Shown: piece after piece, positions 1-38,223 of the stretch
Numbering within the stretch: the stretch's first letter is position 1
Layout of the letters: every line of letters begins with the position of its first letter
Made by a program: the position numbers and the translations under genes
Assembly: GCA_903923465.1 (NCBI GenBank)
Contig: CAIXXP010000130.1
Span: 1 to 38,223 of the forward strand
Reading direction: 5' to 3'
Origin: an uncultured Sphingomonadales bacterium
Lineage (GTDB): Bacteria; Pseudomonadota; Alphaproteobacteria; Sphingomonadales; Sphingomonadaceae
DNA length: 38,223 nt
Notes under the pieces: model-generated
What the model was told of the DNA's origin: nothing
Database searches by the model: none
The model's input: only the letters and a program-made list of their open reading frames with translations

Positions 1-78
1 GGCACACCGGCGGCGGGCTGAGGCGGGCGAAGACACGGGCACCCTCGGCAAACGGGGCCCGGCACAGAGGATGACAGG

Positions 79-1617
79 ATGACACTGCGGGATATCGTCG
101 AGCGCAACGCCCACCGCCATGCCGATGTGCCGGCCTATGTCTGCGGCGCGCGCAGCCTGACCCACCGCGCCCTGCGCGAGGAGGCGCGGCGGCTGGCCAG
201 CGCGCTCCATGCCAATGGCGCGAGGTCGCAGGACCGCATCGGCCTGTTGATGATGAACGAACTGGAGATCGGCGTGGGCTATGCCGCCGCGGAACTGTTC
301 GGCTTCATCGCCGCCCCGGTGAACTTTCGGCTGGCCCCGCCGGAGATGCGCTATGTCATCATGGATTCAGGGATCTCCATCCTGATCTTCGAGGCGGAAT
401 TTGCCGGCCATATCGATGCCATTCGCGCGGACCTTACCGAGGTGCGGCGGTTCGTCTGCATCGGGGAAGCGCCGGAATGGGCCACCGGCTGGGACCACTT
501 CCTTGCCGAGGGCGCGCCCGGCGACCCGCCACTGCCCGCGCCCCGGCCGGAGGACATCGCCTATATCCTCTACACCAGCGGCACCACCGGTCGGCCCAAG
601 GGCTGCATGCTCGATCATGCCGGGGAGTGCGCGAAAGCCTTTACCCAAGGTTCGCTGCTGGGGCTGGAGGGGGTGGACCGCTCGCTGCTGGTGATGCCGA
701 TGTTCCACATGGGGGCCAAATCGCAGGCGCTGTGCCAGCACTGGGTGGGCGGCACGGTGCATCTGCACCGCAGCTTTGACGCCGAGGCGGTGCTGCGCGC
801 GGTGCATGAGCAGCGGATAACCCTGCTGCATCTGGCGCCGATGCTGATTCAGGCGCTGCTGGAGGTGCCGGGCCGGGAGCGTTTCGACACATCCTGCCTG
901 CGTACCGTCATCTATTCCGCCGCCGCCATGTCGCCCACGCTGCTGCGCGAGGCGCTGGCGGTGTTTGGGCAGGTGTTCATCCAGATGTATGGCCAAACCG
1001 AGGGTGTGGGCACGGTTCTGCCGAAAAGCGCGCACCGGCTGGACGGGGACCCGCAGGTAGCGGAGCGGTTGGGCTCGGTCGGCTATGCCTTTGTCGGCAC
1101 CGAACTGACCATCCGCGACGAGGAGAACGAGGCCCTGCCGCCGGGCGCGGTGGGCGAGATCTGCCTGCGCGGCTCGATCATCATGCGCGGCTATTGGAAC
1201 AACAGCGCCGCCACGCTGAGCGCGCTGGCCGGCGGCTGGCTGCACACCGGCGACATGGGCCGGCTGGACGAGGACGGCTATCTCTATCTGGTGGACCGCA
1301 AGAAGGACATGATCGTCTCGGGCGGCGAGAATATCTATAGCCGCGAGGTGGAGGAGGCGCTGATGACCCATCCGGCGGTGGCCGCCGTGGCGGTGATCGG
1401 CGTGCCCGATGCCAAATGGGGCGAGACGGTATGCGCGCATGTGGTGCTGCGCGCCGGCATGGCGGTGGATGCGCCGGCGCTGGTGGCCCATGCCAGGACG
1501 CAGATCGCCTCCTACAAGCAGCCGCGCCACATCGTGTTTGCCGACAGCCTGCCCGCCCTGCCCAGCGGCAAGGTCAACAAGGTGGCGCTGCGCCAGCAAT
1601 ATCGGGCGGTTTCGTGA
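79..1617 (+). CDS. AMP-binding acyl-CoA synthetase (fatty-acid/aromatic acid-CoA ligase family)
   Basis: 512 aa ORF with AMP-binding motif YTSGTTGRPKG, GWLHTGDMG, DRKKDMIVSGGENIYSREVEE and C-terminal PSGKVNK lysine motif. Confidence 0.95.
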   Translation: MTLRDIVERNAHRHADVPAYVCGARSLTHRALREEARRLASALHANGARSQDRIGLLMMNELEIGVGYAAAELFGFIAAPVNFRLAPPEMRYVIMDSGISILIFEAEFAGHIDAIRADLTEVRRFVCIGEAPEWATGWDHFLAEGAPGDPPLPAPRPEDIAYILYTSGTTGRPKGCMLDHAGECAKAFTQGSLLGLEGVDRSLLVMPMFHMGAKSQALCQHWVGGTVHLHRSFDAEAVLRAVHEQRITLLHLAPMLIQALLEVPGRERFDTSCLRTVIYSAAAMSPTLLREALAVFGQVFIQMYGQTEGVGTVLPKSAHRLDGDPQVAERLGSVGYAFVGTELTIRDEENEALPPGAVGEICLRGSIIMRGYWNNSAATLSALAGGWLHTGDMGRLDEDGYLYLVDRKKDMIVSGGENIYSREVEEALMTHPAVAAVAVIGVPDAKWGETVCAHVVLRAGMAVDAPALVAHARTQIASYKQPRHIVFADSLPALPSGKVNKVALRQQYRAVS

Positions 1618-1821
1618 GGCATTGAGGCGCGCCTGTCGCTGACGATAGACGATTTTTGCCGACCTGGCGCCGGCCCGCCATGCGCTTCAGCGTCGATGCC
1701 CTGTGCTTGTTGAAGCGCGAGAAGCGCGGGCAGCTTCATCCCGTTCCCGACATTCTGTTGCCGCAATGTGGCCGGCACCAAAAGCGGTGGCCGGCGAAGA
1801 CGGGGTGCGGCAAACCGCCGG

Positions 1822-1880
1822 TTGCATGCATGCAAGGTTGATGATATATACAATATCGTATCTACAATCACTGTTGCATG
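1822..1880. promoter_or_regulatory. Candidate operator/promoter region of the TetR-family gene
   Basis: 14-bp perfect palindrome TTGCATGCATGCAA (1822-1835), a third TTGCATG half-site at 1874-1880, and near-palindrome TACAATATCGTA between them, just upstream of the ATG at 1888. Confidence 0.4.
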
Positions 1881-1887
1881 GAATGGC

Positions 1888-2493
1888 ATGAACGCGACCC
1901 GACTCACCCAGACCCAGCGCAAGGCGGCCACCCGCAACAAGCTGCGCGATGCCGCCGCCCGTGTGTTTGCCCGGCAGGGGCTGGGTGGCGTATCGATTGA
2001 CCGCCTGTCGGAGGCGGCCGGCTTTTCGCGCGGGGCGTTCTACGCGCATTACGCCGACAAGCAGGGGTTGCTGCTGGAGCTGCTGGCCGCGTCTCACGAG
2101 ACGGAGATTCAGGCCTGGACCGATCTGGCCGGGAGCGCGGGCGATGTCGCGGCGATGTTCGCCGAGATGGAGCAGCGCTTCAATCGCCTGGCCGCCGAGC
2201 AGGACTGGTGGCTGCTGCATGGCGAATTGCAGCTGCACGCCCAGCGCGACGCCGCATTCGGCCGGCAGTATCAGCAATTCAGCGATGCGGTGATGCGCCG
2301 GATCGAGCACTTGCTGCGCGAGATCGCCGCCCGCGCCGCCGCGCCCGCCACGCTCGATGTGGCGCAGGCCGCAGTGTGCCTGCGCGCGCTGGGGCTGGGG
2401 CTGATGTTCGAGCGTTCCACACACACATCGCCGGGAGCGGCACTGGTGGCCTACATCCGCCTGCTCGTCGGCCAGGGGGAGAAGCAGGCATGA
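1888..2493 (+). CDS. TetR/AcrR family transcriptional regulator
   Basis: N-terminal HTH typical of TetR (KLRDAAARVFARQGLGGVSIDRLSEAAGFSRGAFYAHYADKQGLL); trimmed from ORF start 1768 to the internal ATG at 1888. Confidence 0.9.
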   Translation: MNATRLTQTQRKAATRNKLRDAAARVFARQGLGGVSIDRLSEAAGFSRGAFYAHYADKQGLLLELLAASHETEIQAWTDLAGSAGDVAAMFAEMEQRFNRLAAEQDWWLLHGELQLHAQRDAAFGRQYQQFSDAVMRRIEHLLREIAARAAAPATLDVAQAAVCLRALGLGLMFERSTHTSPGAALVAYIRLLVGQGEKQA

Positions 2494-3713
2494 GCATGGG
2501 GATAAAGGCGAGAAAGCGCGCGCCGGCGCATGTGCCGCCAGAGCGCCTGTACGATTTCGATCTGTTCGGCGACCCGATGCCTTTCGGCGGCGCCCACAAG
2601 ATGAACCACGATCTGATCGGCAAGGCGCCCGACCTGTTCTACACCCTGCGCGATGGCGGGCACTGGATGGTGACGCGGCGCAAGCTGATCGAGGAGGTGA
2701 TGGCCCAGCCCAACACTTTCTCCAGCCACGCCGCCTCGCCGCATTTCGATACGGTCATCGGCCGCATCAAGACCCCGCCGCAGGACATGGACCCGCCCGA
2801 GCACATGGCCCACCGCCTGCTGCTGATGAAGTTCCTGGGCCCTAAGCATATCCGCGCGCTGGAGGGACGGATCCGCAGGCTGATGGTCGAGCTGATCGAT
2901 GCGGTGCTGGCCGATGGCGGCTGCGATTTCGTGGCGGCCGTGGCGGTGCCGTTTCCGGTGAAGACCTTCATGAGCATGATGCAGTGGGACCTGTCGCGGT
3001 ATGCCGATTTCGCGGGCTGGGCGCAGGGCATCATCCATTCCGGCTCGCCGATGCGCTCGCTGCCCTATTTCATCCGCATGCGCTGGTTCCTGAAGAGCTG
3101 GATCCGCGACCGGCAGCGCAACCCCGGTGACGATCCCGTCAGCCTGCTGCTGGCCAGCGAGGTGGGCGGCAAGAAGCTGACCCCGGCGCTGGTGCTGGAC
3201 ATGGCCAATCTGCTGTTTCTGGGCGGGCTGGATACGGTGACCATCGGCCTGTCCTTCATTACGCTGCATCTGGCGCAGCACCCCGAGTTGCAGCAGCGCC
3301 TGCGCGACAACCCCGGCGATATTCCCGCCGCCATCGACGAGCTGCTGCGCCGCTATGCCTTCGTCAGCGTGCCGCGCCGGGTGGATCAGGATGTGACGCT
3401 GGATGGGGTGTTGCTGAAAAAGGGCGACTATATCGTGTGCAGCCTGCCCGATGCCAGCAACGACGAGGAGGCGTTGGGCACCTCGGCCGAGGTGGATATC
3501 GACCGCCGGAACGCGCCCTCGCTGATCGCCTTCAACACCGGCCCGCACAGTTGCGCCGGGGCGGCGCTGGCCCGGCTGGAGCTGCGGATATTCCTGGAAG
3601 AATGGCTGAGCCGGGTGCCGCCCTTCCGCCTGATCGACAATTACACGCCGCGTCAGGTGAGCGGCGCGCTGTTCGCGCTGAAAGATCTGAAACTGGCCTG
3701 GCAGGCGGACTGA
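2490..3713 (+). CDS. Cytochrome P450
   Basis: Heme loop FNTGPHSCAG, K-helix ELLRR, I-helix GGLDTV; ATGA overlap with the TetR stop; start trimmed from 2208 to 2490. Confidence 0.95.
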   Translation: MSMGIKARKRAPAHVPPERLYDFDLFGDPMPFGGAHKMNHDLIGKAPDLFYTLRDGGHWMVTRRKLIEEVMAQPNTFSSHAASPHFDTVIGRIKTPPQDMDPPEHMAHRLLLMKFLGPKHIRALEGRIRRLMVELIDAVLADGGCDFVAAVAVPFPVKTFMSMMQWDLSRYADFAGWAQGIIHSGSPMRSLPYFIRMRWFLKSWIRDRQRNPGDDPVSLLLASEVGGKKLTPALVLDMANLLFLGGLDTVTIGLSFITLHLAQHPELQQRLRDNPGDIPAAIDELLRRYAFVSVPRRVDQDVTLDGVLLKKGDYIVCSLPDASNDEEALGTSAEVDIDRRNAPSLIAFNTGPHSCAGAALARLELRIFLEEWLSRVPPFRLIDNYTPRQVSGALFALKDLKLAWQAD

Positions 3714-3877
3714 GCCTCTGCCCCCATTCCGGCTTGTGGATTTCACGCCCGGCGATACACTCCGCCCCTTGCGCGCGATAGCAGCCAGCCGCCGGCCCAC
3801 GGGCAGCGTGGGGGGCGGGGGCCGGGAGACGGGGTTGATGACAGTGGCTTGCCGCAGAGGCGCGCAACCGGGCGCCG

Positions 3878-3952
3878 CCATGCCTGCCGGAGCCATGCCT
3901 GCCGAAGCCATGCCTGCCGGAGCCATGCCTGCCGAAGCCGAGCCTGCCGGAG
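3878..3952 (+). repeat. 15-bp tandem repeat (5 units, alternating GGA/GAA ends)
   Basis: GCCATGCCTGCCGGA / GCCATGCCTGCCGAA repeated from 3878 to 3937, plus a diverged fifth unit GCCGAGCCTGCCGGA. Confidence 0.9.
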
Positions 3953-3959
3953 GGCGGGC

Positions 3960-5057
3960 GTGACCGCCGGCACCGGGCCGCTGGCCGGCATTCGCGTGGT
4001 GGAATTCGCCGGGCTGGGCCCCGTGCCCTATTGCGGCATGCTGCTGGCCGATATGGGCGCCGAGGTGGTGGTTGTCGCGCGCGATGCCGCCGAACTCTAT
4101 CCGGTCGTCTCGCGCGGGAAATCCTGCATTCTGGCCGATTTGAAGACCGACGGCGGCCGGCAGACCGCGCGGGCCGCGCTGGCTTGCGCCGATGTCGCGC
4201 TGGAAGGCTTTCGCCCCGGTGTGATGGAGCGGCTGGGGCTGGGGCCGCAGGAGATGCGGGCGGCCAACCCCCGGCTGATCTTTGCGCGGGCGACCGGCTG
4301 GGGGCAGGAGGGCCCGCTGGCCGACAAGGCCGGGCATGACCTCACCTATATTGCGATCACCGGCGCGCTGGACATGGTGACGGCCCCCGCTGGCCCGGCT
4401 CGCCCGCCGCTCAACCTGCTCGGCGATTTTGCCGGTGGGTCGATGTTCCTGCTGACCGGGGTGCTGGCCGCGCTGGTGGAGCGCGCCGCATCGGGGCAGG
4501 GGCAGGTGGTGGATGCGGCGATCGTCGATGGCGTGGCCTCGCTGATGGCGACCAATCAGGGGTTCATCGATCTGGGGGTGCTGCCAACCGGGCGCGGCGA
4601 GGGGCTGCTGGGCGGCAGTGCGCCAAACTATCGCTGCTATGTCTGCGCCGATGGCCGGGAGCTGGCGGTGGCCGCCATCGAGCCGCAATTTCTCGGGCGG
4701 TTCCTCGCCGCGCTGGGCTTGCCGGTGCCCGAGGTTTCCATTCTCGACATGGGTGATGACAGCGAGGCGCTGCGGCGGCTGAACGCGGATCTCGCCGCGA
4801 TTTTCGCCACGCGCCCGCGCGATGAATGGGTCGCGCATTTTGCCGATATCGATGCCTGCGTGGCCCCGGTGCTGACGCTGGCCGAGGCGTCGGTGCACCC
4901 TTACAACGTCGCAAGGGGCGTGTTCCTGCCCGCCGGCGACTCATTTCAACCGGGCGTTGCCCCGCGCTTTGGCCGCACCCCCGGAGTGGCCGGCGGCGCG
5001 GCCGGGCTGGACGGAAGCGAAACCCTGCGCCAGTGGCAAGCCACCGGATACGGCTGA
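3960..5057 (+). CDS. CaiB/BaiF CoA-transferase family protein, alpha-methylacyl-CoA racemase-like
   Basis: LAGIRVVEFAGLGPVPYCGMLLADMGAEVV, AGHDLTYIAITGAL, LLGDFAGGSMF, APNYRCYVCADGRELAVAAIEPQF match the AMACR/MCR subgroup; GTG start at 3960 preferred over the repeat-encoded extension from 3849. Confidence 0.85.
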   Translation: MTAGTGPLAGIRVVEFAGLGPVPYCGMLLADMGAEVVVVARDAAELYPVVSRGKSCILADLKTDGGRQTARAALACADVALEGFRPGVMERLGLGPQEMRAANPRLIFARATGWGQEGPLADKAGHDLTYIAITGALDMVTAPAGPARPPLNLLGDFAGGSMFLLTGVLAALVERAASGQGQVVDAAIVDGVASLMATNQGFIDLGVLPTGRGEGLLGGSAPNYRCYVCADGRELAVAAIEPQFLGRFLAALGLPVPEVSILDMGDDSEALRRLNADLAAIFATRPRDEWVAHFADIDACVAPVLTLAEASVHPYNVARGVFLPAGDSFQPGVAPRFGRTPGVAGGAAGLDGSETLRQWQATGYG

Positions 5058-5097
5058 ACCACCCCCCCTGCCCACCCAACCACGAAGCGAGACCAGC

Positions 5098-6675
5098 ATG
5101 CACCCCCGTCATTTCGCCCAGAGCCACCGCGACCGTCCGGCCGTCATTTCGCTGGGTGGCCAGCGGCGCAGCTATGGCGAACTGGAGGATCTGGCCAATC
5201 AGGGCGCGCAACTGTTGCGGCGGCTGGGGCTGAAATCCGGCGATGCCATCGCGCTGATGATCGACAATTCGGTGGCGTGGTTCGATGTGTTCTGGGCAGC
5301 GCAGCGCTGCGGCCTGCACATCGTGCCGGTGGCGACGCGGCTGACCACGGGCGAGGTGGAATATATTCTGGAGAACAGCGAGAGCCGGGCGCTGGTGGTA
5401 TCGGCCGCCTATGCCGGGGTGGCCGGCGACATACTGGCCCATCGCGACCGGCTGCCCGGGCTGCCCGGGCTGCCCGGGCTGATCGCCTGTTTCGCGGTGA
5501 ACGGTGCCATCCCCGGCTATGCCGACTGGTATGGGGAAATAGCCGGGATGCCGGCCGAACCCATCGCCGACGAGCAGGCGGGCACCCACATGCCCTATAG
5601 TTCGGGCACCACCGGCAGGCCGAAGGGTGTGCGCCTCGCGCTGCCCTCTGGCCCGGCGGATGCACTCAACCCGTTCAATGAGCAGATGGTGCGCAAATAT
5701 GGCCTGGCGCAGGATACAGTCTATCTGTCGCCCGCGCCGCAATACCACGCCGCGCCGCTGGTCTTCACCACCTGCGTGCAGCGCAATGGCGGCACGGTTG
5801 TCATCATGGAACGGTTTGACCCTGCCGACTTCCTCGCCGCTATCGAGACCTATCGCGTGACGCATACGCAGGTGGTGCCCACCATGTTCGTGCGCCTGCA
5901 GAAGGATCAGGCCCGGCTGCGCGGCGCCCACGATCTTTCGTCGCTGCGGCTGGTCCTGCATGCCGCCGCGCCCTGCCCGGTGGCGGTGAAGCATGTGATG
6001 ATCGACTGGTTCGGCCTGATCATCGAGGAATATTACGGCGCCTCCGAGGGGCATGGCAACACCCATATCACCTCGCCGGAGTGGCTGGAGCGGCCGGGTT
6101 CGGTGGGCCGCGCCAGCTGGGGCACCCTGCATATCTGCGACGAGGACGGCCACGAGCTGCCGGCCGGGCAGGATGGGCTGGTCTATTTCGAGGGCGCCAT
6201 CGCGTTTGAATACAAGGACGACCCGGAAAAGACCGCCGGCACCCGCAACCCGCTGCATCCGACCTGGAGCGCGGTGGGCGACATTGGCCATGTCGACGAG
6301 GGGGGCTATCTGTTCCTGACCGACCGCAAGGATTTCATGATCATCTCCGGCGGCGCCAACATCTATCCGCGCGAGATAGAGGACGTGCTGATCGCCCACC
6401 CCGAGGTGGCCGATGTCGCGGTGATCGGCGTGCCGCACCCGGAATGGGGTGAGCAGGTGAAGGCGGTGGTGCAGCCGGTGGCAGGTGCCAGCGCCGGCCC
6501 GGACCTTGCCCTGAGGCTGGAGGCATGGTGCCGCGAGCACCTCTCGCCGATCAAGCTGCCGCGCAGCTTCGACTTTGACCCGGCCCTGCCCCGCGCCGAC
6601 AATGGCAAGCTCTACAAGAAGGCCCTGCGCGCCCGATATTGGCCGGAGGCCGGCAGCGCGCCTTTGGCCCGATGA
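5098..6675 (+). CDS. AMP-binding acyl-CoA synthetase
   Basis: YSSGTTGRPKGVRL, YYGASEGHG, DRKDFMIISGGANIYPREIED, C-terminal NGKLYKKALR; start trimmed to ATG 5098. Confidence 0.93.
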   Translation: MHPRHFAQSHRDRPAVISLGGQRRSYGELEDLANQGAQLLRRLGLKSGDAIALMIDNSVAWFDVFWAAQRCGLHIVPVATRLTTGEVEYILENSESRALVVSAAYAGVAGDILAHRDRLPGLPGLPGLIACFAVNGAIPGYADWYGEIAGMPAEPIADEQAGTHMPYSSGTTGRPKGVRLALPSGPADALNPFNEQMVRKYGLAQDTVYLSPAPQYHAAPLVFTTCVQRNGGTVVIMERFDPADFLAAIETYRVTHTQVVPTMFVRLQKDQARLRGAHDLSSLRLVLHAAAPCPVAVKHVMIDWFGLIIEEYYGASEGHGNTHITSPEWLERPGSVGRASWGTLHICDEDGHELPAGQDGLVYFEGAIAFEYKDDPEKTAGTRNPLHPTWSAVGDIGHVDEGGYLFLTDRKDFMIISGGANIYPREIEDVLIAHPEVADVAVIGVPHPEWGEQVKAVVQPVAGASAGPDLALRLEAWCREHLSPIKLPRSFDFDPALPRADNGKLYKKALRARYWPEAGSAPLAR

Positions 6676-6812
6676 GCCGCGCCGCCTGCCCCATTGCGGG
6701 ACATTGCGGTAAAAGAGCTCCCGGCATTTAACCAAAAATTTACCTGCCTGCCCCCTAAACTCGCCGGCCCCGGCTGTGACAAGCGCGGACGAGGCTGGCA
6801 AGGAGCAGGGAA

Positions 6813-8216
6813 GTGGCGCTTCGTGACGACGACATGCAGTTCGTTTCCTGCACGCAGGGCGACGAGATGGCGCCCGGCGACAGCGACCGGGCCTTGCCGG
6901 AGCGCACCCCGCGCGCCACGCCCGAACAGGCGCTGCCCCCGGTGCTGCTGGCCCGGCCCGACTATGGCGGCACGGTTGCCGCCGCCCGCGAACTGGGGCG
7001 CGGCGGCATTCCGGTGAACACGCTGGGTTGCCACACGCTGGACTGCGCCAACTGTTCCACCTTCGTGGGGAAAAGCTTCTCCTTCGGGCCGCGTTTCGAT
7101 CCGCCATCGCTGCTGGCCGCGCTGATGCGCCTTGGCGCCGAACAGGGCTCCGCCGGCCCGCGCCACGTGCTGCTGCCGGTCTGCGACCTCACCGCCTGGA
7201 CCTATGCCGCCCATGCCGGGCCATTGTCGGAGCATTTTCAGATCTATGCGCCGCCGCTGGCCACGCTGAACCGGCTGCTCGACAAATCCACCTTCCAGGA
7301 GGCTTGCGCCGCGGCCGGGGTCGGCGTTCTGAAAAGCTGGACCGTGAGCAGTCGCGCGGAGCTGGAGGCGCTGGCCGACATGCTGGTGTTCCCGCTGATC
7401 GCCAAGCCGCGCACCCATGTGAACCGCACGCGCAACGACAAGGGGCTGGTGGCGCACAGCTATGCGCAATTGCTCTCGCTGATCGAGGCGATCGAGCAGA
7501 ACGAGCCGATTTTCCACGATAGCGATGACGAGGGGGCGATTGGCGGCTTCTTCTTCCAGCAATTCGTCGACATCGGCAGCAGCGGGGTGCTCTCCGTCTC
7601 CGGCTTTGCCGACAGGAGCGGCAAGCGGTTCATCGCCCGCGCCGCCCGCAAGGTGATGTTGCGGTCCGAGCCGGCGGGCGTTGGCGTATGCTTCGAATCG
7701 GTGGACCTGGACCCGGCGCTGGCCGAGGCCACCGCCCGGCTGTGCCGCCATCTCGGCTATTTCGGCGTGTTCGAGGTGGAATTCATCCGCTGTGGCGAGG
7801 CATGGGCGGCGATTGATTTCAACCCCCGCTTCTATAACCAGATGGGGCTGGACATCGCGCGCGGCGTATCCCTGCCGCGCCTGTGCTATTACGACGCGAT
7901 TGGCGACGAGGCGCGCCTGTCGGCCCTGATGGCGCAGGCCCAGGCGGCGCCCGGCGGCGAAACGTACCGCCTGCGCGACGGCTTCACCATGGCCATGATC
8001 ATCTTCCTCCGCAGCCTCACCGGCGCCATGTCGCGGGCCGATCGCCTGCGCTGGCGCCAGTGGAACCGGGCGGATCCCGCGCGGATGATGGACCTCTACC
8101 GCGATGCCCGCGACCCATGGGTGTGGCCGGTGCACATGCTGTCCGAATTCCTGCTGGGCCTGCGCAAGCTGGGCCTGAAGGCTGCCGCCCGCCTGGGATT
8201 TATCCGCTATGCGTGA
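6813..8216 (+). CDS. ATP-grasp domain protein (carboxylate-amine ligase-like)
   Basis: ATP-grasp-like features: LLDKSTFQEACAAAGVGVLKSW, FPLIAKPRTHVN, FEVEFIRCGEAWAAIDFNPRFYNQMG; aaggag about 8 nt upstream of the GTG start. Confidence 0.8.
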   Translation: MALRDDDMQFVSCTQGDEMAPGDSDRALPERTPRATPEQALPPVLLARPDYGGTVAAARELGRGGIPVNTLGCHTLDCANCSTFVGKSFSFGPRFDPPSLLAALMRLGAEQGSAGPRHVLLPVCDLTAWTYAAHAGPLSEHFQIYAPPLATLNRLLDKSTFQEACAAAGVGVLKSWTVSSRAELEALADMLVFPLIAKPRTHVNRTRNDKGLVAHSYAQLLSLIEAIEQNEPIFHDSDDEGAIGGFFFQQFVDIGSSGVLSVSGFADRSGKRFIARAARKVMLRSEPAGVGVCFESVDLDPALAEATARLCRHLGYFGVFEVEFIRCGEAWAAIDFNPRFYNQMGLDIARGVSLPRLCYYDAIGDEARLSALMAQAQAAPGGETYRLRDGFTMAMIIFLRSLTGAMSRADRLRWRQWNRADPARMMDLYRDARDPWVWPVHMLSEFLLGLRKLGLKAAARLGFIRYA

Positions 8217-9477
8217 TGCCGCCGTTTCTGTCGCCGTACTGCCCGTCGTGATCGTGGGAGCGGGCCCCTATGGCCTGTCGCTGGCGGCGCATCTCTCCGC
8301 CGCCGGCATCGGCTTTCGCATCTTCGGCACGCCGATGGCCTTTTGGGCGGCCATCGCCCGGGGTGGGCGAGAGCGCTACCTCAAATCCACCAGCATCGGC
8401 ACGAACATCTCCGTACCCCGGCCCGGTTTCAGCTTCCCGCAATGGAGCCGGGACCGGGGGCTGGAGGATTTCGAGCCCTGCTCGATGCAGCAATTCACCG
8501 ACTATGGCCTGTGGGTGCAGCAGCAATGCGTGCCCCAGCTGGAGCAGCGCGATGTCGCCCTCATCCACAAGGAAGGCCCGCATTTCCGCCTGACGCTGGC
8601 GGATGGCGAGACGCTGCGGGCGGCCCGCGTGGTGCTGGCAACGGGCCTGGCCGGTTTTGACAGCCTGCCCGAACCCTTCGCCTCGCTGCCGCCGGAGCTG
8701 TGCACCCACACCACCCATGTGAAGGGCTTCGCCGGTTTTGCCGGCCAGTCTGTGGCGGTGGTCGGCGCGGGGCAATCGGCGCTGGAGGCGGCGGCCCTGC
8801 TGCGCGAGGCGGGGGCGAGCCCCACGCTGATCGCGCGTGAGGAGCGGTTGCGCTGGATGAACCGGGTGCCGCGCGAAAGGCCGCTGATCCAGCGGCTGCG
8901 CTCGCCCCTCTCGGGGCTGGGCTCCGGCCCGCGCGCGTGGTTGCTTACCCATGTGCCCGGCGCCGTGCATCACCTGCCCGACGACATGCGCACGCGCTTT
9001 GTCAGCAACCATCTGCCGGCCGAGGGCGCCTGGTGGCTGCGCGCGCGGGTGGAGGGCAGGGTGGAGGTGCTGACGCAGGTCGGGGTAACCTCCGCCCGGG
9101 CGGATGGCGGGGCCGACGGCGCTGGCTGCGTGCTCGGCCTGTCGGATGGCACGCAGCGGCGCTTCGATCATGTGCTGGCGGGCACCGGCTTTCGGGTCGA
9201 CATGGACCGGGTGGCCTTCCTCGACCCGGCGCTGCGCGGGCAGATCGCGCGGATCATGGGCTCGCCCCGGCTGGACGCGCATTTCGAGACGAGCGTCGAG
9301 GGGCTGCATGTCATCGGCCCGGCCTCGGCGATGAGCTTTGGCCCGCTGTTCCGTTTCGTGGTGGGGGCGCCGCATGCCGCCCGGACGGTGGCGGGGCATT
9401 GCCAGGCCAACCGGGGCGGGGCGCGCATCGTCGTGCCGGCCGGGGCGCCGCTGCGCCCGGTGGCGGCCACGGCCTGA
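8209..9477 (+). CDS. FAD/NAD(P)-binding flavoprotein (flavin monooxygenase / N-hydroxylase-like fold)
   Basis: Two Rossmann motifs VVIVGAGPYGLSLAAHL and VAVVGAGQSALEAAALL, FGTPMAFW, LAGTGFRVD; overlaps the ATP-grasp ORF by 8 nt. Confidence 0.85.
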   Translation: MRDAAVSVAVLPVVIVGAGPYGLSLAAHLSAAGIGFRIFGTPMAFWAAIARGGRERYLKSTSIGTNISVPRPGFSFPQWSRDRGLEDFEPCSMQQFTDYGLWVQQQCVPQLEQRDVALIHKEGPHFRLTLADGETLRAARVVLATGLAGFDSLPEPFASLPPELCTHTTHVKGFAGFAGQSVAVVGAGQSALEAAALLREAGASPTLIAREERLRWMNRVPRERPLIQRLRSPLSGLGSGPRAWLLTHVPGAVHHLPDDMRTRFVSNHLPAEGAWWLRARVEGRVEVLTQVGVTSARADGGADGAGCVLGLSDGTQRRFDHVLAGTGFRVDMDRVAFLDPALRGQIARIMGSPRLDAHFETSVEGLHVIGPASAMSFGPLFRFVVGAPHAARTVAGHCQANRGGARIVVPAGAPLRPVAATA

Positions 9478-9591
9478 GCGCAAACGCCTGAATTATCGGG
9501 GCCGGCGGTTGCCCCCTAACTGTTTCTTTACCCATAGTTCTCTAGTGTCATGCGAGGATTTGGCCGCAAGGCACCCCCACGGAGATTGAGT

Positions 9592-10935
9592 ATGCGCCCC
9601 TTCCGCCCGCGCGTCCTGCTGATTGCCGAACAATGCAGTCCCGAGGGCCGGGCATCGGCGCTGATCGGCTGGTCGCTGTGCTCTGCCCTGCGCGCCGAGG
9701 TGGACGCCCATATCATCACCGAACGGGAGAGCGTGCCGGAGCTGCTGCGCGCCGGGCTGGTGGAAGGCCGTGATTTTACCGCCATCGACACATCCCGGCT
9801 GAAGCGCGCCCGCGACACGATACGGGCGGGTATTTTCGGCCCGAATTCCGAGCGCGGCTGGGGCCTGGCGCAGGCGCTGTCGCTGCCGGCCTATTATCAG
9901 TTCGAATGGAAGCTGTGGCGCCTGTTCGGCAAGCGGCTGCGCGCCGGGGAGTTCGACGTTGTGCACCGCGTGGTGCCGGTCAGCCCGGATCTGCCCAGCA
10001 TTCTGGCCCCCCGGCTGGCGCGGATCGGCGTGCCCTTCGTCGTCGGGCCGCTGAATGGCGGGCTGCCGTGGCCCAAGGGCTATGACGCCACGCGCCGGGC
10101 CGATGGCGAATGGATGAGCTATATTCGCGGTGTGACCAAGCTGGTGCCCGGGCTGGAGGGAACCCGCCGCCACGCCAGCGCCATCCTGCTCGCCTCGCGC
10201 GACATGCTGCGGCAGAACCCGCAGCGCCACGCGGCCAAGGCGATTTATCTGCCCGAGAACGGCATCGACCCCGCGCGGTTTTCGGTAAGCCGGAACCGCC
10301 ACCCGAGCCTGCCCCTGCGGCTGGTGTTTCTCGGGCGGCTGGTGCCCTACAAGGGGCCGGACATGGTGTTGGAAGCGGCGGCGCCGCTGTTGGCCACGGG
10401 GCTCGCCCGGCTCGACATCGTCGGCAGCGGGCCGATGGAGGAGGCGTTGGCGCGGCGCATCGCCGAGCTGGGCTTGCAGAACGCCGTGACGCTGGTGGGC
10501 AATGTGCCGCATACCGAGGTGCAGACCTTCCTGGCCGGCGCCGACCTGATTTGCGCCCCCGCCGTGCGCGAATTCGGCGGCGCGGTGGTGATGGAAGCCA
10601 TGTATATGGGCGCGGTGCCGGTGGTGCTCGATTACGGCGGCCCGCCCGAATATGCGACGCCGGACTGCGGCTTTTCCCTGCCGCTGGGCCCGCGCGAGCA
10701 GATCATTGCCGGCATGCGGGCGCTGCTGACCTCCGTGGTGGCCAACCCGGCGCAGTTGCTGACCATGTCGGCGGCGGCGCAGGCCCGGGCGCGCGAGCTG
10801 TTCCAGTGGACCGTGAAGGTCGGGCAGTTGCTGGAGGTCTATCGCTGGGTGCTGTCGCCCGATGGCGACAAGCCCGATTTCGGCACACCGCTGCGCCGCC
10901 GCGCGGAGACGAAGGTGCTGAGGCGCGCCGCCTGA
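9592..10935 (+). CDS. Glycosyltransferase family 4 (GT-B)
   Basis: LRLVFLGRLVPYKGPDMVLEAAAPLL, LDIVGSGPMEEALARRI, APAVREFGGAVVMEAMYMGAVPVVLDYGGPPEY; GGAG before ATG 9592 (ORF begins at 9550). Confidence 0.9.
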   Translation: MRPFRPRVLLIAEQCSPEGRASALIGWSLCSALRAEVDAHIITERESVPELLRAGLVEGRDFTAIDTSRLKRARDTIRAGIFGPNSERGWGLAQALSLPAYYQFEWKLWRLFGKRLRAGEFDVVHRVVPVSPDLPSILAPRLARIGVPFVVGPLNGGLPWPKGYDATRRADGEWMSYIRGVTKLVPGLEGTRRHASAILLASRDMLRQNPQRHAAKAIYLPENGIDPARFSVSRNRHPSLPLRLVFLGRLVPYKGPDMVLEAAAPLLATGLARLDIVGSGPMEEALARRIAELGLQNAVTLVGNVPHTEVQTFLAGADLICAPAVREFGGAVVMEAMYMGAVPVVLDYGGPPEYATPDCGFSLPLGPREQIIAGMRALLTSVVANPAQLLTMSAAAQARARELFQWTVKVGQLLEVYRWVLSPDGDKPDFGTPLRRRAETKVLRRAA

Positions 10936-10998
10936 CGGATCGATGCCGGCTGCACTAGCGCGCTATCAAGCGCCGCCTGACACCCCGATCTGTTCAAC

Positions 10999-12977
10999 TC
11001 ACCCGGCGGAACGGGCGCCGCGCCGCGCCCATGGCGCTATCGTGCCCGGCAGGGGTGAGCGGCGCCGCGTGGCGAACAGCAGGCGATAGAGCGGGCGCGG
11101 GATATAGTGGCGCCGCTCCAGCAGCACCGCCGCCAGCGCCTGCTGGCCATAGCGCGCCATCTGCCGCTCCACCGCCAAAGCCCCGCCGCGCGAAGAAACG
11201 CCGGCGGTGAGGACGAGAATGGCGAGGTCCGCAGCCTGGGCCATGACCGGCACCTCGCTGCCGTCGCTGATGGCCGAGCCGACCAGCAGCACCGTGTCGA
11301 AGCGCCGCACCAGTTGGTCGAGGATGGTGCCCGCCGTCGCCTCCAGCGGGTGGATGGCGAAACCGGCGCTGTCGGCCGGCAGGGTGGCGGGCAGGGGTGC
11401 CGGCAGGGGGGCCGTATCATCGAGCCGCACAAGCAAGGTCCGGCCCCGGGCCCGCCGCTCCAGCGTTTGCAGCAGATGCTCGGTGAAGCCCCGGGCACGG
11501 CCATTGTCTTCCGGCGCGGTGATCGCCACCACGACCCCCCGGTTCAGCGGCCGGGCATGGTGTATCGCGGCCAGCAGGCGGTGCAGGCTGGGTTCCTGCT
11601 CATGCCGGGCATCCTCCGCCGCCGCCGCCGTGAACAACACCGGCACGCCCAGCGTCCGCTCCACCTCGACGGGGATGAGAAAGGTGTCGCGCAGCGAGGT
11701 GAGCACCAGCACCGCGTTGATCGCCACCATGATCGCCGCGAACAGGCTGGCCGCCAGCACCATGGCCGGCGAATTGCTGCGCCCCAGCACCTCGGGCGGG
11801 CTGAGAATGCGCAGATTGGTGCTGCCGACCGTGTCGGGGGTCTCGAACTTGCGGGCCTCCTCCAACTGCTGGCTGAGCCCCGCGTAGGTGACGTCCAGCA
11901 CCTGCCGCTGTTGCAGCATCCGCGCGAGGGGCGGGGCATCGGCGATCAGCTGGTCGAGGTGGCGGTGGGCCTCGGTGCTCAGCCGGGCGAGGGCGTCGCG
12001 GCGGGCGGCGTCGCCGGCGGCCTGCGCCTCGGCCAGCGCCAGCTTGGCGGCGCTGGCCTGCGCGACCGGGTCTGGCCCCGACATCAGCCCCGCCGGCACC
12101 GAGGCAGCGGCGCCGGTGATGGCGGCATCGGCCTCGGCCAGCGCGGCATCGGCCTTCAGCACGATGGGCGAGCCCGGCATGTAGCGGGTGGCCAGATCGG
12201 CGCGGCGGGCAAGCTGCCCGGCCTCGCGCACGCGCAGATTGGCGATGGTGGCGGCAGCGGGCGTGGTGTCGCGGGTCAGCGGCACATCGGTGGCGGCACT
12301 GGGGTTGGCGGCACTGGGGCCGGCGGCACTGGGGCCGGCGGCATTATGGCTGGCGGCGCGCAGGCGGGCTATCGCGTCGCGGTTGCCGGCGATCTGGCTG
12401 GTGATTTCGGTGCGGGCCAGATCGACATCGGCGGCGGCGGCAATCGCCCCCGCGCGGGTGCCCTCGGCATCGTCGATGTGGTGGGCGGATTCATAGGCGA
12501 GGATGCGGGCGTCCAGCGCGCGCCGCTGCTCGTCCAGCCCCGCGCGCTGGCGGAACAGATAGTCGAAGCGGCCCGCGGTGAGCGCCGCGCCACGGCGTCC
12601 GCATTGGCGCCCGGCGGCAGGTTCAGCGCGGCGGCATCGTGGGTCACCTCGGCGCTGCCCAGCAGCTGCATCTCGACATCGGCGATGCGGTAGGGCGCCA
12701 TCGACTGTTCGAGCGAGAATTTTTCGCCGGCGGCCAGCGGCGCGCCATAGGCAGCCGAATCCAGCGCCAGCAGGCGCGTCTGGGCGCGATAGCTGGGGCG
12801 CATCAGCAGCGTGGCCAGCAGCCCGGCGGCCATGATCGTGCCGATCGTCAGGACGATGGCGCGGCCGTGGTGGAAGATGCCCGTCAGCACATCGCGCAGC
12901 GAGGCGGCGTGCACCATTTCCGCGCGAAACGGCGATGGTGCCACGGCAGGCGCGCGGGGGGAAAGGGCATTGGGCAT
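10999..12977 (-). pseudogene. Wzz/BY-kinase-like polysaccharide chain-length determinant, disrupted by an internal deletion/frameshift
   Basis: N-terminal half (MPNALSP...SLRDVLTGIFHHGRAIVLTIGTIMAAGLLATLLMRPSYRAQTRLLALDS...VARR) lies in one minus frame; the rest (ALTAGRFDYLFRQR...RYMPGSPIVLKADA...) is in another. Aligns with the intact paralogue at 18358-20487. Confidence 0.85.
12292..12351 (-). repeat. 15-bp tandem repeat (about 4 units) inside the disrupted wzz-like gene
   Basis: ggcggcactggggtt, ggcggcactggggcc (x2), ggcggcattatggct; encodes the GPSAA-like pentapeptide run NAAGPSAAGPSAANPSAA. Confidence 0.85.
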
Positions 12978-13166
12978 GGGGCGCTCCGACAAGGGGCCGT
13001 TCTGCGCCCGGCGCTCTTATTTTTCCGTTAAAGGTTCTCCGGTAAGCACCAGATAGCGCCGTTTCTGGCCCGCTTTGCGCGAAAGCGACCCGATGCATTT
13101 GTCGTTTACATGGTCTTGCGATCCGGAATGCGGCCGGTGCCGCGCCGCCTGTGATGGGCCGGCGCG

Positions 13167-14474
13167 GTGACGGCGCGGGCCATGAACCCGGCGCTGGCCG
13201 GGCGGGGGGCGCTGTGGTCGGCGCCGCGCTCGCGCTGGGCGCTGCCGACCAGTTGGCTGCGGGCCCTGCCGCGCGCGCGGTCGCGCATGTTCGTGCTGAT
13301 CCTGTTGCTGCCGATGTTCGGCCAGAGCTTCCACTACATGAAGATCGTGCCGCCGCTGTGGGCCTTGTCGAAGGCCTGGCCGGTGCTGACCCTGCCGCTG
13401 GCCTTTGGCCTGCTGGCGCTGCCCCGGCCCGATGGCAGCCGGCAGATGCTGATCAGCTTCACCTGGATATTGCTGGTGCCCAGCTTCATTGCCATCGTCA
13501 CCTTTCAGCAGAATTTCTTCCTGGGGCTGCTGGCCCAGACGAAGATGCTGCCGCTGCTGTATTTTTTCACCTTCTACGTGCTGCTGGCCAAGCTGAACCC
13601 GACGCCGCAGGAGCTGCAGACGGCGATCCTGGCGATTGGCGTGGCGACCTTTGCGCTGCTGGTGGCCTTTGCCGTGCTGTTGCCGGAAGCGGCCTATATG
13701 ACCCCCTACAAGCCGGGGGATTCGCCGCTGTTCAGCCACGATAATCGCGGCAACCGCATCCGCATGCCGATGTTCTTCGGCATGATCTGCCTGTTCTATG
13801 CCTATCGCCGGTTCCTCGCGCGGCCGGGGCTGGGCTGGGCGGCGGCGGTGGCGGGCGGCTTTTATGTGCTGCTTCAGATCGTGCGCATGCGCAGCTTTGT
13901 GCTGGGCGCGGCGGCGATGCTGGTGCTGAACGCGCTGCGGCTGGGGGGCACGCGCACGCGGCTGAGCACGCTGGCGCTGGCGCCGGTGGGGCTGATGGCC
14001 ATTTTCATGGGCTCCTACATGGCCACCGCCTTTTCCACCGATGCCTCCACCGGCATCGACACGCGGTGGATATCCTCGCACAAGGCCCTGGAGTTTCTGG
14101 GGGTGGACCCGTGGCACTGGGCGTTTGGCGTCGGCACGATCAGCCCGATCGACCCGGCCGGGCTGATGACCTGGTTCAGCCACTTCTTCTTCCTCGCCGA
14201 TATCACCTGGCTGGGGGTGGTGTTCGAATATGGGCTGGTGGGCGCGGCGCTGATTCTGGGCATCGCGGCACGGGCGCTGCTGCTGCTGGCGCGGGCGCGG
14301 GCGCTGGAGGGCGGCGGCTTGTTCCTCGGAGCCTTGTCCGACTATCTGCTTTACGCGGTGATCATCTCGCCGCTCAACCCGCTGACGCTGGCGCCGGGCG
14401 AGCTGACGATGATCGCCGCCATCGCCGCGTGGCGCATTGCCCATGTCCGCACGAGGGATGCCTCGGCGTGGTGA
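13167..14474 (+). CDS. Multi-spanning membrane protein, O-antigen/EPS polymerase (Wzy)-like
   Basis: Many hydrophobic segments, position in the EPS locus, large soluble loop near the C-terminus; GTG 13167 or ATG 13182 as start. Confidence 0.75.
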   Translation: MTARAMNPALAGRGALWSAPRSRWALPTSWLRALPRARSRMFVLILLLPMFGQSFHYMKIVPPLWALSKAWPVLTLPLAFGLLALPRPDGSRQMLISFTWILLVPSFIAIVTFQQNFFLGLLAQTKMLPLLYFFTFYVLLAKLNPTPQELQTAILAIGVATFALLVAFAVLLPEAAYMTPYKPGDSPLFSHDNRGNRIRMPMFFGMICLFYAYRRFLARPGLGWAAAVAGGFYVLLQIVRMRSFVLGAAAMLVLNALRLGGTRTRLSTLALAPVGLMAIFMGSYMATAFSTDASTGIDTRWISSHKALEFLGVDPWHWAFGVGTISPIDPAGLMTWFSHFFFLADITWLGVVFEYGLVGAALILGIAARALLLLARARALEGGGLFLGALSDYLLYAVIISPLNPLTLAPGELTMIAAIAAWRIAHVRTRDASAW

Positions 14475-16099
14475 GGCGGCTGGCTTTGGCCGGCGGGCTG
14501 CTGCTGGCGGGCGGCTGGGGCGTATCGCCGGGCGCGCAGCCCATGGCCGCGCCGGTGGTCATCGCCGTCGATGTTGCCCGGGCGAACCATCCGATCAGCC
14601 CACTGATCTATGGCGTCGCCTTTGCCGAGGCCGATGAACTGCGCGACATGGGCGCCACGCTGAACCGCGCGGGCGGCAACAGCGCCTCGTTGTATAACTG
14701 GCGCATCGAGGCGCGGGGCGCGGGGCGCGACTGGTTTTTCGAGAATATGGCGATTCCCGCTGGCGACCGCTGGCAATATGGCGCGGGGCTGGTGGCGCGG
14801 ACGAAGGCGGCGGGCGCGGCCCCGGTGCTCACCGTGCCCATCGGCGGCTGGGTGGCGCGGCTGGGGCCGGCGGGCGGCAGGCTGGCGGCCTTCCCGACCG
14901 ATCGCTACCCGATGCAGCAGGCGCGCGACATGGGCGGCATGCCGACGGCGGGCAATGGTTTTGACCTCGCCGGCCGGCCTCTGCCCGCGCCCGACCCGCG
15001 CGGCGTGGCCCAGCCCGACCGGCCCGCCGATCAGGGCGCCTTTGTGGCCGCGATAGCCGCCCGTTTCGGCCGGGGCGCGGTGCCGATCTACCTGATGGAC
15101 AATGAGCCCAGTCGCTGGCACGACATCCACCGCGAGGTGCGGGGCACCGGCCTGCATGCGGATGAACTCGCCGCCCGCGTGATCGACTATTCCCGCGCGG
15201 TGAAGGCCGCCGACCCCGCGGCCAAGGTGGCCGCGCCGGAGGAATGGGGCTGGGGTGGCTATCGCTACAGCGGCTTTGACCAGCAGATTGGCGATGCGCA
15301 CGGCTATGGCGGGCGCCTGCCCGACCACGACGGCATGCAGCACGGCCTGGATCAGATGCCGTGGCTGCTGACCCAGTGGAAGGCGGCCGGGCACCCGGTG
15401 GATATCCTCTCGCTGCATTATTACCCGCAGGGCGGTGAATATGCCGACAAGGGCGACGATGTCTCGCCGGCGATGCAGTTGCGCCGCAACCGCTCCACCC
15501 GCGCGCTGTGGGACCGGGCCTATGTTGACGAGAGCTGGATCCGCCAGCCGGTGGCGCTGATCCCGCGCATGCGCGACTGGGTCTCGCGCTATTACTGGCC
15601 GGGCACGCCGCTGGGCATCACCGAATACAACTGGGGGGCAGAGCGGCACATGAACGGCGCCACCGCCCAGGCCGATATTCTCGGCATCTTTGGCCGCGAG
15701 GGACTGTATATGGCGGCGCGCTGGGTAACGCCGCCGCGGGGCAGCCCGGCCTATCTCGCGTTCAAGCTGTACCGCAACTACGACGGCCATGGCGGCCGCT
15801 TCGGCGAGACCAGCGTGGCCGCCGATGCCCCCCGGCCCGACGCGGTTTCCGCCTTTGCCTCCCTGCGCCGGGCCGACCGCGCGCTGACCGTGGTGGTGAT
15901 CAACAAGCAGCTATCCGCCGCCGCCGATGTCAGCCTCGCCCTTGGCCATTTCGGCCCGTCTGGGCGGGTGGATGGGGTGCGGCTGGCGGCGGGCGAACTC
16001 GGGCCGATTCCGTCCGCGCATTACCAGGCCGGGCAGATTGCCGCCCACCTGCCCGCCCAGAGCATAACTCTCTTTGTGGTGCACCCCGATGCTTCGTAA
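14471..16099 (+). CDS. Glycoside hydrolase family 44-like secreted glucanase
   Basis: GTG start overlapping the wzy-like stop (GTGA); signal-peptide-like N-terminus; GH44-like segments RAGGNSASLYNWR, YLMDNEPSRWHDIHREV, DILSLHYYPQGGEY, GITEYNWGAERHMNGATAQADILGIFGREGLYMAARW. Confidence 0.85.
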   Translation: MRRLALAGGLLLAGGWGVSPGAQPMAAPVVIAVDVARANHPISPLIYGVAFAEADELRDMGATLNRAGGNSASLYNWRIEARGAGRDWFFENMAIPAGDRWQYGAGLVARTKAAGAAPVLTVPIGGWVARLGPAGGRLAAFPTDRYPMQQARDMGGMPTAGNGFDLAGRPLPAPDPRGVAQPDRPADQGAFVAAIAARFGRGAVPIYLMDNEPSRWHDIHREVRGTGLHADELAARVIDYSRAVKAADPAAKVAAPEEWGWGGYRYSGFDQQIGDAHGYGGRLPDHDGMQHGLDQMPWLLTQWKAAGHPVDILSLHYYPQGGEYADKGDDVSPAMQLRRNRSTRALWDRAYVDESWIRQPVALIPRMRDWVSRYYWPGTPLGITEYNWGAERHMNGATAQADILGIFGREGLYMAARWVTPPRGSPAYLAFKLYRNYDGHGGRFGETSVAADAPRPDAVSAFASLRRADRALTVVVINKQLSAAADVSLALGHFGPSGRVDGVRLAAGELGPIPSAHYQAGQIAAHLPAQSITLFVVHPDAS

Positions 16100-17423
16100 A
16101 CGCCTGTTTGACATCCGCGCCGCCTATGGCCCGACGATCCTGGCCACCGGGCTCAGGATGATCGACCTGCCCTGCCGCTACGGCATGCATGTGCTGATCG
16201 CGCTGAAAATGCCGATCAGCGAAGTGGGCGCGTTCTATATCGTCTTCGGGCTGGTGACGCTGGCGGCGGGCTTCGGCCGGCTGGGTGTCGACCGTGCCGT
16301 GACGCGCGAGATGGCGCGCGAACTGGCGCAGGGCAACAGCGCCGCCGCGAGGGCCGTGATGTGGCGGGGCATGGCGCTGGAAATGGGCATGTCGGTGCTG
16401 CTGGCGGCGGTGGTGGCGGCGCTGGCCTGGCCGCTCGGGCATTGGGTGCTGGGCAAGCCGGAGCTGACGCGGCTGATCGTGATCGGCGCGGCCTCCATCG
16501 TGCCGCTGAACCTGACGGTGGTGATCGCCGGCGCGCTGGCGGGGCTCGACCGGCTGACGCTGAGCCAGACGGTCTATACCTGGCTGTGGCCGGCGATCTT
16601 CTGCGCCCTCGCGCTGATGGAGCCGATGAGCGCGGCAAGCGGGCTGGCGGTCTTTGCCATCAGCACGGCGCTGGCGGGTCTGGTGGCGGTGGTGCTGCTG
16701 GCGGCTTGCCTGACGCGGTTGGGCAAGGCGGGCGTGGTGAGCGGCCCGGCGCCGCTGTTTGCCATCGGCTTCTCGCTGTTCAGCCTGGAGCTGGTGCAGC
16801 TGGGCATCAGCTCGGCGCCGCCTTTCGTGCTGGGGGCGCTGGCTACCACCGGCGATGTCGCGCTCTATGCGGTGGCGTGGCGGGTGGTGCTGGTGGTCAA
16901 TCTGTTCATCTCCTCGGTCGCGTTCCGCTCTGCCCCGCGCTTTGCCCGGTTGCAGGTGCTGGGCGATAGCGCGGCGCTGCTGGACGAGGCCGGGCGCTGT
17001 GTGGCGCTGGCGGTGGGGCTGGCGATTGTGCCGATGGCCGCCATGGCGCTGTGGCCGGGCTGGATCCTCGGGCTGTTCGGCCACAGCTATGCGGCGGCGG
17101 CGGGGCTGTTGCGGCTGCTGCTGATCGGGCAGGTGGCGGCGATGCTGACGGCGGGCGGTTCGGAACTGCTGGGCATGGCCGGCCATGGCAAGGCCCTGCT
17201 GCGGGTGAATACGCGGGCGCTGGTGGTGTTGCTGGTCGCCCTGCCGCTGTTCTCGCACCTGTGGGGCGCGCGGGGCGGCGGGGCGGCGGTATCGCTGACG
17301 ATGGTGGCGATGGCCGGCTGGGTGGCGCTGGCCACGCGGCGCAGTTGCGGTTTCATGCCGCTGGAGGCGCTGTATCGGCAGGTTGCCGGATCGGCGCGGC
17401 GCGAGATCCGGGCGGCGGCCTGA
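16089..17423 (+). CDS. Oligosaccharide flippase (Wzx/MATE-like)
   Basis: Multi-TM ORF with the N-terminal flippase pattern (PTILATGLRMIDLPCRYGMHVLIALKMPISEVGAFYIVFGLVTLAAGFGRLGVDRAVTREMAR); ATG 16089 overlaps the GH44 end. Confidence 0.8.
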   Translation: MLRKRLFDIRAAYGPTILATGLRMIDLPCRYGMHVLIALKMPISEVGAFYIVFGLVTLAAGFGRLGVDRAVTREMARELAQGNSAAARAVMWRGMALEMGMSVLLAAVVAALAWPLGHWVLGKPELTRLIVIGAASIVPLNLTVVIAGALAGLDRLTLSQTVYTWLWPAIFCALALMEPMSAASGLAVFAISTALAGLVAVVLLAACLTRLGKAGVVSGPAPLFAIGFSLFSLELVQLGISSAPPFVLGALATTGDVALYAVAWRVVLVVNLFISSVAFRSAPRFARLQVLGDSAALLDEAGRCVALAVGLAIVPMAAMALWPGWILGLFGHSYAAAAGLLRLLLIGQVAAMLTAGGSELLGMAGHGKALLRVNTRALVVLLVALPLFSHLWGARGGGAAVSLTMVAMAGWVALATRRSCGFMPLEALYRQVAGSARREIRAAA

Positions 17424-17466
17424 GCCACCGCCCGAGCCCCGGCCCGTCAGGGAATACCCGGCGCTA

Positions 17467-18237
17467 TCAGGGAATGAAGGTGCCGCCGCCGATATTGTAG
17501 TTCATGCCCTTGCTGAACGGGATCAGCTTGTTGAGATGCTGATCGACCCAGCGGTCGGCCTCGGCAATCGAGGAGCGGGGCACGAAAACGATGTCCTGCG
17601 CTGCCAGCATCACCGCCGGCGAACGCCCCATGTGGGTATAGGCGTCGAGATCCGCCGTGCGGCGCGTGATCGTGCCATCGGCGCCACGGTGGAGAATGAC
17701 GACCTTGTTGGTGCGGGCGGTATCCAGCAGGCCACCGGCGGCAATCACCGCCTGCAGCGGATCCATCGCCTGGCCCAGCTTGATGGGCCCCGACTGGCGC
17801 ACTTCGCCGCCGACGAACAGCGTGCCGCCATACTGGCGCACCGAGACCACCGGGCGGGCATTGGCGACAATGCCGCCATCGCGCAGCCGCTGGGTGATCT
17901 GGGCGGAGACTTCGTCCAGCGTCTGCCCGGCCACCACGATGCTGCCCAGCATCGGCACGGCAAACCGGCCGTCGGGGCCGACGGGGCCCTTCTGGTTCAG
18001 CTCGGCGTTATAGGGGAAATCCACGGCGATTTCGTCGCCGGGGGCCAGTTGATAGGGCGGGGGATTCTCCGCACCGGCCGCCGCCGCCGCATCCATCGCC
18101 GGGGCATGGGGCGATGCCTCGGCCGCCGGCCCCATCGCCAGCAGCATTGCCAGGAACGGGGCCAGAACCGGGGCCAGGGATAGGGCCTGGGTTGGGGCCG
18201 GAGTCGCCATCAAACCGTGCCTGCGCATGCTCGTCAC
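17467..18237 (-). CDS. Polysaccharide export (Wza-like) outer-membrane/periplasmic protein
   Basis: YQLAPGDEIAVDFPYNAELNQKGPVGPDGRFAVPMLGSIVVAGQTLDEVSAQITQRL and SLBB-like VFVGGEVRQSGPIKL...VIAAGGLLDTA. Confidence 0.9.
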   Translation of the reverse strand: MTSMRRHGLMATPAPTQALSLAPVLAPFLAMLLAMGPAAEASPHAPAMDAAAAAGAENPPPYQLAPGDEIAVDFPYNAELNQKGPVGPDGRFAVPMLGSIVVAGQTLDEVSAQITQRLRDGGIVANARPVVSVRQYGGTLFVGGEVRQSGPIKLGQAMDPLQAVIAAGGLLDTARTNKVVILHRGADGTITRRTADLDAYTHMGRSPAVMLAAQDIVFVPRSSIAEADRWVDQHLNKLIPFSKGMNYNIGGGTFIP

Positions 18238-18357
18238 CTGTTCCTCAATTCCTTCGCTGCGCTTTTACTAGCCGATAAGGATTAATGGAAAGGTAAGGCT
18301 ATCGTGCAACAAGCCAGGCGTGTTTCACCGGGCCCTTTCGGCCAAAAAGATTGCGTG

Positions 18358-20487
18358 ATGCAGGAATACACCGCCTCAAACTCCCCATTTCGCGCGCAGG
18401 ACGCAACGCCGGTGGCGGTGAACCCGGCGCCTGTGGAGCTGCGCGAGGTGCTGAACAGCATCTTCTTCCACCGCCGTGCGGCGATGGTGGTGGCCAGTGT
18501 CGTGCTGGCGCTGGGGCTGGCGGTGGCGCTGGTCATGCCGGCGCGCTACACGGTGGAAGCGCGGCTTTTGCCCCTTTCCACCGGGGTTTACGATACGGGC
18601 GAGGCAAATGCGCCGCGCCTGCCGGGCCAGGCGCTCGATCCCGCTGCGGTGGCCAATGTCGAGCAGCAACTGCTGCTCAGCCTCGATCTGCACCGGCAAG
18701 TGGTGCGGGACCTGCTGCCCCCGGGCGCCGGCGATGCCGACCTCTCCCGCGCGGTCGGCCGGTTCGAGAAGGACTTCACCGTTGCCAAGGTGAACGACAC
18801 CAACGTCATCGAAATCACCTATAGCGCCAGCGACCCGAATCGGGCGGTCGCGGTGCTGAACCGGGTGATCAAGGGCTACTATCAGGCCCGTGCCAATGCG
18901 CTGACCGCCGGACGCGTCGCCTATCTGCAGCGCCAGGCCGACGAGGCCAGCCGCCAGATGGACGCCGCCGACGCCGACCTCACCGCCTTTCAGCGCGCGC
19001 ACAACATCGTCGACATTTCCGCGCAGATTGCCGGGGCGGTGAAGGAAAACGACACGCTGCGCCTCGCCTGGCAGACCGAGCAGGCCAATCTTGCCGATAA
19101 CCACCATTCGATCCGGAGCCTGCGGAGCGCGCTGTCGGTCATCCCCAGGGACGTCGAGCTTTACACCGATAATGGCGAGGCCGCCCGCGCCACCGGCGAA
19201 ATGCGGTCCCAGTTGCTCGCCCTGCAGGCCAAACGCGCGGATCTTGCCGCCCGCTACATGCCGGGCTCGCCACTGGTGGTGCAGGCCGATGCGCAGATCG
19301 CCGCGCTGGAGACGGCGCTGAACGGGCAGAAGGGCGGCGTGCCCGACACGCGCCGGTCCGGGCGCAATCAGGTGTTCGATACCGCCTCCATCCGGCTGGT
19401 GGATGCCGAGGTGAGCGCCGCCGGCAACGCCGGGCGCAAGGCGGCGCTCACCTCCGAGGTGCAGCAGTCCGACCAAAGGCTCAGCCGTTTCAACGATATT
19501 GGCCAGCGCCTCGCCCAGCTGCGCCTCGCCCGCGATCTGGCTTCGGAGAACTACAAGTCGCTGGCCATTCAGGTGGCGCAGGCGAAAGTGCAGCTCAATC
19601 AGGATTCGGTGGACGGCAACCCCTCGGTGCGCCTGATCGAGGCGCCCTCGGTGCCGATCAGCCGGTCCAACCCCCGCTCACTGATTGTGGCGGCGGCTGT
19701 TCTGGTGGCGCTGGTGATGGCGGCGGTAACCGTGGGCCTGTTGACCAGCCTGCGCGAGGTATTCCTGTCGCCCCGCGAGGTGGAAGCCGCCTCGGGCCTG
19801 CCGGTGCTGGCGGCGCCGCTGGCGGGCGACCAGTCCGAGAACGGGCAGGCCTCGGTCTTGCGCATGCTGTCGGCCATCAGCGCCAACATGCTGGCGCGCG
19901 AGGGATCGGTGCTGTTTATCGAGCCGGCCTCGCGCCGCAACCTGCAAACCGCTGCCCTGTGGCTGGGCAAGGCGCTGGACGGTCTGCGACCCGGCCGGGC
20001 CCTGCTGCTGCGCTTTGCCGCCGGAGGCCAGCCGCTGCGCAGCGAGGCCGATCTGCTGCTCGATCGCGTCGGCCGTTTGCCCGCAGCGGTGGTGGATGTC
20101 GGGCTATGCAAGAATCTGGCGGGGTCCATGCAGCTGATCCGGGCGCTGAAGGCCCGGTTCGGGCATGTGGTGGTCACCAGCCCGCCGGTGAGCGCGGGGC
20201 CGGAAGCCCTGCTGCTGTCGCAGGCGGTGGATCATGTTATCGTCGTGGTGGAATGCGAAGTGACGCGGCGCCCGGTGCTGGTGGAGCTGTTGCGCCAGCT
20301 GGCGCAGCTGAATGTGGAGGTGACCGGCCTGTTGCTGCTCGGCCGGCGCTCGCACATTCCCGGCTGGCTTTACGCCCTGCTGTTCAACCGGGGGGTCACG
20401 CCGGGCACGCCGCGCATCTTTGCCTCGTGGCGGCGGCGCGCGCGGCTGACCGGGCGCCGGGGCAGTCGCGGCGATTGCGGCAGGTAA
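18358..20487 (+). CDS. Wzz/BY-kinase-like polysaccharide chain-length determinant (intact paralogue)
   Basis: Wzz N-terminal TM, coiled-coil region, second TM before LREVFLSPREVEAASGLPVL, C-terminal P-loop-like fold; ORF opens at GTG 18304, ATG at 18358 preferred. Confidence 0.85.
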   Translation: MQEYTASNSPFRAQDATPVAVNPAPVELREVLNSIFFHRRAAMVVASVVLALGLAVALVMPARYTVEARLLPLSTGVYDTGEANAPRLPGQALDPAAVANVEQQLLLSLDLHRQVVRDLLPPGAGDADLSRAVGRFEKDFTVAKVNDTNVIEITYSASDPNRAVAVLNRVIKGYYQARANALTAGRVAYLQRQADEASRQMDAADADLTAFQRAHNIVDISAQIAGAVKENDTLRLAWQTEQANLADNHHSIRSLRSALSVIPRDVELYTDNGEAARATGEMRSQLLALQAKRADLAARYMPGSPLVVQADAQIAALETALNGQKGGVPDTRRSGRNQVFDTASIRLVDAEVSAAGNAGRKAALTSEVQQSDQRLSRFNDIGQRLAQLRLARDLASENYKSLAIQVAQAKVQLNQDSVDGNPSVRLIEAPSVPISRSNPRSLIVAAAVLVALVMAAVTVGLLTSLREVFLSPREVEAASGLPVLAAPLAGDQSENGQASVLRMLSAISANMLAREGSVLFIEPASRRNLQTAALWLGKALDGLRPGRALLLRFAAGGQPLRSEADLLLDRVGRLPAAVVDVGLCKNLAGSMQLIRALKARFGHVVVTSPPVSAGPEALLLSQAVDHVIVVVECEVTRRPVLVELLRQLAQLNVEVTGLLLLGRRSHIPGWLYALLFNRGVTPGTPRIFASWRRRARLTGRRGSRGDCGR

Positions 20488-20515
20488 AGTTCCACAGCTT
20501 CCCATTTTGGCACAC

Positions 20516-20537
20516 CCCAAGAAACCAAATCCTTGGG
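20516..20537. terminator. Possible weak hairpin after the wzz-like gene
   Basis: CCCAAG-(10 nt)-CTTGGG inverted repeat without a clear U-tract. Confidence 0.25.
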
Positions 20538-20637
20538 AAACCGCTGTAAACTAGGTGTTAAATGTTTGCGCGTAGCCACGTTTCCCAACAGCTCTTTCTT
20601 GCAGGCCGACGGCCGCAGTCCTCGGGCGAGGTGAAGT

Positions 20638-21468
20638 GTGGAACAAACAGTCTGGGCCAAGGCGCCGTCTCCCATCGCGTATTACGGGCCGGAGCGGCGC
20701 GTGCGCAAGCCGGTGCTCGGCATCCGCTTTCGCGATTTCGATACCGAGCAGGCCGCCCGGTACATGCTGACCACCCGGCGCGAGGCCGAGGAGGGCGTGG
20801 GGCTGTTCGTCACCCCCAACATCCAGCACATTGCCCTGGCCCGCAAGGATGCCGAATTCGACCATGCGATGAAATCGGCGCAGATTCTGGTGGCTGATGG
20901 CTTCCCCGTCTATCGCTTCGCGCGGGCACGCGGGCTGTTCCTGCCGGGCCGCGTCACCGGGCGCGAGGTGGTCGAGCACATGTTCGCCGAGCCGGCGGCG
21001 CTGGTGGGCCATCGCGGCTATTTCGTGGTCGACAGCGAGGCGACCGCGCGCGGGATTGAGGCCTGGGCGGCGCAAAACTTTCCGGGCTTTGCCCTGCGCA
21101 CCCATGTGCCGCCCTTTGGCTTCGAGCATGATGTCGACCAGTGCCTGGCGCTGGTGGACCAGATCAACGGCTTTGGCACCACGCTTTTGTTCATGTGCGT
21201 CGGCGCGCCCAAGAGTGAGGTCTTCGTGGCAAGGCACAGCGGCGTTATCGGCCCGTGCTGGGCCTTGTGCGTCGGGCAGAGCTTCCGCCTGCTGATCGGC
21301 AGCACGACGCCGCCACCGGCCATCGTCGTCCGGCTCAATCTGGAATGGCTGTGGCGGATCGGGCTGGAGCCGCGCCGCATGCTGCGTCGCTATGTGCCCT
21401 CGGCCATCGGCTTCCTGCTGTCGGCGCTCGGCGATGTGCTGGGCAACCGGGGCGGAAAATCCGCGTGA
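20638..21468 (+). CDS. WecG/TagA/CpsF family glycosyltransferase
   Basis: LFVTPNIQHIALARKDAEFDHAMKSAQILVADGFPVYRFARARG and FMCVGAPKSEVFVARH. Confidence 0.9.
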   Translation: MEQTVWAKAPSPIAYYGPERRVRKPVLGIRFRDFDTEQAARYMLTTRREAEEGVGLFVTPNIQHIALARKDAEFDHAMKSAQILVADGFPVYRFARARGLFLPGRVTGREVVEHMFAEPAALVGHRGYFVVDSEATARGIEAWAAQNFPGFALRTHVPPFGFEHDVDQCLALVDQINGFGTTLLFMCVGAPKSEVFVARHSGVIGPCWALCVGQSFRLLIGSTTPPPAIVVRLNLEWLWRIGLEPRRMLRRYVPSAIGFLLSALGDVLGNRGGKSA

Positions 21469-21531
21469 TGCGGCGCCCGGCCCGAATGCGTTGGGGTGGC
21501 GTGTCGGCGCCCGGCAGGTTTGGGGAAAACC

Positions 21532-22947
21532 ATGATACCTGAAGGCAGGCTCAATCCGGACGGGACAGTGGATGTTCCCACCTTCGACGGCGAATGGCTG
21601 CGCACGCTGCGGATGATGCGCCTGTCGGTGTATATCGGGCTGGCGCTGGGCGATGTGCTGGGGCTGGCCGCGGTCTTTGTCATCGCGGGGGCCTTCGTGG
21701 TGGATTTCACCACGCGCCAACTGCTGCTGCCCTCATGGTCGCTGATGCCGGGTGCGGCCTTTGTGCCGATGTTTCTGGCCATCGCCATTCAGCGCAAACC
21801 CTATTCCTCGCGCTTCCTTTATGACCCGGAGCGGGCATCGCGCGACACGCTTTCGGCGTTGGTGACGGCGGGCGTGCTGGTAGTTTTTCTGGCGCTGCGT
21901 TTTGATGGCGAGTTCCTGCATTCGGCCGAGGTCGTGGCGCTGGGCACCGTGCTCGGCGCGGGCTGGCTGGTGGGCTGGCACGGGCTGGCGGAGCGGATCG
22001 TGACGCGCCTGTTCAAGGGCCAGCCCACCGCCGTGGTCGCCATCATCGATGATATCGCCGTCGACCTGCCCTATGATTTTCCGACGATTTTCGCCGGTGT
22101 GGCCGGGTTGCGTCCCGATCGCAACGATCCCGGCGCGCTCGACGCGCTGGCCTCGGCCATCTTCGGCGTGGAGCGGGTGATCGTGGCCTGCAGCCCGGAG
22201 CGGCGGCCGCTGTGGATCGAGGTGTTCAAGGGCGCCAATGTGCAGGGCGAGCTGGTGCTGCCCGAAGTCGACTCGATCGGCGTGCTGCGCACGGGCCGCG
22301 CGGGGCCGAACACCACCGGCGTGGTCACGCTGGGCGCACTGGACACCACCAACCGCATCGTCAAGCGCAGCTTCGATCTGGCCGTGGGCCTCGGCGCCCT
22401 GGCCCTGACGTGGCCGGTGATGCTGGCCGCCGCCGTGGCGGTAAAGCTGGACAGCCCCGGACCCATTTTCTTCCGCCAGCCGCGCGTGGGCCGGGGCAAC
22501 CGCCAGTTCAACGTCTACAAGTTCCGTTCCATGCGCACCGACATGTGCGATGTCGCCGGCAACGCCTCCACCGGGCGGGTGGATCCGCGCGTGACCCGCG
22601 TGGGGGCCTTCATCCGCCGCACCAGCATCGACGAACTGCCGCAGATCTTCAACGTCATCCACGGCACGATGAGCATCGTCGGCCCGCGCCCCCATGCCGT
22701 GGCCAGCAAGGCGGCGGGGCAGATGTTCTGGGAACTGGACGAGCGCTATTGGCACCGCCACGCGATCAAGCCGGGCATCACCGGCCTGGCGCAGGTAAGC
22801 GGCTGGCGCGGCACCACCGAGACGGCGGACGATCTGACCAATCGCGTGGCGATGGACACCGCCTATATGCTCGACTGGACGGTGTGGCGCGATGTGGAAA
22901 TCCTGATCCGCACGGTGACGGTGCCGTTCCACAAGAACGCTTATTGA
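21532..22947 (+). CDS. Exopolysaccharide polyprenyl-phosphate sugar (glycosyl)transferase
   Basis: Bacterial sugar transferase domain: [61 protein letters not shown]...[36 protein letters not shown] 21532. Confidence 0.95.
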
Positions 22948-22967
22948 GCGGGGAAGGCAGGGAAGAC

Positions 22968-23150
22968 TTGGGGGCCTTAGGCCCCAAACCCCTTTACTGT
23001 CGGCGTTGTGCGTGGCTCTCGTCGCGGCGCCTTGCCGCGTAGCGCCTTTGAAAGCCTGCGGCGCGGTGAGGCGGGGCGTGGGGTGCCGTTGGCGCGTCCT
23101 TTCGCCGGGAGACGTTATGGGGTGCGGGGGGTAACCCCTCTGCGAATCTT
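22968..23150 (+). repeat. Structured intergenic repeat, copy A
   Basis: GGGGCCTTAGGCCCC end, ACTGTCGG, core GCCGCGTAGCGCCTTTGAAAGCCTGCGGCGCGGTGAGG, CGCCGGGAGACGTTATGGGGTGC, GGGGTAACCCC end. Confidence 0.85.
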
Positions 23151-23163
23151 TCGCCTCTTCCGC

Positions 23164-25050
23164 CTACTGCGCCGCTTCGTTCGCCCCGGCTTCCAAAGCC
23201 TCGCTCAGCCCCAGCCACTCGGCCTCGGCGGCTTCCATATCGGCGGCCAGCACGCCCCGGCGGCGGGAGAGTTCGCCCATGGCCAGCTTGGCGAGGTCTG
23301 GCTTGGCGCTGGCGGGGTCGAACATGGCGCGGTCGAGTTCGGAAACCTGCGCCTGCAATTTCGCCAGTTTCGCCTCGGCTTCGGACACTTGCTTCTTCAG
23401 CGCGCGCAAGGTCTCGCGGGCGGCGGCGGCGGCCTTGCGATCCTGCTTGGTGACTTTCGGCTTGCCGTCGCTGCCTTCCTTCGGTTGGTTGCGGCCCAGC
23501 ACCCAGTCGATGTAATCCTCGATGCTGCCGGCGAATTCCTTCGCCGTGCCGCCATCCACCAGCACCAGCCGGTCGGCGGTGAGTTCGACCATGTGGCGGT
23601 CGTGGCTGATGAGGATGACCGCGCCGGTATAGCTGTTCAGCGCCTGAACCAGCGCCTCGCGCGCGTCGATGTCGAGGTGGTTGGTCGGCTCGTCGAGGAT
23701 CAGCAGATGCGGCGCGTCTCGCGTAACCAGAGCCAGCGCCAGCCGCGCCCGCTCGCCGCCGGACAGCGTGGTGATCTGCGCCGTGGCGCGGTTGCCCGAA
23801 AAGCCGAAGCGGCCAAGCTGGGCGCGAATGGCGCCGGCGGAGGCTTCTTTCATCGCGCGGGTCATCAGTTCCAGCGGCGTGGCGTCGGAATCCAGCTCTT
23901 CCACCTGATACTGGGTGAAATAGCCGATCTGCATCTTGCCGGCGGTGTGGATCTCGCCGGCCATCGGCGTCAGCTGCGCGGCCAGCAGGCGGGCCAGCGT
24001 GGTCTTGCCGTTGCCGTTGCGCCCCAGCAGGGCGATGCGGTCATCAGGGTCGATGCGCAGGTTCAGCCGCTGGAGGATCGGCGTATCGGCCGCATAGCCC
24101 ACCGCCGCCAGATCCAGCGTGATCAGCGGGGGGCGCAGTTCGCTGGGATCGGGGAAATCGAAGCTGAGCGTCGGGTCTTCCAGCTGCGCGGCGATGGGCT
24201 GCATCTTGGCCAGCATCTTGGCGCGGCTTTGCGCCTGCTTCGCGGTGGAGGCGCGGGCGCTGTTGCGGGCGACGAAATCCTTCAGCTTGGCCGCCTGCGT
24301 CTCTTGCGCGGCGCGGGCCGAGGCGATCTGGGCCAGCCGCTCGCTGCGCTGGCGCTCGAAACTGTCGTAACCGCCGGGATAGAGCGTCAGCTTGCCGCCG
24401 GTGAGGTGGACGATATGGTCGACCACATTGTTCAGCAGGTCGCGCTCGTGGCTGATGATGATCAGTGTGCCGGGATAGGATTTGAGGAAATTCTCCAGCC
24501 ACAGCGTCGCTTCAAGGTCGAGGTGGTTCGAGGGCTCGTCGAGCAGCAGCACGTCGGGTGCGGAAAACAGCAGGCTGGCCAGCGCCACGCGCATTTTCCA
24601 GCCGCCGGAGAAGCTGTCGAGCGGCTGGCCCTGCATCTCCTCGTCGAAGCCAAGGCCGATGAGAATGCGCGCGGCGCGGCTGGGGGCGGAATAGGCGTCA
24701 ATCGCCAGCAGCCGCTCGTGGACATCGCCCAGCCGGTCGGGATCGTGGCAGGTTTCGGATTCGGCGAGCAGCTCGGTGCGCTCGACATCGCTGGCCAGCA
24801 CCGTCTCGAAGGGGGTGGCGGTGCCGCTGGGGGCCTCCTGCGCGATATAGCCGAGGCGCGTGCGCCGGGGCATGTCCACGCTGCCCTCGTCGGGGTCGAT
24901 CTCGCCGATGATCGCCTTGACCAACGTGGATTTTCCCGCGCCATTGCGGCCGATAAGCCCCACCTTGCCGCGCGGCGGTATCGCCACGCTGGCGCCATCG
25001 AGGATGTTGCGCCCGCCAAGGCGCACAGTGATTCCCTGAATTGTCAGCAT
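23164..25050 (-). CDS. ABC-F family ATP-binding protein (Uup/YheS-like)
   Basis: Two ABC domains (GLIGRNGAGKST, ALLGRNGNGKTT), two signature/Walker B pairs (FSGGWKMRVALA...LLLDEPSNHLD; LSGGERARLALA...LILDEPTNHLD), no TM segments. Confidence 0.95.
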   Translation of the reverse strand: MLTIQGITVRLGGRNILDGASVAIPPRGKVGLIGRNGAGKSTLVKAIIGEIDPDEGSVDMPRRTRLGYIAQEAPSGTATPFETVLASDVERTELLAESETCHDPDRLGDVHERLLAIDAYSAPSRAARILIGLGFDEEMQGQPLDSFSGGWKMRVALASLLFSAPDVLLLDEPSNHLDLEATLWLENFLKSYPGTLIIISHERDLLNNVVDHIVHLTGGKLTLYPGGYDSFERQRSERLAQIASARAAQETQAAKLKDFVARNSARASTAKQAQSRAKMLAKMQPIAAQLEDPTLSFDFPDPSELRPPLITLDLAAVGYAADTPILQRLNLRIDPDDRIALLGRNGNGKTTLARLLAAQLTPMAGEIHTAGKMQIGYFTQYQVEELDSDATPLELMTRAMKEASAGAIRAQLGRFGFSGNRATAQITTLSGGERARLALALVTRDAPHLLILDEPTNHLDIDAREALVQALNSYTGAVILISHDRHMVELTADRLVLVDGGTAKEFAGSIEDYIDWVLGRNQPKEGSDGKPKVTKQDRKAAAAARETLRALKKQVSEAEAKLAKLQAQVSELDRAMFDPASAKPDLAKLAMGELSRRRGVLAADMEAAEAEWLGLSEALEAGANEAAQ

Positions 25051-25129
25051 CGCGCCCGACTAGCAGAGGTGAGCGATAAGGGAAGGGATGATGCGGCGGT
25101 GCACAAGAAAAGCATTCGGGGAGCCGAGA

Positions 25130-25316
25130 AGGTGCGAGGGCCATCGCCCTCGCGCTCCCAATACTGTCGGGGTTTGGGCAAGGCTGGCGGCGGTGCGCCC
25201 CGCCGCGTAGCGGCTGTTAAGGCCTGCGGCGCGGTGAGGTTTTGCGGGACGGTGCCATTGGCGCCCCCTCTCGCCGGAAGACGTTATGGGGTGCAGGCGG
25301 GGGTAACCCCCCTGCA
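25130..25316 (+). repeat. Structured intergenic repeat, copy B
   Basis: GCGAGGGCCATCGCCCTCGC end, CTCCCAATACTGTCGG, core GCCGCGTAGCGGCTGTTAAGGCCTGCGGCGCGGTGAGG, CGCCGGAAGACGTTATGGGGTGC, GCAGGCGGGGGTAACCCCCCTGC end. Confidence 0.85.
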
Positions 25317-25443
25317 TTTGCCCTTTCCCATCACCAACCTGCGCGATAGGCCCGCGCCACCAGCGGGGTGGATTTTACCCCGAGAGCGCGTGTAGACGGG
25401 GCGAGCCGATGATCGCCCCCACCCCTCAGCCAGGAAGTGCCGC

Positions 25444-26550
25444 ATGAAGACCCGCGCCGCCGTTGCCTTTGCCGCCAAGCAGCCGCTGGAGATTGTCGAG
25501 CTGGATCTGGAGGGCCCCCGGGCGGGCGAGGTTCTGGTCGAGATCATGGCCACGGGCATCTGCCACACCGATGCCTATACGCTGGATGGGCTGGACAGCG
25601 AGGGGATCTTCCCCAGCGTGCTTGGCCATGAGGGCGCCGGCATCGTGCGCGAGGTGGGCGTGGGCGTGACCAGCGTGAAGCCCGGCGATCACGTCATCCC
25701 GCTCTACACGCCGGAATGCCGCCAGTGCAAAGCGTGCCTTTCGGGCAAGACCAACCTGTGCACCGCCATCCGCGCGACGCAAGGGCGGGGGGTGATGCCC
25801 GATGGCACCAGCCGCTTCAGCTACAAGGGGCAGACCATCTTCCACTACATGGGCTGCTCCACCTTCAGCAATTTCACCGTGCTGCCCGAGATCGCCGTGG
25901 CGAAAATCCGTGAGGATGCGCCGTTTCAGACCAGCTGCTATATCGGCTGCGGGGTGACGACGGGCGTGGGGGCGGTGGTGAACACCGCCAAGGTGCGCCC
26001 CGGCGACACGGTGGTGGTGTTCGGCCTGGGCGGCATCGGGCTGAACGTGATTCAGGGCGCGCGCATGGCCGGGGCCGACCGCATCGTCGGCGTCGACATC
26101 AATGCCGACAAGGAGGAATGGGGCCGCCGCTTCGGCATGACCGATTTCGTCAACCCCCGGGCCACGCCCAATGTCGTCGAGCATCTGGTGGCGCTGCTGG
26201 ATGGCGGGGCGGATTACAGCTTCGACTGCACCGGCAATACCGAAGTGATGCGGCAGGCGCTGGAATGCTGCCATCGCGGCTGGGGCCAGTCGATCATCAT
26301 CGGCGTGGCAGAGGCGGGCAAGGAAATCAGCACCCGCCCGTTCCAGCTCGTCACCGGCCGGGTGTGGAAGGGCACGGCGTTTGGCGGCGCCAAGGGCCGC
26401 ACCGATGTGCCAAAGATCGTCGACTGGTACATGAACGGCAAGATCGAGATCGACCCGATGATCACCCATGTCCTGACGCTGGAGGAGATCAACGACGCCT
26501 TCACCCTGATGCACGAGGGCAAGAGCATTCGCAGCGTGGTGGTGTTCTGA
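25444..26550 (+). CDS. frmA: S-(hydroxymethyl)glutathione dehydrogenase / class III alcohol dehydrogenase
   Basis: [70 protein letters not shown]; full length 368 aa. Confidence 0.96.
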
Positions 26551-26939
26551 TGAGCAACCAGCAGGAAAGAGCGATGTTCACGCACAGTTGCCTGGGCACG
26601 AATGATGTCGAGAAATCGCGCGCGTTCTACACTGCCGTGATGGGTGCCCTTGGCTATTCCGCCACGCCGCTGCCGAATGCCACGGTGTTTCCCTCGGAAA
26701 CCGGCTCGCTGATCATTTGCAAACCGGCCAACGGCGAGCCGCACACCGTATCCAACGGCCACACGCTCGGCTTTGCCGCCAGGGATTCGGTGCAAGTCGA
26801 TGCCTTCCACGTGGCGGGCCTGGCCCATGGTGGCAGCGACGAGGGCGCGCCGGGCATTCGCCCCAATGGCAAATATGGCGCTTATTTGCGCGATCCCGAC
26901 GGCAACAAGATTTGTGCCTTTGCCCCTGGCGCCGGCTGA
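26550..26939 (+). CDS. VOC (glyoxalase/dioxygenase-like) family protein
   Basis: FTHSCLGTNDVEKSRAFYTAVMGALGY...YGAYLRDPDGNKICAF; ATG overlaps the frmA stop (TGATG). Confidence 0.9.
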   Translation: MSNQQERAMFTHSCLGTNDVEKSRAFYTAVMGALGYSATPLPNATVFPSETGSLIICKPANGEPHTVSNGHTLGFAARDSVQVDAFHVAGLAHGGSDEGAPGIRPNGKYGAYLRDPDGNKICAFAPGAG

Positions 26940-26955
26940 TCCGAAAGCAACTACG

Positions 26956-27396
26956 ATGGACTCCCCCTCTCATCTGGCCGAGATCCTCGCCGCCCATGCC
27001 GGGCGCGAGGGGGCCTTGTTGCCCATCCTGCATGATGTGCAGGCGGCGTTTGGCTGCGTGACCGGCGAGGCGGAGGCGGCCATTGCCGAGGCGCTGAACC
27101 TCTCCCGCGCCGAGGTGCATGGGGTGGTGAGCTTCTATCACGATTTCCGCGAGACCGCTGACCCGCGCCCCCACCTGCAGATCTGCCGGGCCGAGGCCTG
27201 TCAGGCGCGGGGGGTGGAGGCGCTGATGGCGGCGGCGCAGCAGGCGGCGGGCACGCGCGTCGCGCTGGAGGCGGTTTATTGCCTTGGCCTGTGCGCGGCG
27301 GGGCCGGCGGCCCGGGTTGTCGGGGCGGATGTGGGCGAGGCGCTGCATGCGCGGCTGGATGCGGGCAGTCTGACCCGCCTGATCGAGGGCCTGTGA
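26956..27396 (+). CDS. fdsG: NAD-dependent formate dehydrogenase gamma subunit (NuoE-like)
   Basis: NuoE-like [2Fe-2S] fold: LHDVQAAFGCVTGEAEAAIAEALNLSRAEVHGVVSFYHDFR...CRAEACQARG...YCLGLCAAGPAARV. Confidence 0.9.
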   Translation: MDSPSHLAEILAAHAGREGALLPILHDVQAAFGCVTGEAEAAIAEALNLSRAEVHGVVSFYHDFRETADPRPHLQICRAEACQARGVEALMAAAQQAAGTRVALEAVYCLGLCAAGPAARVVGADVGEALHARLDAGSLTRLIEGL

Positions 27397-28943
27397 TGCG
27401 CGTGCGGATCTCTAACGACGCGGTGGCGATGGCCTGCGGCGGCGAGGCGGTGGCGGCGGCGTTCGCGGCGGCGGGCTGCGCGGTGGAGCGGGTTTCCGGC
27501 TGGGGCATGCACTGGCTGGAGCCGCTGGTGGAGATTGAGGGCGCCAAGGGCTGGACGGGCTTTGGCCCGGTGGCGCCCGGCGATGTGCCGGCGATTCTGG
27601 CCGGGACCAGCGCGCTGGGGATTGGCGCGGTCGCCGAGCATCCTTTCATCACCGCCCAGACCCGGCTGACCTTCATGAGGGCCGGGCGGATACGGCCCCT
27701 GAGCCTCGACGATTACGCCGGCACGGGTGGCTGGCAGGGCCTGGCGCGGGCGCGATCGCTGGCGCCCGCCGAGGTGGTGGCGGCGGTCATCCAGTCGGGC
27801 CTGCGCGGCCGGGGCGGGGCGGGCTTCCCGGCCGGCATCAAGTGGCAGAAGGTTGCCAATGCTTTTGGGGGGAGCGCGGCTGGCGCGCGCAAGTTCATCG
27901 TCTGCAATGCCGACGAGGGCGACAGTGGCACCTTCGCCGACCGCATGGTGATGGAAGGCGACCCGTTTGCCCTGATCGAGGGCATGGCGATTGCTGCCCA
28001 TGCGGTGGGTGCGGGGGCGGGCTACATCTACCTCCGCAGCGAGTATCCGCATGCCATCGCCACCATGCGCGCGGCCATTGCCCTTGCGGCGGAGCGGATC
28101 GCGCCGTTCAGCGTGGAGTTGCGGGTGGGCGCCGGGGCTTATGTGTGCGGCGAGGAGACGGCGCTGCTCAACTCCATTGAGGGCAAGCGCGGCGTGGTGC
28201 GGGCCAAGCCGCCGCTGCCGGCGTTGCAAGGCCTGTTCGGCTGCCCGACGGTGGTGAACAATGTGCTGACGCTGGCGGCTGTCAGCCATATTCTGCGGGA
28301 AGGTGGCGCGGCGGACTATGCCGCGCTGGGCGTGGGGCGATCCAAAGGCACCATGCCGGTGCAACTGGGCGGCAATATCGCGCGCGGCGGGCTGGTGGAG
28401 GTGCCGTTTGGCATTACCCTTGGCGAATTGATCCATGATTTCGGCGGTGGCACCGCCTCTGGCCGCCCGGTGAAGGCCGCGCAGGTGGGCGGGCCGCTGG
28501 GCGCCTATATGCCGCCTGACCAATTCCATCTGCCGCTGGATTACGAGGCCTTCACCGCCGCCGACGCGCTGATCGGCCATGCCGGGGTGGTGGTGTTTGA
28601 CGACACCGCCGACATGGGGCGCCTCGCCCGCTTTGCCATGGAATTCTGCGCGGTGGAGAGCTGCGGCAAATGCACGCCCTGCCGGATTGGCAGTACGCGG
28701 GGGGTGGAACTGATCGACCGCATCCGCGCCGGCAGCACGGTGGATGCCCTCGCCAGCCAGCCGCAAATACGCAATGCCCCCAAGGCCGCGCCCAGCCGCG
28801 CGGCGGACATCGCCCTGCTGGAGGACCTGTGCGACACGATGCGCGGCGCCTCGCTGTGCGCGCTGGGGGGCTTTACGCCCTATCCGGTGCTCTCCGCCCT
28901 GAAGCACTGGCCAGAAGATTTCGGCGGGGATTTTGGGGCATGA
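27396..28943 (+). CDS. fdsB: NAD-dependent formate dehydrogenase beta subunit (NuoF-like)
   Basis: SGLRGRGGAGFPAGIKW, NADEGDSGTFADRMVMEGDPF, EYPHAIATMRAAI, ESCGKCTPCRIGSTRG. Confidence 0.93.
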   Translation: MRVRISNDAVAMACGGEAVAAAFAAAGCAVERVSGWGMHWLEPLVEIEGAKGWTGFGPVAPGDVPAILAGTSALGIGAVAEHPFITAQTRLTFMRAGRIRPLSLDDYAGTGGWQGLARARSLAPAEVVAAVIQSGLRGRGGAGFPAGIKWQKVANAFGGSAAGARKFIVCNADEGDSGTFADRMVMEGDPFALIEGMAIAAHAVGAGAGYIYLRSEYPHAIATMRAAIALAAERIAPFSVELRVGAGAYVCGEETALLNSIEGKRGVVRAKPPLPALQGLFGCPTVVNNVLTLAAVSHILREGGAADYAALGVGRSKGTMPVQLGGNIARGGLVEVPFGITLGELIHDFGGGTASGRPVKAAQVGGPLGAYMPPDQFHLPLDYEAFTAADALIGHAGVVVFDDTADMGRLARFAMEFCAVESCGKCTPCRIGSTRGVELIDRIRAGSTVDALASQPQIRNAPKAAPSRAADIALLEDLCDTMRGASLCALGGFTPYPVLSALKHWPEDFGGDFGA

Positions 28944-28985
28944 GGCGCGGCGTGCTATCATGCGGGCGGAAGCTGGAGACAGATC

Positions 28986-31907
28986 ATGGGCTATGAGCCT
29001 CAGGCCGATTTCGGCACGCCACGGATAGACGCGGCGGCAGAGGTGTCCCTCACCATCGACGGGCGCGCCATCACCGTGCCCGAGGGCACCAGCGTGATGC
29101 GGGCGGCGGCATTGGCGGGTGGCAACATTCCCAAGCTGTGCGCCACCGATAGTGTGGAGGCCTTTGGCTCCTGCCGCATGTGTCTGGTCGAGGTTGAGGG
29201 GATGCGCGGCACCCCCGCCAGCTGCACCACGCCGGTGGCGCCGGGCATGGTGGTCGCCACGCAAACGCCCCGGCTGGAGAAGCTGCGGCGCGGGGTGATG
29301 GAGCTGTATATTTCCGACCACCCGCTCGATTGCCTGACCTGCAGCGCCAACAATGATTGCGAGTTGCAGGACGCCGCGGCGCAAGTGGGCCTGCGCGATG
29401 TGCGCTATGGCTATGCTGGCGCCAACCATCTGGCGGAGGTGAAGGACACCTCGAACCCCTATTTTTCCTTCGATGCCGCCAAATGCATCGTCTGCTCGCG
29501 CTGTGTGCGGGCGTGTGACGAGGTGCAGGGCACGCTGGCGCTGACCATCAGCGGGCGGGGTTTTGGCTCGCAGGTGAGCGCGGGGCAGGCGGGGGACGAC
29601 TTCCTTTCCAGCGATTGCGTGTCTTGCGGCGCCTGCGTGCAGGCCTGCCCGACCGATGCGCTGAACGAGAAGGCGGTGGCCGAGATCGGCAAGCCGGAGC
29701 GCTCGGTGATCACCACCTGCGCCTATTGCGGCGTGGGCTGCACCTTCCGCGCCGAGATGCGCGGCGAGCAGCTGGTGCGCATGGTGCCGTGGAAGGATGG
29801 CAAGGCCAACCGGGGGCATAGCTGCGTCAAGGGCCGCTTTGCCTGGGGTTATGCCCAGCACAAGGATCGCATCCGCAGCCCGATGATCCGCGAGAGCATC
29901 GATCAGCCGTGGCGCGAGGTAGGCTGGGACGAGGCGCTGGCCTTCACCGCGTCACGCCTCACGGCGATCAAGGCAAAGCACGGGCCGAGGGCGCTGGGGG
30001 GCATCACCTCCAGCCGCTGCACCAATGAGGAAGTGTTCCTCGTGCAGAAGCTGATCCGCAGCGGCTTTGGCAGCAACAATGTCGATACTTGCGCGCGGGT
30101 GTGCCACTCGCCCACCGGCTATGGGCTGAAGACCACCTTCGGCACCAGCGCCGGCACGCAGGATTTCGACAGCGTGGAGGCGGCCGACGTCATCCTCGTG
30201 ATCGGCGCCAACCCCACGGACGCGCACCCGGTGTTTGCCAGCCGGATGAAGAAGCGGATCAGGGGCAAAGACGGTCAACCGGGCGCCAAGCTCATCGTCA
30301 TCGACCCGCGCCGGATTGATCTGGTGCGCAGCCCGCATATTGCGGCGGCGCATCACCTGCCGCTGCAGCCGGGCACCAATGTGGCGGTGCTGACCGCCAT
30401 GGCGCATGTCATCGTGACCGAAGGGCTGGCCGACGAGGCGTTCATCCGCGAGCGCTGCGATTGGGACGAGTATCAGGACTGGGCGCGGTTTGTCGCCGAC
30501 CCGCGCCATTCCCCCGAGGTGCTGGAGGCGGTGAGCCGGGTGCCGGCGGCGGAATTGCGGGCGGCGGCACGGTTGTATGCAACTGGTGGGAGCGGTTTTG
30601 GCGCGGCGCAGGGCCGCAAACCAAATGCGGCGATCTATTATGGGCTGGGGGTGACCGAGCACTCGCAGGGTTCCTCCACGGTGATGGCGATTGCCAACCT
30701 CGCCATGGCCACCGGCAATATCGGCAGGCCCGGCGTGGGCGTGAACCCGCTGCGCGGGCAGAACAACGTGCAGGGCAGCTGCGACATGGGCAGCTTTCCG
30801 CACGAGCTTTCGGGCTATCGGCATATTTCGGGTGGGGCCACCCGCGCGCTGTTCGAGGCCGAATGGGGCACCGCGCTCGACAGCGAGCCGGGCCTGCGCA
30901 TTCCCAACATGTTCGATGCCGCGCTGGATGGCTCGTTCCGGGCGTTGTACGTTCAGGGGGAGGATATTCTGCAATCCGACCCCGATACCAAACACGTTTC
31001 GGCGGGGCTGGCGGCGATGGAACTGGTCATCGTCCACGACCTGTTCCTCAACGAGACCGCCAATTACGCCCATGTCTTCCTGCCGGGTTCCACTTTCCTC
31101 GAAAAGACCGGCACCTTCACCAATGCCGAGCGCCGCATCCAGATGGTGCGGCGGGTGATGCAGCCGGCCAACGGGGCTGGCGACGGCATAGGCAAGGAGG
31201 GGCTGGAGGACTGGCAGGTGACGCAGGCGCTGGCCAACGCGCTGGGGCTGGGCTGGAACTATGCCAATACTGCGCAGATCATGGACTAGATCGCCCGGCT
31301 GACGCCGAGCTTCGCCGGGGTTTCCCATGCGGCGCTGGAGGCGGCGGGATCGCTGCAATGGCCGGTGAACGAGGCGCACCCCGAGGGCAGCCCGATCATG
31401 CATGTTGATGGCTTTGTGAGGGGGAAGGGCAAGTTCGTCGTCACCGACTATATCCCCACCGACGAGAAGACCGGGCCGCGCTTCCCGCTGCTGCTGACCA
31501 CGGGCCGCGTGCTCAGCCAGTATAACGTCGGCGCGCAGACGCGGCGCACGGAAAACGGCGTGTGGCATGGCGAGGATGTGCTGGAGATCCACCCCACCGA
31601 CGCCGAGAACCGGGGCGTGGCCAGCGGCGACTGGGTGAGCCTGACCAGCCGCAAGGGCGATGTCTCGCTGCGCGCGCAGATCACCGACCGGGTGGCGCCG
31701 GGCGTGGTCTATACCACCTTCCACCACCCCGAAACCCAGGCCAATGTGGTGACCACCGAGTTTTCCGACTGGGCGACCAATTGCCCGGAATACAAGGTGA
31801 CGGCGGTGCAGGTGGGGCGCTCGAACGGCCCCAGCGAGTGGCAGCGCGACTATGCCGCCCAGACCACGGCATCGCGCCGGATAGTGGGCCATGAGGCGGC
31901 TGAATGA
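28986..31907 (+). pseudogene. fdsA: NAD-dependent formate dehydrogenase alpha subunit with an in-frame TAG at 31287-31289
   Basis: N-terminal 2Fe-2S and 4Fe-4S domains and molybdopterin domain with NNVDTCARVCHSPTGYGL; after TAG the same frame continues IARLTPSFAGVSHAALEAAGSLQWPVN...GRVLSQYNVGAQTRRTENGV...HPTDAENRGVASGDWV... to 31907. Confidence 0.88.
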
Positions 31908-32107
31908 TGAATACCGCACCACTGATCCGCATGGCCAACGACATCGCCCGCAATCTGGCCGCCGGCGGGCAGGACGCGGCGATAAGTGGCACGGTTCAGC
32001 ATATCCGCGACTTCTGGGACCCGCGCATGAAGGCGGCGATTCTGGCCAGCGACCGCGCGGGGCTGTGCCCGATCGCGGCGGCGGCGGTGGAGCGTTTGGC
32101 CGGGTAG
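31904..32107 (+). CDS. fdsD: Formate dehydrogenase delta subunit
   Basis: LIRMANDIARNLAA...VQHIRDFWDPRMKAAIL; overlaps the fdsA stop. Confidence 0.88.
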   Translation: MMNTAPLIRMANDIARNLAAGGQDAAISGTVQHIRDFWDPRMKAAILASDRAGLCPIAAAAVERLAG

Positions 32108-32154
32108 GCCGGATTAAGGGCGATGTGGGCAAGGGATAGAAGCGGGGACTCGTC

Positions 32155-32365
32155 GCCTGCACCCCATGACGTCTTCCGGCGCGAGGGTGGTGGGGGGGGG
32201 CGGCGTGGCGCATCACCTCACCGCGGCGCAGGCTTTCCGGAGCATTGTGTCAAAATGGGGGGGGGGGCGGTTTTTGCCTCGACGCAACCGCCTTATAGCC
32301 GCTTCGCGGCGGGCGCCGGGCCGAGGCTAATCGCGACGACGACAGTAATGGGGTTTGGGGCCCCT
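32155..32365 (-). repeat. Structured intergenic repeat, copy C (inverted, with G-tracts)
   Basis: Minus strand reads GGGGCCCCAAACCCCATTACTGTCG ... GCCGCGAAGCGGCTATAAGGC ... AAAGCCTGCGCCGCGGTGAGG ... CGCCGGAAGACGTCATGGGGTGCAGGCG. Confidence 0.8.
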
Positions 32366-32444
32366 ACCGGTTTCGCTTGAGAAGCCGGCAACCCACGAAG
32401 CCCCCAAGTCTAACCCTTTTCCCTTTCCCAAAACAAGCCAACCC

Positions 32445-32490
32445 CAAAAACCGGTTCCCACTTTCTTCCGCGATGCTCTAGAGCGCGTGG
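32445..32490. repeat. Short intergenic repeat-like sequence AAAAACCGGTTCCCACTTTCTTCCGCGATGCTCTAGAGC
   Basis: ACCGGT and GCTCTAGAGC palindromes; resembles from memory a motif frequent in alphaproteobacterial intergenic DNA. Confidence 0.5.
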
Positions 32491-32508
32491 CAAATCAGGA
32501 GATTGCCA

Positions 32509-33369
32509 ATGTCGCGCGAAGCCCATGTCCTCACCCTGTTCTGCCCCGACCGGCCGGGGCTGGTGGCCGGTGTGGCGCGCATTCTGGCCGATCAGGGCGG
32601 CAACATCCTCGACGCGAAGCAGTTCAACGATACCGAGACGCAGCGCTTCTTCATGCGTGTGGCTTTCGAACTGGTGGGCGACAGCACGCGGGACGGGTTC
32701 AAGGTGGCGTTCGCCCATTTTGCCGCGGCGAACGGCATGCAATGGTCGGTGCGCGGCGCGGGCGACAAGCGCAAGGTGATGCTGCTGGTCTCCAAATTCG
32801 ACCATTGCCTGGGCGATCTGCTGTATCGCCAGCGCATTGGCGAGTTGCCGATGGAGGTGGTGGGGATCATCTGCAACCACCCGCGCGAGGCGCTGACGGT
32901 CTCGTGGATCGACGATATTCCGTTTCATTATCTGCCCGTCACCAGGGACACCAAGCCCGCGCAGGAGGCCCAGATCAAGGCGCTGGTGACCGAGAGCGGC
33001 GCCGAGCTGGTGGTGCTGGCGCGCTATATGCAAATTCTGTCGGACGATCTGGCCGGATTCCTGTCGGGCCGCTGCATCAATATTCACCACAGCTTCCTGC
33101 CCGGCTTCAAGGGGGCCAAGCCCTATCATCAGGCGCATGCGCGCGGGGTGAAGATGATCGGCGCCACCGCCCATTACGTGACGGCCGATCTCGATGAAGG
33201 CCCGATCATCCACCAGGATGTCGAGGCGATCAGCCACGCCGACAGCCCCGACGATCTGGTGCGCAAGGGTCGCGATATCGAGCGGCGGGTGCTGGCGCAG
33301 GCGGTGCTGTGGCATCTGCAGGACCGCGTGTTGCCCAATGACCACAAGACGGTGGTGTTCGGCGACTGA
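32509..33369 (+). CDS. purU: Formyltetrahydrofolate deformylase
   Basis: N-terminal ACT domain [32 protein letters not shown]; formyltransferase motifs [49 protein letters not shown]. Confidence 0.96.
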
Positions 33370-33430
33370 GGGCGCCGCTGCCGGACAATCCGGGTGACAG
33401 GCTGCTGTCGGCGGCTTATTGCGCGGGGGC

Positions 33431-33865
33431 ATGAGCCTGCTTCGCTCCTTCCTGCGTGATCGCCCGCTGCTGGCGCTGCTGCTGCTGTCGGCGGCGCTGG
33501 GCATGAAGGCGCTGGTGCCCGCGGGCTTCATGCTGGAAACCGCCGACCGCGCGATCAGCGTGGAAATCTGCGGCGAGCAAGGTGCCGGACTTGCCCTGAC
33601 CGAGAGCCGGGCGGTCGTGCAGGCGATTGCCGCCAAGCTGCCCGCCCCGGGCGAGCACAAGGGCCACGGCGGGACGGACACCGCCTGCCCCTATGCCACG
33701 CTGGCCATGGCCGCGCTGGGCGGGGTGGATGCGCCGTTGCTGGCCATCGCCCTGGCCTTTGCCATGGCGCTGGCCTTCCTGCCCATGGCCGGGCCGGCGG
33801 TGCCACGGGCGGCGCGGTTGCGCCCACCCCTGCGCGGGCCACCCCGCTTCCGCTTCGGCGCCTGA
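33431..33865 (+). CDS. Small membrane protein, DUF2946-like
   Basis: Two TM segments, LVPAGFML, central His/Cys region (GEHKGHGGTDTACPYATLAM), terminal RLRPPLRGPP. Confidence 0.6.
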   Translation: MSLLRSFLRDRPLLALLLLSAALGMKALVPAGFMLETADRAISVEICGEQGAGLALTESRAVVQAIAAKLPAPGEHKGHGGTDTACPYATLAMAALGGVDAPLLAIALAFAMALAFLPMAGPAVPRAARLRPPLRGPPRFRFGA

Positions 33866-33955
33866 CTGCCAGCTGACCTCGCCCTCCCCCGGAGGCGCGC
33901 GCCGGTTCGGCCTTGGGCATGAAGCCCGCCCCTCACGCTAGTTCGACCCGCATGG

Positions 33956-33980
33956 TGCGCCGCCTTGGCGCGCCGGCGCA
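33956..33980. other. Hairpin in the leader of the Cys-rich barrel gene
   Basis: TGCGCC...GGCGCA inverted repeat with additional internal pairing, 34 nt before ATG 34014. Confidence 0.3.
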
Positions 33981-34013
33981 TGACGCGAAGATCATTTCAA
34001 AAGGTTAGATGAT

Positions 34014-35021
34014 ATGAAAACCGGTGTATTCACCGTCGCCCGGCCCGCGCTTGCGGTCGTGGCACTCGCCTCGCTGCTGTCCTCCACCGCCGCCCATGCC
34101 TGCGCCTGCGGCTGCGGCGTGTTCGACGTCGGCGCGGCCTCGATCATGCCCAGCAATTCCGAGACCGGCTTCAGTGCCTGGTTTCGCTTCAACACCATCG
34201 ACCAGAACCGCAATTGGGAGCGCGGCGCGCAGGCCCCCGCCGACGACAATGGCGACAAGCGCCTGCAAACCGAATTCTACACGCTGGGTGGGCAATACAG
34301 GCTCAACCACGCATGGACGGTGATGGCCGACCTGCCGATCGTCTCGCGCCGCTTCACCCGCATTGATGACGATGGCGGGGTGACCGGCAGCGCCGGCAGC
34401 CTCTATACCGGTCGCCTCACCGCGCTCGGCGATGTGGCGGTGACGGCGATGTATACCGGCCTGTCGGCAGACATGTCGACCGGGCTGGGGCTGGGGCTGA
34501 AACTGCCCACCGGCGATTCCACCGGCCCCAGGGGCCCCGCCGGCGGCGCCCAGTTCGACCGCGACAGCCTGCCCGGCACCGGCAGCACCGACGCCATCCT
34601 CACCGCCTATCACGTCGGCCGTCTCGATGCGACGGGGCGCTTCGGCTGGTTCGGCCAGGCGCGCTATCAGTTCGCCCTGGCCACGCGGGACTCCTATCGG
34701 CCGGGTAATGAACTCAATACCTCGCTGGGCGCCAGCTATGATCTGGGCGCGGTAGGGCCTGTCACCCGCGTGGCACCGGTGCTGTCGCTGATAAACAGCC
34801 TGCGCGCCCACGATTCCGGCACCAATGCCGATCCGCTGAACTCCGGCTATGAGCGGCTGCTGATCGCGCCGGGGGTGAATATGCGGTTGGGCAAGCTGCG
34901 GCTCTATGCCGATATCGAACTGCCGATCTACCAGCATGTGAACGCCGATGTGGTACCGGGGCAATCCGGGCAACTGGTGGCGGGGCATTTGTTCAACGCG
35001 ACGCTGTCTTACGATTTTTGA
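34014..35021 (+). CDS. Predicted secreted/outer-membrane beta-barrel protein with Cys-rich mature N-terminus
   Basis: Signal peptide ending STAAHA followed by CACGCGVFDVG; alternating beta-strand pattern, C-terminal LFNATLSYDF. Confidence 0.65.
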   Translation: MKTGVFTVARPALAVVALASLLSSTAAHACACGCGVFDVGAASIMPSNSETGFSAWFRFNTIDQNRNWERGAQAPADDNGDKRLQTEFYTLGGQYRLNHAWTVMADLPIVSRRFTRIDDDGGVTGSAGSLYTGRLTALGDVAVTAMYTGLSADMSTGLGLGLKLPTGDSTGPRGPAGGAQFDRDSLPGTGSTDAILTAYHVGRLDATGRFGWFGQARYQFALATRDSYRPGNELNTSLGASYDLGAVGPVTRVAPVLSLINSLRAHDSGTNADPLNSGYERLLIAPGVNMRLGKLRLYADIELPIYQHVNADVVPGQSGQLVAGHLFNATLSYDF

Positions 35022-35035
35022 TTTTGGAGGAAGGT

Positions 35036-35212
35036 AGGTGCGAGGGGGTTACCCCCTCGCGCTCCCATTCCCTGTCGTTGTTACGCCACGGGTTCGGCCT
35101 TCCGCCACATCGCCGCGCCGTAGGCTGTTAAAGCCGCTGCGCGGCAGGGCGCGAGGCCGAGAGGGAAGCGCGAAGAGGACAGTAATGGAGTTTGGGGCCT
35201 AAGGCCCCAGGA
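35036..35212 (-). repeat. Structured intergenic repeat, copy D (inverted)
   Basis: Plus strand GCGAGGGGGTTACCCCCTCGC (35040-35060) at one end and GGGGCCTAAGGCCCC (35194-35208) at the other; minus-strand core GCCGCGCAGCGGCTTTAACAGCCTACGGCGCGG. Confidence 0.85.
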
Positions 35213-35242
35213 AAATTTCTTCCCCCTTTTATCTTCTGCCCC

Positions 35243-37483
35243 TCACAACGTCTTGGAAACCCCCACAAACACCCCGCGCCGCTGGCCGAACGAGGGCGCA
35301 CCCACGCCGACGCCGGTGCCGTCGCGGATTTCATAGACCTTGTCGAACAGGTTCTCGACATCCAGCCGCACATCGAAGCCGCTGGCGCCAAAGCTGTGGC
35401 CGATGGAGAGGTTTACCGTGGCATAGGCGGGCAGATGCGCGCCGTTGGGCACGGATTCGCCGCCCGGCAAATCCAGCGCGCGACGCAGGCCGGAGCCATA
35501 GAGCAGGTCGGCGCTGATACGACTGCCCGCCAGCGCGCCGTGGCTCCAGCGATAGGAGCCGCCGGCCGAGCCGGTGAGGGTCTGGTTGTGGTCGAGATAG
35601 ATGTAGTGCGTGGCGATGTAGTTCAGATCGATCTGGCTGAAATTATACTGGTTGGAATCAATGCCGGTGCCCTGCGCCTTGTCCACCGAGATATTGGCAT
35701 AGGCGGACAGCCCGTGGTGGACGTAGTTGAGGCTCATCTCGGCGCCGATGATGCGCCCCTTGGCATAGTTGAACGGGGTGAGGATGATCGGCGCGCCGAA
35801 CTGGCCCTCGTCCACCAGATGCGTCGAGCGGCGGAAATAGCCATCCAGCCCCAGCACGAGGCCGGGCAGGAGTTTCTGCTGAATGCCGGCATCGAGATAG
35901 TTCTCGCGCTGGGCATAGGCCGGGTTGGCAACGCGGACATTGGGCGTGGCGACCGTGCCGAACAGCGGCGCCAGATTGCTGCCGGCCACCAGTTCGAACG
36001 GGGCGGGCGAGAAATAGCGGGCATAGCCGACATGGCCGGTGAAGCCGCCGCCGAGGAAGCCGGGGCCGGGCGTCCACACCATGTTCACCCGGGGGGAGAA
36101 CTGGCGCTCGTGGCGGATGACGTCGTTCTCGTCGAAGCGCCCGCCATAGTTCAGCACCAGCCGGGGGGTCAGCTGCCACTCATCCTGCAGATAGGCGCTG
36201 TAGGTCGTCTGGCTGACGCTGGTGGTCTGGGCAAAGGCGTCGGGCGGGGTACCTGGGGTATAGGTGCCGGGCTGGTAGCCCAGCTCGGGTCGGGTGGGGT
36301 CGTAGACGTCGCCGCTGGTGGGGAATAGCTGCGTCTGCGTCTGGGTTTTGGAGTGATCGCGCTGAAGGAACAGGCCGAAGCGCAGCGTGTGGGCGCTACC
36401 CAGCTTGTAGACCCCGTCGAACTGGGCGCCATAGGCGACATCATGCTTGGCGGCGGCCTGTGCCATGCCGTTGAACAGCAGCTCGCCGGCGACGTCGGGG
36501 TGATAGTCCAGCGCCGAAACCCGCGCGAACAGCGAGGTTTGTGCGGTGAAGGCGCCCGCGCTGTGCAACAGGCTGAAGGCGCCGAAGCCGGTGGCCTGCA
36601 ACTGGGTTTCGTTAAGATCCTCGCTGGGAAAGGTGGAGACGCCGTCCAGCGTGTAGCCGTTGCTGGGCTGCAACCCCACGGGATTGGGGATCTGGAAATG
36701 CTGGTTGGAATAGCCGCCGGTGAAGGCGATGCGGTCGTTGTCACCCAGGATGTGGTCGATATAGCCGAAGGTGCTGAACTGGTTGGTCTTGTCGTGCACG
36801 GCGCTGGTGTTGCCGTTCACATTGTCGATGCCCAGCGCGTTGTGCTTGTAGTCGCCGGAGGCAAACCAGGTGGTGGCGCCGGAGCTGCCCGAAAGCTGCA
36901 CGCTCGGCTCGATGGTATCGTGGCTGCCGCCGTAAAGGCTGAAGGTGGTGGCATCCTTCAGGCCGGATTTGGTGGTGATGTCGATGATGCCCGCCGTGCG
37001 CAGGCCATATTGCGCCGGTAGCGTGCCGGTGACGAGGTCCAGCTTCTCGATCAGGCGGGGCGAGAGGGTCTGGCCGAACACCGCGATGCTTTCGGGCAGG
37101 ATGACGCCGTTGAGGCGATATTGCACGCCATTGTGCTCGTCTCGCACGTGGAACTGGCCGAACTGGTCCTGGCTGACGCCGGGCAATTGCAGGATGATGT
37201 CGTTGATTGGCTGGTTGTCGCTGCCCGGCAGGTTCTGGATCGCGGCATTGCTGAGGGTATAGGTGGAGGCGCCGAGGCTCGGCTTGATGCTTTCGCGCGC
37301 GGTATCTAGGCGGTGGCCGGTGACGACAATCTCGGCGCCGGTAGGGGGTGCCGCCGGGGTGGTGTCGGCTCCGCTGGCGCCGGCCTCCGTGTTCGCCAGG
37401 GCCGCGCCGGCATGGGCGCAGGCCAGTGCCCACAGAGCCACCCCCAGCGCGCGTGGGGCAGGCAAACGGCGCGGAGTGGTCAT
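35243..37483 (-). CDS. TonB-dependent receptor
   Basis: Signal peptide, plug domain (ALGASTYTLSNAAIQNLPGSDNQPINDIILQLPGVSQDQFGQFHVRDEHNGVQYRLNGVILPE), TonB barrel with LDVENLFDKVYEIRD; ATG 37483 preferred over ORF start 37582. Confidence 0.9.
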   Translation of the reverse strand: MTTPRRLPAPRALGVALWALACAHAGAALANTEAGASGADTTPAAPPTGAEIVVTGHRLDTARESIKPSLGASTYTLSNAAIQNLPGSDNQPINDIILQLPGVSQDQFGQFHVRDEHNGVQYRLNGVILPESIAVFGQTLSPRLIEKLDLVTGTLPAQYGLRTAGIIDITTKSGLKDATTFSLYGGSHDTIEPSVQLSGSSGATTWFASGDYKHNALGIDNVNGNTSAVHDKTNQFSTFGYIDHILGDNDRIAFTGGYSNQHFQIPNPVGLQPSNGYTLDGVSTFPSEDLNETQLQATGFGAFSLLHSAGAFTAQTSLFARVSALDYHPDVAGELLFNGMAQAAAKHDVAYGAQFDGVYKLGSAHTLRFGLFLQRDHSKTQTQTQLFPTSGDVYDPTRPELGYQPGTYTPGTPPDAFAQTTSVSQTTYSAYLQDEWQLTPRLVLNYGGRFDENDVIRHERQFSPRVNMVWTPGPGFLGGGFTGHVGYARYFSPAPFELVAGSNLAPLFGTVATPNVRVANPAYAQRENYLDAGIQQKLLPGLVLGLDGYFRRSTHLVDEGQFGAPIILTPFNYAKGRIIGAEMSLNYVHHGLSAYANISVDKAQGTGIDSNQYNFSQIDLNYIATHYIYLDHNQTLTGSAGGSYRWSHGALAGSRISADLLYGSGLRRALDLPGGESVPNGAHLPAYATVNLSIGHSFGASGFDVRLDVENLFDKVYEIRDGTGVGVGAPSFGQRRGVFVGVSKTL

Positions 37484-37763
37484 GAAATTCCCTTTGAAAC
37501 GCGGCGGCGGAAGCTGATGTGATAAAGTTACATTAGCGGCTGTGTGGGTGAACGCTGTATGAACCGTAAGGCCGTGCTGCAAGCGCGAAAAGCGAGTCGT
37601 TCCGCAGTTGCGACGAATTGAACGCAGGGGCGCGAAAATGGCGGTGGCGGAAAGCGGCTGCCGAGCGGCCGGACCGGCTCATCCTAATGAGTCGCGGAGG
37701 TGGCGGGGGGCCATTGGCGCCGTCTGGCGGTGAACGTGGCGATGCCGGGGAGCGGGCGCGCCC

Positions 37764-37797
37764 CAATAGAAACGGGCCGGAGATTTCTCCCCGGCCC
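37764..37797 (-). terminator. Rho-independent terminator for the minus-strand receptor
   Basis: Minus strand GGGCCGGGGAGAAATCTCCGGCCCG followed by TTTCTATT, about 25 bp downstream of the stop at 37823. Confidence 0.7.
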
Positions 37798-37822
37798 GCC
37801 AGTTTGCAATTCGTATGCAGGA

Positions 37823-38223
37823 TCAGAAGCGAACCTTGAGCTGCGCTTCATAGGCGGCGGGCGCCTGATAGATATACAGCGTCGAGGCGCCGGGAGTGCC
37901 GCCACCCTGCGAGATCGCCGAGCGGTCGTTCAGCGGGTTGTTGACCGTGACGCCGGCGGTGATGTTGCCCAAGGTGACGCTGCCCGAGAGCACGCCATAG
38001 CTGTAGGCGGCCAGGGTGGCGTTGTTGGCGGGCGTGACGCTGTCGATGTTCACCCACTGCTTGCCGGTGAACTTGTGCAGGTAGCTCAGCTTGAAGCGAC
38101 CCAGATTGTAGACCGCGCCCAGCATCGCCGTGTAGTTGGGGGCGTTGGTCAGCCACAGGTGGGTGACCGCGTCCTTCGAGGTCATCAACGTGCCGTTGGC
38201 GATCACGGTCAGGCCCTTGATCA
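37823..38223 (-). CDS. TonB-dependent receptor, C-terminal part (5' end beyond window)
   Basis: YTAMLGAVYNLGRFKLSYLHKFTGKQWVNID...ITAGVTVNNPLNDRSAISQ...YEAQLKVRF with terminal Phe; frame open to the window end. Confidence 0.75.
   Translation of the reverse strand, partial: IKGLTVIANGTLMTSKDAVTHLWLTNAPNYTAMLGAVYNLGRFKLSYLHKFTGKQWVNIDSVTPANNATLAAYSYGVLSGSVTLGNITAGVTVNNPLNDRSAISQGGGTPGASTLYIYQAPAAYEAQLKVRF

What the first reader, a model, noticed from the sequence alone, without database searches (positions are those of the whole stretch)
22968..35212. Family of about 180-210 bp structured intergenic repeats with a conserved core and interchangeable palindromic ends
Seen directly: four homologous copies, A 22968-23150, B 25130-25316, C 32155-32365 (inverted), D 35036-35212 (inverted). 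Common parts are ACTGTC near one end, a palindromic core GCCGCGnAGCGGCTnTnAAnGCCTGCGGCGCGG, and in A-C the block CGCCGGAAGACGTTATGGGGTGC. The ends are hairpins of different types (GGGGCCTTAGGCCCC, GCGAGGGGGTTACCCCCTCGC, GCAGGCGGGGGTAACCCCCCTGC) that appear swapped among copies. Copies sit only between genes, in convergent (A, D), divergent (B) and co-directional (C) gaps, so simple bidirectional termination does not explain all of them. Inference: a mobilised non-autonomous element (MITE/REP-like) or a structured RNA/DNA element of this lineage. I do not recognise a named family.
Basis: partly seen in the sequence, partly recalled or inferred. Interest (0 to 1): 0.75.

Follow-up and report, generated by a model that had tools for sequence, protein, structure and literature searches.

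The report
Modular hairpin-ended repeats at gene ends
The bacterium (a Novosphingobium relative) carries roughly 240 copies of a ~175-base, hairpin-ended repeat, almost always just behind the ends of genes; its two halves and hairpin tips have been shuffled among copies and copies come and go between species, so it behaves like the mobile palindromic repeats of other bacteria but without their usual transposase.

Summary
In 405 kb of this genome I aligned 48 complete copies; the whole genome holds about 240. Each copy is ~166-192 bp from outer hairpin to outer hairpin. It consists of two half-units joined at a TTTAAA-like core junction, and each half ends in a terminal hairpin (types alpha, beta, gamma). 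Stem bases, hairpin tips and whole halves reassort between copies. Copies fill most long convergent gaps (20/27), some co-directional gaps, and few divergent gaps (4/44), and they start ~20-50 nt after stop codons. Core orientation is random relative to genes.

Comparison with a sister species (~80-85% identical) shows shared, rearranged and absent copies at syntenic sites, plus one reduced to a solo hairpin. One 91% identical pair looks recently copied. Relatives occur in 22 of 196 genomes of the genus and not detectably beyond it. No Y1/RAYT transposase was found in 11 of 12 repeat-bearing genomes tested. The inner core shows no covariation, so an RNA-gene reading is not supported; only the terminal hairpins show compensatory change.

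Best reading: a REPIN/BIME-like or MITE-like non-autonomous element family with an unidentified mobiliser, tolerated and possibly used as bidirectional 3'-end hairpins.

The parts
22968..23143 (+). Copy A, outer hairpin to outer hairpin (alpha ... core ... beta), in the convergent gap 22947-23164
   Evidence: orthologous copy in G017 lacking the beta hairpin
22968..22987 (+). Copy A alpha terminal hairpin TTGGGGGCC-TTA-GGCCCC-AA followed by ACCCCTTTACTGTC
   Evidence: sequence; stem analysis
23034..23066 (+). Copy A core GCCGCGTAGCG-CCTTTGAAA-GCCTGCGGCGCGG (junction of the two halves)
   Evidence: alignment A1
23124..23143 (-). Copy A beta terminal hairpin with subterminal block GCACCCCATAACGTCTCCCGGCG
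25134..25315 (+). Copy B (gamma ... core ... beta), divergent gap 25050-25444
25134..25153 (+). Copy B gamma hairpin GCGAGGGC-CATC-GCCCTCGC followed by GCTCCCAATACTGTC; near-identical 27-39 nt matches in many genus members
25293..25315 (-). Copy B beta hairpin
32142..32407 (-). Copy C (alpha ... core ... beta, inverted), co-directional gap 32107-32509; carries a ~70 bp insertion in the core
32355..32407 (-). Copy C alpha hairpin with an extended apical stem (cap) CCGGTTTCGCTTGAGAAGCCGG
   Evidence: sequence
35040..35209 (-). Copy D (alpha ... core ... gamma, inverted; no beta end), convergent gap 35021-35243
   Evidence: the alpha hairpin plus AAAATTTCTT is the only copy end called terminator-like
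22948..22967 (+). Purine-rich outer flank of copy A, typical of all copies (mirror pyrimidine tract outside the other hairpin)
   Evidence: position frequencies over 78 flanks

Best explanation
This is a family of non-autonomous, palindromic interspersed repeats that works like a REPIN/BIME or hairpin-ended MITE. The unit is an inverted dimer of two half-units. Each half is a terminal hairpin, a subterminal motif (C[CT]CCCATTACTGTC, or ACCCCATAACGTCT[CT]CCGGCG for beta), an arm and half of the GC-rich core. Shown: high copy number, near-fixed length, empty versus full sites between species, one recent-looking copy pair, half/end/tip reassortment, strong concentration behind stop codons, and absence of a detectable Y1/RAYT transposase in nearly all carriers tested. 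Inferred: the unit spread at DNA level, with hairpins recognised as folded single strands by an enzyme acting in trans that has been lost or not identified; insertions near promoters were purged; copies behind genes survive because they are neutral or because they give both convergent genes a stable 3'-end hairpin.
For: About 240 copies above control; 88 exact end motifs against 0 control; 48 complete copies with inner length clustered at 128-131 and 137-144 nt. Convergent gaps are bimodal, <100 bp without an element or 187-298 bp mostly with one, as expected of a ~180 bp insertion. Syntenic sites in G017 lack the element (L036 643, 8749, 15004; L037 2189), keep only one hairpin (L036 13006), or share it (A, L036 11374 and 18182, L035 19378, L046 688). 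Copies L036 643 and 4151 are 91% identical, and the G017 sequence at both gene junctions has no element. Left-half and right-half similarity are only weakly correlated (Mantel r=0.18), with clear chimeras, e.g. L052 7396/9778 left 0.84, right 0.52 and L008/L012 right 0.86, left 0.53. Placement bias replicates in two other species: G218 convergent 11/15 against divergent 3/24, G173 6/11 against 1/19. Core orientation is random.
Against: No transposition event or target-site duplication was demonstrated; at ~80% flank identity the ends of the empty sites cannot be aligned exactly. No mobilising enzyme was found. Many copies are old and shared, so current activity is uncertain. The near-saturation of long convergent gaps is stronger than neutrality alone would easily give, which hints at function.
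Confidence: 0.62

Rival explanations
1. Bidirectional transcription terminators or mRNA 3'-end stabilisers: each terminal hairpin followed by a pyrimidine (C/U) tract stops or protects transcripts arriving from either side, and copies are kept by selection for that function.
For: Tight placement ~20-50 nt after stop codons (median centre-to-stop 116 bp against 194 bp to start codons). 20/27 long convergent gaps filled, few divergent ones. Symmetric, strand-indifferent design. Purine-rich 5' and pyrimidine-rich 3' outer flanks. At one syntenic site G017 has an unrelated strong GC hairpin instead (L037 2189). Terminal stems keep pairing through compensatory changes.
Against: Only one end in the window (copy D) has a T-rich tail that the terminator scan accepts, and the scan total is at chance (10 found, shuffles 10.1). 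The element is much larger than a terminator needs. Divergent copies exist (B). Ordinary hairpin-plus-T terminators also occur in this genome, one directly beside a copy (L046 497). Not exclusive with the best explanation.
Confidence: 0.25
2. RAYT-mobilised REPINs whose RAYT has been lost or lies in the unassembled 11% of this genome.
For: The dimer-of-hairpins architecture, high copy number, 3'-of-gene placement and intergenic location match REP/REPIN descriptions (PMC3116915, PMC2817692, PMC3733652). RAYT-like Y1 genes occur in some genus members.
Against: No Y1_Tnp hit in G000 or in ten other repeat-bearing genomes, seven of them at least 99% complete; the twelfth, G117, has one partial hit. 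None of the Y1 loci retrieved from relatives has these hairpins with their subterminal blocks in its flanks. The GTAG foot is not the consensus here.
Confidence: 0.15
3. A structured non-coding RNA family (cis-regulatory or sRNA) dispersed in the lineage.
For: Strongly foldable (z -1.8 as DNA for A, -2.3 as RNA for B). Invariant core bases.
Against: One of 26 pairs has a double change in the inner part. Random orientation to genes. No Rfam match. No consistent downstream gene seen.
Confidence: 0.05

Closest known systems
REPINs / BIMEs (inverted pairs of REP sequences; PMC3116915, PMC2817692)
   Same: Hundreds of short palindromic dimers between genes, mostly behind coding regions; two inverted hairpin-tagged halves; singlet remnants.
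   Different: Longer unit (~175 bp); hairpins at the outer ends with a conserved inner motif; no GTAG/GGAG foot as consensus; no RAYT in nearly all carriers; three interchangeable end types plus a large conserved core.
CGTC-tagged REPs of Alphaproteobacteria (PMC3733652)
   Same: Alphaproteobacterial, predominantly inverted (HH) dimers, mainly in convergent or unidirectional gaps, no dedicated transposase; the beta end holds ACGTCT and alpha/gamma ACTGTC (TGTC is an accepted variant of the tag).
   Different: CGTC REPs have the tag directly at an 8-9 bp stem starting with AT, 4-5 nt loops and a CCA tail; here the motif lies between a GC-rich hairpin and an arm, with no such stem. A CGTC-type REP appears to occur separately in a genus member (G031, L077).
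Correia/NEMIS, ERIC, BOX/RUP and other bacterial MITE-like repeats (from general knowledge; PMC2229807 and PMC3049150 found by search, not read in full)
   Same: 100-200 bp, intergenic, palindromic, modular, non-autonomous.
   Different: No sequence relation claimed; TIR/TA target-site features of those MITEs not seen; ends here are snap-back hairpins with exchangeable tips.
IS200/IS605-type ends
   Same: Subterminal hairpins that could be recognised as folded single strands.
   Different: No transposase ORF between any pair of ends in the regions examined.

Membership tests
RAYT-associated REP/REPIN | Conserved GTAG (or GGAG) tetranucleotide at the 5' foot of the hairpin | tested here: not met
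   Flank consensus is purine-rich ..AAG[AT]C: position -5 A 0.54/T 0.23, -4 A 0.64, -3 G 0.67 over 78 flanks
RAYT-associated REP/REPIN | A RAYT (Y1_Tnp) gene in the genome | tested here: not met
   0 hits in G000 and ten other carriers, a partial hit in G117 only; positive controls ring. G000 is 88.9% complete
RAYT-associated REP/REPIN | RAYT gene flanked by copies of the repeat | tested here: not met
   No alpha/beta/gamma hairpin with its subterminal block at the Y1 loci L082-L111; only isolated loose (<=3 mismatch) hairpin-like matches
RAYT-associated REP/REPIN | Many short palindromic units, largely as inverted pairs, in intergenic DNA | tested here: met
CGTC-tagged REP | CGTC (TGTC/CCTC) tag directly followed by an 8-9 bp stem starting with AT, 4-5 nt loop, CCA tail | tested here: not met
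   After ACGTC/ACTGTC the sequence is TCCCGGCG or GGCGTTG-like; no such stem in 29 aligned copies
CGTC-tagged REP | No associated transposase; inverted dimers; convergent/unidirectional gaps | tested here: met
MITE (non-autonomous DNA transposon) | Presence/absence polymorphism at orthologous sites | tested here: met
   G000/G017 comparison
MITE (non-autonomous DNA transposon) | Target-site duplications | tested here: inconclusive
   Flanks of empty sites in G017 are too diverged to align the junctions exactly
MITE (non-autonomous DNA transposon) | Autonomous partner with the same ends | tested here: not met
   No transposase-sized gap between facing ends in 405 kb of G000; in 400 kb of G218/G173 the long-distance pairs inspected were chance matches in genes. 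Most of each genome not examined
Intrinsic (bidirectional) terminator | Stable hairpin immediately followed by a U-rich tract | tested here: not met
   Outer tract is C/U mixed; one of eight ends in the window passes
Structured RNA family | Covarying base pairs / Rfam match | tested here: not met
   1 of 26 pairs with a double change in the inner part; no Rfam hit. Terminal hairpins do show compensatory changes

The most novel reading that the evidence does not exclude
A transposase-less class of bacterial interspersed palindromes that replicates and exchanges at the level of half-units and hairpin tips (by hairpin-templated replication/repair or an unknown trans-acting enzyme), and that has been taken over genome-wide as the standard bidirectional 3'-end structure of convergent gene pairs in this Novosphingobium lineage.
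Probability: 0.18. Interest if true: 0.75.

Novelty: new variant of a known kind. Interest (0 to 1): 0.48.

Why it matters
REP-like repeats without a transposase in Alphaproteobacteria are an acknowledged puzzle (PMC3733652). This family gives a clean test case: hundreds of copies, recognisable halves, full/empty sites between sister species and a strong link to gene 3' ends. It would let one ask how such elements copy themselves without RAYTs, and whether they become part of the host's transcription-termination system. No earlier description turned up in the searched literature, which holds open-access papers only.

Tried and rejected
Rfam scan of the window: nothing. RAYT/Y1 hypothesis: searched and largely rejected. 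Conserved RNA core: rejected for lack of covariation. Coevolved closing stem between the outer purine and pyrimidine flanks: rejected, own-partner pairing 9.49 against shuffled 9.49. Matching loops at the two ends of one element: rejected, 4 of 40 against 5.0 expected. Using the C-gap in many species as empty sites: failed because synteny to the downstream gene is not conserved. Autonomous elements with distant ends in G218: inspected and found to be chance matches in genes. Spread by plasmids or phages: no match for copy B in either collection; one loose gamma-hairpin match in a viral contig, not followed. Literature on sphingomonad or Novosphingobium REP/MITE families: nothing specific.
Full report
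WHAT IS THERE. The window is contig C130 of a 2.96 Mb, 88.9% complete assembly (G000). Its nearest held relative is G017 (= uncultured Sphingomonadales Umea_bin-08241, inferred from matching contig number and lengths). The genus is Novosphingobium, inferred from the N. flavum record hit. The four copies are real. Copy B alone retrieves 47 further HSPs in the genome although only 40 of 324 candidates were scored. The core pattern occurs 307 times against 69 for the reversed control. The exact end motif YCCCRWTACTGTC occurs 88 times against 0.

ANATOMY. In 405 kb of own sequence, 48 complete copies were collected; part of this sequence was chosen because it holds hits, so its density is biased upward. 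Outer hairpin to outer hairpin is 166-192 bp. The inner region is mostly 137-144 nt, or 128-131 nt for a second class. The element is a dimer of halves joined at a TTTAAA-like spacer between GCCGC[GN]AGCGGC and GCCTGCGGCGCGG. Each half carries an arm, a subterminal motif and a terminal hairpin. There are three hairpin bases: alpha TTGGGG/CCCCAA, beta GCAGGGG/CCCCTGC, gamma GCGAGGG/CCCTCGC. The subterminal motif is C[CT]CCCATTACTGTC for alpha and gamma and ACCCCATAACGTCT[CT]CCGGCG for beta. Chimeras with an alpha stem on a beta motif, or the reverse, also occur. Outside the hairpins lie purine-rich (left) and pyrimidine-rich (right) flanks of at least 20 nt.

STRUCTURE AND MODULARITY. Perfect terminal stems of 8-10 bp were found in 68 of 94 ends; three bases combine with several tips (TGTTACA, CCTTAGG, CTAG, GTTAC, ACTCGT, CCATCG), which is compensatory variation. 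I chose the stems by best complementarity, so this count leans towards pairing. The inner region shows essentially none: 26 predicted pairs, one with a double change, covariation term -0.09. Left-half and right-half similarity are weakly correlated (r=0.18, 17 of 1000 permutations reach it). Several pairs share one half (0.84-0.88) and not the other (0.46-0.53). A second palindrome, TGTGCCGATTT..AAATCGGTTGGC, occurs seven times in 405 kb, always inside a terminal hairpin loop and always in the same orientation.

PLACEMENT. Genes were called with a codon-usage script, not a published gene finder. Among gaps of at least 160 bp, complete elements fill 20 of 27 convergent, 26 of 58 co-directional and 4 of 44 divergent gaps. 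Convergent against divergent gives Fisher p=2e-8. Most other long convergent gaps hold tRNAs, probable missed ORFs or a diverged copy. Convergent gaps without an element are nearly all under 100 bp. Two distant relatives repeat the bias: G218 11/15 against 3/24 (p=3e-4), G173 6/11 against 1/19 (p=4e-3). Element centres lie at a median 116 bp from stop codons but 194 bp from start codons. Core orientation is random relative to genes: co-directional 16 same, 9 opposite; convergent 11 and 8.

HISTORY. Copy A is at the orthologous place in G017, though its beta hairpin is lost there. In the syntenic stretch around C4:20-40 kb, elements at L036 643, 8749 and 15004 have no counterpart in G017. L036 13006 is a single hairpin there. 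L037 2189 is replaced by an unrelated GC hairpin. L036 11374 and 18182, L035 19378 and L046 688 are shared, some of them rearranged. Copies L036 643 and 4151, 3.5 kb apart, are 91% identical, and the G017 sequence at both gene junctions lacks an element. Gain versus loss cannot be polarised without an outgroup, so 'recent copy' is an inference.

DISTRIBUTION. The covariance model finds relatives in 22 of 196 genus genomes. G030 and G218 carry gamma/beta forms, with 25 paired elements in 200 kb of G218. G080, G105, G117, G134, G173 and others carry a fourth end type, GCCTCCGGCGGGCAAAGGG..CCCTTTGCAATCCC. Beyond the genus, the exact end motif stays at control level in the sampled members of the order. 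Copy B has no match in the plasmid or phage collections.

MOBILISER. No Y1_Tnp (RAYT/IS200) gene is found in G000 or in ten of eleven other carriers tested; G117 has a partial hit. Y1 loci of relatives are not flanked by the hairpins. No autonomous element with these ends was seen in the regions examined.

INTERPRETATION. Shown: a high-copy, near-fixed-length, half-modular, hairpin-ended repeat that differs in presence between sister species and sits behind genes. Inferred: DNA-level spread as a REPIN-like dimer with a lost or unknown trans-acting enzyme, and selection against insertions upstream of genes. A terminator or 3'-end-protection role is plausible from placement, but the U-tract signature is missing from all but one window end. 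REPs and CGTC REPs are the nearest named kinds (PMC3116915, PMC3733652). The element fails the GTAG foot, RAYT association and CGTC-stem tests, so I file it as a new variant of the REP/MITE kind and not as a member of either named family.

Noticed in passing
L008:1460, L026:1469, L030:1650, L047:17265, L052:179, L052:2386, L054:13887: A directional ~33 bp palindrome (TGTGCCGATTT..AAATCGGTTGGC) occurs only inside terminal hairpin loops of the elements; one variant has its stem fully replaced by compensation (CCGGTTCC/GGAACCGG). Presence in a loop differs between G000 and G017, and it also occurs in G120.
   Followed up: partly
window 32230-32300: Copy C contains a ~70 bp insertion with a 10-12 G run in its core, plus an extended alpha hairpin apex at 32355-32407.
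   Followed up: no
L026, L035:5278, L047:11984, L054:9569 (outer flanks): Outer purine flanks of some copies are expanded into microsatellites such as (GGGTAGA)n, (GGGTGAA)n, (GGGGAA)n; L035:5394 has a triple tandem of CCGGAAGACGTTAAGG inside the beta end.
   Followed up: no
G080, G105, G117, G134, G173 (L188-L194, L209): A related element family with a different end hairpin, GCCTCCGGCGGGCAAAGGG..CCCTTTGCAATCCC, with outer inverted repeats GCCTCCGGCGGG/CCCGCCGGAGGC.
   Followed up: partly
L060-L066 (G014, G029, G007, G031, G010, G020, G005): Solitary gamma hairpin plus GCTCCC, 92-100% identical over 27-31 nt, preceded by a purine tract but without the rest of the element; possibly the ancestral single unit.
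   Followed up: no
L232:374-398: A single gamma-type hairpin plus GCTCCC match in an IMG/VR viral contig.
   Followed up: no
L077 (G031:C98): A genuine-looking CGTC-tagged REP (TTCGTCATCCCCGCGCAGGCGGGGATCCAG) near a gamma hairpin whose loop holds CCCTTCGACAAGCTCAGGA, a sequence I recall as widespread in bacteria.
   Followed up: no
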